A stretch of 56,327 nucleotides of DNA, from positions 1-56,327 of the forward strand of contig JAIMAY010000018.1 of the NCBI GenBank assembly GCA_023511725.1. Direction: 5' to 3'. This DNA comes from Alicyclobacillus sp. (lineage in GTDB: Bacteria > Bacillota > Bacilli > Alicyclobacillales > Alicyclobacillaceae). Of this stretch, positions 1 through 56,327 are shown piece after piece (the stretch's first letter is position 1; each line of letters starts with the position of its first letter). Under the pieces are notes generated by a model. The model had not been told where the DNA came from and did not search any database. It was given only the letters and a program-made list of their open reading frames with translations. Both the position numbers and the translations under genes were made by a program.

Positions 1-494
1 ACGATGACATACACGCGACCATCCGCCTGAGCATCCTTCGCTATCAACTTGGCATCTGCAGGAAACGGTTGCGCCGGGTACATCGGGGCCTCTGCCGTTC
101 CCAGGGTCTGCACCAATCCATGGGCCCCGATGGCGGTATTTACCGTCTGCGGTCCATGGTGGAGCGAGGCCAGGGAGCTCGGCGATGCCATGTGGTGGAG
201 CCACACCTCGGCCCCGACAGCCACAACCATCAGAGCCACAGCGCCGGCCGCCGCCGCTTCCACAGTTTCGCGTCTCCCGGTCCAACGGCGCACGCGTCCG
301 CCACTCTTCGAACGCCCACCCTCAGCCGGCCCCGGTCTCCCATCGCCAGCCGCCATGACTCGGGGTGCGACAGTGCCGTCCTTCCACGGCATCTCGGCCA
401 CCAGGCTCCGCTCAATCCCTTCCCACAGCTCAAGCTTTTCTCTTTCCGACAAAGTCGGCCGATGGTTGCGGATCTCCCTCAACACACGGTCCAT
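1..494 (-). CDS. Putative anti-sigma factor (partial, runs off left edge)
   Basis: An open frame of 164 visible codons with no stop before the window edge. The first ~75 residues are hydrophilic and cytoplasmic-like. One membrane segment follows at about residues 79-99 (rich in A, V, L, G), then the start of an extracytoplasmic part. No HxxxCxxC zinc-finger anti-sigma motif is visible. Three in-frame ATGs lie in tandem (500, 497, 494). The AGGAGG site favours 494 or 497 (7 or 4 nt spacing), and the start overlaps the TGA of the upstream sigma gene, so translation is probably coupled. The anti-sigma role is inferred from topology and from its position directly after an ECF sigma gene. The family itself is not recognised. 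Confidence 0.6.
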   Translation of the reverse strand, partial: MDRVLREIRNHRPTLSEREKLELWEGIERSLVAEMPWKDGTVAPRVMAAGDGRPGPAEGGRSKSGGRVRRWTGRRETVEAAAAGAVALMVVAVGAEVWLHHMASPSSLASLHHGPQTVNTAIGAHGLVQTLGTAEAPMYPAQPFPADAKLIAKDAQADGRVYVI

Positions 495-496
495 CA

Positions 497-1027
497 TCAT
501 CCCTCCTGCCGATCCGGCGCAGCCTCGTACTCACCAGCGCCGCGACTCGGCCAGCCGAGTTCCTTCGCCAGAGCGCGGCGCGCACGCATCAGCGTGACGC
601 GCACGCTGGTCGCTGATCGTCCCAGCGCATATGCCATTTCCGCGGTGCTGAGTCCTTCCACCGCGTGCAGGTATAGGACCTGCTGCTGCATTTCCGTAAG
701 CCTGCGAATGGCATCCCACAACTCAACGCACGAGTCCATCCCGCTCTCCGTCTGTGGCCCAAACCACATGGCGTGGCGTGCTGCCGTGCGCCGACGGCGC
801 AGTTCGTCGTATACCACGTTGCGGGCGATGCGGTACAGCCATGCCCGCGCCCACTCCGGTCTTTGCAGGCCGTGCATGGCTTGGAACGCCCGCACGAAGA
901 CATCTTGCACCACATCCCTCGGGTCCACGTCCGCCGGTGCGATGAAACGCACATAGCGGCACAGTTCATCGGCGTACTGTTCAAACCATTTTCTGAGCAC
1001 CTCTCCGCGGTCCCCGAGGTCCATCAT
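497..1027 (-). CDS. ECF-type RNA polymerase sigma factor
   Basis: A 176-residue sigma-70 family protein of ECF size. Region 2 covers roughly residues 10-80 (core-binding stretch DPRDVVQDVFVRAF, then WLYRIARNVVYDELRRRR). Region 4 covers about residues 108-160, with a helix-turn-helix around LSTAEMAYALGRSATSVRVT. There is no region 3, as expected for ECF sigmas. The start at 1027 was chosen because AAAGGAGAG lies just upstream; the longer frame upstream has no sigma homology. It is followed with overlap by a one-TM protein that is probably its anti-sigma factor. An ECF-type promoter sits 32 nt upstream of the start codon, suggesting autoregulation. Neighbouring envelope genes suggest a cell-surface stress role, but that is inference. 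Confidence 0.9.
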   Translation of the reverse strand: MMDLGDRGEVLRKWFEQYADELCRYVRFIAPADVDPRDVVQDVFVRAFQAMHGLQRPEWARAWLYRIARNVVYDELRRRRTAARHAMWFGPQTESGMDSCVELWDAIRRLTEMQQQVLYLHAVEGLSTAEMAYALGRSATSVRVTLMRARRALAKELGWPSRGAGEYEAAPDRQEG

Positions 1028-1058
1028 GCCGGCCGGCTCTCTCCTTTCTACTGGACTT

Positions 1059-1085
1059 GACGAACATCCCACGGCAAGCGTTACG
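1059..1085 (-). promoter_or_regulatory. ECF-type autoregulatory promoter of the sigma gene
   Basis: On the minus strand CGTAAC (1085-1080) and CGTC (1062-1059) are separated by exactly 17 nt. This resembles promoters recognised by SigX-like ECF factors (TGTAAC-N17-CGTC class). It would place the transcript start about 25 nt before the sigma start codon, leaving room only for the ribosome binding site. Confidence 0.5.
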
Positions 1086-1107
1086 CCCGATGTCCGTTTT
1101 TCCTGAC

Positions 1108-1141
1108 AAAAAAAGCTGGCCCTGTGGCACAGGAGTCCAGC
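1108..1141 (-). terminator. Rho-independent terminator after polysaccharide deacetylase
   Basis: On the minus strand an interrupted stem (GCTGG/CCAGC outside, CCTGT/ACAGG inside) is followed by seven T residues. It lies 38 nt past the deacetylase stop codon and ends that transcript before the sigma gene promoter. Confidence 0.85.
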
Positions 1142-1179
1142 ATGCATGGCTTCATGCAAAAACCAGGTGCTATAGAAGA

Positions 1180-2076
1180 TCAAAGGGTGAACGGTAACCG
1201 GCCCAATACATGGGCAACACGAGGAGATGCCCAGGGGTAGAGCGACGGGCTCAACCATTCCTGAAACGTAGCCAGGCTCAACCCCTCATGAACACTCATG
1301 CGGCGCAACGTCAGTCGTCCGTTCCACTTTGTAGATGCGTATCCAAAATTAGATGTAACCGCCAATTTGTAACCAGCCTGTTGGACGATGGCCACCACCT
1401 GCTTGTTGTAACTACCGTAGGGATAGCAGAAGAACTCCACAGGTCTGCCAAGCAGTTGCTGCAATTCCTGTTTCGACGCGGTGACCTCATATTTCACCTT
1501 GTCTGGGGGTAACTTGGCCAAATACGGATGGTGAACCGTGTGGCAGCCAATCGTAAAAACCCCGCTGTTCTGCATCTCAAGAAGCTGCTGCCGGCTGAGA
1601 AAACCAGGGCGATTGATGGCCCCCGTTACGACAAACTCCGTCGCAACGAAATGATATTTCTTAAGGATTGGGAGAGCCATCGTATAGTTGCTGACATGCC
1701 CGTCGTCAAACGTGATCACCACAGGTCGTGACGGTAACGGGGTGTGATAGCGCATGGCGTCGTACAGTTGATCCAGCGTTACCGTGTGAAAATGGTGCGC
1801 GTACAGCCAAGCCATCTCCTGCTGAAATTGGCCTGGCTCCAACGCCCATGGCCAGTTCGGACGATACGCTGTATCGTGATACTCCAAGATGGGGACCCAT
1901 TCCGGCACCTGGGTGTTGCCGGCGGTCTCCAGCTTCGTCGGGGAATGGCTTGTCACGACCAAGCGAACCCGTGGCATCGAGACAAGCGCCAAGACCAAGA
2001 TGATGATACAGACCGTTAGCGACATCCAGAGCGGCCATCGACGACGAAACCACCGAGCACGCTTTGTCCAGTCCAT
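1180..2076 (-). CDS. Membrane-anchored polysaccharide deacetylase (NodB domain)
   Basis: A 298-residue protein with a basic N-terminus (KRARWFRRRW) and one membrane segment at about residues 15-35, so the catalytic domain faces outside. The NodB-fold carbohydrate esterase 4 domain spans roughly residues 60-280. Motif 1 is TFDDG (catalytic Asp and metal-binding Asp), motif 2 is CHTVHHPYL (metal-binding His pair), and FCYPYGSYN follows. It probably removes N-acetyl groups from peptidoglycan or another surface glycan; the exact substrate cannot be read from sequence. It has its own sigma-A-like promoter and terminator and lies between the ECF sigma gene and the teichoic-acid-type locus, so an envelope modification role fits. 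Confidence 0.85.
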   Translation of the reverse strand: MDWTKRARWFRRRWPLWMSLTVCIIILVLALVSMPRVRLVVTSHSPTKLETAGNTQVPEWVPILEYHDTAYRPNWPWALEPGQFQQEMAWLYAHHFHTVTLDQLYDAMRYHTPLPSRPVVITFDDGHVSNYTMALPILKKYHFVATEFVVTGAINRPGFLSRQQLLEMQNSGVFTIGCHTVHHPYLAKLPPDKVKYEVTASKQELQQLLGRPVEFFCYPYGSYNKQVVAIVQQAGYKLAVTSNFGYASTKWNGRLTLRRMSVHEGLSLATFQEWLSPSLYPWASPRVAHVLGRLPFTL

Positions 2077-2159
2077 CTGCGACTATCCCCCATCCATTTC
2101 CGATGCAGCCGTCAACGTGCACACAGCGTGACAGACTACAAAAGCATATCCGCAGCTGG

Positions 2160-2188
2160 ATCATGCTTGATTGCCTATGCCACGTCAA
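2160..2188 (-). promoter_or_regulatory. Sigma-A-type promoter of the polysaccharide deacetylase
   Basis: On the minus strand TTGACG (2188-2183) is followed after 17 nt by CATGAT (2165-2160). The start codon is about 85 nt downstream. The same -10 hexamer and spacing appear in the promoter of the glycosyltransferase/phosphotransferase fusion gene next to it. Confidence 0.45.
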
Positions 2189-2258
2189 GCCCCTGCGGAC
2201 GACCTCGGACGAGGGCTGGACCCGTTCCGCATCCCAGCATCGTACTGCAGGCACCTGC

Positions 2259-4544
2259 TTACCGCAGGAATGTGTCGATGAACCGCTTGGCGGCAAGGCC
2301 GTCCCGGTCGTCGAAAAAGCGTGTAGCGAACGCGTTCACCTTGCTCAGATCCCATCGTTGTTCCACGATGTGCTCCACGAGTTCCTCTGTTGTGCGTGAG
2401 ATGGGACCGGGTACGAAGGATTCATACTCGTAGTAGAACCCACGTTCGGCCAAATAACTATCCAAGTCGTACGCATAGAACAACATCGGTCGCCCCAACA
2501 CACTGTAGTCAAAAATGACCGATGAGTAGTCCGTCACCAGGATATCGGAGAGCACCATAAGTTCGTGGATATCGGCGCAATCCGACAAGTTCAACACAAA
2601 GTCATCGAGGCCCTTCGGCATCCCTGTGACTTGCCGTACGGCGGGATGCAGCTTTAACAGCACAACGTAGTCCCGGCCCAGTACGGCCTTCATATACTGC
2701 AGGTCGATGTCAAGTTTAAAGCGACGACGCTGCGCCGGGCGACCCCGAAAGGTGGGAGCATACAAAATACGTTTCTTACCCAGCAGCATAGGAAATTGCG
2801 AACCATAACGTTCGTGAACGGTGACTGCAAATTCACGGTTCCATAGGATATCGGTCTGTGGCACGCCGAGGGGCAACACATCCTTCGGGTCCATGTTGAA
2901 CGCCTCAGCATAGTGAGGTACGACTTCGCGCGAACTCACGATCACCTTCGTATACGAGCGATGCGCCTTCAACTCAAAATCTAACGAGTTGGCATCCCCT
3001 GATCCGACCGCACTGATGCCGAATTTCTTGAAGGCACCTGCCGCATGCCAAACCTGCACGACCTCTCCGTCTCGACGTCCACGCAATCCGTACAACGGAG
3101 GATAGTAGTCATCGACCACCACAACGGAGGCTGTCCCCAGATGAAAGAATTGTACACATTTCTGCCATAGATTCCGATCCCGCTTCAACAAGGTGCAAAT
3201 CTTCCAATCCGGACGGTCGCGACGTACAGCATCAGCAATGACTGCCAGGTTCCCCTCGAGATTCGAAGACTTGTTGGACGCAAGCACGACTTTCTTGCGA
3301 TGAACCGGCAACAGCTTGGCCATGGCAAACACCACGTGTTTGGTGAGCCCCAGCTCGAGTTTCGTCCGATATCCACGAATCCGGGTTCGGCACTTCTGCT
3401 TCCAAAGCGTCTGTGCTCTCTTCTTTACGCGACGCCATAACGTGGTCATCACCCAGATCAGCGCATTATGCTGTGCCCTGACAAGTGTCTCACGGTACAA
3501 TCGCCACAGCGCCAGCAAAGCCTTGCCTCGCAGGTTCCGGCCCCTAGCGAGCGGGCCAATCAAGATCAAGTACAACACATAGGGTGTTGCGTTCAACAAG
3601 TCGGATGGTAGCGTCGCGACCCATGCACGCATTCGCTGGAGTGCTTGAGATTGAACGTCAGCATCCCGCGTGCGGAGAGCGGCAACACAGCGCGGCCAAA
3701 TGTCGCATCGCATGACACGTTCGAGATAATAACTTCGAAGTTCCGGATGATCGCGTAGTTGCTCATCGTTCAAACGCAGCATCTCAAACAGGTCCGCGAG
3801 GGAGTCAATGGGCGCCTGCAGAGCCGACTGGGTTAAGGACGCCCCTTCCTCCCGCACGCGATAAAAGTATACAGGCGAAGAGACGGTGTAAATTTTCCTT
3901 GCGCGCAAATAGGCCCGCAGCACGAAAGGCTGATCCTCGCCAAGGCGAAGGTGTTCGGGAAACCAGTTATCTTCCACCACATGGCGCCGATAGAGTTTTG
4001 CACACGGTCCCAGGGCGTACAGCACACCCGGATGGGTGTACAAGGTTTTGGGTCCCGGTGTGTTCACACCCTTGCACTGTTGGATTTGAATGAACCACTG
4101 GCGCGTGCCCTGAAAACGGACCATCGGCCCCATGGTGATATCAGCCTCGTGTTCAACGGCCGCCCGATGCAGGACCTCCAAGGCGTCAGGCGACAAGACG
4201 TCATCGGAATCCAAAAAGAACACGTAATCCCCCTGTGCCACCCGCAGCCCATGATTTCTTGCGGCCGCCGGGCCTCGGTTGGGTTGCCGCACCAGGTGGA
4301 TGATGTCCGGATACCGCTCGACGTAGGAAGCAATAATTTCTGCGGTATCATCCGTGGAACCGTCGTCGACGAACACCACTTCCATGTTCGGATAGGTTTG
4401 CTTCAGGAGTGACTCTATGGTCTCGCGGATATACGCGGATACATTGTACACAGGCACAATGACCGTAATTTTGTCCAAGGGCTCGGCACACGTTTCATGC
4501 GCATCGACTTGGTCTGTACGAAGTTCCTTGACGTTGATCGACAC
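2259..4544 (-). CDS. Fusion: family 2 glycosyltransferase + CDP-glycerol/ribitol phosphotransferase
   Basis: A 761-residue two-domain protein. The N-terminal GT-A domain (about residues 25-260) has the family 2 hallmarks TVIVPVYNV, VVFVDDGSTDDT and a DSDD motif (FFLDSDD). A basic linker leads to a C-terminal TagF/TarL-type domain (about 420-755) with QVWHAAGAFKKFG, KRILYAPTFRG, LLKLHP and VTDYSSVIFDYSVLGRP, which bind the CDP-alditol and phosphate groups in this family. It presumably adds a sugar and/or polymerises polyol phosphate on a wall or capsular polymer at the inner membrane face. Start is GTG, with AAGGGG ten nt upstream. It is divergent from tarI-tarJ, so the polymer is likely ribitol-phosphate based (inference). 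Confidence 0.85.
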   Translation of the reverse strand: MSINVKELRTDQVDAHETCAEPLDKITVIVPVYNVSAYIRETIESLLKQTYPNMEVVFVDDGSTDDTAEIIASYVERYPDIIHLVRQPNRGPAAARNHGLRVAQGDYVFFLDSDDVLSPDALEVLHRAAVEHEADITMGPMVRFQGTRQWFIQIQQCKGVNTPGPKTLYTHPGVLYALGPCAKLYRRHVVEDNWFPEHLRLGEDQPFVLRAYLRARKIYTVSSPVYFYRVREEGASLTQSALQAPIDSLADLFEMLRLNDEQLRDHPELRSYYLERVMRCDIWPRCVAALRTRDADVQSQALQRMRAWVATLPSDLLNATPYVLYLILIGPLARGRNLRGKALLALWRLYRETLVRAQHNALIWVMTTLWRRVKKRAQTLWKQKCRTRIRGYRTKLELGLTKHVVFAMAKLLPVHRKKVVLASNKSSNLEGNLAVIADAVRRDRPDWKICTLLKRDRNLWQKCVQFFHLGTASVVVVDDYYPPLYGLRGRRDGEVVQVWHAAGAFKKFGISAVGSGDANSLDFELKAHRSYTKVIVSSREVVPHYAEAFNMDPKDVLPLGVPQTDILWNREFAVTVHERYGSQFPMLLGKKRILYAPTFRGRPAQRRRFKLDIDLQYMKAVLGRDYVVLLKLHPAVRQVTGMPKGLDDFVLNLSDCADIHELMVLSDILVTDYSSVIFDYSVLGRPMLFYAYDLDSYLAERGFYYEYESFVPGPISRTTEELVEHIVEQRWDLSKVNAFATRFFDDRDGLAAKRFIDTFLR

Positions 4545-4632
4545 CGACGTGCAACCCCTTCCGACCTGTCGCGGTCCAGGCCTCTATGCTTTACATTGAC
4601 ATCTGGCTACGATGGACCGAACTACGTATGAT

Positions 4633-4661
4633 ATCATGAAGCGGGCGGCGCGAAGTGTCAA
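4633..4661 (-). promoter_or_regulatory. Sigma-A-type promoter of the GT2/phosphotransferase fusion
   Basis: Minus strand TTGACA (4661-4656), 17 nt spacer, CATGAT (4638-4633). A perfect 10-bp palindrome ATGATATCAT (4628-4637) overlaps the -10 and could be an operator in this divergent intergenic region. A convincing plus-strand promoter for tarI was not found. Confidence 0.5.
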
Positions 4662-4741
4662 CCAATAACCAGAATTCTCTTGTTCGACATCTTCCTGTTG
4701 GGCGCCGGACGGTGAGACTGTGCCACGGAGGGAACGGGCAA

Positions 4742-5455
4742 ATGATATATGCACTGATCCTAGCGGCAGGCAAGGGTACCCGCATGGGCAATGTGGATTT
4801 GCCGAAGCAGTTCATGCAACTCGGATCACGGCCCATCGTGATCCACACCGTGGAGAAATTTATGCTCCATGATGCATTGGACCGAATCATCGTCGTTGCT
4901 CCGCAGGATTGGTTGCAGTACACCACAGACATTTTGAATCGCTACATCGGTCATGACCCGCGTCTCATGGTCACTGCAGGCGGGCCTGACCGCAACGAGT
5001 CCATTATGAATGCTCTTCGCTATGTGGACAAGCAGTTCGGTATTCAAGCGGATGACATCGTGATCACGCACGATTCCGTCCGACCCTTTGTCACGCGGCG
5101 TATCATCGAGGAAAACATTCAGTACGCGCTGGAAACAGGCGCGGTGGACACCGTGATCCCCGCCATCGACACGATTGTCAAGAGCACCAGCGGGCAGTAC
5201 ATCGACGAGATCCCTTATCGGACCGAGATGTACCAGGGTCAAACACCGCAGAGTTTCAACGCACGAAAACTCATGCACCTTTACGGGGAGTTGTCGGCCG
5301 AGGAGCGGAGCACGCTGACGGACGCCTGCAAGATCTTTACATTGCGTCAACAACCCGTGCGCCTCGTCCGTGGAGAGGTATTCAACATTAAGATCACCAC
5401 GCCGTATGACCTCAAGGTGGCGGAGGCTTTGCTGGAAGGAGGCACGCACCATTGA
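4742..5455 (+). CDS. tarI: D-ribitol-5-phosphate cytidylyltransferase (TarI-like)
   Basis: A 237-residue IspD/TarI-family nucleotidyltransferase that makes CDP-ribitol from CTP and ribitol 5-phosphate. The signature LAAGKGTRMG near the N-terminus binds CTP, followed by LPKQF and the conserved AGGPDRNESI and ITHDSVRPFV. The family alone does not distinguish TarI from IspD. TarI is preferred because the next gene is a TarJ-type reductase and two CDP-polyol phosphotransferases flank the pair. The start at 4742 is supported by GGAGGG ten nt upstream; the frame extends further upstream without homology. Its stop codon overlaps the TTG start of tarJ. Confidence 0.85.
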   Translation: MIYALILAAGKGTRMGNVDLPKQFMQLGSRPIVIHTVEKFMLHDALDRIIVVAPQDWLQYTTDILNRYIGHDPRLMVTAGGPDRNESIMNALRYVDKQFGIQADDIVITHDSVRPFVTRRIIEENIQYALETGAVDTVIPAIDTIVKSTSGQYIDEIPYRTEMYQGQTPQSFNARKLMHLYGELSAEERSTLTDACKIFTLRQQPVRLVRGEVFNIKITTPYDLKVAEALLEGGTHH

Positions 5456-6477
5456 TCAATCAGGTGTACCGCCTCGTTGCACCCCGCAGATTTGAGATCG
5501 CGTATACGGAGTGCAGCTTGCAATCCTCCGGCGTGATCGTGCGCCCTCAGTACTTGTCCATCTGTGCGGCGGATCAACGGTACTACACGGGATCCCGGGC
5601 CAAGGAAGTGTTGCAGCAGAAGCTCCCCATGGCCCTCATTCACGAGGCGATGGGCATTGTTGTCCATGATCCGCAGGGTCACTGGGCTCACGGCACCAGG
5701 GTGGTTCTTATTCCAAACCACCCGACAGAAAGCGATGATGTTGTCGCGGAGAATTATCTTCGATCCAGCAAGTTTTGCTCGAGCTCGCGTGACGGGTTCA
5801 TGCAGGATTATGTGGTGGTGGCCCGGGATCGACTGGTCGAGGTCCCCTCCTGCGTATCGCCGACGGTCGCAGCATTCACAGAACTCGTCAGCGTTAGCAC
5901 GCATGCCATTGACCGCTTTGCCGTGCGGGCCCATGAGCGACGTGATGTGCTCGGGGTGTGGGGGGACGGAAACCTCGGTTTCATTGTGGCGCTGTTGCTA
6001 AAAAAGCAGTATCCGCGAAGCCAGGTGTATGTATTTGGCAAGACCGAGCATAAGCTTGCCCATTTTTCGTTCGCCGACGGTACCTACCTGATCGATGCGA
6101 TTCCTAGAGACCTCACCGTACACCACGCATTTGAGTGCACCGGCGGGATGGGCAGCCAAGTTGCCATCGCTCAAATCATTGATCGCATCGAACCTGAAGG
6201 CACGATTTCTCTGCTGGGCGTCTCCGAATTGCCAGTGGAAGTCAATACGCGCATGGTTCTCGAAAAAGGACTCACCTTGTTCGGCAGCAGCCGGAGCGGA
6301 CGGGCTGATTTCCTGCGAGCGGTAGAAATCCTTCAAACCCAGGCTGACGTGCCCCAGTATCTTCAGACGTTGGTGGGCACCGTCTGTGACGTCCATTCCA
6401 TCCAAGATATGGTGAACGCCTTTGAAACGGATCTCACAACATCTTGGGGCAAAACGGTCATGGCGTGGAACGTATGA
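5452..6477 (+). CDS. tarJ: Ribulose-5-phosphate reductase (TarJ-like), NADPH-dependent
   Basis: A 341-residue zinc-type medium-chain dehydrogenase that would reduce ribulose 5-phosphate to ribitol 5-phosphate for TarI. The N-terminal catalytic half includes LSICAADQRYYTG (conserved Cys region) and HEAMGIV (His-Glu of the zinc site). The nucleotide-binding part contains VWGDGNLGFIVALLL, a GxGxxG-like motif with Asp in the second position. The start is TTG overlapping the tarI stop (TTGA), with AAGGAGG nine nt upstream, so translation is coupled. The partner TarI, the gene order and the motifs agree with the Bacillus/Staphylococcus TarIJ pair. Confidence 0.85.
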   Translation: MINQVYRLVAPRRFEIAYTECSLQSSGVIVRPQYLSICAADQRYYTGSRAKEVLQQKLPMALIHEAMGIVVHDPQGHWAHGTRVVLIPNHPTESDDVVAENYLRSSKFCSSSRDGFMQDYVVVARDRLVEVPSCVSPTVAAFTELVSVSTHAIDRFAVRAHERRDVLGVWGDGNLGFIVALLLKKQYPRSQVYVFGKTEHKLAHFSFADGTYLIDAIPRDLTVHHAFECTGGMGSQVAIAQIIDRIEPEGTISLLGVSELPVEVNTRMVLEKGLTLFGSSRSGRADFLRAVEILQTQADVPQYLQTLVGTVCDVHSIQDMVNAFETDLTTSWGKTVMAWNV

Positions 6478-7643
6478 TGCAGCGTACGTACAGACGATGG
6501 TCAACAAAATTCGCTAAATTTGTGGTTCGCCTGGGGTTTGCCTGCGGAAAGTGTCTCCCTGTGCGCCGAGCACGATGGACGTTTGCGTCCATGCGAACCC
6601 CGTCTCCAAAGGGGAATCTGGCAGCCGTTGTTGGCGCCTTGGAACGGGCCGGCTGGCACGGCGAACGCGTTTTTCTATTTCATCGCTACAGCAAGACCGT
6701 GATTGGGCAGTGTTCCACTGCATGGTACTTCCTCCGTGCCGGTTATCATCTCGCCAGATCACGTTACTTTGTGATTGACGACTACTTTTTTCCGGCTTAC
6801 GTGATCCAACCACGAGCAGGGACGGACATCGTCCAACTGTGGCACGCCGCCGGGGCGTTCAAGAAGTTTGGATACAGCGCCATCGGCACAGAATTCGGTC
6901 CAAGCCAGCGCTACCTCCAAGAGGTACCTGTGCACGCCAACTATTCGTGGGTCTTTGTCAGCGCGCGAGAGGTCGTACCGTTTTATGCGGAGGCATTCAA
7001 CATGCCTGAGGAGCGCGTGTTGCCCCTGGGCGTGCCCCGCACGGATGTCTTTTTTGATGATCACGCAAGGCAAGCCGCTCGGCAGCACCTCATTCGGTCA
7101 CATCCCGAGTTGGCCCATCGCAAAATTGTTCTCTACGCGCCCACGTATCGCGGGCGCAGCTACACGCCCGACGAGTTCGTCCTGCCACTGCAAGCACGGC
7201 AGATGGCAGAGCGACTGGGTGATGCATACGCCCTGGTGGTTCACCTTCACCCCTATGTTCGTCGTTGGCGGTGGCCGGAAGGGGAAGAGGCGCCTCGTTT
7301 TGCCTATGTGGTGGACGACATGAGCATGGAGGAACTCATGTTTGTAGCCGACGTGCTGGTGACCGATTATTCGTCAGTCATCTTTGACTTCAGCCTATTG
7401 GACCGGCCGATGGCGTTCCTGGCGCCTGATCTTGAAGATTACCTGCGCGAACGGAATTTTTATTACAACTACATGGACCTTGTGCCGGGCCCAATTTTCC
7501 GCGACACCGCATCTTTGTCCGAGTGGATCCAGCGCAGAGAATTCGACATGGCTCAGATCAAACGGTTCAGAGACCGATTCTTCGACCACCAGGACGGTCA
7601 TTCGTCCGATAGGATTGTACGCTACCTACTGGAGCGCGCCTAA
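6474..7643 (+). CDS. CDP-glycerol/CDP-ribitol phosphotransferase family protein (TagB/TarL-like)
   Basis: A 389-residue single-domain member of the same family as the C-terminal half of the divergent fusion protein. Shared motifs are QLWHAAGAFKKFG, SAREVVPFYAEAFNMP, KIVLYAPTYRG, VVHLHPY and VTDYSSVIFDFSLLDRP. It transfers glycerol- or ribitol-phosphate units to a lipid-linked wall or capsular precursor on the cytoplasmic membrane. The start at 6474 (or the adjacent ATG at 6477) overlaps the tarJ stop codon in ATGA. A TTG further upstream has no ribosome binding site. With tarIJ just before it, use of CDP-ribitol is more likely than CDP-glycerol, but primer versus polymerase activity cannot be decided. 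Confidence 0.8.
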   Translation: MMQRTYRRWSTKFAKFVVRLGFACGKCLPVRRARWTFASMRTPSPKGNLAAVVGALERAGWHGERVFLFHRYSKTVIGQCSTAWYFLRAGYHLARSRYFVIDDYFFPAYVIQPRAGTDIVQLWHAAGAFKKFGYSAIGTEFGPSQRYLQEVPVHANYSWVFVSAREVVPFYAEAFNMPEERVLPLGVPRTDVFFDDHARQAARQHLIRSHPELAHRKIVLYAPTYRGRSYTPDEFVLPLQARQMAERLGDAYALVVHLHPYVRRWRWPEGEEAPRFAYVVDDMSMEELMFVADVLVTDYSSVIFDFSLLDRPMAFLAPDLEDYLRERNFYYNYMDLVPGPIFRDTASLSEWIQRREFDMAQIKRFRDRFFDHQDGHSSDRIVRYLLERA

Positions 7644-7691
7644 CGTTTGCATTACCCGGCCCTCCGTGTCCGTACCTGCGACTAGGCTTGC

Positions 7692-7712
7692 GGGAGGGGA
7701 ACCCCCCCTCCC
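7692..7712. terminator. GC-rich hairpin between convergent genes (possible bidirectional terminator)
   Basis: Perfect 8-bp stem GGGAGGGG/CCCCTCCC with a 5-nt loop, placed between the end of the phosphotransferase gene and the end of transketolase. It lacks a U-tract on either strand, so it is only a weak terminator candidate. Confidence 0.35.
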
Positions 7713-7753
7713 TGCGCATTTGTCTCGGCCGCGCTGATCAACCAGCCCTGCCC

Positions 7754-9751
7754 TCAGGCTTTGGCTGAAAGCAGCTTACGCGCTTCGTCGAGGACGTGGT
7801 CCACCGTAAATCCGTACTCGCGCACCACCACATTCCCCGGGGCCGAGGCACCGAACCGGTCGATGCCGAGAACCACACCATCCAACCCGACGTACTTGTA
7901 CCACGACATGGGATGCGCCATCTCCACCGCCAGGCGTTTGCGCAGCCCCGCCGGGAGGACCTGTTCGCGATATGCGGCATCCTGCTCGTCGAACACATCG
8001 AGGCTCGGGCAGTTGATGACGCGGACGGCCACCCCTTCCGAGGCCAGCCGCTTGCCCGCCTCCAGCGCCAACTGCAGTTCCGACCCGCTCGCCAGAAGCG
8101 CCAGTGCCATCCCGTCGCCGTGTTGGAAGGCGATGTAGGCACCGCGATCGAAATCGGCCTCATGCCCCTGCAATTCGGCGAGGACGGGCAGTTTCTGACG
8201 CGTCAGGATGAGCGCCACCGGCTGATCCCGGTGTGTCAACGCAAACCGGACCGCCCACGCGGTCTCGTTGGCGTCCGCCGGGCGCAGCACGCGAAGACCG
8301 GGGATGGCGCGCAGCGACGTAAGGTGCTCGACCGGCTCATGGGTGGGTCCATCCTCCCCGACGGCGATGCTGTCGTGCGTGAACACGTGAAGGACGGGTT
8401 GCTTCATCAAGGCTGAGAGGCGCAGCGCCGGCCGCAGATAGTCGCTGAACACGAGGAACGTCCCCGCGAACGGAATGACGCCGCCGTGCAGCGCGAGGCC
8501 ATTGAGGATGGCGCCCATCGCATGCTCGCGCACACCGTAAAAGAAGTTGCGCCCATGATAACTGCCCTTCTGGAACTGATCCTCGTTCTGCAGGATGGTC
8601 TTGTTGGAACCGGAAAGGTCGGCGGATCCACCCAGCAGCGTCGGCACATGCGGCGCCACCGCGTTGATGGCCTTGCCAAACGCATCGCGTGTCGCGACCG
8701 AGCCCTCGAACGTGGGCAGCACGTTGGACCAATCCACCGACACGCGGCCGGCCAAGGCGTCGTGAAGCTCACGGGCGAGATCGGCAAAGGCTTCCTGATA
8801 GGCGGCAAACCGCGTCTGCCACGCACGATACGCTGCTCGACCCGCATCCGCAAATTCCCGGAAGCGCTGACGCACGTCGTCAGGAACCTCGAACGGCGGA
8901 TAGGTCCAGCCGTAGAATTGTTTCGCTTTCTCTGCTTCCTCCGCCCCCAACGGCTCGCCATGCGCGTTCTTGGTGCCCTGCTTCGTGGGTGCGCCGTACC
9001 CGATGATGGTCTTGACCTCTATTAGGGTCGGGCGTTCCTGCTCCTGACGCGCCTTGGCAATCGCCGCCTCAATGGAGGCCAGATCATTGCCGTCCTCGAC
9101 ACGCAACACATTCCAACCGTACGCGCGGAATCGGTCGCTCACCGACTCGGTGAACGACCAGCTGGTGGGGCCGTCCAGTGACACATCGTTGGAGTCATAC
9201 AGGACAATCAGCCGATTCAATCCCAGGTGTCCCGCCAGCGATGCTGCTTCGGCGGCCACACCTTCCATCATGTCGCCGTCGCCCGCCAGCACGTATGTAT
9301 AGTGATCGAACAGGTCATAGCCCGGCCGATTGTATCGCGCAGCGAGGAACCGCTCGGCCATGGCCATGCCCACGGCCATCGCAACGCCTTGACCGAGCGG
9401 GCCCGTGGTGGCATCCACACCGGGTGTATGTCCGTACTCGGGATGGCCGGGGGTCTTGGATCCCCACTGGCGAAACGCCTTCAGGTCGTCCGTGCTCACG
9501 TCGAATCCGAACAGGTGCAGCAAGCTGTACAACAGGGCTGACCCGTGACCGGCCGAGAGGATGAACCGATCCCGATTCACCCATCCGGGCTGATCCGGGT
9601 TCACCCGCATGAACCGGCTCCACAACACGTAGGCCATCGGTGCAGCACCCATCGGAAGTCCGGGATGACCTGAATTGGCCTTCTCGACCATATCGATGGA
9701 CAGTGCGCGGATGGCCTGGACTGCTCGCTGATCCACTTGATCAAACGCCAT
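7754..9751 (-). CDS. tkt: Transketolase
   Basis: A 665-residue thiamine-diphosphate enzyme of the non-oxidative pentose phosphate pathway that moves two-carbon units between sugar phosphates. Visible landmarks are [18 protein letters not shown] (N-terminal substrate loop), [18 protein letters not shown], the TPP-binding GDGDMMEG motif, the histidine of [13 protein letters not shown], and the pyrimidine-domain segment [11 protein letters not shown] with its conserved Glu. The C-terminal domain begins near LPVLAELQG. Length is normal for the family. ATG at 9751 is preferred over a GTG three codons upstream because of better spacing from AAGGGG/GGAG. It is monocistronic, facing the tar genes. 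Confidence 0.97.
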
Positions 9752-9780
9752 GCTCTCCACCCCTTCGTCAACCTGGCCTT

Positions 9781-9789
9781 ATGATAGCA
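9781..9789 (-). promoter_or_regulatory. Possible extended -10 promoter of transketolase
   Basis: Minus strand TGC-TATCAT is an extended -10 element 30 nt before the tkt start codon. No good -35 hexamer is seen 17 nt upstream, so this is a weak call. Confidence 0.3.
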
Positions 9790-9863
9790 TTCCACGGACC
9801 AGGATACATACGCGGGGCGGCGTGGCGCATGACCCCGTCCAGTCACTGTGCCCCATGGGGCCG

Positions 9864-10067
9864 TCAGTACGTTCCCTGCCGACTGCGCAGCTCCGCGCGT
9901 ACCTTTCGAAGTTCTGCGGCCAATCGCCGCTCCTTCGCCACCAACGGGTCCACCTTGACGCGCCGGACGGTGCGTTTGCGCTTTTTCTTCGGCACCTTGA
10001 CGCCAAGCACCTTGCCCATGCCGGCCAAAACCGCCAGCGCCAGGAGAATACCGAAGGCGTCGTTCAT
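9864..10067 (-). CDS. Small membrane-anchored basic protein of unknown function
   Basis: A 67-residue frame. A short hydrophobic N-terminal segment (about residues 4-20, AFGILLALAVLAGMGKVLG) is followed by a very basic patch (KKKRKR) and a helical charged tail (LVAKERRLAAELRKVRAEL) that could form a short coiled coil. ATG at 10067 has GGGAGG 11 nt upstream. I do not recognise the family. It is in the same orientation as tkt and a 38-residue membrane peptide upstream; whether they are co-transcribed is not clear. Confidence 0.55.
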   Translation of the reverse strand: MNDAFGILLALAVLAGMGKVLGVKVPKKKRKRTVRRVKVDPLVAKERRLAAELRKVRAELRSRQGTY

Positions 10068-10244
10068 GGCGGGATCGCCTCCCAAAGACTGTGGTGCGAG
10101 AAGAGTCCATCAAACTACCACGTTGGTCATAGCATATCCCGCAAGTCTCGCAGTTATACCAGTCTCCCCGCAATCCCGTGACAGAATCATAGACGCGGGC
10201 GAGCGTCGACCCTACCAGGCGTCGACGCCAAGTCCACACCCTCA

Positions 10245-10361
10245 TCACATGCCCGTCCACACGCGGACGCGAGAGATGATCAGCCAGATCCCGAGAACAA
10301 TTGGGACGGCCACCAACAGCACCATCCACCAACTCTGCCATCGTTCACGCACGTCCCGCAT
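10245..10361 (-). CDS. 38-residue single-pass membrane peptide
   Basis: A short frame with a strong ribosome binding site (AGGAGGTGG, 7 nt before ATG). The protein has a charged start (RDVRER), a tryptophan pair, one hydrophobic segment at about residues 13-30 (VLLVAVPIVLGIWLII), then RVRVW. The topology and the good Shine-Dalgarno argue for a real small membrane protein; the function is unknown. About 120 nt downstream on the same strand lies the 67-residue small protein. Confidence 0.45.
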   Translation of the reverse strand: MRDVRERWQSWWMVLLVAVPIVLGIWLIISRVRVWTGM

Positions 10362-10512
10362 GACCCCACCTCCTCTCCCCGTCATGCCACCTGTGGTTGC
10401 GATACTCCGACATTCTCGCTGAGCATATCGTGTCCAGCGGAGCCCGAGTCATGCCTGCGTCGTCCCCCACCGGGGCATACTATCGCAAAGCTGACAGGAA
10501 GGGATGACGCTC

Positions 10513-10935
10513 ATGCTCGTTCCGCCGCGCCTTCTGCTCACCCTGCTGAGCCCGTGGATCACGCCTGTGCCTGCGGCCGTGCCGCAGACGCCAGCGGCCG
10601 TGGTGGCATCCTACGACGTTGCCGATGGGTCGCATGCCGCGATTGCGCAAGCCAACTCGAAACCCGCACCGTCCAATCCTTACGCCAAACCGGAACCGGC
10701 GTATGCCCCGTGGGGGAGGCTCGCAGTGCAACTGGTGCAAAAGCGCTACCCCGCAGCCGCGCTGGTGGATTACCTGCATGTGGGGCGCACGCACCCAGCT
10801 CAGGGGCAGTCGGCGGAAACCTTCAAACTGTGGTTGCGGCAGGGCACACGAGAGTTTGGCGTGTTCGTCACCATCACGTTTGACGATAACACCCAGCGCG
10901 TGCAGTCGGTGACCTACCGCGAAACCTCCCGATGA
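10513..10935 (+). CDS. Secreted DUF3889-family protein
   Basis: A 140-residue protein with an N-terminal signal peptide (PPRLLLTLLSPWITPVPAA) followed by a proline/alanine-rich linker. The C-terminal ~75 residues resemble the DUF3889 family of Bacillales: YAPWGRLAVQLVQKRYP, a DYLHVGR strand, then alternating beta strands ending in QSVTYRET. The function is unknown; the mature protein would lie outside the membrane. Of two in-frame ATGs, the one at 10513 is spaced 10 nt from AGGAAGG, while the one at 10504 is too close. Confidence 0.7.
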   Translation: MLVPPRLLLTLLSPWITPVPAAVPQTPAAVVASYDVADGSHAAIAQANSKPAPSNPYAKPEPAYAPWGRLAVQLVQKRYPAAALVDYLHVGRTHPAQGQSAETFKLWLRQGTREFGVFVTITFDDNTQRVQSVTYRETSR

Positions 10936-10971
10936 ATGCGCTCACATTGGCGCCACAGCCACGATTGAACC

Positions 10972-11000
10972 TTGTATTCCGATGTGTTCAGTTATACAAT
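10972..11000 (+). promoter_or_regulatory. Candidate promoter of the YeeE/YedE transporter
   Basis: TTGTAT, 17-nt spacer, TACAAT (10995-11000), ending 41 nt before the start codon. The -10 is good (5 of 6), the -35 weak (3 of 6). Confidence 0.4.
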
Positions 11001-11041
11001 GACGGCATCGGGGTTTTCCCAGAGATCAAGGAGGTGCAAGC

Positions 11042-12277
11042 ATGGCCACACCGGAGGCGCGCATTGTCGACCTGGAATCGCGCCTGTCGCTGACCCGCCC
11101 GGAAGGGGATACGGCACAGCGCATCTGGGTGCTGATTTCTCTCGCGCTGTTTGTCATAGGCTTCATTTACATTGATCAGGCCATCTCTGCGACTCACGCC
11201 TTGTTGTTCCTCGTCGCGGGCGTGCTCGGCATGGCGCTGTATCACGCGCACTTTGGCTTTACAAGCTCATTCCGTAACTTCCTTGTAAGTGGGCGCGGCG
11301 TCGGCCTGCGCGCGCAAATGATCATGTTTGCTTTGGTCAACCTGTTATTCCTACCCGTGCTGGTGCACTCACAAGTCTTCGGCCACGCGGTCAAGGGCAA
11401 CGTCTTCCCCGTCGGTCTATCGGTGTTGGTGGGCTCCATCCTGTTTGGTATCGGCATGCAACTGGGCGACGGGTGCGCATCCGGGACGCTGTACCACACC
11501 GGCGGCGGTGACGTGCGCGGTATTCTGACGCTGATTGGATTCGTGATTGGCTCTCTCATCGGCTCCGCCCATTACTCGTGGTGGATGCAGACGCCGAACG
11601 TCGGAGCGGTCTCGCTCATCCAGACGCTCGGCCCCGCCGGCGGGTTGGTGGTCAATCTGCTGATCATGGCGGGCATCTTCGCCATCGCCTGGGCAGTGGA
11701 ACGGCGACGGAATGGCTCTGTTGAACCACTCTGGGGCGGACGTCCATGGCAGTGGCGGCGCCTGATGAAGGGCCCATGGTCTTGGCTCGGAGGCGCTGTG
11801 GTTCTGGCGCTGGGGAACCTGGTGATGCTCGTGGTGTCCGGTAAGCCGTGGGGTATCACGTCCGCCTTCGCGCTCTGGGGTGCCAAGTTGGGTCAGGCCG
11901 TCGGTATCCCCGTGACATCGTGGGGCTACTGGCAGAGCGCGCAGAACGCCGCGGCACTGCACCAAAGCGTGCTCCAGAACCTGGAGACGACCGACGACAT
12001 CGCCATCATGCTGGGCGCCCTGCTGGCAGCGGCGCTTGCAGGCAAGCTGCCGCAGCGCTACTTCCGCAGCATCCCGTGGCAGATGTGGGTGGGCGTGCTC
12101 ATCGGCGGCATCCTCATGGGCTACGGTGCCCGCATTGCGTTCGGCTGCAACATCGGCGCCTACTTCTCCGGCGTTGCGTCGTTCAGCCTGCATGGCTGGG
12201 AGTGGTTCATCGGAGCACTCATAGGCAGCGCCATCGGCGTGCGGCTGCGGCCTGTGTGCCAGCTGCAGAACCGCTGA
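11042..12277 (+). CDS. YeeE/YedE family sulfur (thiosulfate) transporter
   Basis: A 411-residue polytopic membrane protein with an internally duplicated architecture and about ten membrane segments. The two conserved cysteine motifs of the family are present: QLGDGCASGTLYHTGGG in the first half and RIAFGCNIGAYFSGVAS in the second. In the family these cysteines lie along the path that passes thiosulfate or related sulfur species. AAGGAGGTG lies six nt before the ATG. No TusA/SirA-like sulfur carrier domain is fused or adjacent, although such a partner is common. Thiosulfate is the best guess for the substrate. Confidence 0.85.
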   Translation: MATPEARIVDLESRLSLTRPEGDTAQRIWVLISLALFVIGFIYIDQAISATHALLFLVAGVLGMALYHAHFGFTSSFRNFLVSGRGVGLRAQMIMFALVNLLFLPVLVHSQVFGHAVKGNVFPVGLSVLVGSILFGIGMQLGDGCASGTLYHTGGGDVRGILTLIGFVIGSLIGSAHYSWWMQTPNVGAVSLIQTLGPAGGLVVNLLIMAGIFAIAWAVERRRNGSVEPLWGGRPWQWRRLMKGPWSWLGGAVVLALGNLVMLVVSGKPWGITSAFALWGAKLGQAVGIPVTSWGYWQSAQNAAALHQSVLQNLETTDDIAIMLGALLAAALAGKLPQRYFRSIPWQMWVGVLIGGILMGYGARIAFGCNIGAYFSGVASFSLHGWEWFIGALIGSAIGVRLRPVCQLQNR

Positions 12278-12302
12278 AGTGCCCACGCGCCTGGAACGCG
12301 TC

Positions 12303-12339
12303 AAAGGCGGATCGGTCCAACGAGCCGATCCGCCTTTTG
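12303..12339. terminator. Bidirectional Rho-independent terminator
   Basis: Ten-base-pair stem GGCGGATCGG/CCGATCCGCC with an 8-nt loop. AAA precedes it and TTTT follows, so it can work for both convergent genes: the YeeE-type transporter on the plus strand and the carboxylesterase, which ends at 12344 on the minus strand. Confidence 0.85.
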
Positions 12340-12343
12340 TCAT

Positions 12344-13828
12344 TCACCACGCCACCAGCGTGCTCCACAGTTGCCGCTCCTCGGCGTGCGGATCCTCCTC
12401 CACATGGCTCTGCGCGTCGAACACCATCGTCGCCCGCCGGTTCGGCTCATACTGTGGCCATGCCGGCAGCCCCGCAGCTGCGGGCACACCTTGGTGCATG
12501 AAGCGAGTCCACGCCTCGTGCATCACCGCTGCGACGCGCGGATGATCCGGCCCTTCGCCAATCAGCGCTCTGGCGCTCGCATCGTGGATGGTGTTGAACA
12601 CAAACGGGATCTCCAGCGCGTGCGCCGCACCAAGCACACCGCCGCGGGCGGTGCTGGCGAAATCGAACCGGTACATGTACACCGGCGCATGCGCGCTCTG
12701 CAGTTCGGCGGCACGCATCGTCGGGTACTCAAAGCGGCTCATGGTGCCCAGCCGCACCAATCCGCGGATGAGGTCGGTTCCGGATCGGCCTTCGAGGTAG
12801 TAGGCGCGCGCCTGATCCGGCAGGGGCCCCCACTGCGCGGCGAACGATTGGAGAATCTCCTCATCCGAGGCTTTGCGCCAGCGCGGGTTGCGGCCCGCCC
12901 ACAGCATGAGCTCGTCCTGGTTGGTGCCGAGCAGGGTCGGGATGCCTGCGGCACTGCCGCTTTGAATGGCGTTCCAGAAGGTCTCCGCAAACACCACGCC
13001 GTCCAGCACAGGGCGCAGCGCCATCCCACCGCCCGGCGGCAGCTTTTGCGCAGCCGCCAACAGGTCTCGTGCGGGCACCTCCAGCAAGCGCTGCCACTGC
13101 CCGGGCCCGAGACCGAGTGCGGCAAGGATGTGGCGCGTCGTCTGCCCCGCCTGCTCCTTGGAGAGGAAGGAAATCGGGATGCCGCTCTGCAGGATGGCCT
13201 TGTGAAACAGACCGCGCGCCTGCGGCATCGCCATCAGGGCGCCCACACTCCACGCCCCCGCGGATTCGCCGGCGACGGTGACGTTGTCGGGATCACCCCC
13301 GAACGCCGCGATATTCTCCTTCACCCAGCGCAGCGCCGCCACCTGGTCCAGCAGCGCACAATTGCCCGACGCTGCGTATGGCTCGCCGGCCACATCCCCC
13401 AGATAGAGAAATCCGAACGGACCGAGCCGGTAGTTGATGGTGACCACCACCACGTCCCCGCTGCGCGCGAACGACGTGCCGTCATACCACGGCGACTGGC
13501 CGCTGCCAAACACGTACGCGCCGCCGTGGATCCAGACCATGACCGGCCGTTTCGCTCCGTCGGCCGCCGGCGACCAGATGTTGAGGCTCAGACAATCCTC
13601 GCTCTGCTCCTTTTGCTCCCACGGATTGAGCGGGTTCTCCACCTGCACGCAGACTGGCCCAAAGCGCGTGGCATCGCGGACACCCGCCCATGGCTCCGGC
13701 GCCTCCGGCGGCCGAAAGCGCCTCTCGCCCACCGGTGCCTTCGCATACGGCACGCTGCGCCAAACGCATACGCCGTTCTCCTGTGAGCCCTGAACTCTCC
13801 CATAGGCTGTCTCGACCATCACCGTCAT
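12344..13828 (-). CDS. Type-B carboxylesterase (para-nitrobenzyl esterase family)
   Basis: A 494-residue alpha/beta-hydrolase of the PnbA/cholinesterase-like family. Evidence includes YGRVQGS near the N-terminus, SEDCLSLNIW (family signature 2), the oxyanion-hole stretch WIHGGAYVFGSG, the nucleophile elbow TVAGESAGAWS (catalytic Ser), and an acidic residue in LLGTNQDE. The catalytic His is probably in GAAHALEIPFVF. There is no signal peptide, so it is cytoplasmic. The natural ester substrate is unknown. The start at 13828 has AGGGGGG about 8 nt upstream; an ATG three codons later is an alternative. Confidence 0.9.
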   Translation of the reverse strand: MTVMVETAYGRVQGSQENGVCVWRSVPYAKAPVGERRFRPPEAPEPWAGVRDATRFGPVCVQVENPLNPWEQKEQSEDCLSLNIWSPAADGAKRPVMVWIHGGAYVFGSGQSPWYDGTSFARSGDVVVVTINYRLGPFGFLYLGDVAGEPYAASGNCALLDQVAALRWVKENIAAFGGDPDNVTVAGESAGAWSVGALMAMPQARGLFHKAILQSGIPISFLSKEQAGQTTRHILAALGLGPGQWQRLLEVPARDLLAAAQKLPPGGGMALRPVLDGVVFAETFWNAIQSGSAAGIPTLLGTNQDELMLWAGRNPRWRKASDEEILQSFAAQWGPLPDQARAYYLEGRSGTDLIRGLVRLGTMSRFEYPTMRAAELQSAHAPVYMYRFDFASTARGGVLGAAHALEIPFVFNTIHDASARALIGEGPDHPRVAAVMHEAWTRFMHQGVPAAAGLPAWPQYEPNRRATMVFDAQSHVEEDPHAEERQLWSTLVAW

Positions 13829-13961
13829 CCCGTCGCCCCCCTGCGTCCATGTTCGGGATCGCGCCCGTCCCTTTCATGGTACACCGGTCTGAATCTTTTG
13901 CATAGGAGCCCGCGGTATCGAGGGCGCGCATGAGCCACAGGGAGGCAGCAAACGCAGGCGG

Positions 13962-15494
13962 TCAATCGCCCCGGTGCGTCTCCCGGGTGAGTTCCCCCGC
14001 CAGCAGCGCTTGCGCCACCTGCTCCACGTCGCGGCTGTACGATCTTTCCCGCGCATGCGGCGCCACCCGCCGCCGGATCCACGACAGCACGCGCGCACCG
14101 GCAGGCGACAGAAGGTCTGCACCGCGCACCTCCAGCGCAGCCGCAGCACAGATGAGCTCGATGGCCACCACGCGCGCCGCATTCTCCACCATCTGCCACG
14201 CCTGTCTTGCCGCGGTGGTGCCCATGCTCACGTGGTCCTCCTGATTGCCGCTGGAGGGGATGGAATCGACGCTGGCCGGATGCGCCAGCACCTTGTTCTC
14301 CGACACCAGCGACGCCGCGGTGTACTGCAGGATCATCAGGCCCGAGGCCAGCCCTGGCCGATCCGCCAAAAACGGCGGCAGTCCCTCGTTCAGGTGCGGG
14401 TTGACCAGCCGTTCCGTCCTGCGCTCGGAGATGTTCGCCAACTCCGCCACCGCCAGCTTCATGCTGTCCATCGCCAGCGCCACGGGCTCACCGTGGAAGT
14501 TGCCGCCGGAGAGCACCCGGTCCTCGTCCGGGAAGAGCAGCGGGTTGTCCGTGACCGCGTTCACTTCGATGGCCAACGTCTCCTCCGTCTGGCGCAGGAT
14601 GCGCCGGCACGCCCCGTGGACCTGCGGCACGCAGCGCAGGGCGTACGCGTCCTGCACCTTGCCGCGCTGTGCCGCCGCGGGGCCCGTCTGCGTCAAGCGG
14701 CTGCCATGCAGGAGCCGCCGGATGCGCTGCGCCGCCTCCGCCTGCTCCGGGTAGCCTCGGACCTGGTGCAGTGGATGTTCGAACGCGTCCTCGATACCGC
14801 CGAGCGCCTGAAGGGTGAGGGCGGCGGCGTGATCGGCCGCATCCGCCAGGTATTGCGCCTGGCGAAGCGCCGTGAGCCCCACCGCCGTCATCGCCTGCGT
14901 CCCGTTGATCAGCGCCAGCCCCTCCTTCGGCGCCAAGGTCAGCGGCTGGATGCCCGCCGCGGCCAGGGCATCCCCGCCCGACATGCGCTGGCCGCGGTAC
15001 CACGCCTCTCCCTCGCCCACGAGCACGAGCGCCAGGTGCGCCAGCGGAGCCAAATCTCCACTGGCCCCCAAGGACCCCTGCTGCGGCACCACCGGGTGCA
15101 CCCCCGCATTGAGGCACGCTGCCAAGGTGTCGATCACGGCCGGCCGCACGCCGGAATACCCCTTCGCCAGGGAAACGAGACGCAGCATCATCATGGCGCG
15201 GACGATGCTCTCGGGGAAGGGTTGGCCCACTGCGCACGCGTGGCTGCGCAGCAGGTTGAGCTGCAGCTGCGCCAGCTCCCCCGGCGGCAGCACGACCGTG
15301 CTGAGCTTCCCGAACCCGGTGTTGACGCCATAGACCACATCGCCCCGCCGCAGGATCTGCGCCAGATAACGCGCGCATCGCTCGACCTTCGCTCGCGCCG
15401 CGAGTCCCAGCCGAACCGGCTCGCGCGCTTCCACCACGCGCCATACGTCGTCCATGGCCACAGGCTGGTCGTCAATCCATACGCCGTTGCCCAT
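13962..15494 (-). CDS. hutH: Histidine ammonia-lyase
   Basis: A 510-residue MIO enzyme that converts L-histidine to urocanate and ammonia, the first step of histidine degradation. The cofactor-forming Ala-Ser-Gly lies in GSLGASGDLAPL at about residues 144-146. Other family blocks are YGVNTGFGKL, LINGTQAM, NFHGEPVALAMD and SGNQEDHVSMG. ATG at 15494 is preferred because AGAGGGTGA precedes it with 8-nt spacing; a GTG three codons upstream is possible. It is the last gene of the hut cluster. Unusually, an intrinsic terminator lies 36 nt before the start codon, separating it from hutG. Confidence 0.97.
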   Translation of the reverse strand: MGNGVWIDDQPVAMDDVWRVVEAREPVRLGLAARAKVERCARYLAQILRRGDVVYGVNTGFGKLSTVVLPPGELAQLQLNLLRSHACAVGQPFPESIVRAMMMLRLVSLAKGYSGVRPAVIDTLAACLNAGVHPVVPQQGSLGASGDLAPLAHLALVLVGEGEAWYRGQRMSGGDALAAAGIQPLTLAPKEGLALINGTQAMTAVGLTALRQAQYLADAADHAAALTLQALGGIEDAFEHPLHQVRGYPEQAEAAQRIRRLLHGSRLTQTGPAAAQRGKVQDAYALRCVPQVHGACRRILRQTEETLAIEVNAVTDNPLLFPDEDRVLSGGNFHGEPVALAMDSMKLAVAELANISERRTERLVNPHLNEGLPPFLADRPGLASGLMILQYTAASLVSENKVLAHPASVDSIPSSGNQEDHVSMGTTAARQAWQMVENAARVVAIELICAAAALEVRGADLLSPAGARVLSWIRRRVAPHARERSYSRDVEQVAQALLAGELTRETHRGD

Positions 15495-15530
15495 CAAGCT
15501 CACCCTCTCTGCGTCCTTTCACCTTGGTAG

Positions 15531-15569
15531 AGAAACAAAGGGCCGAACAGCCGTGTGGCCGTTCAGCCC
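15531..15569 (-). terminator. Intrinsic terminator or attenuator between hutG and hutH
   Basis: On the minus strand a 13-bp stem (GGGCTGAACGGCC with GGCTGTTCGGCCC, two G-U pairs, ACAC loop) is followed by TTTGTTTCT. Only 36 nt remain to the hutH start, too little for an independent promoter downstream of it. hutH expression therefore needs read-through, antitermination, or a promoter within or before the hairpin. No UAG/NAG triplet array of the HutP-binding type is evident. Confidence 0.75.
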
Positions 15570-15623
15570 TTCCGTCGCGCTTGGATTCGATTGGAAACTG
15601 CATGCACGGCCTGGGTCCGCGCC

Positions 15624-16616
15624 TCATGACCCGCCGCCTCCTGCGTTGCCCGCTCCGGCCTGGTCCCGCCTGCGCAGCGCAAGCCCGGTGAGGAACGATA
15701 GGATGAGGAAGGCCGCTGTGCGGCTGGTCAGGTCGCGGACGTCCTGCGCCGGGTCCGCGCACACCACGTCCAATGCCAGTATGCGCCCCTGGCAACTGAT
15801 CCACTCCAGCGCCTCCATGCACTCTGGGAGCGTGAGGCCGCCCGGTGCGGGGGCGGGGACGCCGGGGGCGAAGGCGGGATCGAGCGCGTCCAGGTCGAAC
15901 GAGACGTAGATGGCGTCCACGCGGTTCAACAAATTAGCGTGCGCCGCCTGCACCAACGGGAGGAGCCCCTCCCGCCGCACGCGCCGCGCGCTGATCACCG
16001 TGACGCCGTGCCGCAGCGCGAACGCGTGGTGAGCGGGTGCGTTGACGAAATCGCGCAGCCCCAGTTGCACGATGTCCTCGCCGCGTACCCATCCTGCCTC
16101 GACAATGGTGCGAAACGGCGTGCCGTTGTGCCGCCCGCCATCCGCCGTGTTGCGGAGATCGTGATGCGCGTCAAAGTGAAGGATGCCCATCCGCCCCCGC
16201 CCCGCCCGCACGAATCCGGCAACGGCGCAGGCGGTGAGGGAGTGATCCCCGCCCATCACGATGAGCGGCGCCGCATGCTGCGCGGCGTAGCCGGCGACGG
16301 CTTCCTCGATGCGGCGGTGGCACAGTGCCAGGTCGGTGAGGTGCATCTCCACGTCGCCGATGTCCAGCACATTCAGGTGCTCGCGCAGGTCGAGGGCATG
16401 CTCAACGCTGTACGGCGTCATCGCCGTGAACGCCGCGCGCACGGCCGCCGGCAACCGGAATGCCGCCGAGTGGCTGATGCTCGTTTTGCTGAGCGGTACA
16501 CCCAGCAGCGCCGCATCCAGCGATGCCTCCGGGGTGTACGGACGGATCCAGTCCGCCACCTTCACGTCCTCGTGGTCACGAAACTGCCACCCCGGCCGCA
16601 CGGTGTGCGGGATCAT
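15624..16616 (-). CDS. hutG: Formimidoylglutamase (ureohydrolase family)
   Basis: A 330-residue arginase/agmatinase-fold enzyme that hydrolyses N-formimino-L-glutamate to glutamate and formamide, the last step of the direct histidine route. The Mn2+ cluster motifs are intact: GGDHS, HFDAHHD and SFDLDALDP. The assignment to HutG rather than agmatinase or arginase rests on its overlap with hutI and the surrounding hut genes. The start at 16616 overlaps the hutI stop in ATGA, with GGAGGAGG eight nt upstream. Confidence 0.93.
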   Translation of the reverse strand: MIPHTVRPGWQFRDHEDVKVADWIRPYTPEASLDAALLGVPLSKTSISHSAAFRLPAAVRAAFTAMTPYSVEHALDLREHLNVLDIGDVEMHLTDLALCHRRIEEAVAGYAAQHAAPLIVMGGDHSLTACAVAGFVRAGRGRMGILHFDAHHDLRNTADGGRHNGTPFRTIVEAGWVRGEDIVQLGLRDFVNAPAHHAFALRHGVTVISARRVRREGLLPLVQAAHANLLNRVDAIYVSFDLDALDPAFAPGVPAPAPGGLTLPECMEALEWISCQGRILALDVVCADPAQDVRDLTSRTAAFLILSFLTGLALRRRDQAGAGNAGGGGS

Positions 16617-17883
16617 GCGCTCGCCTCCTCCAACACCTGGCCGTTCGCGACGACCAAGACGCCCCTTTTGTACACCTGATCCACATGATTGACGCCGAAG
16701 TGATACGGGATATAGGCCAGGCTGTCCGTCTGCCAGAGGATGACGTCCGCCTGCTTGCCCGCCTCCAGCGTGCCGATGCGGTGCCCCCGCCCCACAGCAT
16801 ACGCCGCGTTGCGGGTCACCGCCGTCAGGATTTCCTCCGGCGTCATCCGGTACAGATTCGCCGCAAACGCCATGATGAGCTGCAGCGACTCGGTCGGGCA
16901 GCTGCCCGGATTGTAATCGGTGGCCAGCGCCACCGCGCCGCCTAGATCATCGAGGATGAAACGGGCGCGGGCGGGTGCCGCGCCCAGGTTCCACGAGGTG
17001 CCCGGCAACAGCACCAGAATGACCCCCGCTTCGACGCAGGCGCGCAGGCCGTTGTCCGACGCGGCGATCACGTGATCGGCCGTCACCGCCCCCAATTCCG
17101 CGGCCAGCTCGGCCCCGCCCAGCGGCTCCACTTCATCCGCGTGGATCTTGAGCTGGAACCCCAACTCCCTGCAGCGCGCCAGGTAGCGCCGGCTCTGCTC
17201 GACCGAGAACACGCCCGCCTCGCAGAAGATGTCGGCAAACTCGGCCAGCCCCTCGCGCCGCACCTGTGCCGCCACGGCCAGCATCTGATCCAGGAAGGCC
17301 CCCGCGTCACCGCCCGCCTCCGGCGGCAAGGCGTGCGGACCGAGGAACGTGGACACCAGCTCCACGGGCTGGCTGCTGCAGAGCTGCTGCGCCACCCGGA
17401 GCTGCTTGAGCTCCGTGGCTTCATCCAGGCCGTAGCCGCTTTTCGCCTCCACGGTGGTGACACCCTGCGCCAACATCCGGCGCAGCGAAGTCCGCGCCTG
17501 CGCCATCAGGGCTGGCTCGTCGGCCGCGCGGGTGGCGCGCACGGTGGAGAGGATACCGCCGCCTTGGCGCAGGATCTCCAGATACGGCACGCCGTCCAGC
17601 TTGAGCGCCAGCTCGTTTTCGCGAGAGCCGGCGTGGACCAGGTGCGTGTGCGGATCGACCAAGCCCGGCGTCACCAACCGGCCCCCCGCGTCCACCACCG
17701 CGTCTGCCTCCAGGCCGTGCCGCGCCACGTCCGCCATCGGCCCGACGAAGCGGATCACCCCATCCTTCCAGCCGACGGCCCCCGGCGTCACCCAGCCGAC
17801 ATCGCGCATCGCCCGCCCCCGCCGCGGTCCGCTGCCGCCGGCCAGCGTCGCCACACGCGCGTTGGTGATCAGCACGTCGAGCT

Positions 17884-17887
<4 letters not shown>
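16613..17887 (-). CDS. hutI: Imidazolonepropionase
   Basis: A 424-residue amidohydrolase that opens 4-imidazolone-5-propionate to N-formimino-L-glutamate. Metal-binding motifs are [14 protein letters not shown] near residue 75, KIHADEVEP, and the late [11 protein letters not shown] stretch typical of Hut[16 protein letters not shown] is a family hallmark. The start at 17887 overlaps the hutU stop (ATGA) and has GGAGGGG six nt upstream. A longer frame upstream is just the end of hutU read in another frame. It overlaps hutG downstream, so hutU-hutI-hutG are translationally coupled. Confidence 0.96.
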
Positions 17888-19539
<1,652 letters not shown>

Positions 19540-19682
19540 ACCGGGATCCACTCCTTTCCGCGTCGTGCGTTGTGTTCCGCTTCAAAGGTATGGCTTCATG
19601 CGTTGGATCACCATGGGCACGGTTGCGGATGAAGGGGAGAATTTTGCTCATTACCAGGCAGGCCACGGCCAGGTGGCGAACG

Positions 19683-20666
19683 TCACGGAACAAGGGACCT
19701 CCTGAACTCGCTGGGAGACATCCCGTAAGCGGATCGAAAAGCTTTGCTGAAATAGTTCGGATCACTGAAACCAGCCCGATAGCCCGCCTCTGCAATGGAT
19801 ATCGCCCGGTCTGCGAGCAGCTGCTTCGCCACTTCCAGTCGTGCACGTTTGATGTAAGCCGTCAGCGTGGTGTCCATCTCCTTGCGAAATAGATGACTCA
19901 AATGGTAGGGGCTCACCGCACAATGCCGAGCGATGCTGGAGAGGGACAACTCTTCGGCAAGATGGGCGTGAATGAATTCGATGGCCGTCTGCACGATGGG
20001 AGACCGGGACGCGGGACCTAGGCTACCTTGGTCCACGCTCTGCAGACGCACGTCCACCCCCGGACGCTCCGGCCGTTGCACTTGGACGACTTGGCCAGCC
20101 GCGTCCACGAGCAGCGCCAAGCCATCGTCCATATCCTCTGCGTGCAACAGCGGTTGTCCGAAAAAGGCTGCTTGCAGTGCGGCTTCACGTGCCTGCGCCA
20201 GCGATGACGACAGGCCTGTGCAACCATCCCCTGCGGCAGCCAGCCCCATGGCGATCCTGGCCCCAAGTTGCAGGCGGGCATGCGCGATGGCGTCGAAGCG
20301 CTGCGCGAGTTGTTGCGGAGCACCTTCCGAGCCTGTGAGCACCAGACACTGCAGCGCTTCGTTCCACAGGGACAGCCGGCGCGGACAACACAGGTCCAAG
20401 AGGCGGTTGACCTCCTGCCGCCACACGGATCGAACCCCGTCACCCATCCATGCGTTGGCGGACGGACTTGGAATCACGCGCACCACGAGCGCCGTGTCCG
20501 GGTTTCGGGTCCAACCCAACGCCCGCAAGCAGCGCGACAACAGCACCGGATCGACCCACTCGCCGATGCCAAGGGAGTGAAGTAACCATGTTTCCACGAA
20601 TGTACCGGCATCCAACAGGTGATGTATGGCCGCATGGACCGAGCTTTCGTTGCGAACGTCAACCAT
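19683..20666 (-). CDS. AraC-family transcriptional regulator with a GGDEF-like N-terminal region
   Basis: A 327-residue protein. The C-terminal ~100 residues hold two helix-turn-helix motifs (LSSIARHCAVSPYHLSHLFR and AISIAEAGYRAGFSDPNYFS) ending in YGMSPSEFRR. The central region, with RIAMGLAAAGDGCTGLSSSL, resembles the degenerate GGDEF-like module of YesN/CdaR-type regulators. No receiver or cupin domain is evident. The ATG at 20666 is preceded by GGAGTGAT (8 nt) and overlaps the end of the divergent urocanase gene by 8 nt, so the two are coupled. It probably controls the surrounding hut and permease promoters; the ligand could be urocanate or a related imidazole (inference). Confidence 0.85.
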   Translation of the reverse strand: MVDVRNESSVHAAIHHLLDAGTFVETWLLHSLGIGEWVDPVLLSRCLRALGWTRNPDTALVVRVIPSPSANAWMGDGVRSVWRQEVNRLLDLCCPRRLSLWNEALQCLVLTGSEGAPQQLAQRFDAIAHARLQLGARIAMGLAAAGDGCTGLSSSLAQAREAALQAAFFGQPLLHAEDMDDGLALLVDAAGQVVQVQRPERPGVDVRLQSVDQGSLGPASRSPIVQTAIEFIHAHLAEELSLSSIARHCAVSPYHLSHLFRKEMDTTLTAYIKRARLEVAKQLLADRAISIAEAGYRAGFSDPNYFSKAFRSAYGMSPSEFRRSLVP

Positions 20667-22350
20667 GGGAATCACTCCGCCGCAGCCACACATCGGGTGA
20701 TGAAGCTAAGGACCGCGCTCGTTCCTTTGCACCTGGCTCACCCGCATCGGCGTAGCGCAGGATGCCCAGTTCCAACTCAGCATGGAGCGCCTGCTGCGCT
20801 AAGACCTGTCGGGTCGCGTCTCCGTCCAGCACCACGACGGTACCGGTATGCATCGAATAGCCGATGCCCACGCCCCCGCCCTGCTGAATGGACACGAGGG
20901 TCGCGCCCATGCTGGCAAGCAACAAACCGTTCAAAACTGGCCAATCCGCGATGGCATCGGATCCGTCCGGCAGAGCTTCCGTCTCCCGGTGGGGGGAGGC
21001 CATGGTCGCACCCGCAAAGTGATCTCGAGTCACCGCGACGGGCGCGGTCAAAGTACCTCGGCGCACCCATTCGCTGAGCACCTCCACCAGACTCGTCCGC
21101 TGTTCGGCCGTTAACCAAGCCGAGCGCGCAGGGAGGCCTTGGAAGTGAACTCTCTCTCGGGCCCATCGCAGCCAGGTCATCAGTCGATCATCATGGGGGA
21201 ACTCGTTGGCGAGCCAGTCGTCGACGGTAAAAATGTCTTCAGGATCTGCAGACAGCGCTATCCAGCGCAGAGGCGTGGCACCTTGCGCAAGACGTTCACG
21301 CGCAAATAAGGTGATGAACGACGGAATGTGCTCCGCCTCCGCCACGCCTGCCTGGACCGCTTGCGCTCGCAGGTGATTTCCGTATTCGAAGACCACCGCA
21401 CCCATGGACTGGAAGTCCAGCATGGCCCGCACATGCCGAACCAGCGTGGCCTCTGCACGCCTGGTGTATTCCACCGGATCTGCAACACGCAACTGGCGAG
21501 CTTCGTCGACCGTCATGCCCGCAGGCAGGTAACCGTTGAGCAGATCATGGGCGGAGGTCTGATCCGTCACGATATCCGGACACAAACCCTTGGCAGCCAG
21601 TTGTGGATACACCTCTCCTGCGTTGCCGATCAGCGCCACGGTTCGAGACAAACGCAGCTTCACGGCCTCGCGAACCATGCGGCACGCTTCGTCCACATCA
21701 TCCGTGGCCACTTGCACGTGGCGCGTTTGCAGCCGTTTCATGACCTTCTCGGCATCTGGCTCCACCACGAGCGCCACACCACCGTTCATTTCAACGGCAA
21801 GCGGCTGAGCGCATCCCATGCCTCCCAGCCCGCTGGTCAGCACCAGCCGCCCTTGCAAACTTCCCTCAAACCACCTGGAGGCGGCGTCCCACAGTGTCTC
21901 AAACGTGTTTTGTAAGATTCCCTGTGCGCCGATGTAAGACCACGATGCTGCGGTGGACTGTCCGTACATGGTGAGTCCCTTCTGTTCCAATGCGCGAAAC
22001 GTGCCCCAATCGGACCATTGAGGGACCATCATCGCCGTCGACATGAGCACGCGCGGAGCGAGTGGATGCGTGCGAAACACGGCAACCGGCTTCCCCGATT
22101 GAACCAGGACGGTCTCATCGTCTCGCAGGTCACGCAGAATCTTCAGCAACATGTCCAATGCAATACGGTCGCGAACAGCTCGCCCGCCGCCGTACACAAT
22201 GAACTCATCGGGATCCTCCGCCACTTCCGGGGAAAGCACGTTGCACAGGAGGCGGTAGATCCCCTCCTGCTGCCATCCTCGGCATGTCCGCTCGCCGGAG
22301 ATCGTCGCAAGATATTCCACCTGTCCCACCTCTGCCAGGTACGGTGTCAC
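20659..22350 (-). CDS. Divergent urocanase paralogue, probably acting on another imidazole acrylate
   Basis: A urocanase-family protein of about 563 residues. Family features kept: the CRGWQQEG start region, VYGGG, the NAD+-binding [32 protein letters not shown] and FQGLPARSAWL. Features changed relative to the canonical HutU next door: the active-site segment [10 protein letters not shown] is replaced (the conserved Cys aligns with Ala355 in ERLAQGATPLRW), RDHLDCGS becomes RDHFAGAT, NRETE becomes HRETE, and HHGGGVG becomes QQGGGVG. The enzyme fold and cofactor site seem intact while the substrate site is remodelled. Urocanase relatives acting on thiourocanate or S-methylthiourocanate are known; that or another methylated imidazole is plausible. 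The start is uncertain: GTG at 22350 follows GGGTGG by about 6 nt. Confidence 0.85.
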   Translation of the reverse strand: MTPYLAEVGQVEYLATISGERTCRGWQQEGIYRLLCNVLSPEVAEDPDEFIVYGGGRAVRDRIALDMLLKILRDLRDDETVLVQSGKPVAVFRTHPLAPRVLMSTAMMVPQWSDWGTFRALEQKGLTMYGQSTAASWSYIGAQGILQNTFETLWDAASRWFEGSLQGRLVLTSGLGGMGCAQPLAVEMNGGVALVVEPDAEKVMKRLQTRHVQVATDDVDEACRMVREAVKLRLSRTVALIGNAGEVYPQLAAKGLCPDIVTDQTSAHDLLNGYLPAGMTVDEARQLRVADPVEYTRRAEATLVRHVRAMLDFQSMGAVVFEYGNHLRAQAVQAGVAEAEHIPSFITLFARERLAQGATPLRWIALSADPEDIFTVDDWLANEFPHDDRLMTWLRWARERVHFQGLPARSAWLTAEQRTSLVEVLSEWVRRGTLTAPVAVTRDHFAGATMASPHRETEALPDGSDAIADWPVLNGLLLASMGATLVSIQQGGGVGIGYSMHTGTVVVLDGDATRQVLAQQALHAELELGILRYADAGEPGAKERARSLASSPDVWLRRSDSHG

Positions 22351-22386
22351 GCCTGTCCACCCGCGTCGGAAACACAAGAATATACG

Positions 22387-22401
22387 ATGAAAACGCAATC
22401 G
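22387..22401. promoter_or_regulatory. cre-like CcpA site in the divergent hut/permease intergenic region
   Basis: A 15-nt match to the relaxed cre pattern WTGNAANCGNWNNCW with only the final W mismatched (core TGAAAACG). It lies between the divergent urocanase gene and the permease gene, upstream of both starts. Catabolite repression of a hut operon by CcpA is known in Bacillus; here it is inferred from sequence only. Confidence 0.4.
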
Positions 22402-22430
22402 CGACCAGGGACGCGCGGGGTGCATGACCC

Positions 22431-22459
22431 TATAATGCCTTTCAACCACACTTGTTGAA
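22431..22459 (+). promoter_or_regulatory. Permease promoter -10 with adjacent dyad (possible operator)
   Basis: A perfect TATAAT (22431-22436) lacks a -35 hexamer at 17 nt (GGGACG), as in activator-dependent promoters. Immediately downstream lies the dyad TTCAAC-N7-GTTGAA (22441-22459), spanning the expected transcript start. The permease start codon is about 45 nt further on. The AraC-family protein is the obvious candidate regulator. Confidence 0.45.
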
Positions 22460-22502
22460 GTCTTCCGTGGTCTCGAACACTTTGGTGAACAGGAGGGTGA
22501 AC

Positions 22503-23867
22503 ATGCAGGTTGAGCAACGCACCATCGATTATATTCCAGAGAACGAACGGCACGGGAGTGTGAGAAACCTGTTTGCCATCTGGTTCTCGGCGAACGCCCA
22601 GATCACAACCATCGTCACGGGAGCCTTGGCCATCGTTCTCGGCCTCAATCTGTGGTGGTCCATGATCGCCATCATTCTCGGGAACGCCATTGGTGGGATC
22701 TTCATGGCGTACCACTCGGCGCAGGGACCCAAGCTGGGTATTCCTCAAATGATCCAAAGTCGAGCTCAGTTTGGTGTGATGGGTGCCACGCTGCCCCTCA
22801 TTCTGGTCATCATCATGTATCTGGGGTTTTTCTCCACGAGTGGCGTCCTGGGTGCGCAGGCACTGACGTCGGCGTTCCACCTACCGCAAAATCTTAGCCT
22901 GATCATCGTCAATGCCATCACCTGCCTGCTTGTGATCATCGGCTATGACCTCATCCATCGGTACGAGCGTGTCGTGGCCGTGCTCTTCCTGTTGCTGTTT
23001 GTGTACATCACCATACGTCTCTCATCCCAACCCCTTGCGACCCAGCCGTCACAGCCGCATTTTGCCTGGGGCCCCTTCCTGCTGGTGTTGTCCATCATGG
23101 CATCCTGGCAGCTGACATATGCGCCGTACGTCGCCGATTATTCGCGTTATCTGCCCAAGCACACGTCCATCCGCTCGACCTTCTGGTACACCTATCTGGG
23201 CTCTGTCATTGGTAGTAGTTGGATGATGATCCTCGGCGCGTGGATTGCTGTTGTCGCACCCAAGCAATCCGACGACATGGTGGCGTACATCGGCCTTCTG
23301 GCCGGTCACGGATTGGGACTCATCACATACCTGCTGATGATGTGCGGTGTGCTGGCCATCAACACGCTCAATGTCTACGGCGGATTTATGTCCGTTGTGA
23401 CCACCATCACGGCGTTCCACCCCTGGAAGCCGTCCGCACGCACCCGCATTCTGGGCACCATCATCTTCGCGCTGGCGGGCACCGCGATATCCATCTGGGG
23501 CCAAGGCAATTTCTTGGAGAACTACTCCAAATTCCTCACGCTGTTGCTGTACTTCTTGACACCGTGGACAGCCATTAACCTCGTCGACTTTTACCTGCTG
23601 CGCCATGGGGATTATCAGATTGAAGCTATCTTCGATCCCAACGGACAGTATGGCCGGGTGAATTGGGTCGCCATCCTTGCTTATGTGGTCTCGATTGTGG
23701 TTCAGTTCCCATTTATGAATACCGAACTGTACGTTGGCTTTTTGGCCCACCATATGGGAGGAGCCGACATTGCGTGGATGGTTGGGCTTGTGGTGGCAGC
23801 AGCCCTGTACTATTTCCCAATGAAATCACGCCTCACGTCGTCTTCCGGCGCACACCTGACCGCTTGA
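22503..23867 (+). CDS. NCS1-family permease (cytosine/purine/hydantoin/allantoin type)
   Basis: A 454-residue protein with about 12 membrane segments and the nucleobase:cation symporter-1 family layout: IPENERHGSVRNLFAIWF at the N-terminus, ANAQITTIVTGA in the first segment, and FTPW-like LTPWTAINLVDFYLLRHG late in the protein. The start at 22503 is backed by AGGAGG with 6-nt spacing. The family carries nucleobases, hydantoins, allantoin and related heterocycles with Na+ or H+. It is divergent from the variant urocanase, so uptake of an imidazole or hydantoin-like compound that feeds this cluster is likely. A strong terminator follows. Confidence 0.88.
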   Translation: MQVEQRTIDYIPENERHGSVRNLFAIWFSANAQITTIVTGALAIVLGLNLWWSMIAIILGNAIGGIFMAYHSAQGPKLGIPQMIQSRAQFGVMGATLPLILVIIMYLGFFSTSGVLGAQALTSAFHLPQNLSLIIVNAITCLLVIIGYDLIHRYERVVAVLFLLLFVYITIRLSSQPLATQPSQPHFAWGPFLLVLSIMASWQLTYAPYVADYSRYLPKHTSIRSTFWYTYLGSVIGSSWMMILGAWIAVVAPKQSDDMVAYIGLLAGHGLGLITYLLMMCGVLAINTLNVYGGFMSVVTTITAFHPWKPSARTRILGTIIFALAGTAISIWGQGNFLENYSKFLTLLLYFLTPWTAINLVDFYLLRHGDYQIEAIFDPNGQYGRVNWVAILAYVVSIVVQFPFMNTELYVGFLAHHMGGADIAWMVGLVVAAALYYFPMKSRLTSSSGAHLTA

Positions 23868-23883
23868 GGTGTAGCGTACGGAA

Positions 23884-23912
23884 AAGAGCGGGAGGCCGTT
23901 CCTCCCGCTCTT
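23884..23912. terminator. Strong bidirectional terminator between permease and BtuF-like gene
   Basis: Perfect 12-bp stem AAGAGCGGGAGG/CCTCCCGCTCTT with a 5-nt loop. AAAA flanks on the left, and T-rich sequence (TTATGTTTT) follows after a few bases on the right. It separates two convergent genes. Confidence 0.85.
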
Positions 23913-23930
23913 CACTTATGTTTTGGTGAA

Positions 23931-24716
23931 TTAAGCGCGTCCTGTCACCGCCGCCCGAATCCGACGGTGCACCTCCCATGCGGCGTCCACGAGCCCCAGG
24001 CCACACTGGAGGATGATGCCCCCCACCTCGTACACATGGCCATGCCGGACGGCCGGAATTTCATCCGCCTGAGGGCGACTTGTGACGTCCTCGGGTTCAA
24101 ACGGCTTGCCGCACCAGGACGCCAGGATGACGTCGGGTTTCTCGGCCACCACCTCGTCCCACGTCACCACCCTGTCCGCGGCCTTCCGTCCCGCCAGCGC
24201 CTTCTCACGGAAGATGTCCTGCCCCCCGGCCAGCTCTATGACGTCGCTCACCCAGCCGGTGGCGCTGATCAGCGGCTCCATCCATTCCTCGAAGTATACG
24301 CGCGGGCACCGCGGCAGTTGGCGCGCTGCCGCGGCGACGGTATCGAGATCCGCCTGCAGCTTGGCGCACAACGCTTCCGCTTGGTCGCGCGCACCGACGA
24401 GGCCGCCGAGCAGGCGAATGGTGTCGAACACGTCCGTGAGCCGGTGCGGATGCAGGTGCACAACGGTCACGCCGGCTTCGCCGAGGCGCACGGCGAGGTC
24501 CCTCTGCACATCCGAGGTGAGGATGGCGAGCTGCGGCCGCACCGACAGGATCCGCTCCACACTGCCGTGCTGAAAGCCGCTCACCTTGGGGATGCGCAGC
24601 GCCTCCGCGGGCCGGGTGGTGTAGGCGGAGATGCCCACCACGCGGTCGAGTGCGCCAAGCGCGTGCAGGATCTCCGGGATTTCCGCGGCCAGGCAGACCA
24701 TCCGCTCCGGATACAA
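23931..24716 (-). CDS. BtuF-like (COG0614) binding protein without signal peptide
   Basis: A 261-residue protein of the cobalamin/iron-siderophore substrate-binding family with both lobes: LAAEIPEILHALGALDRVVG, KVSGFQHGSVERILSVRP, a helical linker, then VYFEEWMEPLISATGWV and IELAGGQDIF. There is no signal peptide or lipobox, so it is predicted cytoplasmic, like the odd cytosolic subset of this family. The likely start is TTG at 24716 with GGGGAGG about 10 nt upstream; an ATG five codons later is possible. It is 68 nt downstream of the thiamine-type ECF transporter with no terminator between, so it probably belongs to the same TPP-controlled transcript. Ligand unknown. Confidence 0.75.
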   Translation of the reverse strand: MYPERMVCLAAEIPEILHALGALDRVVGISAYTTRPAEALRIPKVSGFQHGSVERILSVRPQLAILTSDVQRDLAVRLGEAGVTVVHLHPHRLTDVFDTIRLLGGLVGARDQAEALCAKLQADLDTVAAAARQLPRCPRVYFEEWMEPLISATGWVSDVIELAGGQDIFREKALAGRKAADRVVTWDEVVAEKPDVILASWCGKPFEPEDVTSRPQADEIPAVRHGHVYEVGGIILQCGLGLVDAAWEVHRRIRAAVTGRA

Positions 24717-24784
24717 TGCTGTCGCCTCCCCTTCCGACCGGGTCAGAGCGTCACCCGACTCCTACGTCTTACCACGCCACGCCG

Positions 24785-27343
24785 TCACACGCCGCGCAGC
24801 ACGACGAGCAAGGTGGCGAGGACAAGCGGCAACCCGATGGCATAGGCAACATCCCATGGCCGCACCGGCGCCGGCCAGTAATACGTGCGTGCGGTCGCCT
24901 GTTCCGCGGCGCGCCCGATCAGTCCGCGCGCCTCCATCGCCACTGCCACGCGTTCGCTCATCCGGATGGCCTGCGCCAGCAGCGGCAGTGCATAGACCAC
25001 GGGTTGTGCCCACCAGGCCACCGCCTTCCCGCGCATCGCGCGGGCTTGCCGCAGCTTCGTCCACTCCTCACGGAACAAGGGCACAAACCGCAACCCCGCC
25101 AACACACCGTAGGCGAACTTCGGTGGGCAGCGGAAGTTCTGGCAGAGCGCCTCGATGAAACGGGAGATGTCCACACTGGAGACGAGCACCAAGCCCAGGG
25201 CAACGCCGCCGAGCATGCGCCCCGCCAGCACCAACCCGTTGTAAAGCCCGAGCCAGGACAGGCGGAACCAGAGCACGTGGTACACCTTGGTACCCGGCGG
25301 CACCGCGGAGAAGGCGGCAAACGACCACACGTACAAGATGTAAAAGATCAGAAACGCGGCGAGCCTGCGGATGGTGCGGATGGGGCCAATCCCGGACGCC
25401 AACGCGGCCAGCAGCACCGGCACCAGCAGCGTCGCCGCCGATTGCGCCAGGTTGCGCGCGAACATCGCCACCCCCACGGCCAGCAGCGTCGCCACCAGCT
25501 GCATCGCCGGATTGATACGCCGCAGCGGCGCGGGCCAGCGGCGTCGGACAGGGGTCGCTCTCAGCCACCCGTCGCTGCTCACTTCTTCACGAACCGCGCC
25601 ATGTCCTGCCTGCGGCTCGTGGTTCCCGTCGCCTCCAGCGAGGGTCCGGCTGTATTCCCGCCCCGACGGCGGATTCACGCCCGCCTCCGCCACGTCGGCG
25701 GCCCACGCCGTATCGTCCAAAAGATGCGCCTGCTGCATCACGTCCGGCCTCGTCCACAACGCCTCCGGCGTGCCTTCGAACAGGATGCCGCCGTCCGCCA
25801 GCACCACCACCTGCGTGGCAAACCGGCGCACCAGATCCATGTCGTGCGTGGAGATGACCACCGTCTTGCCCGCTCGATGGAGTGTTGCCAGCCGCTCCAT
25901 CAGCGCTTCCTGCGTTCGTGCATCCTGCCCGAACGTGGGCTCGTCGAACAGATACAGGTCATGTTCTTCGCGCGTGATGACGGCCACGCTCAACCGCCGC
26001 TTCTGGCCTTGGCTGAGGGCGAACGGACTCTGCTCCGCCGTGCCGGCGAGGCCGTGATCGGCCAGCGCCTGATGCACTTCAGCGGGAATCGAGTCCCCCA
26101 GCAGCCGACCTGCCCATTCGTCCGCCACCCGTTCAAACACAAATTGGTGCTCCGGGTTCTGAAAGCACAGCACTACCTTCTCCCTCAACGCGCGCGCAGG
26201 CCAGTCCCGCACGGGCCGTCCGAACAGCGCCACGCGGCCGGCGGTCAGCGGGCGCAGCCCCGCCATCACCAGGAGCAGCGTCGACTTGCCTGCGCCGTTG
26301 GGGCCGACGATGGCCGTGAAGGACCCACGCGGGATGGTGAGGTTGAGCCCCTGCCACACAGGTTGATCCCCATACGCCAGCGTCGCCTCGTCCAGCTCCA
26401 CCGCAGCGGGCATCGGGACGGGGGAACTGGCGTCCCGCAGCTTCCTGTCTCCCGCATCCACCGCCTGCGAGGCAGGCGCAGACCTGTCCTGGCCCGCCGT
26501 CCGCGCGGCGGTGCGTGCGTGCCAGTGTTTCCACGCGGGCAGCACGCCAACCTCCGCCAACCAATCGGCGTACTTCTCCACCGTTTCGCGGCACGGACCG
26601 GAGGCCACCACGCGGCCGTCCGCATCGAATAAGACCACGCGCTCCACCCACGGCAAGAGCGGCTCAAACTTGTGCTCAATGATCACCATCGTCTGTCCGG
26701 CCGCATGCAAGCGGCGCAACTGCCGGAAGACCTGAGCGGTTGCTTGGGGGTCCAGGTTGGCCGTGGGTTCGTCGGCCATCAACAGGCGCGGATGCATGGC
26801 CAGCGCACACGCGAGGGCGAGTTTCTGCTTCATCCCGCCTGAAAACGAAGCGTGCCTGGCAAGCGGCGCAACACACAGTCCAGCCTCGCGCAACGCGTGC
26901 TCAATGCGCGACACCATGTCAGCCCGAGGTCGCGCCGCGTTCTCCAGCCCGAATGCAATCTCCTCGCCGACACGAAGCATGCACAGCTGCGCTTCGGGGT
27001 CCTGGAATATGTAGCCGATGGCACCGGGACGCTGTAGATCCGGGTGCCGCCAGACCTCGCCCGTCACCGTCGCTGCCACCGCATCGGGAATCAGCCCTGC
27101 GCAGAGCATCGCGAGCGTGCTTTTGCCGCAGCCGCTCGGTCCGAGCAGCAGCACCGCCTCACCGTCGCGGACCTCGAAGTCGACGTCCTTCAACACAGGC
27201 TGATCCGCCCATTCATACGCCAGGTGCACACCGTGCAGACGAAGCAGCGGATGCCCGACGGTGGATGCGGCGTGCGTGGACCCATCGGACGCGGGCCGCC
27301 GTGACGCGGTAGCGGCCACAGGTCCCGTCCCCGACTGTGTCAC
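24785..27343 (-). CDS. ECF transporter fusion: two ABC ATPases plus EcfT (thiamine/HMP type)
   Basis: An 852-residue three-domain protein. ATPase 1 (about residues 32-270) has Walker A GPSGCGKST, signature FSGGMKQKL and Walker B LLMADEPT. ATPase 2 (about 310-540) has GPNGAGKST, LSQGQKRRL and LYLFDEPTFG. The C-terminal EcfT part (about 590-850) has several membrane segments and the Ala-Arg-Gly coupling motifs ARAMRG and AMEARG. In Bacillus the matching YkoD (two ATPases) and YkoC (T component) are separate proteins; here all three are one chain. The start is GTG overlapping the ykoE stop. With YkoE and the TPP riboswitch it should import thiamine or its pyrimidine precursor. Confidence 0.92.
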   Translation of the reverse strand: MTQSGTGPVAATASRRPASDGSTHAASTVGHPLLRLHGVHLAYEWADQPVLKDVDFEVRDGEAVLLLGPSGCGKSTLAMLCAGLIPDAVAATVTGEVWRHPDLQRPGAIGYIFQDPEAQLCMLRVGEEIAFGLENAARPRADMVSRIEHALREAGLCVAPLARHASFSGGMKQKLALACALAMHPRLLMADEPTANLDPQATAQVFRQLRRLHAAGQTMVIIEHKFEPLLPWVERVVLFDADGRVVASGPCRETVEKYADWLAEVGVLPAWKHWHARTAARTAGQDRSAPASQAVDAGDRKLRDASSPVPMPAAVELDEATLAYGDQPVWQGLNLTIPRGSFTAIVGPNGAGKSTLLLVMAGLRPLTAGRVALFGRPVRDWPARALREKVVLCFQNPEHQFVFERVADEWAGRLLGDSIPAEVHQALADHGLAGTAEQSPFALSQGQKRRLSVAVITREEHDLYLFDEPTFGQDARTQEALMERLATLHRAGKTVVISTHDMDLVRRFATQVVVLADGGILFEGTPEALWTRPDVMQQAHLLDDTAWAADVAEAGVNPPSGREYSRTLAGGDGNHEPQAGHGAVREEVSSDGWLRATPVRRRWPAPLRRINPAMQLVATLLAVGVAMFARNLAQSAATLLVPVLLAALASGIGPIRTIRRLAAFLIFYILYVWSFAAFSAVPPGTKVYHVLWFRLSWLGLYNGLVLAGRMLGGVALGLVLVSSVDISRFIEALCQNFRCPPKFAYGVLAGLRFVPLFREEWTKLRQARAMRGKAVAWWAQPVVYALPLLAQAIRMSERVAVAMEARGLIGRAAEQATARTYYWPAPVRPWDVAYAIGLPLVLATLLVVLRGV

Positions 27344-27909
27344 GACCGCTCCCTCGCTTGCCGGCCAATCTCAAAGTTCCGCACCACACCAGCCCGGCGC
27401 AGCGCGTCGCCAATCAGCTTCGGGATGAGCCCCGCAATCACCGCACCGCTCATGCAGGTGGTGACCAGATAACCCACGACGATGCCTGCGCTGTACTTGT
27501 CTCCGCCATATTGGAAATACCACTGCAGCGTGTTGCCGATCCCGCCCACAGCACCGGACAGCATCATCCACGGCAGGCTCCACCGCCGCCAGCCGCCGAG
27601 CAGCAGCCCCACCTCCGCGCCGCCGCCCTGCACCAGGCCGGAGATGATGGCCCCCGTGCCGTACGGGCTCCCGAGCAGAAACTCCACCACCGCGCTGACG
27701 AGTCCGCCAAGAAACGCGGCGAACGGACGCCGGACGATGTAGGCCACCAGACCAGCGGCAATCCACCACACGCCGTTGACCAGGCCCTGCACAGCGGGAC
27801 TGACGGTGCTGCTAAACAGCGGCATCGTCAAATTGTCCCACCCGAGGTAGATCACGCCGCAGACCACCGACAGAATCGCCGCCACAATGATCTCTCGCAA
27901 CTTCCACAT
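27340..27909 (-). CDS. ykoE: ECF substrate-specificity subunit, YkoE family (thiamine/HMP)
   Basis: A 189-residue membrane protein with about five or six segments. It matches the YkoE family pattern: KLREIIVAAILSVVCGVIY, VEFLLGSPYG, a glycine-rich SGLVQGGGAEVGLLL, and the ending GVVRNFEIGRQ. The ATG at 27909 follows AGGAGGGAG; the frame upstream overlaps the riboswitch leader and is not coding. The stop codon overlaps the GTG of the ECF fusion. The substrate is inferred from the TPP riboswitch upstream. Confidence 0.9.
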   Translation of the reverse strand: MWKLREIIVAAILSVVCGVIYLGWDNLTMPLFSSTVSPAVQGLVNGVWWIAAGLVAYIVRRPFAAFLGGLVSAVVEFLLGSPYGTGAIISGLVQGGGAEVGLLLGGWRRWSLPWMMLSGAVGGIGNTLQWYFQYGGDKYSAGIVVGYLVTTCMSGAVIAGLIPKLIGDALRRAGVVRNFEIGRQARERS

Positions 27910-27968
27910 GACGCCTCGCTCCCTCCTGGCCGTCACGGACGCCCCGGCCGGCTGGCCCGAAGGCAATT

Positions 27969-28010
27969 AAAAAACCTCCTTCTCACGCACCTTGGCGCGA
28001 GAAAGAGGTT
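27969..28010 (-). terminator. Riboswitch-controlled terminator
   Basis: The minus-strand hairpin pairs AACCTCTTTCTCGC with its near-complement ending GGAGGTT around an 8-nt loop and is followed by TTTTTT. It lies directly after the TPP aptamer and before ykoE, so it is the expression platform: TPP binding should favour termination. Confidence 0.9.
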
Positions 28011-28032
28011 CACCCCTTCTTCGCTCAACATC

Positions 28033-28123
28033 CGGCACTTCCTCACGCTGGTATTACCCAGATCGAGTCCGAAAGGGTTAGCGGCCAAGCCGCTTCTCAG
28101 CCTCATCGGCACCCCTAGCGCCG
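28033..28123 (-). promoter_or_regulatory. TPP riboswitch (THI element)
   Basis: The aptamer is recognised by GGGGTGCC, CTGAGA, ACCCTTT, then GATCTGG and TAATACCAGCG followed by GAGGAAGTGCC. The closing helix P1 pairs CGGCGCT (28123-28117) with AGTGCCG (28039-28033). It controls the ykoE/ECF fusion operon through the terminator just downstream. Confidence 0.95.
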
Positions 28124-28150
28124 TGCGTTCCGTTTCGGTATGTAGTTTGA

Positions 28151-28242
28151 ATGCTCAGCAGCCCGCCGCCTCCTGACGCGGCGGACCACTGAGGGATGAT
28201 GCCTTTGCCTGGAAGTCTACCACGGTCGTGTGGCGATGTAAA
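28151..28242 (-). promoter_or_regulatory. Promoter and 5' leader hairpin of the TPP riboswitch operon
   Basis: TTTACA (28242-28237), 17-nt spacer, TAGACT (28219-28214) form a good sigma-A promoter about 95 nt upstream of the aptamer. Between them the RNA folds a hairpin, CCGCCGC/GCGGCGG with an outer CTCAG/CTGAG helix (28151-28191). It may insulate the aptamer from the upstream sequence. Confidence 0.5.
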
Positions 28243-28264
28243 GAGATGAATCCCGGCTGTCTCA

Positions 28265-28699
28265 TCAAACGTTGCCAGCCGTGGCAGCACCCTCACGGTA
28301 CACCCGGATGAACGACGCCATCCCCAATGCAATCAGCCGCCCCTCCGCATCGGTGACCTGCGCCTGCACCGACACCACCTGCCGGCCGTGCCGAACCACC
28401 TCCGCGCTGGCGCGCATCGTACCGCTAGGGTCCGGCGCCCGCAGAAACTGCGTGGTCAGCGTCTGGGTCACAGCGGGCACGGTGGACAGACTGCGGATAG
28501 CGATGCCCATCACCGAATCGACCAGCGAGGCGATCACGCCCCCATGCACCGCGTCGTTCACATTGAGAAAATGCGGAGAGGGCGGAAGCTCCACCTCCGC
28601 CCGTCCCGCCTCGAGCCTCGTCACCCGGATCCCGAACCATTGCCAGAACGGCGATGCTTCAAAGTCCTGCCGGAGCTGCTCGAGGTATGCGTCATTCAT
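28265..28699 (-). CDS. PaaI-type hotdog acyl-CoA thioesterase
   Basis: A 144-residue hotdog-fold protein. The family helix motif is NDAVHGGVIASLVDSVMGIAI, containing the HGG stretch and the acidic residue used in thioester hydrolysis. It probably releases acids from acyl-CoA, perhaps as overflow relief for the adjacent beta-oxidation enzymes. Its ATG overlaps the stop codon of the acyl-CoA dehydrogenase, so it is the last gene of that operon. Substrate chain length cannot be inferred. Confidence 0.85.
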   Translation of the reverse strand: MNDAYLEQLRQDFEASPFWQWFGIRVTRLEAGRAEVELPPSPHFLNVNDAVHGGVIASLVDSVMGIAIRSLSTVPAVTQTLTTQFLRAPDPSGTMRASAEVVRHGRQVVSVQAQVTDAEGRLIALGMASFIRVYREGAATAGNV

Positions 28700-29847
28700 C
28701 GCGTGTACTCCTTCTTCAACTGTGCCGCGATGATGTTCTTCTGGATCTCCGACGTACCTTCATAAATGCGCGTGATGCGCGCGTCGCGGTAGAAGCGCTC
28801 AATCGGGTAATCGGCGATGTAGCCGATGCCGCCATGGATCTGCACCGCTTTGTCCGCCACGCGGTTGTATACCTCGGAACCGTACAGCTTGAGCATGGCC
28901 GCCTCTTTGATCACGTTCATGCCCTGGTCCGTCATCCACGCCACGCGGTAGGTCATCCAGCGCAGCGTCTCCACCTCCAGCGCCATCTCGGCGAGATAGT
29001 GCTGAATGATCTGCTGCTCGAAGATGGGCTTGCCGAACTGCACTCGCTCCAGCGCGTAGCGCACGGACCTGTCGAGCAGATACTGGCAGGACCCGAGGCA
29101 CCGTGCCGCCAGACCCGCCCGGCCGTTGGCCAGGATCTTGAGGGCGTTGACGTACCCTTCGCCCTCCTGCCCGAGCACATTCTCCTCGGGCACCTCCATG
29201 TCCTCGAAGTACAGCTGCGCCGTGTGCGATCCATGCAGCCCCATCTTCTTCTCGATGCTGCCCACGTGGAAGCCCTTGAAGTCGCGCTCGACGATGAACG
29301 AGGTGATGCCCTTCGGCCCTTTGCTCGGGTCCGTGACGGCCATCACGGTGAAGACATGCGCATACGGTGCGTTCGTGATGTAGATCTTCTGGCCATTGAG
29401 GATGTAGCGGTCGCCCTTCTTCACCGCCGTCGTCTTGATGGCGGCCGCGTTGGATCCAGCCTGCGGCTCGGTCAGCGCAAACGCGCCAATCCACTCGCCC
29501 GTGGCCATCTTCGGCAGATAGCGCTGCTTCTGCTCCTCCGTACCGAACTGGACGATGCCAACGGAGCCGATGCCGTTGTGCGCGCCGATGATGGTCGTGT
29601 AGCCATTGATGGTCTTGCCAAGTTCCTCGAAGATGGCGCACTTCCCGAGCATCGACAGCCCCATGCCGCCGTATTCCTCGGGGATGCTGAGGCCAAACAG
29701 GCCGAGTTCCTTCGACTTTTCGAGGATCTCGTCCGGCACCCGGTCCTCCTCTTCAATCTGCATCGCGTGCGGCTCGACCTCATTCTCCACAAACTCGCGG
29801 ATGGTCTCTTTCATCCGCACGAGTTCTTCCGGAAGATTGAAATCCAT
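28696..29847 (-). CDS. Acyl-CoA dehydrogenase
   Basis: A 383-residue FAD flavoenzyme of fatty acid beta-oxidation that forms trans-2-enoyl-CoA and passes electrons to ETF. Motifs: LFGLSIPEEYGGMGLSM in the N-terminal helical domain, ALTEPQAGSNA in the beta domain, YILNGQKIYITNAPYA, and QIHGGIGYIADYPIERFYRD. The C-terminal IYEGTSEIQ carries the catalytic Glu of the short/medium-chain type. Length is typical. It is preceded by a 3-hydroxyacyl-CoA dehydrogenase gene by 12 nt and overlaps the thioesterase gene. Confidence 0.95.
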   Translation of the reverse strand: MDFNLPEELVRMKETIREFVENEVEPHAMQIEEEDRVPDEILEKSKELGLFGLSIPEEYGGMGLSMLGKCAIFEELGKTINGYTTIIGAHNGIGSVGIVQFGTEEQKQRYLPKMATGEWIGAFALTEPQAGSNAAAIKTTAVKKGDRYILNGQKIYITNAPYAHVFTVMAVTDPSKGPKGITSFIVERDFKGFHVGSIEKKMGLHGSHTAQLYFEDMEVPEENVLGQEGEGYVNALKILANGRAGLAARCLGSCQYLLDRSVRYALERVQFGKPIFEQQIIQHYLAEMALEVETLRWMTYRVAWMTDQGMNVIKEAAMLKLYGSEVYNRVADKAVQIHGGIGYIADYPIERFYRDARITRIYEGTSEIQKNIIAAQLKKEYTR

Positions 29848-29859
29848 GTCACGGCCTCC

Positions 29860-30726
29860 TCACGAATAGGTGTACCAACCCTTCCCCGTCTTGCGGCCGA
29901 GTTCGCCCTTGGCCACTTTCTCGACGATGCTTGGACGCGGGGCATCTTTCGGATCGCCCGACTCCCTGTACCGCTGCATACGCACCAAATAGTTGACGTC
30001 GATGCCCGTCAGGTCCATCAGCGCGAACGGCCCAATCGGGTGATTCAACCCCTTGGTGACCGCCTTGTCGATGTCCTCAAAGGATGCGATGCCCTGCTCG
30101 TACAACCACACCGCCTCGTCCATCAAGGCCCCGAGGATGCGGTTCGCGACAAAACCGGAGATCTCGCGGTTGAGGATGATGGGGGCCTTACCGAAGCGTT
30201 CCGCCAGCCAGTATGCCGTCTCCACCGTGTCATCGGAGGTCTGCGGGTTGCGCACCACCTCCACCAACTCCATCACCAACGCCGGGTTGAAGAAGTGGAA
30301 GTTGCAAACCTTGTCCGGACGCTTGGTGGCATCGGCAATCTTGGAACTGACAATCGTGGAGCTGTTGGTCGCCAGGATGGCGTGCGGGGGCGCCAACTCA
30401 TCCAGCTGACGGAACACGGCGCGCTTGACATCGAGCTTCTCGACGACAGCCTCAATGACAAAGTCGGCATCGCGCACCGCACTCGCCAGGTCCTTCTCGT
30501 ACGAGAGCCGCGCGAACGCCTCGTCCACCTGTTGCTGGGTCAGGCGTCCCTTCTTGACCCGATTCTCCATATGCCCCCGCAGCGATGCGTCCGCCTTGTC
30601 CAGCATCTCCGCGGCCACATCATAGAGCGCCGTGCGGAAACCGGCGAGTGCACTGACCATCGCAATCTGCGAACCCATCGCGCCCGCGCCAATCACGGCC
30701 ACCTTTTCAACCTTCTGGATTGCCAT
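29860..30726 (-). CDS. 3-hydroxybutyryl-CoA (3-hydroxyacyl-CoA) dehydrogenase
   Basis: A 288-residue NAD+-dependent enzyme oxidising 3-hydroxyacyl-CoA. The Rossmann motif is VIGAGAMGSQIAMVSALAGF, with LATNSSTIV and the catalytic NFHFFNPALVMELVEVV following. The C-terminal domain contains NRILGALMDEA and NHPIGPFALMDLTG. It is one of two such genes in this operon (the other ends at 31597) that are clearly homologous but differ in sequence. Different chain-length preference is likely. Confidence 0.93.
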   Translation of the reverse strand: MAIQKVEKVAVIGAGAMGSQIAMVSALAGFRTALYDVAAEMLDKADASLRGHMENRVKKGRLTQQQVDEAFARLSYEKDLASAVRDADFVIEAVVEKLDVKRAVFRQLDELAPPHAILATNSSTIVSSKIADATKRPDKVCNFHFFNPALVMELVEVVRNPQTSDDTVETAYWLAERFGKAPIILNREISGFVANRILGALMDEAVWLYEQGIASFEDIDKAVTKGLNHPIGPFALMDLTGIDVNYLVRMQRYRESGDPKDAPRPSIVEKVAKGELGRKTGKGWYTYS

Positions 30727-30803
30727 GGTGCTAACCTCCTTGTGTATCCGCCGATGTTGGCCTGCACCCGCGCTGGACCTGCCGGTTCCAGCGCGAGCGC
30801 AAT

Positions 30804-31580
30804 TCAGCGGTTCTTGAACGCCGGGCGCCGTTTCTCCAGAAACGCCGTGGTGCCCTCCACCTTATCCTCGGTCTCGAAGGCCACAGCCTGCGCTAACCGC
30901 TCCAGCAACAGCCCCGTACGCAGATCCGTTTCGATCCCGGCCTTCACCGCCAGCCGCGCCAGCCGCACCGCCACCGGCCCCTTTTCGGCGATGGCCGTCG
31001 CGACCTCCTTGGCGACTCCAAGCAGCGCCTCGGGCTCCACCACGCGCGACACGAGGCCGATGCGCTCCGCCTCCGCCGCATCAATCATCCGGCCGGTCAG
31101 GATCATCTCCAGCGCCCGTCCCGGCCCCACCAAACGCGCCAAGCGCTGGGTGCCGCCCGCACCCGGGATGATGCCGAGGTTCAGCTCGGGCAGCCCGAAC
31201 TTCGCGTGCTGACTGGCGACGCGGATGTCGCATGCCATCGCCAGCTCACACCCGCCGCCGAGTGCGTAGCCGTTGACCGCAGCGATGGTCGGTTTGGCAT
31301 AATCTTCAATCTCGTCGTACAGCTTCTGCATGCCGCCGGCCAGCCCATCCTTGAATGTCTTATCGCGCAGTTGCCGAATGTCCGCGCCCGCCGCGAACGC
31401 CTTGTCCCCGGCACCGGTGAAGATCAGCGCGTGCACGCTGTCGTCCTCCGCATAAGCGTCCAGCACCGCGCGCAGGTCACGCACCACCTCGGCGCTCAGC
31501 GCATTGCGCACCTCCGGCCGGTTGATGGTGACAATGACGACCCCGTCCTGCGCCTCCACCCGCAGCGTCTCGTAGTTCAC
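30804..31580 (-). CDS. Enoyl-CoA hydratase
   Basis: A 258-residue crotonase-fold enzyme that hydrates trans-2-enoyl-CoA. Oxyanion-hole segments AFAAGADIRQL and ALGGGCELAMACDI are present. The two catalytic Glu-type positions of crotonase fall in GGGCELAMA and LPELNLGIIPGAGGTQRL. Length is standard. It is in one operon with the two hydroxyacyl-CoA dehydrogenases, acyl-CoA dehydrogenase and thioesterase. Confidence 0.94.
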   Translation of the reverse strand: MNYETLRVEAQDGVVIVTINRPEVRNALSAEVVRDLRAVLDAYAEDDSVHALIFTGAGDKAFAAGADIRQLRDKTFKDGLAGGMQKLYDEIEDYAKPTIAAVNGYALGGGCELAMACDIRVASQHAKFGLPELNLGIIPGAGGTQRLARLVGPGRALEMILTGRMIDAAEAERIGLVSRVVEPEALLGVAKEVATAIAEKGPVAVRLARLAVKAGIETDLRTGLLLERLAQAVAFETEDKVEGTTAFLEKRRPAFKNR

Positions 31581-31596
31581 CAGGCTCGCTCCCCTC

Positions 31597-32457
31597 TCAA
31601 TCCTTCTGCGTGTAATCGTAGAATCCCCGGCCGCTCTTGCGCCCGAGCCGGCCGGCCTTCACGTACTTCTCCAGAATCGGCGCCGGCCGGTACAACTCGC
31701 CAAGCTTTTCGTGCAGGTACTGCATGTTGCGGAGGCGCGTGTCCAGCCCCACCAAATCCGCCAGTTCCAGTGGCCCCATCGGATGGTTGAGACCCAGCTT
31801 GATGGCCTTGTCGATGTCCTCCGCCGAGGCCACGCCCTCCTGCAGCATCTTCATCGCCTCATTGCCGATGAGGCAGTTGATGCGGCTGGTGACAAAGCCG
31901 GGAAACTCGTTGACCTGCACCGTTTCCTTCCCCATCCGATGCGCAGTGTCGCGGGCAATCTCATAGGTCTCGTCGGAGGTATCCAGACCGCGGATGATCT
32001 CCACGAGCTTCATCTTGTGCACCGGATTGAAGAAGTGCATGGCAATGGTCTTCTCCGGCCGCTTCGTCGCCGCGCCAATTTCGGTCGGGCTCATGGTCGA
32101 CGTGTTCGTCGCCAGCACCGTGTGCGGCGGGCAGATGGCATCCAGTTGCTGAAATACCGAAACCTTCAGTTCCATCTGCTCCAACACCGCTTCGATCACG
32201 AGATCGGCATCGCGCGCCGCATCCGCCAGGTTCGTCGTGGTACGCAGCCTGGCGAGTGCACCGTCCCTGTCCGCCTCCGTCAGTTTACCGCGTGCGATGC
32301 CCTCGTCCAGGTTCTTGCGGATGGCGTTCAGTGCACTGTCCAACTGCGCCGGCGCCACGTCGTGCAACGCCACCTGAAACCCAGCCGCAGCAGCCACCTG
32401 CGCAATGCCACGCCCCATCACGCCGGCGCCAATCACTGCAATCCGCTCCACCGCCAT
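31597..32457 (-). CDS. 3-hydroxyacyl-CoA dehydrogenase
   Basis: A 286-residue NAD+ enzyme, first gene of the beta-oxidation operon. The N-terminal AVIGAGVMGRGIAQVAAAAGF binds NAD+; LATNTSTMSPTEI and AMHFFNPVHKMKLVEII form the active site; NHPMGPLELADLVG is in the C-terminal domain. ATG at 32457 is preceded by GAGGGGG at good spacing; the longer upstream frame runs into promoter sequence. A thiolase to complete the cycle is not encoded in the window. Confidence 0.93.
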   Translation of the reverse strand: MAVERIAVIGAGVMGRGIAQVAAAAGFQVALHDVAPAQLDSALNAIRKNLDEGIARGKLTEADRDGALARLRTTTNLADAARDADLVIEAVLEQMELKVSVFQQLDAICPPHTVLATNTSTMSPTEIGAATKRPEKTIAMHFFNPVHKMKLVEIIRGLDTSDETYEIARDTAHRMGKETVQVNEFPGFVTSRINCLIGNEAMKMLQEGVASAEDIDKAIKLGLNHPMGPLELADLVGLDTRLRNMQYLHEKLGELYRPAPILEKYVKAGRLGRKSGRGFYDYTQKD

Positions 32458-32590
32458 CTCCCGTGCCCCCTCTCGTCCCTTTACGGCAAGCGATGACCTG
32501 TGCTGTGCATCATGGTCGCCGCCCACATCCATCATCTGTACCAATGTTGCATATATGAAACGTCGTCGCACAAGTTGAACGTACGAGTCC

Positions 32591-32620
32591 ATTCTAGCGC
32601 GCTGCGTCGCCCATTGTAAA
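32591..32620 (-). promoter_or_regulatory. Promoter of the beta-oxidation operon
   Basis: Minus strand TTTACA (32620-32615), 18-nt spacer, TAGAAT (32596-32591). The leader is about 130 nt long. I did not find a clear palindromic FadR-type operator next to it. Confidence 0.6.
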
Positions 32621-32675
32621 GCACGGCGCTTCCATACCAGGTATCGCTACGGCGCGGGACCGGCCCGCGCTGCGG

Positions 32676-33446
32676 TTATCCGCGCAGCAATGCGGGCCGG
32701 ACGTCCTGGTCCGTGAATACCGTCACGCTGGGGTGTAGTTGCAGCAGCGACGCCGGGCAGCGCGTGCTGACCTCGCCAGAGAAGGCACGCTCCAGCGCCT
32801 CCCGCTTGGATGCGCCGAACGCCAGCAGCACTATCCTGCGCGCGCGCAGGATGTCCCCGATGCCCATCGTCACCGCGCGCGATGGCACTTCGTCTGGGCT
32901 GCCGAAGTAGCGCGCGTTCTGCCGGCGCGTGGTCTCGGTCAGGTCCGCCACGTGCGTCCGCAGCTCCAGGCTATCCCCCGGTTCATTGAAACCGATGTGG
33001 CCATTGCGACCGATGCCCAGCACCTGAATGTGCGGCGGGCCCAGTTGTGTCAGCAGGTCATCATAACGACGGCACGCCACCTCCAGATCTCCCGTACCGT
33101 CCGGGATGTGAATGTGGTGGCGTGGAATGGGGACGTGATTGTAGAGGTTAGCCATCATATACGCGTGGTAGCTGCGCGGATCCGAGGGGGACAAGCCGAC
33201 GTATTCGTCGAGATTGAATCCGTGGGCCCGGCGCCAGGCGGCCTGAAGGGCGGGATCGGCAGCCGTTTGTTCCACCAGCGCTGCGTACATCTGCAAGGGG
33301 CTCGCGCCGGTGGCAAATCCCAGCACCGGTTGCTCCTCGGTGCGCAGGACTTCGGCAAACATGCCCGCGGCTTCGCGGCTGAGAGCCGCCGAGTCATGAC
33401 CGTGAACCCAGCGAACCTTCCCGCAGCTCGTGACTAGGCTCTGCAA
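32676..33446 (-). CDS. nagB: Glucosamine-6-phosphate deaminase
   Basis: A 256-residue enzyme converting glucosamine 6-phosphate to fructose 6-phosphate and ammonia. Motifs: GFATGASPLQMYAALVE (phosphate-binding), FNLDEYVGLSPSDPRSY (catalytic Asp), and LGIGRNGHIGFNEPG. The best ribosome binding site (GGGAGGGAG, 7 nt) points to TTG at 33446; ATG at 33470 is an alternative. It overlaps the end of nagA and is co-transcribed with it. A weak GC hairpin without a T-run (32651-32669) follows. Confidence 0.94.
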   Translation of the reverse strand: MQSLVTSCGKVRWVHGHDSAALSREAAGMFAEVLRTEEQPVLGFATGASPLQMYAALVEQTAADPALQAAWRRAHGFNLDEYVGLSPSDPRSYHAYMMANLYNHVPIPRHHIHIPDGTGDLEVACRRYDDLLTQLGPPHIQVLGIGRNGHIGFNEPGDSLELRTHVADLTETTRRQNARYFGSPDEVPSRAVTMGIGDILRARRIVLLAFGASKREALERAFSGEVSTRCPASLLQLHPSVTVFTDQDVRPALLRG

Positions 33447-34624
33447 TAGATCTCCCTCCCGCCAATCCATGTCCTCGTCACCGTCCACGCCTCGTCCAGC
33501 AGCACCAGGTCGGCATCGTAACCGGGCGCTATCCGGCCCTTCGTCTCAGCCAGCCCGAGTTCCCGCGCGGGGATGGTACTGGCCATGGCGACGGCATCGC
33601 AGACAGATGCCTTCGCTTTGCGGATGACGTTCGCCACCGCCCGCTCCATCGTCAGCACGCTGCCCGCCAAGGTGCCGTGATCTGAGGCGAGCACAGATCT
33701 CTGCTCGTCGACGAGGATATCGAGTGTACCTAGGCGATAGCGCCCCGGCGCACAGCCGGTGGGACCGATGGCGTCCGTGATCAGCGCCACGCGGTCGTAT
33801 CCCTTGACGCGAAAAACGAGTTGCACCACATCGAAATCCACATGCAGACCGTCGCAGATCAATTCGCACACCACCTCGTCCGACACCAGGCACGTGCCCG
33901 CTGTGCCTGGACGGCGGTGGTGGATCCCCACCATCGCGTTGAACAGGTGCGTCGCGTGCGTCGCGCCTGCCGCAATGGCTGCCCGCGTCTCCTCAGCGCT
34001 GGCATCCGTGTGGCCGATGGAAACGAGGATGCCGCGCCGGCGCAGTGCCCGAATCACATCGAGGGCACCGGGACGCTCGGGCGCCATCGTGATCTTACGC
34101 ACGAGACCGGGCACCGCCTGCAGCAGACGCTCCACCGCTGCCGACGCCGGGTCCATGATGTACATGGGGTCCTGCGCGCCAGGATGCTTAGGGGAAATGA
34201 AGGGACCCTCCAGATGGACACCCAGGATAAGCGCTCCGGACCGCTCCTTGGCTTCCGCCGCCTGAGCCTCGGCGACGGCTGACAAGCTCCGCTCGATGGA
34301 CGCCAGCGGCCCCGTCAGCGTGGTCGGCAGCCAGGCCGTCGTGCCGTGCGAAGCATGGAACCGGGCCACGGTCCGGATCGCCTCCGGCGTGCCATCCATC
34401 ACCTCAGCGCCGCCGCCGCCGTGCACGTGCATGTCGATGAAACCGGGCACCAGCCACTGGCGTTCGGCGTCGATCACGGTCACCGCCCCCGCCCGCACGT
34501 CCGCCGACGGGCTTCCCGGCCTTGCCTGGACGATGCGGCCCCCTTGCCACTGGACCCAGCCGGGATCCCAGATCTCGGTGGGCGTGACGACCCGCGCACT
34601 GTGGATAAGCACTTCGTTCGCCAA
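33434..34624 (-). CDS. nagA: N-acetylglucosamine-6-phosphate deacetylase
   Basis: A 396-residue amidohydrolase removing acetate from GlcNAc-6-phosphate, feeding NagB. Metal and substrate motifs: GFIDMHVHGGGG, GVHLEGPFISPKHPGAQ, GATHATHLFNAM and ALITDAIGPTG (catalytic Asp). TTG at 34624 has GGGGGAGG upstream at 6-7 nt; earlier in-frame codons overlap a small upstream frame. With nagB it recycles amino sugars, for example from the cell wall or chitin. Confidence 0.94.
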   Translation of the reverse strand: MANEVLIHSARVVTPTEIWDPGWVQWQGGRIVQARPGSPSADVRAGAVTVIDAERQWLVPGFIDMHVHGGGGAEVMDGTPEAIRTVARFHASHGTTAWLPTTLTGPLASIERSLSAVAEAQAAEAKERSGALILGVHLEGPFISPKHPGAQDPMYIMDPASAAVERLLQAVPGLVRKITMAPERPGALDVIRALRRRGILVSIGHTDASAEETRAAIAAGATHATHLFNAMVGIHHRRPGTAGTCLVSDEVVCELICDGLHVDFDVVQLVFRVKGYDRVALITDAIGPTGCAPGRYRLGTLDILVDEQRSVLASDHGTLAGSVLTMERAVANVIRKAKASVCDAVAMASTIPARELGLAETKGRIAPGYDADLVLLDEAWTVTRTWIGGREIYCRA

Positions 34625-34638
34625 CCCGGACCTCCCCC

Positions 34639-34734
34639 TTACGACTGCTTGAGCGTGACGGTGAACAGGGCGTCTTCCCCAGCAACGAGGACCAGCAGTC
34701 CGATGATTGCCATCACCTTTTTGCTCGTGCTCAA
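34639..34734 (-). CDS. 31-residue leader/small hydrophobic peptide before nagA
   Basis: TTG start with AAGGAGG nine nt upstream, encoding a basic start (MSTSKKV) and a hydrophobic stretch (MAIIGLLVLVAGE) before a short tail. The stop is 14 nt before the nagA start. It could be a small membrane protein or a leader peptide coupling translation into nagA. No homologue is recognised. Confidence 0.4.
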   Translation of the reverse strand: MSTSKKVMAIIGLLVLVAGEDALFTVTLKQS

Positions 34735-34801
34735 GCCAGGAGACCTCCTTCACAATCCCATTTAGAATCCTGCCCATGATGGCGTGCTCCACCGCGGATG
34801 C

Positions 34802-34842
34802 AAAAAGGCAGGCATGAGCCCCTTTGCAAGCTCATGCCTGCC
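34802..34842 (-). terminator. Intrinsic terminator in the nag operon leader (attenuator candidate)
   Basis: Perfect 13-bp stem GGCAGGCATGAGC/GCTCATGCCTGCC with a 10-nt loop followed by TTTTT on the minus strand. It lies downstream of the cre-containing promoter and upstream of the small frame and nagA, and no other minus-strand gene ends here. A competing hairpin CTGCC-N7-GGCAG (34854-34838) overlaps its 5' arm. Confidence 0.7.
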
Positions 34843-34871
34843 ACACGTCGGCAGTAACACACTTGATTGGC

Positions 34872-34900
34872 ATTGTAAACGTTCACGCAACAAGCTGCAA
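34872..34900 (-). promoter_or_regulatory. nag promoter with overlapping CcpA cre site
   Basis: Minus strand TACAAT (34877-34872), 17 nt downstream of a weak -35 TTGCAG (34900-34895). The cre-like sequence TTGTAAACGTTCACG (34873-34887, plus strand) matches the consensus at all but one position and covers the -10, predicting glucose repression of the nag operon by CcpA. Confidence 0.65.
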
Positions 34901-35015
34901 GCCGGGAAACAAGGTGCCTCTCCTGCGCATGGGAAGGGATTCGACGACCTCATCACGAATGGCAAGATGGTGTCGTAGACTCGTGACAGCAGAGCCAGGA
35001 TGAGGAGGTCCTCCG

Positions 35016-35495
35016 ATGCCGTCGTCACCGTACATCCAAGATTATTACGCCGACGACTTCGCGTGGTGTTTTGGTTGCGGCCGGCTCAACGACAGCGGCC
35101 ACCATTTTCGCACCCGCTGGGACGGGGAAGAAACCGTCACCGAGTACACGCCGCAGCCCGAGCATATCGCCATCCCCGGCTTCGTCTACGGCGGGCTGTT
35201 GGCGTGCCTGATAGACTGCCACAGCACGGGATCCGCGGCGTTGGCGCTGTACCGCCGCGAGGGACATGCACCTGGCGACGAGGCGCCTGTCCCCCGCTGC
35301 GTCACAGCATCCCTGCACGTGGAGTATGTCAAGCCGACCCCGCTCGGCGTGCCGCTGGTGGTGAGGGGCCGGATCGCCGACATGGGCAAGCGCAAAGTGG
35401 TGGTGACCAGCGAGGTGTTTGCGCAAGGTGAGGTGTGCGTCCGGAGCGAGGTCGTCGCCGTTATGGCGCCGGAGTCCATGACCGCACGCAAGTGA
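35016..35495 (+). CDS. PaaI-type hotdog thioesterase family protein with a Cys-rich N-terminus
   Basis: A 159-residue hotdog-fold protein with the N-terminal CFGCGRLNDSGHHFR motif seen in a subset of PaaI-family thioesterases. FVYGGLLACLIDCHSTGSAA corresponds to the active-site helix. The ATG is preceded by AGGAGG with 8-nt spacing. Substrate unknown. It is monocistronic and convergent with the his operon; the gap to hisIE is under 90 nt. Confidence 0.75.
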   Translation: MPSSPYIQDYYADDFAWCFGCGRLNDSGHHFRTRWDGEETVTEYTPQPEHIAIPGFVYGGLLACLIDCHSTGSAALALYRREGHAPGDEAPVPRCVTASLHVEYVKPTPLGVPLVVRGRIADMGKRKVVVTSEVFAQGEVCVRSEVVAVMAPESMTARK

Positions 35496-35582
35496 GCGGT
35501 TCCACCGGGCCGTGCCACGGCGCGATTACCCTCGACAGCGACCGCCGCTGCGGACAGATGCCACACAGCAGGCGGGCGAACT

Positions 35583-36326
35583 TTATCCCTTCGCCCGCCG
35601 CGCAAGTTCTGTCCACACGTCATCCGGCGCCACGCCCACGCTGCGCCACAGGGCCAGCAGATGGTAGAGCAGGTCCGCACTCTCGCGCACAAGCTCATCG
35701 CGTCCCGCTTCGGATGCCGCGGCGTTCTTCGCGGCAAGCGCAACCTCGACGGCTTCCTCACCGACCTTCTTCGCCATCTTGTCCACGCCCTGCGTGAACA
35801 GGTAGGTGGTGTACGAACCGGCCGGACGCTCCCGCCAGCGCTGGTCGATCACGCCCCACAACCGCATCAACACGGCATCCTCTGCGGCGATAGGGGGCTC
35901 GGTCCGCGTCGCTGCCGCGTCCGCGACATAGGCCGCAGGCGCGGCGTCACCGTGGCCTGCAGATGGCGCCGCAGTGGTCGTGGACGGATGGTGGCGCACC
36001 AGCGCGCGGTGAAAGCACGAGCGTTCGCCCGTGTGGCAGGCGGGGCCGGCGGGATCAACCAAGTACAGCACGCTGTCCCCGTCGCAGTCGACACGCACCT
36101 CGCGCACCCGCTGCACATGGCCGCTGGTGTCACCTTTGTGCCAATAGCTACGGCGGGATCTGCTCCAGAACCAGGCTTCCCCACTGTCCAGCGTGCGCTT
36201 CAAAGCCTCCCTATCCGCGTACGCCTGCATCAGCACCTCGCCGGTCCCCGCATCCTGCACAATCACCGGCACGAGACCCGTCGTCGCGTCGTAGCGCACG
36301 ACCTCCAGCGGCGCAGTCCGCATCAT
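35583..36326 (-). CDS. hisI: Bifunctional phosphoribosyl-AMP cyclohydrolase / phosphoribosyl-ATP pyrophosphatase
   Basis: A 247-residue HisIE fusion doing steps 2 and 3 of histidine biosynthesis. The N-terminal HisI domain has [14 protein letters not shown], the metal-binding VDCDGD, and CHTGERSCF (zinc cysteines). The C-terminal HisE domain (about 150-245) has [31 protein letters not shown] and related acidic motifs. ATG at 36326 overlaps the hisF stop (ATGA) and has GAGG 6 nt upstream. It is the last gene of the his operon. The linker between the domains is long and rich in Ala/Pro. Confidence 0.95.
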
Positions 36327-37099
36327 GCGGTCCTCGTCCACCGCACCGGCACTCCCCTCTGACGCAGGTACGCCTTGACCTGCGGAATCGACGTTTCCTC
36401 GAAATGGAACACGGTGGCAGCGAGTGCCGCGTCAGCCTTTCCCTCCGTCAGGACCTTGGCAAAGTGCTCCTTTTTGCCTGCCCCGCCGCTGGCGATCACG
36501 GGCACCGGCACCGCCTCCGCCACCAGCCGGGTCAGGATCAGGTCGTAGCCGTCGCGCGTCCCGTCCTGCCGAAAGCTGGTCAAAAGGATCTCGCCGGCGC
36601 CGAGATTCACGGCCTTTTTCGCCCACTGGATCACATCCAGGCCGGTGCCGACCTTGCCCCCCTGGATCATCACCTCATATTCGCCCATGCGCTCGTTGAG
36701 GTTGGCGTCGATGGCCACCACCACGCACTGCTCGCCAAAGCGATGCGCCGCTTCCTTGATCAACTGCGGATTGCGCACCGCCCCCGTGTTCATCGAGACC
36801 TTATCCGCGCCGGCCAGCAGCAGAGTGCGGACATCATCCACCGTGGACACGCCGCCACCGACCGTGAGCGGAATGTTGACCTCGGAGGCGACGCGCTCGA
36901 CCACCCGGAGTGTCGCCAGGCGGCCCTCCTCCGAAGCGGAAATGTCGAGCAGCACCAGTTCGTCCGCGCCCTCCGCGCAGTAGCGGCGGGCGAGTTCGAC
37001 CGGATCGCCGGCATCTCGCCGATTCTCGAGAAAACCCACGTGTTTGACCACACGGCCGTCCAGCACATCGAAGCAGGGGATGATCCGTTTCGTCAGCAT
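36323..37099 (-). CDS. hisF: Imidazole glycerol phosphate synthase cyclase subunit
   Basis: A 258-residue TIM barrel that with HisH makes imidazole glycerol phosphate and [25 protein letters not shown] starts the barrel (catalytic Asp in CFDV), then [37 protein letters not shown] (second catalytic Asp) and [13 protein letters not shown]. It overlaps hisA by 7 nt and hisIE by 4 nt. Confidence 0.97.
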
Positions 37100-37896
37100 C
37101 CGCCCGTTCCTCCCCTCGCGCCGTCGTTCGGCCCCATCAGTGTGCGGATGGCTGCGGCCAGGTCCACGGTGCCATCGTAGAGAGCCCGCCCGATCACGGC
37201 ACCCGCCAGACCGGCATCGCGCGCCGCGACCAGATCATCGAGCGTGTGCACACCCCCGGAGGCGATGGCGCACAGACCCGCGTCTTGCACCGCACGCGCC
37301 AGTCCCAGGTTGGCGCCGCTGAGCGTGCCGTCTCGCTCCACGTCGGTCACCAGCGCCCAGCGCACCCCGACCTCTGCGAGCTGCCGGGCGAGATCCGGGA
37401 TCGACAGGTCGGTTTGCTCGAGCCAGCCGCGCACGGCGAGTTTCCCGCCGCGGCCATCCAGCCCAGCGACGACCGTCTCCGGGCCGAACCTGCGCACCGC
37501 TTCCGCCATCCACGCCACATCCCGCGCACGCGTGCCAATGACGCATCGGCTCACGCCAAGCGCCAGCCACGCCTCCAGCTGGGCGTGATGGCGTATCCCT
37601 CCGCCGATCTCGACCTTCGCCCCAGCACGCGCCGCCTCCAGGACCACGGCGCGCACCGCGTCGGCATTGGCGCTGGCGCCATCCCGGGCAGCGTCCAGGT
37701 CCACGACGTGGAGCCACTGTGCGCCGGCCTCCAGGAAGCGGCGAGCGACCGCCACGGGATCCGTGGCGTAGGTGGTCGCGGCGCTGTAATCGCCCTGCCA
37801 TAGGCGCACGCAGCGGCCGCCCAGCAGATCAATGGCGGGCAGGAGCTGAAAGCCGGGGCGCGCCTGCACAGCGGATTCAAGGCTTGGGAACGCCAC
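37093..37896 (-). CDS. hisA: ProFAR isomerase (phosphoribosylformimino-AICAR-P isomerase)
   Basis: A 267-residue TIM barrel isomerase, step 4 of histidine biosynthesis. [21 protein letters not shown] holds the N-terminal catalytic Asp; [19 protein letters not shown] (second Asp) and [12 protein letters not shown] follow. The start is ambiguous: GTG at 37896 is preceded by GGGGAGGTGG with 8 nt spacing and is preferred; ATG at 37914 lacks spacing. It overlaps hisH by about 20 nt. Confidence 0.94.
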
Positions 37897-38551
37897 CGCC
37901 GGCCACCTCCCCATCCTTCGCCACAGCGCACAACTTCACGAAATTCGCGAGGATCCGCTCGCCCACCTCGCCGCTTTTCTCCGGGTGGAACTGGGTGCCC
38001 ATCACCTGGTTGTGGCCCACCACCGCCGGCACCAGCACACCGCCATACTCGGCGGCGGCCAGCACATGTTCCGGCTGTTCCGGTCGCGCGTAATAGGAGT
38101 GCACGAAGTAGACGAAGTCGCCGCGGCGCACGCCCTCGAGCAGGGGATGGGCGGCGACGTGGACGAGATCGTTCCAGCCCATGTGCGGGATCTTCATCGT
38201 ACCGGTAAAGCGCACGATGCGCCCAGGCAGAAAGCCCAGGCCAACGTGTTGCCCATGCTCTTCGCTGATGGCAAACAGCAACTGCATCCCCAGGCAGATG
38301 CCGAGCAGTGGCAGGCCGTCGCGCACGGCCTGGCGGACGACGCCGAGCAGACCGCTGCGTTTCAGTTGAAACATGGCATCACCGAACGCGCCGACCCCGG
38401 GCAGGATCACGCCGTCGACATCGCCCCCGTCCACCGTGAGCCGGGCCCACGCCTCAGCATCCTGCACCACCACCGACTCGCCGCCGACGCGCCGCAGCGC
38501 ACTCTGCACACTGCGCAGATTGCCGATCCCGGGATCCAGTATCGCAATCAT
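37877..38551 (-). CDS. hisH: Imidazole glycerol phosphate synthase glutaminase subunit
   Basis: A 224-residue class I glutamine amidotransferase that feeds ammonia to HisF. The N-terminal ILDPGIGNLRSV, the oxyanion PGVGAFGD, the nucleophile in LLGICLGMQLLF, and the late catalytic His-Glu in GTQFHPEKSGEVG are all intact. The ATG at 38551 overlaps the hisB stop. Confidence 0.97.
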   Translation of the reverse strand: MIAILDPGIGNLRSVQSALRRVGGESVVVQDAEAWARLTVDGGDVDGVILPGVGAFGDAMFQLKRSGLLGVVRQAVRDGLPLLGICLGMQLLFAISEEHGQHVGLGFLPGRIVRFTGTMKIPHMGWNDLVHVAAHPLLEGVRRGDFVYFVHSYYARPEQPEHVLAAAEYGGVLVPAVVGHNQVMGTQFHPEKSGEVGERILANFVKLCAVAKDGEVAGGGVPKP

Positions 38552-39141
38552 TCCAAGACCCCCTTGGTGCTTGGCACCTCGTCGCCGTCCGCTTCCACGG
38601 CCATCCGCAGCGCGGCCGCAAACGCCTTGAACAGCGCCTCCACCATATGGTGGCTGTTCTCCCCGTAGAGGATGGCGAGGTGCAGGGCCATCCGGGCCTC
38701 GTTGGCGACGGACTTGAAAAACTCGCGCACCAACTCGGTCGGAAAGGTGCCCACCCGTTCGGACGGAATGTCGCCCAGCATGACGAATGCCGGCCGTCCG
38801 GACAGGTCGATGACGGCCCGCGCCAACGTTTCATCCATCGGCGTGTGGCGCTCGCCATAGCGGCGGATGCCGCGCTTGTCGCCCAGCGCCTGGTGGATGG
38901 CGCGGCCGAGGGCCAACCCCAGATCCTCCACCAGGTGGTGGTCATCCACCTCCACATCGCCCGTTGCCCGCACGATGAGGTCGGCGCGCGCATGCTTGGC
39001 GAAAAGTTCCAGCATATGGCGCAGAAACGGCACGGGCATGTCCAAGTCCGCCTCCCCGCGGCCGCGAAGACGCAGGAACAGATCTATGGATGTCTCGCGC
39101 GTGGTCCGCTCCACGCGCGCTTCCAGCGGTGTACCGCTCAT
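38548..39141 (-). CDS. hisB: Imidazoleglycerol-phosphate dehydratase
   Basis: A 197-residue monofunctional HisB (no phosphatase domain). Mn-binding motifs VDDHHLVEDLGLALGRAI near the centre and ENSHHMVEALFKAFA at the C-terminal half are present. ATG at 39141 overlaps the hisD stop and follows AAAGGAGG. The next steps, HisC and a histidinol phosphatase, are not encoded in the window. Confidence 0.97.
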   Translation of the reverse strand: MSGTPLEARVERTTRETSIDLFLRLRGRGEADLDMPVPFLRHMLELFAKHARADLIVRATGDVEVDDHHLVEDLGLALGRAIHQALGDKRGIRRYGERHTPMDETLARAVIDLSGRPAFVMLGDIPSERVGTFPTELVREFFKSVANEARMALHLAILYGENSHHMVEALFKAFAAALRMAVEADGDEVPSTKGVLE

Positions 39142-40442
39142 CGTTTCTCCTCCTTTGGCGCGAGGCGTACGGCCACGGCCCGCGCATGCCCGTCCAACCC
39201 CTCCGCATGCGCCAGCGTCATCACATGATCCGCATGCCGGCGCAGCGCCTCCGGCGTGTACTGCGCATACGTCATGCGCCGCAGAAAGTCGTACACACCC
39301 AGGCCGGAGGCGTAACGCGCGCTGCCGTGCGTCGGCAGCACGTGATTCGGCCCCGCGTAGTAGTCGCCCACCGGCTCCGGCGTCCACGCGCCCACAAACA
39401 CGGCGCCGGCGCGGTCCAGGCGGTCGAGGTAGGGGGCGGGATCAGCAACCATGAGCTCCACGTGCTCCGGCGCGCTGTCGTTGACGACCTGGATGGCCTC
39501 CTCCAAGTCCCGGCAGACCACCACGGCGCCCCAGCGCGACAGAGCGGTTTCGGCGATCTCGCCCCTTGGCAGCACGCCGAGCTGCCGCTCCAAGGCGGCC
39601 TCCAGGCGAGACGCCAGGGTGGGATCCGTGGTGACGCACACCGCACCCGCCTCGGGGTCGTGTTCCGCCTGCGCCAGCAGGTCCGCCGCAATCCACTCCG
39701 CGTCGGCGCTGGCATCGGCGACGACAAACACTTCGCTCGGCCCGGCGATGCTGTCGATACCGACGTCGCCCATCACAGCGCGCTTCGCCAGCGCGACATA
39801 CAGATTTCCAGGGCCGACCACCTTGTCGCAGCGGCGCACCGTGTCCGTCCCATAGGCCGCCGCCGCCACGGCCTGTGCGCCGCCGATGGCGTAGACCTCC
39901 CGGATGCCGCACAGATGCGCCGCCGCCAGCACCAACGGGTGCGGCAGCCCACTGCCCCGCTGCGGCGGCGAGAACAACACAATCTCGCGCACACCCGCCA
40001 CCTGCGCGGGCAGCGCGTTCATCAGCACGGTCGACGGGTACACCGCACGCCCGCCCGGCGCGTATACGGCAACCCGCCGCAGCGGACGCCACACCAGCCC
40101 CAACCGCTCGCCGTCCGGCCCGACGTGCTGTACCTCAGCCGGCCGTTGCAATGCGTGAAAGGCGCGAATGCGCTCGGCGGCCGCCGCCAGCGCTTGGCGC
40201 AACGCCTCGTCCAAGCCATCCCATGCCGCCTGCATGGCGGACTCGGGCACGCGCCATGGACCGTCCGACGAAGCCGCGGACGGGGTCACACCATCGAGCT
40301 TCGCGGCCCACTCGGCGATGGCGGCGTCGCCCCGTCGCCGCACGTCCTCCACAATCTCCAGCGTTCGCGCCCACGCGCTCGGGTCTATCTCCTGTCCCCG
40401 CGACCAGCGAAAATCGCGGGCGTGCGTCACACGAAGCCTCAC
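39138..40442 (-). CDS. hisD: Histidinol dehydrogenase
   Basis: A 434-residue zinc enzyme for the last two oxidations to L-histidine with NAD+. Conserved stretches include YAPGGRAVYPSTVLMNALPA, VVGPGNLYVALAKRAVMG, SIAGPSEVFVVAD, QAEHDPEAGAV and GPNHVLPT. It starts with GTG overlapping the hisG stop (GTGA). Confidence 0.97.
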   Translation of the reverse strand: MRLRVTHARDFRWSRGQEIDPSAWARTLEIVEDVRRRGDAAIAEWAAKLDGVTPSAASSDGPWRVPESAMQAAWDGLDEALRQALAAAAERIRAFHALQRPAEVQHVGPDGERLGLVWRPLRRVAVYAPGGRAVYPSTVLMNALPAQVAGVREIVLFSPPQRGSGLPHPLVLAAAHLCGIREVYAIGGAQAVAAAAYGTDTVRRCDKVVGPGNLYVALAKRAVMGDVGIDSIAGPSEVFVVADASADAEWIAADLLAQAEHDPEAGAVCVTTDPTLASRLEAALERQLGVLPRGEIAETALSRWGAVVVCRDLEEAIQVVNDSAPEHVELMVADPAPYLDRLDRAGAVFVGAWTPEPVGDYYAGPNHVLPTHGSARYASGLGVYDFLRRMTYAQYTPEALRRHADHVMTLAHAEGLDGHARAVAVRLAPKEEKR

Positions 40443-41086
40443 GACCGGATCGCCTCCTCCCCCGCCGCCATGTGCGTCTCCAGCGCGCTCAGCAGACGGC
40501 GGATGAGCCCGCGCTGCACGTGATAGCTGGAGCGATTGGCGATGAGGCGCGCCGACACGTCCATCACCTCTTCAAACACCTCCAGCCCGTTGGCGGCCAG
40601 CGTCTGTCCGGTCTGCACGAGGTCAAAGATGCGGTCGGTGAGGCCGATCACGGCCGCCAACTCGATGGAACCGCTGAGCTGGACAATCTCCACCGCGGCG
40701 CCCTGCGCATGGAAGTGCTGGTCCGCCAGCCGCGGGTACTTGGTCGCGACGCGCCGCGGCCGCGTGCGTCGGTCCTCCGGCCGGCCGGCGACGCACAGGG
40801 TGCAGCGCGCCACACCGAGATCGAGCAACTCGTACACGTCGCGTCCCTGCTCGAGCAGCACGTCCTTGCCGACCACGCCGAGGTCGGCCACGCCGAACGA
40901 CACATACGTCGGCACGTCGGCCGGCTTTGCCAACAGGTAGCGCAGCGGCCCATAGGCGCCACCGTCCAATTCGAACACCAGCGCCCGGCTGTCGTCGATG
41001 TCGGCGGGCAGCGGAATGCCGGCCCGCCGCCAAAGTGGCCACAGATCATCCGCGGTGCGGCCCTTGGCCAGCGCGATGGTCAGCAT
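40439..41086 (-). CDS. hisG: ATP phosphoribosyltransferase catalytic subunit (short form)
   Basis: A 215-residue HisG lacking the C-terminal regulatory domain, so it depends on HisZ for activity and histidine feedback. Motifs: IALAKGR at the start, FGVADLGVVGKDVL, and the phosphoribosyl-pyrophosphate loop region GSIELAAVIGLTDRIFDLVQTG. AAGGAGGGG precedes the ATG, which overlaps the hisZ stop by 7 nt. Confidence 0.96.
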   Translation of the reverse strand: MLTIALAKGRTADDLWPLWRRAGIPLPADIDDSRALVFELDGGAYGPLRYLLAKPADVPTYVSFGVADLGVVGKDVLLEQGRDVYELLDLGVARCTLCVAGRPEDRRTRPRRVATKYPRLADQHFHAQGAAVEIVQLSGSIELAAVIGLTDRIFDLVQTGQTLAANGLEVFEEVMDVSARLIANRSSYHVQRGLIRRLLSALETHMAAGEEAIRS

Positions 41087-42210
41087 CCCGACCCCTCCTT
41101 GACGTCCGTTGCAGGCGCGGGTTGAGATTCGCCCGCCCAGTGGGGCGCACCATCCGCATGCGTTTCGCCGGGCTCTGCCCCGCCGTCCCCCAGAACGGCG
41201 AGCAGCCGTTCCAGCTCAAACGTGAATCCGATGGCGGGCGCCTCGGCGCCGAACTGCGCCAGGAGGCCATCGTAGCGGCCACCGTAGGCGATGGGCGCGC
41301 CCACGCCCGGCGCAAACACCTCGAACACCAGGCCGGTGTAATAGGCGGGATCGCGGTGCAGGGAGAGATCGAACGACACACCGTGTACCGCTTCCTGCCG
41401 GACCAGCGCCTCTGCCACCGAGCGCAGATCTGCGAATGCGGCCGACAGCGTGGCGAGCGCCTCCGACGCATCGGCGCGCGCACCGGGCGGCAGGGGCGCC
41501 TCCGCCTGCTGGAACGGGTCGATCACGCTGAGCGACGTGAGCACCCCCGGCGCACAGCCGAGGTTCTCCAAGGTCGCGCGGACGGCCACGTAATCACCCT
41601 GGCCCAGGTCGGCCAGAACGCCGGGCAGGGCCTCTTGCGGCACGCCGGCCGCCGCCAGATACGCCGGCGCGAAGCGGGCGTGGCTGACCACCACCTGCCA
41701 GCCCTCCATCCCCACCTCTCGCAGCGCCGCCTGGCAGAGCCCGAGCAGCGCGCAGTCGGCGTCGGCCCCGTAGGCACCAATCCACTCCACACCGACCTGC
41801 GTCGACTCGGCCGCGCGTCCGCCGACCCACGACAGGGACGCGGGGTCCGAGGTGCGGCGGTACACCCGCTCGGCGTAGCACCAGCGGATGGGAACGCGCC
41901 CCGCCGCCACCAGTGGCGCTGCCATGCGCGCAATGGATGGCGTCATGTCGGGGCGCAGCGCGACCGCCCGTCCGCTCGCGTCGAACCACTGCACCCACTG
42001 CGCGGCGTCTTCGGAGCCGCGGCCGCGCAGGAGCGTATCCACATATTCGAACGCGCCGCTGGACACCATGTCGTAACCGTGGCGCTCAAAGAAAGCCAGC
42101 AGTTGATTTTCCAGTTGTCGCCGACGGCGGGCCTGCGGCGGATACACATCGCGCATACCCGTCGGTCGCTCGGCCCACCGGCGATCCATCTCCAGCGCCA
42201 TCACATTCAT
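41080..42210 (-). CDS. hisZ: ATP phosphoribosyltransferase regulatory subunit
   Basis: A 376-residue class II histidyl-tRNA-synthetase-like paralogue without the anticodon-binding domain that forms an octamer with short HisG. Class II motif 1-like RDVYPPQARRRRQLENQLL, motif 2-like VALRPDMTPSIARM and IRWCYAERVYRR, and the late GGRYDGLLAQFG are visible. It is the first gene of the his operon. The start at 42210 has only a modest ribosome binding site; downstream ATGs at 42201 or 42189 are possible. Confidence 0.93.
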   Translation of the reverse strand: MNVMALEMDRRWAERPTGMRDVYPPQARRRRQLENQLLAFFERHGYDMVSSGAFEYVDTLLRGRGSEDAAQWVQWFDASGRAVALRPDMTPSIARMAAPLVAAGRVPIRWCYAERVYRRTSDPASLSWVGGRAAESTQVGVEWIGAYGADADCALLGLCQAALREVGMEGWQVVVSHARFAPAYLAAAGVPQEALPGVLADLGQGDYVAVRATLENLGCAPGVLTSLSVIDPFQQAEAPLPPGARADASEALATLSAAFADLRSVAEALVRQEAVHGVSFDLSLHRDPAYYTGLVFEVFAPGVGAPIAYGGRYDGLLAQFGAEAPAIGFTFELERLLAVLGDGGAEPGETHADGAPHWAGESQPAPATDVKEGSGC

Positions 42211-42254
42211 CCCCGGCTTCGCTTTCGCTTGTTAACATGATAAAGCATGTGTTG

Positions 42255-42283
42255 ATTCTACTCGTCCTCTCAGCTTGCGTCAA
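42255..42283 (-). promoter_or_regulatory. Promoter of the his operon
   Basis: TTGACG (42283-42278), 17-nt spacer, TAGAAT (42260-42255) on the minus strand. A short imperfect dyad (ACATG-N6-CATGT) around the transcript start could be an operator. No T-box or histidine leader peptide is visible in the ~40-nt leader. Confidence 0.7.
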
Positions 42284-42300
42284 GCCGGACCGGAGGATGC

Positions 42301-42330
42301 AAAACGGCGGGAGCCCGCGCCCCCGCCGTT
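42301..42330 (-). terminator. Rho-independent terminator after ispG
   Basis: Nine-base-pair stem AACGGCGGG/CCCGCCGTT with a 10-nt loop, followed by TT after the stem on the minus strand (TTTTGC overall). It separates ispG from the his operon promoter. Confidence 0.8.
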
Positions 42331-42371
42331 CTCTTCAGGTCGACATGGCACCCTGCGCGCACAGCGGAGCC

Positions 42372-43457
42372 CTAGTCAATGGACCCCGTCTCCTGATAGC
42401 GCTTGGCCATCGCGTCAATCTCCTTCTTCAGCTCCGCCACAAGGTCCTTCTCGGGGACCTTGCGGATGATCTTGCCCTTGCGGAACAGGAGACCTTCACC
42501 CCGGCCCCCGGCGATGCCGATGTCCGCTTCGCGCGCCTCCCCCGGGCCATTTACCGCGCAGCCGAGGACGGACACTTTGATGGGCGCCTTGATGTTCTGC
42601 ACGTACTCCTCAATCTCGTTGACCATCGGGATCAGATCAATGTCGATCCGGCCACAGGTCGGACACGACACCAACGTCACCGCGTTGGAGATGATGTGGA
42701 AGGTCTTGAGCAACTCCCTCGCCACGCGCACTTCTTCCACCGGGTCCGCGCTAAGCGAGACACGGATGGTGTTGCCGATCCCCATGGACAGAAGCGTGCC
42801 AAGCCCCGCCGCGCTTTTGATGGTCCCGCTGAACAGCGTCCCCGCCTCGGTGATGCCGAGGTGCAGGGGATACGGGAAGGTTTCCGCCGCCAGCCGATAG
42901 GCTTCAATCGCCAACGGCACATCGGATGCCTTCATGGAGATGACGATATCCTGGAAATCCAGTTCCTCCAGTATCTGCACATGCCGCTTCGCGGATTCCA
43001 GCATCCCCTCGGCCGTGGGGTAGCCGTACCGCTCCAGGATGTCATGCTCCAGGCTGCCGGCGTTGACGCCGATGCGGATGGGGATCCCGCGCTCCTTGCA
43101 CGCCTTGACGACGGCCTGCACGCGTTCCCGGCCGCCGATGTTGCCGGGGTTGATCCGGACTTTGTCGACGCCATTCTCAATCGCCAGCAGCGCCAGGCGG
43201 TAGTCGAAATGGATGTCCGCTACCAGCGGAATGTGGATCTGTCGCTTGATCTCGCGCACCGCCTCCGCAGCGTCGCGGTTGTTCACGGTCACGCGGACAA
43301 TCTCACACCCCGCGTCCTCGAGCCGATGGATCTGCTCCACGGTGGCTTTGACGTCCGCGGTCTTCGTCGTCGTCATGCTCTGGATATACACCTTGTCGTT
43401 GCCGCCGAGCGTCAGATGGCCGACGCGCACCGGCCTCGTTTGTGTCCGATGGTACAT
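42372..43457 (-). CDS. ispG: 4-hydroxy-3-methylbut-2-enyl-diphosphate synthase
   Basis: A 361-residue 4Fe-4S enzyme of the MEP isoprenoid pathway converting MEcPP to HMBPP. The TIM-barrel half has [22 protein letters not shown] and RINPGNIGG. The Fe-S ligands are in [11 protein letters not shown] and [12 protein letters not shown], followed by the conserved [12 protein letters not shown]. Length is typical for the Bacillales form. It has its own terminator; its promoter probably uses a TATAAT (43546-43541 on the minus strand) without an obvious -35. Confidence 0.97.
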
Positions 43458-43540
43458 GATTCTCTCTCCGTTTCATGGGCGGTGGCAGCGGCGCCGACCG
43501 CGCCCCTGGACACTGCCTTGACTCACATGCTCCGCCATTC

Positions 43541-43546
43541 ATTATA
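43541..43546 (-). promoter_or_regulatory. Candidate -10 element of ispG
   Basis: Perfect TATAAT on the minus strand 84 nt upstream of the ispG start codon. The sequence 17 nt further upstream (CCACCC) is not a -35, so the promoter would be weak or factor-dependent. Confidence 0.35.
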
Positions 43547-43636
43547 GCGCAGCGGCGCACCTCGGGTGGGGTCCAATACGCAGGCCGCTGCCGCGCTGGC
43601 CATGGCGCCGAAGGACCGCGTGGCAGCGATGATCAT

Positions 43637-43665
43637 TTCACCATGCCCCAATGATCTGGTACAGT
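43637..43665 (+). promoter_or_regulatory. Promoter of the class I aldolase
   Basis: TTCACC, 17-nt spacer, TGG-TACAGT (extended -10, hexamer at 43660-43665). The aldolase start codon is 75 nt downstream. Confidence 0.5.
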
Positions 43666-43739
43666 GATGGTGTGTGTCGTGCACCTCGGTATCCCGCCTG
43701 CCGAGGGCAATTGTTGAGATTGTGGAGAGGTGCGTGGCG

Positions 43740-44807
43740 ATGATCGAGCAAATCATGTCGTACCTGGGCCCTGAGGCCGACGACCTGTTGCAACACACGT
43801 GCAAGACGATTCCCAAGGAGCGCATCACCGTTCCGTCTCCGACGTACGTGGACGACGTGTTCGCGCTGTCCAACCGCAATGCGCAGGTCCTGCGCAGCCT
43901 GCAATGGATGTTCTCGAGCGGCCGCCTTGGCGGTACCGGCTACCTGTCCATCCTGCCCGTGGACCAGGGCATCGAGCATTCCGCAGGGGCATCGTTCGCC
44001 AAGAATCCGGACTATTTTGATCCCGAGAACATCGTGAAGCTGGCCGTCGAAGGCGGCTGCAACGCGGTCGCGTCCACGCTCGGTGTGCTGGCGTTGACGT
44101 CGCGCAAGTACGCGCACAGGATCCCGTACATCGTGAAGATCAACCACAACGAGTTGCTGACCTACCCCAACAAGTATGATCAGATCCTGTTCGCCAGCGT
44201 GAAGCAGGCGTGGGAACTGGGGGCGGCCGGGATCGGCGCCACCATCTACTTTGGATCGCCGGAGTCAACCCGCCAGATCCAGGAGATCAGCCAAGCGTTC
44301 CACCTGGCGCACGAGCTCGGCATGTTCACGGTGCTGTGGTGCTATCTGCGCAACCCCGCCTTCAAGAAGGACGGCGTCGACTATCATGTCGCGGCGGACC
44401 TGACGGGCCAGGCCAATCACCTCGGCGTCACTATCGAAGCGGACCTGATCAAGCAGAAGCTGCCGGAGACCAACGGTGGCTACAAGGCGCTAAACATGGG
44501 GAACGGCTCCTACGGTAAGACCGACGAGCGGATCTACACGGAGCTCACTTCGGATCATCCGATTGACCTCACCCGCTACCAGGTGGCCAATTGCTACATG
44601 GGTAAGATTGGCCTCATCAACTCGGGCGGCCCCTCCGGCAGCAATGACTTTGCCGAGGCGGTCAGGACGGCAGTGATCAACAAGCGTGCCGGCGGCATGG
44701 GCCTCATCTCGGGCCGCAAGGCGTTCCAGCGGCCGATGGCGGAAGGCGTCAAGCTCCTGCATACCATCCAGGACGTGTACCTCTGCCCGGATGTGACCAT
44801 CGCCTAA
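43740..44807 (+). CDS. Class I fructose-bisphosphate aldolase (DhnA/FbaB type)
   Basis: A 355-residue DhnA-family TIM barrel aldolase, using a Schiff-base lysine instead of zinc. The family pattern is clear: [53 protein letters not shown], and the C-terminal segment [19 protein letters not shown] followed by [20 protein letters not shown]. It cleaves fructose 1,6-bisphosphate or runs the reverse in gluconeogenesis. ATG at 43740 is supported by GAGAGGTG upstream. No metal-binding class II motif is seen. Confidence 0.92.
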
Positions 44808-44847
44808 GCGGGAGCGCCGCGTGAGTCCAAAGCGTCGCGCATAAGCC

Positions 44848-44881
44848 CATCCCCCCGGGTGATATTAAGCCCGGGGGGATG
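44848..44881 (+). terminator. GC hairpin between aldolase and yjzC-like gene, covering its ribosome binding site
   Basis: Twelve-base-pair stem CATCCCCCCGGG/CCCGGGGGGATG with a 10-nt AT-rich loop. It has only TTGT after it, so termination is moderate. The 3' arm contains GGGGGG, the likely ribosome binding site of the gene starting at 44887. The hairpin may therefore also limit translation. Confidence 0.5.
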
Positions 44882-44886
44882 TTGTC

Positions 44887-45072
44887 ATGGGCGGCCAACA
44901 CAACGTCTTTGAGCCCGGTTGGGAAGTCCCCAATGACGGGTGGTATGTCGAGGTGGGCGAGCATCCCGACAGCGGGAGTCTCCTGCATCGGCAGAAGGTC
45001 CACCTCAAGAAAGGCGACACCTTCCCGGATACCGGCAATAAGAACCGCAAATGGCGGCGCGTTCACCCTTAA
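44887..45072 (+). CDS. YjzC-like small protein
   Basis: A 61-residue protein with the pattern of the Bacillus YjzC family: FEPGWEVPNDGWYVEVGEH, then VHLKKGDTFPDTGNKNRKW. The fold and function are unknown; it has no signal peptide or membrane segment. Its ribosome binding site lies in the 3' arm of the preceding hairpin, and a terminator follows just after the stop. Confidence 0.75.
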   Translation: MGGQHNVFEPGWEVPNDGWYVEVGEHPDSGSLLHRQKVHLKKGDTFPDTGNKNRKWRRVHP

Positions 45073-45077
45073 CCGTT

Positions 45078-45133
45078 GAAGGGGATCCTGCTCTCCGCTC
45101 GCACAGCGGTGGCAGAATCCCCTTCCTTTTGTT
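45078..45133 (+). terminator. Terminator after the yjzC-like gene
   Basis: GAAGGGGAT (45078-45086) pairs with ATCCCCTTC (45117-45125). Inner helices (CTGC/GCAG, CCGCT/AGCGG) extend it, and CTTTTGTTC follows. Confidence 0.85.
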
Positions 45134-45179
45134 CAAGCCTTGCGCCCTTCGCCCCCGGCGGGTGGACATCTCGCGCCCC

Positions 45180-45887
45180 TCAGGCAATTCGCTGCCGCGC
45201 CGAAGGCTCAGCCGCGGATGGGATGGGGGTCAGCAGCACGTAGCCCACGAATGCCATCACCCATCCGACCGCCATCGTCGCCCAAAACGCACCGGGCCAA
45301 CCGAGGCGTGCGGCGGATCCGGCCCCGGACAACACGAGGATGCCCAGCGCGAGAAACACGTTGCCGCCCAGGAAGCGCCGTGGCGCGTGGCCATGCAGCG
45401 TATGGACGGCGGACCACACGGCGACCCCAAACACGGCGAGGGCGCCGAAGGAGTTGAGGATGATCATCAACGGAAGCCACCAACCGGTGGCCAACACGCC
45501 GACGCCAGGTCCCCCGTTCAGCGCGCGGAGGCCCGCTGGATGCGCGGGAGCTGCGGCGATGCCGACCGCCGTCGCCACGATGGCGATACCCACGACGGCA
45601 GCCACCGCATGGAGCACCCGATGTCTGACCATGAGTCCGAGCGACCCCAGCCCCATCACCGCCGGCATGGCCATCGCCCCGCAGATGTAATACACGCGAA
45701 ACGCCCAGACGGGGTGCCCCGCCGGCACTGCAGAGCATACGTAGCCGAGCGCGCCAATGGCGGCGAGACCCAGGGACAGCGCCCAATAGGCCAGATGGGG
45801 TCTCCTCTTGCGCACGTATTGGCGGACGACCGATGCCGCAAACGCGGCGCAGAGGAGAGCCACGAACAGTGCCAACCAGCTTCCCAT
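45180..45887 (-). CDS. Seven-TM membrane protein at the end of the oxidase cluster
   Basis: A 235-residue protein with about seven predicted membrane segments (for example LALFVALLCAAFAASVV, YWALSLGLAAIGALGYV, AVAAVVGIAIVATAVGIA, WATMAVGWVMAFVGYVLL). It is not CtaG-like in length or motif, and I do not recognise the family. It ends the minus-strand run from oxidase subunit III-like and a 51-residue peptide, so a role in oxidase assembly or heme/copper handling is possible but unproven. Confidence 0.65.
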   Translation of the reverse strand: MGSWLALFVALLCAAFAASVVRQYVRKRRPHLAYWALSLGLAAIGALGYVCSAVPAGHPVWAFRVYYICGAMAMPAVMGLGSLGLMVRHRVLHAVAAVVGIAIVATAVGIAAAPAHPAGLRALNGGPGVGVLATGWWLPLMIILNSFGALAVFGVAVWSAVHTLHGHAPRRFLGGNVFLALGILVLSGAGSAARLGWPGAFWATMAVGWVMAFVGYVLLTPIPSAAEPSARQRIA

Positions 45888-45912
45888 GACCCGTTTCCCC
45901 TCATCCGGTGCG

Positions 45913-46068
45913 TCAGCGCGACGTCACCTGATCTCCCGTGGCCACCGGTTCTCCGGACGCCGGGAGCTGTACCTTCTTCGCATTCGACAGATAGGTTGTG
46001 TAGCGCAGCACCAGAAGGTTGATGGCGACAAACACGAAGATGCCGAGCGCAAACAGGATGGGTTGCAT
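45913..46068 (-). CDS. 51-residue single-TM peptide in the oxidase cluster
   Basis: ATG preceded by AAGGAAGG (8 nt). The N-terminal half is one hydrophobic segment (ILFALGIFVFVAINLLVL), then a polar tail ending VTSR. It sits between the subunit III-like gene and the seven-TM gene. It resembles in size and topology small accessory subunits of heme-copper oxidases, but no homologue is recognised. Confidence 0.5.
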   Translation of the reverse strand: MQPILFALGIFVFVAINLLVLRYTTYLSNAKKVQLPASGEPVATGDQVTSR

Positions 46069-46119
46069 GCGGCGACCTTCCTTTCCGAAGCAGCCGTCGT
46101 GCGAGACGGCATCATGTCG

Positions 46120-46752
46120 TCAGATGTGCTGACCGCACCAAGCCGCGAACTGACCAATGGTGATCACGTTCTCCAGCAACAGCACCACGATGCCAAACAT
46201 GGCGGTGTAGATCCACACGTTGGCCGCCACCGGGAAAAACGCGTTGATCTTGGCCTTGTTCCCATAGCTGGCGTACCAACCGGCGCCCGCTAGCAGCGCG
46301 ACACAGACCACCACCAAACCGAACTCAATGACCGCGGTCGGTGTGTAGATGGTCATCAACTGAGGCTTCTGCCCGGCGAACCAGAGCATGAGCCGGAATT
46401 GCAGGATCATCGCCACCACGTACAGCACCGTCATCAGCGCCAGCATCGCGTTGAACGCCCGCCACCGGTTGCGCACAAATAAGCTGCCGCTGACGAACAC
46501 GCTGATCCCGCAGAGGATCAGCACCAGCGTCACCCAATACGGCAGGTCATGCAGCAACCCGGTGAGCGGGACATCGAAATTCGCGGGACTCCAACCTTTC
46601 AGGTACACGTTCGTCGCCACAAACGTGGCCGATGTGAAGGTTACGGCGACCATGCCCAGCCAGACGGCCAGGTTGGCATTGCCAGCGTGATCAATGTGTT
46701 CATCCTCATGGGCGCCATGCGCATGGTTCAGGTGCGCGCGATCCACAGCCAT
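46120..46752 (-). CDS. Cytochrome c oxidase subunit III-like protein (divergent)
   Basis: A 210-residue protein with a His/Asp/Glu-rich N-terminus and five predicted membrane segments, the size and topology of CtaE-type subunit III. The last helix, ANVWIYTAMFGIVVLLLENVI, is like the conserved subunit III end, but usual family motifs are weak. ATG at 46752 is preferred: GGGAGG is 7 nt upstream. It lies downstream of ctaA-ctaB rather than directly after ctaD. Confidence 0.6.
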   Translation of the reverse strand: MAVDRAHLNHAHGAHEDEHIDHAGNANLAVWLGMVAVTFTSATFVATNVYLKGWSPANFDVPLTGLLHDLPYWVTLVLILCGISVFVSGSLFVRNRWRAFNAMLALMTVLYVVAMILQFRLMLWFAGQKPQLMTIYTPTAVIEFGLVVVCVALLAGAGWYASYGNKAKINAFFPVAANVWIYTAMFGIVVLLLENVITIGQFAAWCGQHI

Positions 46753-46814
46753 CTGCATCCCTCCCAGAACTCCGCGTCTACACCGAATTATCGGTCGATC
46801 CGGCCTGCGGCAAA

Positions 46815-46832
46815 GCCGGGTGGGTACCCGGC
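46815..46832 (-). terminator. Short hairpin after ctaB (weak terminator candidate)
   Basis: Seven-base-pair stem GCCGGGT/ACCCGGC, 4-nt loop, followed by TTT on the minus strand. It may partly separate ctaB from the subunit III-like gene. Confidence 0.35.
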
Positions 46833-46872
46833 ATGCCTTGATGGGCGACGCTCAAGATGGCGGCGCGGGCCA

Positions 46873-47856
46873 TCATAGGCCCACAGTGCCAACCACCATC
46901 ATCGCACACAGACCCGTGAGATACACCAGCGAGTACCGGAACATCCGGTTCGCCCACTGGATGTCGTCCTCCGTGTTCATCCCGCGCAGACCGGCGGCCA
47001 CAAAGCCGAGCCCGAGCAGGAACATCACGATGAGATACGCCAGATTGGCGTCCCCGAGTGCGTACGGCAGCAGCGAGACCGGCCACATCACCGAGGCATA
47101 CAGCAGAATCTGCTGCTTGGTGGCCGCAAACCCGCGCACCACCGGAAGCATGGGAATCCCGGCCGCCCGATAATCGTCACACCGGCGCATCGCCAGTGGC
47201 AAGAAGTGCGGCGGCTGCCACAGGAAGAACGTGAAGAACAGCGCCCACGCACAGGCGTCAAGCGCGCCGCCTGTGGCACCTGCGTATCCCATGAGCGGCG
47301 GCATAGCGCCGGCGATGCCGCCGAGCACCGTGCTGAGCGACGTCGTGCGCTTGAGCCAGACGGTGTAGATGTACGCGTACATCAACCAGCCCACAAAGCC
47401 GCAGAGCGCAGTAACCCAGTTCACCAGGGCGATGAGAATAGCGAAACCCGCGACGCCAAGCGCGAGCCCTAGCGCAAGCGCGTGGGCAGCCGGCACCTTA
47501 CCGCTGGCCACCACGCGATGACGGGTACGTTCCATGCGATGGTCAATGTCGCGATCCACGTAGTTGTTGAGCGTCGCCCCGGACGCCACCACCAACGCGG
47601 TACCGAGCAGCGTCCACCACAACCTCCCCAGGTCCGGGTTACCCCGGCTCGCCATCCAAAAGCCGGCGAAGGCAGCCATAAGGTTGGCCACCGTGATGCC
47701 GACCTTCGTGAGTTGCACGTAGTCGCGCCACGTCGGGCGTGTCTTGTCCTGTGCCGTCGTCGCGTGCTGCGTCTGACCCAACACCATCGATTTCGTCGAC
47801 ATCACGTCACACCCCTCGTTCGGCGCCGGATGGACAACGGTTGTGGCGCGGCTCAT
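46873..47856 (-). CDS. ctaB: Protoheme IX farnesyltransferase (heme O synthase)
   Basis: A 327-residue UbiA-family membrane prenyltransferase that adds a farnesyl group to heme B, making heme O for CtaA and the oxidase. The first substrate-binding motif is NNYVDRDIDHRMERTRHR; the second region is RRCDDYRAAGIPML. ATG at 47856 overlaps the ctaA stop (ATGA) and has GAGG ten nt upstream. A start at 47802 with GAGGGG is an alternative. About eight or nine membrane segments are visible. Confidence 0.95.
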   Translation of the reverse strand: MSRATTVVHPAPNEGCDVMSTKSMVLGQTQHATTAQDKTRPTWRDYVQLTKVGITVANLMAAFAGFWMASRGNPDLGRLWWTLLGTALVVASGATLNNYVDRDIDHRMERTRHRVVASGKVPAAHALALGLALGVAGFAILIALVNWVTALCGFVGWLMYAYIYTVWLKRTTSLSTVLGGIAGAMPPLMGYAGATGGALDACAWALFFTFFLWQPPHFLPLAMRRCDDYRAAGIPMLPVVRGFAATKQQILLYASVMWPVSLLPYALGDANLAYLIVMFLLGLGFVAAGLRGMNTEDDIQWANRMFRYSLVYLTGLCAMMVVGTVGL

Positions 47857-48785
47857 GCGAACACTACCTCGTTGCGCGTCTCCGCAGCCTGCTCAGCCTG
47901 CTTGGCCCATCGGACCGTCGCAGCAATATGGGTCACGGTGGCCATCAACAAGCCCGCCACGCCCCAGTGAATCGTGGACGGAATCAGGGCCAGTTCCGTG
48001 CCCAGCGACGTGATTCCGAGCGCCATCTGCACAACGACGCAGGCGAGCAACCACACCGCCAGTCCTACCATTCGGCGCTGGCGCACGGCAGCCACCAAAA
48101 ACCACACGGCTGCGCAGGCGACCATGACACCGCTCAGGATGTGAATGAAGAGGAGTGCTTCGTTAAACCATGCCGGCGGCGGCACGAGCTGGCCATGACT
48201 CGCCAGGTAATCGATTCGCCCGTACAGCGCTTCGCTGGCTCCGGTGTGACGGAACAGTGCACCCATCACCACCGCGAATGCGGCGGTCCCGAAGACCGTC
48301 CATGCCGCGGGAGCGAGCGCGTACAGCTGGGGATCAGCCGGAACGGGACGCCCTGCCATCCGCCGTCCGTCGCGCCACACGGCCTGGGTGATCACCACAT
48401 ACAAACCGAGGAGCACCATGCTGTTCGCCACGTCAATGGTCGTCGTGGCCCCCGGCAACTTGAACAACACAATCAGTCCGCCAATCACGACCTGAAGGAA
48501 CAGCGAAATCACCGATCCAACGGCAGACCACCGCAGCAGCCGATGATCCCGGTAACGTATCCAGATTCGGAGACCGTTCCAGAGGACCAGCACAGTCACG
48601 AGGAGCGCCGAGAACCGATGCGTGAGTTCCAGCAGCACTGGCCCCGATAGCGCGGGCAGGATCTGACCGTCACACAGCGGCCAATCCGGGCATACAAAGC
48701 CCGCGTCCTTCCCGACGACGATGCCGCCCAGAACCATCTGCACGCCGATGATGACGGTAGTCACCAGCGGCAACGCCGTGCTCAT
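47853..48785 (-). CDS. ctaA: Heme A synthase
   Basis: A 310-residue membrane protein with eight segments, oxidising heme O to heme A. Conserved heme-ligand and cysteine regions are visible: VCPDWPLCDG (paired Cys), ELTHRFSAL, and later LFIHILSG and STIHWGVAGLLMA histidines. ATG at 48785 has GGGGAGG at 7 nt. It heads ctaA-ctaB and is separated from ctaD by a hairpin terminator candidate. Confidence 0.95.
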   Translation of the reverse strand: MSTALPLVTTVIIGVQMVLGGIVVGKDAGFVCPDWPLCDGQILPALSGPVLLELTHRFSALLVTVLVLWNGLRIWIRYRDHRLLRWSAVGSVISLFLQVVIGGLIVLFKLPGATTTIDVANSMVLLGLYVVITQAVWRDGRRMAGRPVPADPQLYALAPAAWTVFGTAAFAVVMGALFRHTGASEALYGRIDYLASHGQLVPPPAWFNEALLFIHILSGVMVACAAVWFLVAAVRQRRMVGLAVWLLACVVVQMALGITSLGTELALIPSTIHWGVAGLLMATVTHIAATVRWAKQAEQAAETRNEVVFA

Positions 48786-48900
48786 CCTCTTTCCTCCCCG
48801 CGTTTGCATGCTCTCACCTTCTGCCCTTCATCTGGGGGGACACCCCGAGGATCTCGCTTCATCCATCTTAGGCGAACCCCCCATCATTTGCAAAGGCAAA

Positions 48901-48921
48901 GCTGCCCGGCAGAGGGGCAGC
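48901..48921 (-). terminator. Terminator after ctaD
   Basis: Seven-base-pair stem GCTGCCC/GGGCAGC with a 7-nt loop, followed by TTTGCCTTT on the minus strand. It suggests that ctaCD and ctaAB are at least partly separate transcription units. Confidence 0.5.
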
Positions 48922-48944
48922 GAGAACGTATTGTCACAGCATTG

Positions 48945-50561
48945 TCAAGCGGGTGAGAGGCCCGGTTCCCCCTCCGGCTTGTCGTACGGGCCATACGGAT
49001 TCTCCGTAACGACCGGAATCTTGTCGAAGTTGTGGGCAGGCGGCGGCGAGCTCGTCTGCCATTCCAGGGTACGCGCCCCCCATGGATTCGCCGCGGCTTC
49101 CTTGCCGTACACGGCCGACCACGCCAGGTTGAAGATGACAATCAGCGTCGCGGCACCGAGGATGTATGCACCGACCGTCGAGACATCATTCCAGAACTGG
49201 AACTCCGGCGCATACAGCGCGTACCGCCGAGGCATGCCGGCCAAGCCGACGAAGTGCATCGGGAAGAACGTGATCTGCGTTCCGATGAAATAGAGCCAGA
49301 ACGACAGGTGACCGAGTTTGTTGTTGTACATCCGGCCCGTGACCTTCGGGAACCAATAGTACAGGCCGGCCATCACGCACATGACGCTGCCACCAAACAG
49401 CACGTAATGGATGTGCGCGACGATGAAATACGTGTCGTGCAAGTGCAGATCCAACGGAACCGCTGCAATCAACACGCCGCTGAACCCACCGATGATGAAC
49501 GAGCCGATGAACCCGAGTGCGGCGAACATCAGCGGTACTTCATACGCCACTGCACCACCCCAAAGGGTCGCCAGCCAGTTGAAGATCTTTACCGACGTCG
49601 GCACCGCGATGATCAGCGACGAGATCATGAACGGAATACCGGCCGACAGCTGCATCCCCGCGACGAACATGTGGTGCGCCCAGACGAAGAAGCCCAGGAA
49701 CCCGATGGCCACGCTCGAATAGGCGATGGCATGGTAACCAAAGATGGGCTTGCGGGCGAACACCGGGATGACTTCCGAGATGATGCCGAAGGCAGGAAGG
49801 ATCATGATGTACACCGCCGGGTGCGAGTAGAACCAAAAGAGATGCTGGTACATCATCGGATCGCCGCCGGCGGACGCCGTGTAAAACACCGTGTGCCAGT
49901 GCCGGTCCGTGAGGAGCGTCGTCACGGCACCGGCGAGTGCCGGCGTCGCAAACAACTGCATGAAGGCCGTGACCATCATGCTCCACGTGAACAGCGGCAG
50001 CCGATTGTACGTCAACCCCGGTGCACGCATGCGATGGATGGTCACGATGAAGTTGATGGAGCCCAGAATGGACGAGAGACCCACCAGGTGGATGGAGGTC
50101 ACCCACAGGTCAATACCCGGCCCCTCAGACTGGATGCTGTACGGTGGATACGACGTCCAACCCGCGTCCGGCATGCCAAAGAACATGCTGGAGAACAGCA
50201 CCAGGCCGCCAATCAGATAAAGCCAGTAGCTGAGCGCGTTCATGCGCGGGAAGGCCATGTCGCGCGCCCCAATCTGCAGCGGCACCAGGTAGTTGCCGAA
50301 CGCACCTGTCAAGATGGGGATGATCACCGCGAACACCATGATGCTGGCATGCATGGTGTAAAACTCATTGTAGGTCTGCACGCTCACGAAACGCCCGTCC
50401 GGCGTCAGCAGTTCCGTACGGACCAGCAGCGCGAACAGCCCGCCGATGAGGAAGAAGAACAGGGCTGTCACACCGTACATAATGCCGATCTTCTTGTGGT
50501 CGACGGTGAACACCCAGTCGCGCAAGAACGACCGGCGCGGACGCTGCAGCACCGTTTCCAT
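48945..50561 (-). CDS. ctaD: Cytochrome c oxidase subunit I
   Basis: A 538-residue twelve-helix heme-copper oxidase core subunit. Heme and copper ligand regions: MHASIMVFAVIIP (low-spin heme His), QHLFWFYSHPAVYIMILP (CuB His with the Tyr of the active site nearby), WAHHMFVAGM (CuB His pair), and HDTYFIVAHIHYVLFGG (heme a and a3 His). ATG at 50561 follows GGTGGTGAG. It follows ctaC by about 110 nt. Confidence 0.97.
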   Translation of the reverse strand: METVLQRPRRSFLRDWVFTVDHKKIGIMYGVTALFFFLIGGLFALLVRTELLTPDGRFVSVQTYNEFYTMHASIMVFAVIIPILTGAFGNYLVPLQIGARDMAFPRMNALSYWLYLIGGLVLFSSMFFGMPDAGWTSYPPYSIQSEGPGIDLWVTSIHLVGLSSILGSINFIVTIHRMRAPGLTYNRLPLFTWSMMVTAFMQLFATPALAGAVTTLLTDRHWHTVFYTASAGGDPMMYQHLFWFYSHPAVYIMILPAFGIISEVIPVFARKPIFGYHAIAYSSVAIGFLGFFVWAHHMFVAGMQLSAGIPFMISSLIIAVPTSVKIFNWLATLWGGAVAYEVPLMFAALGFIGSFIIGGFSGVLIAAVPLDLHLHDTYFIVAHIHYVLFGGSVMCVMAGLYYWFPKVTGRMYNNKLGHLSFWLYFIGTQITFFPMHFVGLAGMPRRYALYAPEFQFWNDVSTVGAYILGAATLIVIFNLAWSAVYGKEAAANPWGARTLEWQTSSPPPAHNFDKIPVVTENPYGPYDKPEGEPGLSPA

Positions 50562-50673
50562 GCTTCTCACCACCCTGTCCTGTTGGTGCTGGCCGCGGCT
50601 TCGGATGACGCCGCCGTAACCGCTGTCATGCGCTCCGCACGATGCGCGGGATCACGGTCGTCACGAAGTCGTC

Positions 50674-51321
50674 TCACTGACTCTTTTCCTTCTGCTGCTG
50701 CAGCCAGGCATCGAAATCCGCCTGCGAGAGCACCTTCATGGAACCCACCATCGTCGGGTGGCCTTGACCGCAGAACTGATCGCACGGCACAGGGAGCGTC
50801 TGCCCGATATCCTTCGGATCGGCCGTGACATAGAACTGCGTCAGGTGCCCGGGCACGGCGTCCTGCTGCAGGCGCACCGCCGGAATGTAGAAGCCGTGAA
50901 TCACATCCTGCGACGTGATGTCAAACAGCACGGGCACTCCGGCAGGGATGGCAAAATCGTTCTGAACCTTGACGCCGTTCGGATACTCCACTTCCCAGAA
51001 CCACTCGTGGCCGGTGACGTGCACCACGTACGAATTGGCGGGCGGATTCTGGACAGCGTAGACGTACTTGACCCCGAACGCGCCCATCAGCACCAGAATG
51101 ACCGCGGGGATCAGGGTCCAGACCACCTCAAGTTTGTTGTTGCCGTGGACCGCTACGCCGACCTGTCGCTGCCGGCTGCGGCGATAACGGATCAGGAACG
51201 TGACCAAGAGCACTTCCACGATGACGAAAAAGACGGTGACCACGGCGAGCATGACGTAGAACAGCGTATCGGCCTCTCTCGCCATCTGGGTCAACGCCGG
51301 CGGTAGCCACGTGCCCCCCAT
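50674..51321 (-). CDS. ctaC: Cytochrome c oxidase subunit II
   Basis: A 215-residue protein with two N-terminal membrane helices and an extracellular cupredoxin domain. The binuclear CuA site is intact: VIHGFYIPAVR (His) and PVPCDQFCGQGHPTM (two Cys, His, Met). There is no C-terminal cytochrome c domain and no lipobox cysteine, so this is an aa3-type rather than the caa3-type subunit II. Length is short for the family. It is the first gene of the oxidase cluster. Confidence 0.94.
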   Translation of the reverse strand: MGGTWLPPALTQMAREADTLFYVMLAVVTVFFVIVEVLLVTFLIRYRRSRQRQVGVAVHGNNKLEVVWTLIPAVILVLMGAFGVKYVYAVQNPPANSYVVHVTGHEWFWEVEYPNGVKVQNDFAIPAGVPVLFDITSQDVIHGFYIPAVRLQQDAVPGHLTQFYVTADPKDIGQTLPVPCDQFCGQGHPTMVGSMKVLSQADFDAWLQQQKEKSQ

Positions 51322-51427
51322 GCGATGTCGTCCCTCCTCGTCTCCACCGCCCCGCCGACAGAGCGGCCTTGTCGCGCGGAAACTGACAGCCTTCCAAACT
51401 GCCAGAGTTCCGAGACGATTTGGGTTC

Positions 51428-51458
51428 AGTTTACCATATCCGGCGAAGTTGGCGTCAA
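51428..51458 (-). promoter_or_regulatory. Candidate promoter of ctaC
   Basis: TTGACG (51458-51453) and an extended -10, TGG-TAAACT (hexamer 51433-51428), separated by 19 nt on the minus strand. The long spacer makes it a moderate candidate. Confidence 0.35.
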
Positions 51459-51498
51459 GTTGTGAGAGACTCGAGAGATAATGTCAGGATTCTGTCAT

Positions 51499-51530
51499 AA
51501 AAAAGCCTCGCGCCGATGTTGGCGCGAGGC
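51499..51530 (-). terminator. Rho-independent terminator of the MFS gene
   Basis: Ten-base-pair stem GCCTCGCGCC/GGCGCGAGGC, 6-nt loop, followed by TTTTTT on the minus strand. Confidence 0.9.
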
Positions 51531-51575
51531 TGGGCCACCTGCCTGCACATGATGGACCGTGTGGAGCGCGGTGTC

Positions 51576-52745
51576 TTAGCCCGCCGAGACGGGAGCCGGC
51601 TCACGCTGTGCCCCGACCCAGTATGCGTACACGAGGGCCGTTGCCAGAATGGCCACAGCGCCCGCCACAATGAACGGTAGACCGATGTGCACCTGGTAGA
51701 GAACCGTGGCGAGGATGGGACCGACGATGCGTGCCAGATTGTCCATCGCCGATATGAGACCGGAGGCGAGCCCCTGCCCCACGCGCGTTTTCTTCGTGAC
51801 CACGGACTGCAGCGTAGGTTTGATGACGGTGTTGCTCGCTCCAAAGATGGTCATGTACAGCGCGGCCGTCCAGAAGTTGCGCGAGAGCAGGATCAGCCAC
51901 AGCCCGATGCCGGAGATGACCAGCCCGGCCACCATCGCCGGCAGTTCCTTGCCGTGTTTGATGAAGCTGACGATCCCGCCCTGCACCGCCGCCCCGACAA
52001 TCCCCGAGATCAGAAACATCATGCCGATGTCGAAGGCCGTCGCGTGGATCTTGACCATCTCGAAGTACTGCAGCACGCCCTCCAACGACGAGATGCAGAA
52101 CTGCGAGACGAAATCGACGAGGTACAGGTACTTGAGTGGACCGGCAAACGCTGCCCATCGTGAGGTGTTGGCCGCCGCGGCTTGCCCCCGACGCTCCGGC
52201 GTGAGAGACTCGCGCAACGCGGCCAGCCCCCACAGCGCGTTGAGGATGGCGAGCACACCCGCGGCGTAAAAGGGCACCGCCACACCCCAGCGGCTGAGCA
52301 GACCTCCGAAGGCGGGGCCGATAATGAATCCGAAACCGATGGCCATTCCCGCGAAGGCCATCCCTCGCGTACGCTGCTCCACGCCGGTCACGTCCGCGAT
52401 GTACGCCATCGCCGTGGCCGTCACGGCGCCCGAGAAGCCGCCGGCGACAATCCGCGCCACGTACATCAGCCAGAGCATGTGTTGGGCAAGCCCGAACACG
52501 ATGAAACCGACGGCGAATCCGAGCAGACCCGTGATGAGCACTGGCTTTCGGCCCACCTTATCCGACAACCTACCCCACCATGGGCTGATGAAGAAACCCA
52601 CGGCCGAGTACACGGCCAGCATCAGGCCTAGATGGAACGGACGCGCCCCCGTGCCCGCCACCATCAAGGGCAGTACAGGAATGATGCAGCCAAATCCGAT
52701 GAACACGATGGTGAGCATGGTCAGAATCACGGCCAACCGTCGCAT
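51576..52745 (-). CDS. MFS transporter (multidrug-efflux-like, 12 TM)
   Basis: A 389-residue major facilitator protein with twelve predicted helices. Motif A is GRLSDKVGRKPVLITGLLG in the loop between helices 2 and 3, and the helix 5 motif C-like stretch is FIIGPAFGGLL, both characteristic of drug:H+ antiporters. The substrate cannot be assigned. It is monocistronic with its own terminator. Confidence 0.88.
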   Translation of the reverse strand: MRRLAVILTMLTIVFIGFGCIIPVLPLMVAGTGARPFHLGLMLAVYSAVGFFISPWWGRLSDKVGRKPVLITGLLGFAVGFIVFGLAQHMLWLMYVARIVAGGFSGAVTATAMAYIADVTGVEQRTRGMAFAGMAIGFGFIIGPAFGGLLSRWGVAVPFYAAGVLAILNALWGLAALRESLTPERRGQAAAANTSRWAAFAGPLKYLYLVDFVSQFCISSLEGVLQYFEMVKIHATAFDIGMMFLISGIVGAAVQGGIVSFIKHGKELPAMVAGLVISGIGLWLILLSRNFWTAALYMTIFGASNTVIKPTLQSVVTKKTRVGQGLASGLISAMDNLARIVGPILATVLYQVHIGLPFIVAGAVAILATALVYAYWVGAQREPAPVSAG

Positions 52746-52852
52746 TGCACGTCACCCCTGTTGTCAGAACCGTCCCGCTGCCATCTTCTGTGTCAGGATA
52801 GCACGGGGTGCAGCCGAATCCAAGCCGAAACCGCAGCCGGGAGAGGCGTGAC

Positions 52853-52861
52853 TGGTATAAT
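52853..52861 (+). promoter_or_regulatory. Extended -10 promoter of the one-TM protein gene
   Basis: TGG-TATAAT (hexamer 52856-52861), a perfect extended -10, about 58 nt before the start codon at 52919. No -35 is recognisable. Confidence 0.5.
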
Positions 52862-52918
52862 GTTCGATAGAATTCACATTTTCATTTGGCCGGCCCGCCC
52901 GGCCGAGGAGGCCCTGTC

Positions 52919-53413
52919 ATGTCCTCAACTCCAGTGCGCCGTTGGGGTGCAGGCGAAGATGACCGGGAACGCGTGCGAAGAGGTAAAATCGGCATCATTG
53001 TCATGGTTGTGGGCTTGTTGGCGCTCGGAGGCGCCATGATGGCGGCGATGCGCCACGAATTGAACCAGCGCTTGGCACATCCCGGGCCGTCGTTTGAGAA
53101 GTACGTCCAGGATCATCATCTCGGCACCGTGACAGATGTGACCGACGGGACGGCCACGGACCCCTCCACCACGGTCCTCACGCTGTACGAGGCCATTCCC
53201 AACCAGGACCTGCAGCGCACTGCGCTGGAGTACATGCGCCTATTCGTGGAATACGACCAGGGCCAGTCGTTCGTCCTTTGCGAGCCAGCCTCCCAGGGCC
53301 AAACGCTTGAAGTGGCACTGTGCCATTACGACCCACAGACAGGACAACTGGTGGTGGATCTCCGTCCGCCAGGCGGGCAACCTGTTCACCTGGAGTTGCA
53401 GGAAAACTGGTAA
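52919..53413 (+). CDS. One-TM protein of unknown function
   Basis: A 164-residue protein: about 20 charged residues, one membrane segment near residues 23-42 (IGIIVMVVGLLALGGAMMAA), then a ~120-residue domain, probably outside the cell, with YEAIPNQDLQRTALEYMRLF and a pair of cysteines (LCEPAS, LCHYD). The GAGGAGG ribosome binding site fixes the ATG at 52919. I do not recognise the family. Confidence 0.6.
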   Translation: MSSTPVRRWGAGEDDRERVRRGKIGIIVMVVGLLALGGAMMAAMRHELNQRLAHPGPSFEKYVQDHHLGTVTDVTDGTATDPSTTVLTLYEAIPNQDLQRTALEYMRLFVEYDQGQSFVLCEPASQGQTLEVALCHYDPQTGQLVVDLRPPGGQPVHLELQENW

Positions 53414-53765
53414 TCATTAGCTAACCTGGCCCGCACCCACTGCGACGGATATGCCTTGAACGCTGTCAACAAATTGTAGTAGATTGACAGAGGGACACGC
53501 ACAGTGACCTCGGAATGGCGCGGATGATGCGGGAGACACTGATGAGCAGCGGTGTTGGAAGGGCTTACACGGCATCTGGACGGTCTCCCTGTCAGTTTTT
53601 CGCGGCCCTGGATGGCCTTCTCGTCAAGGGTCATTGAAATTCGAGATCCGCCCATCGGCTTTTCCAATCCCCGTTCGACATCCTTCCACGACTCTGTCAG
53701 AATGTCTGCAGGGAAGTCATCATCCGAACATCTGGGGATACCCGGCTCAACAAGGAGGGATACGT
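53414..53765. other. 352-nt intergenic region before aconitase: dyad and weak promoter, no supported gene
   Basis: No reading frame here has a ribosome binding site and recognisable protein; the frames present are short overlaps. It contains an inverted repeat CTGTCAA-N14-TTGACAG (53463-53490). A weak promoter TTGAAC, 18 nt, TAGATT (53456-53485) overlaps it. If this is the aconitase promoter, the leader would be about 270 nt. AAGGAGG near 53754 belongs to the aconitase gene. Confidence 0.4.
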
Positions 53766-56327
53766 ATGGCAACGAATCGCGATCCGTTCGGGCTGCGCCG
53801 CCAGCTCTCGGCGGGTGGCCAGACGGTGACCTATTACCGGCTGCAGACGCTGGAGGACCAGGGCGTGGCGCCGGTCTCGAAGCTGCCCTTCTCCATCAAG
53901 ATCCTGCTCGAGTCCGTTGCGCGTCACTTTGACGGCCATGCCGTCACGGAGGATCACATTCGCGATCTCGCCAACTGGAACGCCAAGGCGCCTCAGAAGA
54001 CCGAGGTGCCGTTCATGCCGGCGCGCATCCTGCTGCAGGACTTCACCGGTGTCCCGGTCGTGGTGGACCTGGCTGCGATGCGCAACGCCATGCATCGGTT
54101 GGGCGGTGATCCGAAGCGGATCAATCCGTTGATTCCGGTGGATCTCGTGATAGATCACTCCGTACAGGTCGACGCCTTCGCCTCGAAGGAAGCACTGCAG
54201 TTCAACATCAATCGTGAGTTCGAACGCAACGAAGAACGCTACAAGTTCCTGCGCTGGGCGCAGAAGGCGTTTGACAACTTCCGTGTGGTGCCGCCCGGCA
54301 CGGGCATTGTTCACCAGGTGAACCTCGAGTACCTGGCCAAGGTGGTGCAGACGCGGAAGGTAGACGGCGAGACGGTGGCGTTCCCCGATTCGCTGGTCGG
54401 CACCGACTCGCACACCACGATGATCAACGGTATCGGCGTGCTCGGTTGGGGCGTGGGCGGTATCGAGGCCGAGGCGGGCATGCTCGGTCAGCCGCTCTAT
54501 CAGCTGATGCCGGAAGTCATTGGTTTCAAGCTGACGGGTCAGCTGCCGGAGGGTGCGACGGCGACCGATCTCGCCCTGACGGTAACAAACATCCTGCGCA
54601 AGAAGGGCGTTGTCGGCAAGTTCGTCGAGTTCTTTGGTCCCGGCCTGAGCAACATCAGCGTGGCGGATCGGGCCACCGTGGCGAACATGGCCCCCGAGTA
54701 CGGTGCCACCATGGGCTTCTTCCCCGTCGATGCGCAGACGCTCAACTACCTGCGTGAGACGGGTCGCGACGAGAGCCTGGTGCAACTCGTCGAGGCGTAC
54801 TGCAAGGAGCAGGGGCTGTTCCGTACCGACGAGACGCCGGATCCGGTATTCACGGACGTGGTGGAACTGGATCTGTCCACGGTTCAGCCGACGCTCGCCG
54901 GTCCGAAGCGTCCGCAGGATAAGATCGAGCTCAACCGCATGAAACAGAACTTCGAGGAAACGCTGCGCAAGCCCATCGACCAGGGCGGCTTTGGCCTCAC
55001 GGAAGAGCAGGTCCAGAAGACGGCTCAGGTGCGGCACAAGGACGGCAGCGAGGAGACCATGCGCACCGGTTCCGTGGTGATTGCGGCCATCACGAGTTGC
55101 ACCAACACGTCGAACCCGAGCGTCATGATTGGCGCCGGCCTTCTCGCGAAGAAGGCGGCCGAGCGCGGCCTGAAGCCGGCGAAGTACGTGAAGACGAGCC
55201 TGGCGCCGGGTTCTCGGGTGGTCACCGATTACCTGGAGCGCGCGGGGCTGCTTGAGCCTCTTGCCGAGCTCGGCTTTGACGTCGTCGGTTACGGCTGCAC
55301 GACGTGTATCGGGAACAGCGGTCCGCTGCCGGAGGAGGTCGCGCAGACCATCCGCGAGAATGACCTGCTCGTCGCGGCCGTGCTGTCCGGTAACCGTAAC
55401 TTCGAGGGCCGCATCCACTCGCTCGTGCGCGCCAACTACCTGGCATCGCCGCCGCTGGTCATCGCCTATGCGCTGGCCGGTACGGTGGATATCGATCTCG
55501 CCACCGAACCGCTCGGCACCGACAAGGACGGCAAGCCGGTGTACCTGAAGGACATCTGGCCGACCTCCCAGGAGGTGCAGGAGACCATCCGCAAGGCGAT
55601 GGATCCGGAGATGTTCAAGCGCGAGTACGCCACCGTCTTCACGGCGAACGAGCGCTGGAATCAGCTCGATACGCCGGAGGGCGAGATGTACGAGTGGGAC
55701 GAGGCGTCCACCTATATCCAGGAGCCGCCGTTCTTTGTCGGCCTGTCGGTGGACCTGCCGGAGGCTGCGGATATCCAGGGCGCGCGCGTGCTTGCGCTGC
55801 TTGGCGACTCGGTTACGACCGACCACATCTCGCCTGCGGGCGGCATTGCGGTCGACAGCCCGGCCGGCAAGTATCTGCGGGAGCACGGCGTCGAGCCTGT
55901 GGACTTCAACTCGTACGGTTCGCGGCGTGGTAACCACGAGGTGATGATGCGGGGTACGTTCGCCAACATCCGCATCCGCAACCAGGTCGCGCCTGGCACG
56001 GAGGGCGGTGTCACCAAGTACCTGCCGACCGGCGAGATCATGCCCATCTACGACGCGGCCATGAAGTATCAGGCGGATGGCACGCCGCTGGTGGTCATCG
56101 CCGGCAAAGAGTACGGCACTGGCAGCTCGCGCGACTGGGCGGCGAAGGGCACGTACCTGCTGGGGGTCAAGGCCGTGATCGCCGAGAGCTTCGAGCGCAT
56201 CCACCGCAGCAACCTCGTGGGCATGGGCGTGCTGCCGCTGCAGTTCAAGACGGGTGACAGCTGGAAGTCGCTCGGCATCACCGGCCGCGAGACGTTCGAC
56301 ATCCTCGGGCTGAAGGGCGACCTCACC
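53766..56327 (+). CDS. acnA: Aconitate hydratase (partial, cut by right edge)
   Basis: At least 854 residues of an AcnA/IRP-type aconitase interconverting citrate and isocitrate in the TCA cycle. The 4Fe-4S ligands are visible: [15 protein letters not shown] and [16 protein letters not shown]. Other blocks are [28 protein letters not shown], as split motifs such as [16 protein letters not shown], and [16 protein letters not shown] near the end (catalytic Ser). Start ATG at 53766 is preceded by AAGGAGG at about 7 nt. Only the last ~50 residues are probably missing. In Bacillus it can also bind RNA when the cluster is lost (family knowledge). Confidence 0.96.

Follow-up and report, generated by a model that had tools for sequence, protein, structure and literature searches.

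The question raised by this locus is why a hut cluster that holds a canonical urocanase gene begins with a second, urocanase-like gene, and what the product of that gene does. The window, that is, the whole stretch of 56,327 nucleotides that was analysed, from Alicyclobacillus sp., carries this gene, here named URO* and proposed to encode a urocanate sensor, at 20659-22350 of the minus strand. It is followed on the same strand by REG, an AraC/YesN-type regulator with a weak GGDEF-like domain and an AraC HTH (19683-20693), the canonical urocanase HutU (17884-19539), the imidazolonepropionase HutI (16613-17845, with a start chosen by us, the longest frame reaching 18154), a HutG-like formimidoylglutamase (15624-16616; 216.6 bits, just under the NCBIfam cut-off of 229) and the histidine ammonia-lyase HutH (13962-15503). 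The sequence-only reading of this DNA had described two urocanases in the window, and had placed URO* in an intact frame at the head of the minus-strand cluster; both descriptions hold, and these two urocanases are also the only ones found in the genome, which is 97.7% complete. The frame is open and gives 563 amino acids from the GTG at 22350, or 596 from an alternative upstream GTG at 22449. That reading had missed the AraC-type regulator as the next gene, whose start overlaps the stop of URO*.

We propose, with a probability of about 0.6, that URO* descends from urocanase and serves as a sensor for urocanate (or imidazolepropionate), acting via its partner REG; judged from its clade and its neighbouring gene, it probably has this role and is not an enzyme for some new substrate. 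Phylogeny puts it outside the ordinary urocanases, in a distinct clade whose 32 urocanase-like members all come from Bacillota, with a support of 100/99 in the maximum-likelihood tree and 0.999 in a larger tree (230 urocanase frames reduced to 169 distinct ones). These 32 proteins are no census, as 22 came from one scan with two subgroup-derived peptide patterns and ten from a class survey, and they include the near-identical pairs L091/L092, L121/L123 and L093/L094. Intact orthologues, 55-65% identical to URO*, occur in three survey genomes (G190, G289 and G125) and in one MAG (L142), and their gene setting is the same or nearly so; decay is therefore unlikely and a pseudogene was rejected. 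A recent duplication of the local hutU was also rejected, since the clade is separate and spans orders. The view of URO* as remodelled and not decayed therefore stands, many of its changes being common to the whole conserved clade.

The protein passes the family model PF01175 (252.9 bits, cut-off 23.2) and the HutU model TIGR01228 (655.3 bits, cut-off 375), and its structure model, with a mean pLDDT of 70.9 from 10 rows and low values in the cofactor loops, supports the fold only. At the positions of the NAD+ site, which we take to be those given by HAMAP/UniProt, URO* keeps Y53, Q131, G177-M178-G179, E197, N243, Q264-T265, H268, Y274, Y323 and G493; residue 202 is K, as in 23 of 135 other urocanases, and the YGG loop has one residue deleted. 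A urocanate-type pocket, QYRE at positions 131/323/455/456, is found in URO* and in 31 of the 32 clade members. Because most of the NAD+ site and this pocket are kept, URO* probably binds NAD+ and urocanate. Residues were compared with 135 of the 137 proteins outside the clade (those longer than 500 aa), a set that holds 29 thiourocanate-like proteins and is thus a lenient control for thiourocanate. In the window URO*, His489, Asp446, Trp62 and Phe354, each conserved in at least 131 of these 135, are replaced by Q, A, R and L; the codon of Gln489 (His in 133/135) lies at 20884-20886 and that of Ala446 (Asp in 135/135) at 21013-21015, both on the minus strand. The same residues are mostly absent from the clade, with His489 kept in 3/32, Trp62 in 2/32, Phe354 in 6/32 and Asp446 in 8/32, and with 131-135 of the 135 others conserving them. 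The group L090, L091, L092 and L126 has Asp446 in 4/4 and His489 in 3/4. Elsewhere the clade is conservative: Y53, H268, Y274, R362 and R455 are present in 32/32, and 73 of 91 conserved columns are preserved in at least 90% of its members. R455 corresponds to the arginine that is alanine in entry 1w1u, titled 'Inactive Urocanase-SA', and, as far as sequence goes, hydration of urocanate may be possible in many clade members.

A different residue had first drawn attention to URO*. The segment SGLGGMGCAQPLAV, the change of RDHLDCGS to RDHFAGAT and that of HHGGGVG to QQGGGVG were all borne out by comparison, and the cysteine of the neighbouring HutU that had been singled out, Cys348 (355 in P. putida numbering), is indeed Ala355 in URO* (codon 21286-21288, minus strand) where canonical urocanases have Cys. 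Its loss was rejected as the defining feature, because the position varies even inside the subgroup of five formed by the window URO* and its four orthologues (C 2, S 1, A 1, T 1); outside the clade it is C in 114 of 135. The C of RDHLDCGS was likewise rejected as the catalytic cysteine, as C, S, A, T and G occur there even among canonical enzymes and the numbering points to the ARICW motif, whose cysteine (Cys410/411 of P. putida urocanase) is presumably the active-site one. This residue is Ala411 in URO* (codon 21118-21120, minus strand). It is gone in 5/5 of the window's subgroup (A 3, V 2) and present in the 27 remaining clade members, hence retained in 27/32, and outside the clade the position is C in 115/135.

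The clade is marked out by the regulator that constantly accompanies it. In all 31 clade members with downstream DNA, the urocanase-like gene is followed at once, on the same strand, by a gene for an AraC/YesN-type regulator; no such gene follows any of the 137 urocanases outside the clade, among which the downstream DNA is 1000 nt or longer for 129 and 1700 nt or longer for 88. As a test of this prediction, a regulator profile was run on 1000 nt of downstream DNA and matched in 21 of the 21 clade members that had not been used to form the idea (the nine regulators from which the profile was built match by construction); the same search gave no match in the outside set, in which 129 of 137 have that much DNA. 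A 3-kb search behind the 88 outside proteins with at least 2000 nt downstream gave seven matches, six of them from partner urocanases that reach the regulator of URO* farther along the same locus and the seventh a weak one at L107 (24.5 bits). The divergence of URO* and REG is correlated (r = 0.949, 0 of 5000 permutations), and over the same 19 loci the correlation was 0.966 for URO* with REG against 0.828 for URO* with HutU, an excess with a bootstrap interval of 0.02-0.31, which comes near zero. Vertical descent alone can also yield co-divergence.

Regarding the genomes reached through the clade loci, 21 of 22 hold a further urocanase, so catalysis is covered; in the MAG G438 URO* is the only urocanase. 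In 4 of these 22 genomes the other urocanase belongs to a long and very divergent form, and thus URO* does not track the type of HutU. When genes of the window served as probes, HutI was found within 5 kb in just 14/32 clade loci and HutH in 7/32, so that not every clade locus shows a link to histidine use.

These results bear on three other explanations. In the first, which we consider rather unlikely, URO* is an active hydratase that acts on some other compound resembling urocanate, such as a methylated urocanate, thiourocanate or urocanyl-CoA, and its gene shares a transcript with that pathway's regulator. The family fold and the cofactor-site residues are preserved, as such an enzyme would need, and CoA-transferase III and acyl-CoA dehydrogenase genes within 5 kb of 14/32 clade members put further chemistry near. 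Moreover, since the thiourocanate hydratases also have no active-site cysteine and the solved one, 7ned, contains NAD+ and urocanate according to its entry title, an altered pocket can still serve a hydratase. However, the pocket of URO* is of the urocanate type, whereas the five thiourocanate hydratases that exceed the cut-off have GNIM in place of QYRE, retain the His489 and Asp446 that the window URO* has lost, and fall elsewhere in the tree. URO* also stays under the cut-offs of both variant models, with 570.4 bits against 930 for the thiourocanate hydratase NF058530 and 574.6 against 880 for the S-methylthiourocanate hydratase NF058531, and so do the seven other clade members scanned. The sequence-only reading had suggested these two substrates; we rejected the former on score, tree and pocket residues and the latter on score. 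It had also called for a genome search for an ergothionase-like lyase. Ergothionase being, as we assume, a member of the PF00221 family, this search returned HutH, with its ASG motif, as the only PF00221 protein in the genome, and a single such lyase in each of three orthologue-bearing genomes, so that an extra lyase for this route was found in none of the four. The constant neighbour, a regulator, also speaks against a hydratase of this kind. Overall, the interpretation given by the sequence-only reading is partly supported.

It is improbable that URO* is simply an isozyme of normal urocanase activity and that the adjoining regulator is incidental: its HutU score and the preservation of most conserved columns would suit an isozyme, but the contrast of 31/31 with 0/137 in regulator pairing and the systematic loss of near-invariant residues would not. 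Urocanase is a dimer, and URO* could therefore also be a dead subunit that pairs with HutU and tunes its activity, as the trypanosome prozyme does with AdoMetDC. Another urocanase is at hand in nearly all the genomes, and regulatory dead paralogues are described in passages of PMC5201418 and PMC6221367. Nevertheless, co-divergence is closer with REG than with HutU, the other urocanase is in some genomes the very divergent long form, and the gene always found beside URO* is that of REG rather than HutU, which makes this explanation very improbable.

In the sensor reading that we prefer, URO* would be a urocanase turned metabolite receptor, with the urocanate-type pocket and the greater part of the NAD+ site preserved but residues near-universal in other urocanases lost. 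It would still bind NAD+ and urocanate, or in relatives perhaps imidazolepropionate, and the ligand-bound form would act on REG, the product of the next, overlapping gene; this contact, the direction of control and the target promoters are inferred. With urocanate present, URO* and REG together would activate the hut genes and also the divergently encoded transporter, an NCS1-type protein of the cytosine/purine family (22503-23867, plus strand; start placed after comparing it with L034, whereas the longest frame begins at 22452) that is probably the importer of a hut pathway substrate. Promoters controlled by REG are predicted in the divergent intergenic region (22351-22502), although inspection by eye of these regions in the window's subgroup revealed no operator in common. 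REG itself has an HTH_18 domain (86 bits, cut-off 33.6), its fold match is the DNA-binding domain of E. coli AraC (2k9s), and since neither a receiver domain nor a classical AraC sugar-binding domain was found in it, it has no obvious input of its own.

Tentatively, the proposal may be extended to a new class of sensor, in which the urocanase fold would trap urocanate or imidazolepropionate on bound NAD+ without finishing the hydration and so license a kinase-independent YesN-type activator. The pair might then govern the use of histidine and also, in relatives, the oxidation of imidazolepropionate (dihydrourocanate) to urocanate by a CoA-dependent route with CoA-transferase III and acyl-CoA dehydrogenase. 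This route is absent from the passages of literature searched, and the passages among the matches listed hold nothing on such a urocanase-type sensor or its substrate, those matched for imidazolepropionate included.

Compared with known proteins, URO* is like canonical HutU (PF01175, TIGR01228; 1uwk, 2fkn, 1x87) in family, fold and most NAD-site and pocket residues, but it lacks His489, Asp446 and Trp62 (in the window's subgroup also Cys411), its clade is separate, and an AraC-type regulator adjoins each clade member with room for one. The hydratases of thiourocanate (7ned) and S-methylthiourocanate (8q9u/8q9v) are likewise specialised urocanase paralogues, and the five of the former over the cut-off share with URO* the absence of the active-site cysteine; URO* is far under both cut-offs, has QYRE and not the GNIM of those five, and in the DNA examined the variant hydratases have no such regulator adjoining. 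In yeast Gal3 (from Gal1) and Lactococcus DhaQ (from DhaK, with DhaS), an enzyme paralogue with its ligand bound works as a co-regulator. By analogy, URO* would be a metabolic enzyme paralogue with its ligand site kept, encoded with or acting on a pathway regulator; as for the marks of such a co-regulator, it is coupled to a regulator gene, has kept ligand-site residues and has lost residues conserved in the enzyme. Unlike Gal3 and DhaQ, it is built on urocanase and NAD+ and is partnered with an AraC/YesN-type regulator, with which its interaction is predicted. HutC is a single-protein regulator that responds to urocanate itself. Like the proposed pair it controls genes of histidine and urocanate use, but it is an unrelated type of protein, of the GntR type, governing these genes in Pseudomonas (passages of PMC12977541 and PMC12772324).

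If URO* is a sensor, the HutU annotation is wrong for the clade proteins. The NCBI HutU model accepts 8 of the 8 clade members scanned, so genomes with URO* look as if they had at least two copies of one enzyme. Histidine-pathway control in many Bacillota would also be explained, and a bacterial, NAD+-bound case would be added to the few enzymes known to have become transcription co-regulators. The genes for CoA-transferase and acyl-CoA dehydrogenase that are linked to clade members may hint at bacterial consumption of imidazolepropionate, a microbial metabolite elevated in diabetes (passages of PMC7676231). The YesN layout of receiver, GGDEF-like domain and AraC HTH, known from the YesM/YesN two-component systems, recurs in several of the clade's regulators; GGDEF_2 and the AraC HTH are present in all 31, whereas a receiver (E up to 0.001) is detectable in only 9/31. 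A simple motif scan of the 32 clade loci returned one kinase-like protein, with sCache, SPOB_a and HATPase domains.

The frame at 20659-22350 (minus strand) is, as the sequence-only reading had it, an intact urocanase-like gene of 563 amino acids, whose product (URO*) is 48% identical to HutU, the canonical urocanase of the same cluster; no other urocanase was found in the genome. On the minus strand the cluster runs URO*, REG, HutU, HutI, HutG and HutH, and the gene of an NCS1-type transporter is transcribed divergently from URO*. REG (19683-20693, minus) is an AraC-type regulator that combines an AraC helix-turn-helix with a weakly scoring GGDEF-like domain (20.0 bits, under the Pfam cut-off); a receiver domain was sought in it and none found. 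Its predicted structure (mean pLDDT 81, pTM 0.53) matches AraC DNA-binding domains and gives weaker matches to GGDEF folds, and its start overlaps the URO* stop with either of its two first ATG codons. The URO*-REG pair also lies near hutU, hutI, hutG and a homologous transporter in three other genomes (G190, G289, G125), whose URO* proteins are 57-65% identical to that of the window.

URO*-like proteins occurred in at least 10 of the 398 genomes in a survey of the class, and further ones were added from a scan of named genomes. Within the order of the window, 5 of 59 genomes (that of the window included) gave a match far above the rest (905-937 bits vs. at most 821). A tree built from 169 distinct urocanases groups 32 of them in one clade (support 0.999), which was recovered when these 32 and 38 others were placed in a tree by a slower maximum-likelihood method (100/99). 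By record titles and kinship the clade belongs to Bacillota, including Alicyclobacillaceae, Neobacillus, Cytobacillus, Siminovitchia, Oceanobacillus, Savagea, Aneurinibacillus, Brevibacillus, Peptococcaceae, Desulfofundulus, Desulfosporosinus, Symbiobacterium and others. Another urocanase is present in 21 of the 22 genomes reached through clade loci, and in the MAG G438 URO* is the sole urocanase seen. Since the other urocanase in G420, G425, G426 and G432 is both long and highly divergent (open frames of 678-724 amino acids, 353-368 bits), URO* accompanies differing kinds of HutU.

A REG-type regulator is the next same-strand gene in 31 of the 32 clade members (spacing -64 to +90 nt), the contig of the 32nd (L114) ending at the URO* stop codon. 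None of the 137 outside urocanases has such a neighbour. The pairing hypothesis was formed on ten loci and the remaining 22 served as a fresh test, in which 21 had room and all 21 were positive; nine regulators, from which the search profile was built, match it by construction. Given the shortness of many outside loci, the power of the search was tested: 1000 nt of downstream DNA sufficed to find the regulator in 21/21 fresh cases, and at least that length is available for 129 of the 137 outside proteins, with no regulator match in up to 2000 nt. Each of the 31 clade regulators has a GGDEF-like domain as well as the AraC helix-turn-helix (E <=0.001), and a receiver is detectable in nine. When the 32 loci were scanned for histidine kinases with a simple motif, one protein came up, at L118; it has sCache, SPOB_a and HATPase domains. 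Distances of URO* and REG are correlated (r 0.949, 31 pairs, 0/5000 permutations); on the 19 loci also holding a HutU shorter than 640 amino acids, r was 0.966 for URO*-REG vs. 0.828 for URO*-HutU (bootstrap interval of the difference, 0.02 to 0.31).

The mechanism with the best support, to which we give a probability of roughly 60%, is that URO* is a urocanase-made urocanate receptor acting through REG. Gal3 and DhaQ, known examples of an enzyme paralogue serving as co-regulator, are of the kind proposed here, whereas the URO* version would be urocanase-based and NAD+-bound. No description of such a co-regulator was found among the matches listed in the literature searched, at the level of abstract beginnings.

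The main rival, in which URO* is an active hydratase for another substrate, seems rather unlikely to us. Of 91 columns conserved in >=96% of the 135 non-clade urocanases, 73 are kept in at least 90% of clade members, and Y53, H268, Y274, R362 and R455 (P. putida numbering) are present in all 32. Cys411, the listed active-site residue of urocanase, is kept in the 27 clade members outside the subgroup formed by the window protein and its four orthologues, and absent in these five; thus, many members could still be active enzymes. His489 (133/135 outside vs. 3/32 inside), Trp62 (131/135 vs. 2/32), Phe354 (135/135 vs. 6/32) and Asp446 (135/135 vs. 8/32, with Glu in 14 of the clade) are largely lost, whereas five proteins above the thiourocanate-hydratase cut-off fully lose just two conserved columns, a lenient control, as the reference set includes 29 similar proteins. 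Changes are most numerous in the subgroup of the window, at 59-64 of 213 canonical positions vs. 40-53 in the rest of the clade. The loss of a cysteine conserved at the cofactor, pointed out earlier from the LAQGATPLRW segment, holds for the window protein and not as a subgroup trait, since cysteine remains in two of the five.

As to the substrate, positions 131/323/455/456 read QYRE in 96 of the 135 outside proteins; 34 have G at 131 (25 GNIG, 5 GNIM, 4 others), and GNIM is found in all five proteins above the thiourocanate-hydratase cut-off. Since the clade has QYRE in 31 of 32 members (QLRE in one), URO* keeps a urocanate-type pocket, an argument and not a proof as to substrate, because 7ned, the structure solved for a thiourocanate hydratase, comes by its entry title from a crystal with urocanate. 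The suggested thiourocanate or S-methylthiourocanate hydratase role found no support, the window protein falling under both NCBIfam cut-offs, and a search for an ergothionase-like lyase gave a single PF00221 lyase (the family of HutH) in its own genome and in each of three orthologue genomes.

A second gene context was also seen. In 14 of the 32 clade loci, genes for a CoA-transferase III and an acyl-CoA dehydrogenase are found no more than 5 kb away. This also holds for 11 of the 137 outside urocanases, of which nine are the partners at clade loci and the other two share a contig with clade member L129. The pair accompanies URO*-REG, often with a transporter, at L094:4420-6740, L095:10752-13047, L112, L113, L122, L131 and L162. 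L112, L113, L122 and L162 share the gene order transporter, CoA-transferase, dehydrogenase, URO*, REG, and no hut genes were detected there with the probes of the window, which placed HutI within 5 kb in 14/32 clade loci and HutH in 7/32. We infer for these loci a candidate route in which imidazolepropionate would be oxidised to urocanate via a CoA ester. Imidazolepropionate is known to inhibit urocanase and to add to its bound NAD+, a property that would fit a sensor derived from urocanase.

Upstream of CoA-transferase genes lies a recurring palindrome that resembles an operator (GTGCACTATTTT, spacer, AAAATAGTGCAC, with varying degeneracy). A matrix built from eight loci picked up sites that had been held out, in the one Aneurinibacillus genome behind L093 and L117 and in Cytobacillus depressus (L122), there ahead of the transporter gene. 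In a scan prepared on 205 loci, no site scoring >14 fell outside clade loci except at L117, which carries the same clade member as L093. The element stands upstream of the CoA-transferase or transporter gene at L131:4434-4495, L113:3881-3942, L094:4282-4343, L093:7695-7756 (minus) and L122:2971-3032.

Among the outside proteins, 29 with G131 and I455 (L138-L141, L145, L147-L151, L153-L161, L163-L171, L174) come from Actinomycetota, Chloroflexota and Deinococcota, with N or D at 323 in 27 and Y in two. Since the five that were scanned reach higher scores with the thiourocanate-hydratase model than with that of HutU, yet stay under the thiourocanate cut-off, the 29 may perhaps represent a wider thiourocanate-type family. 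The HutU of the I2511 relative G190 (L033:9143-10972) is itself unusual, with FSQGKGPFRW and RDHHDTGSV and only 58% identity to HutU of the window. Finally, window positions 24785-27966 (minus) encode a protein of 852 aa that has two stretches of ECF-type ATPase and, in its C-terminal part, what may be a membrane T component; a separate gene matching PF09819 follows.
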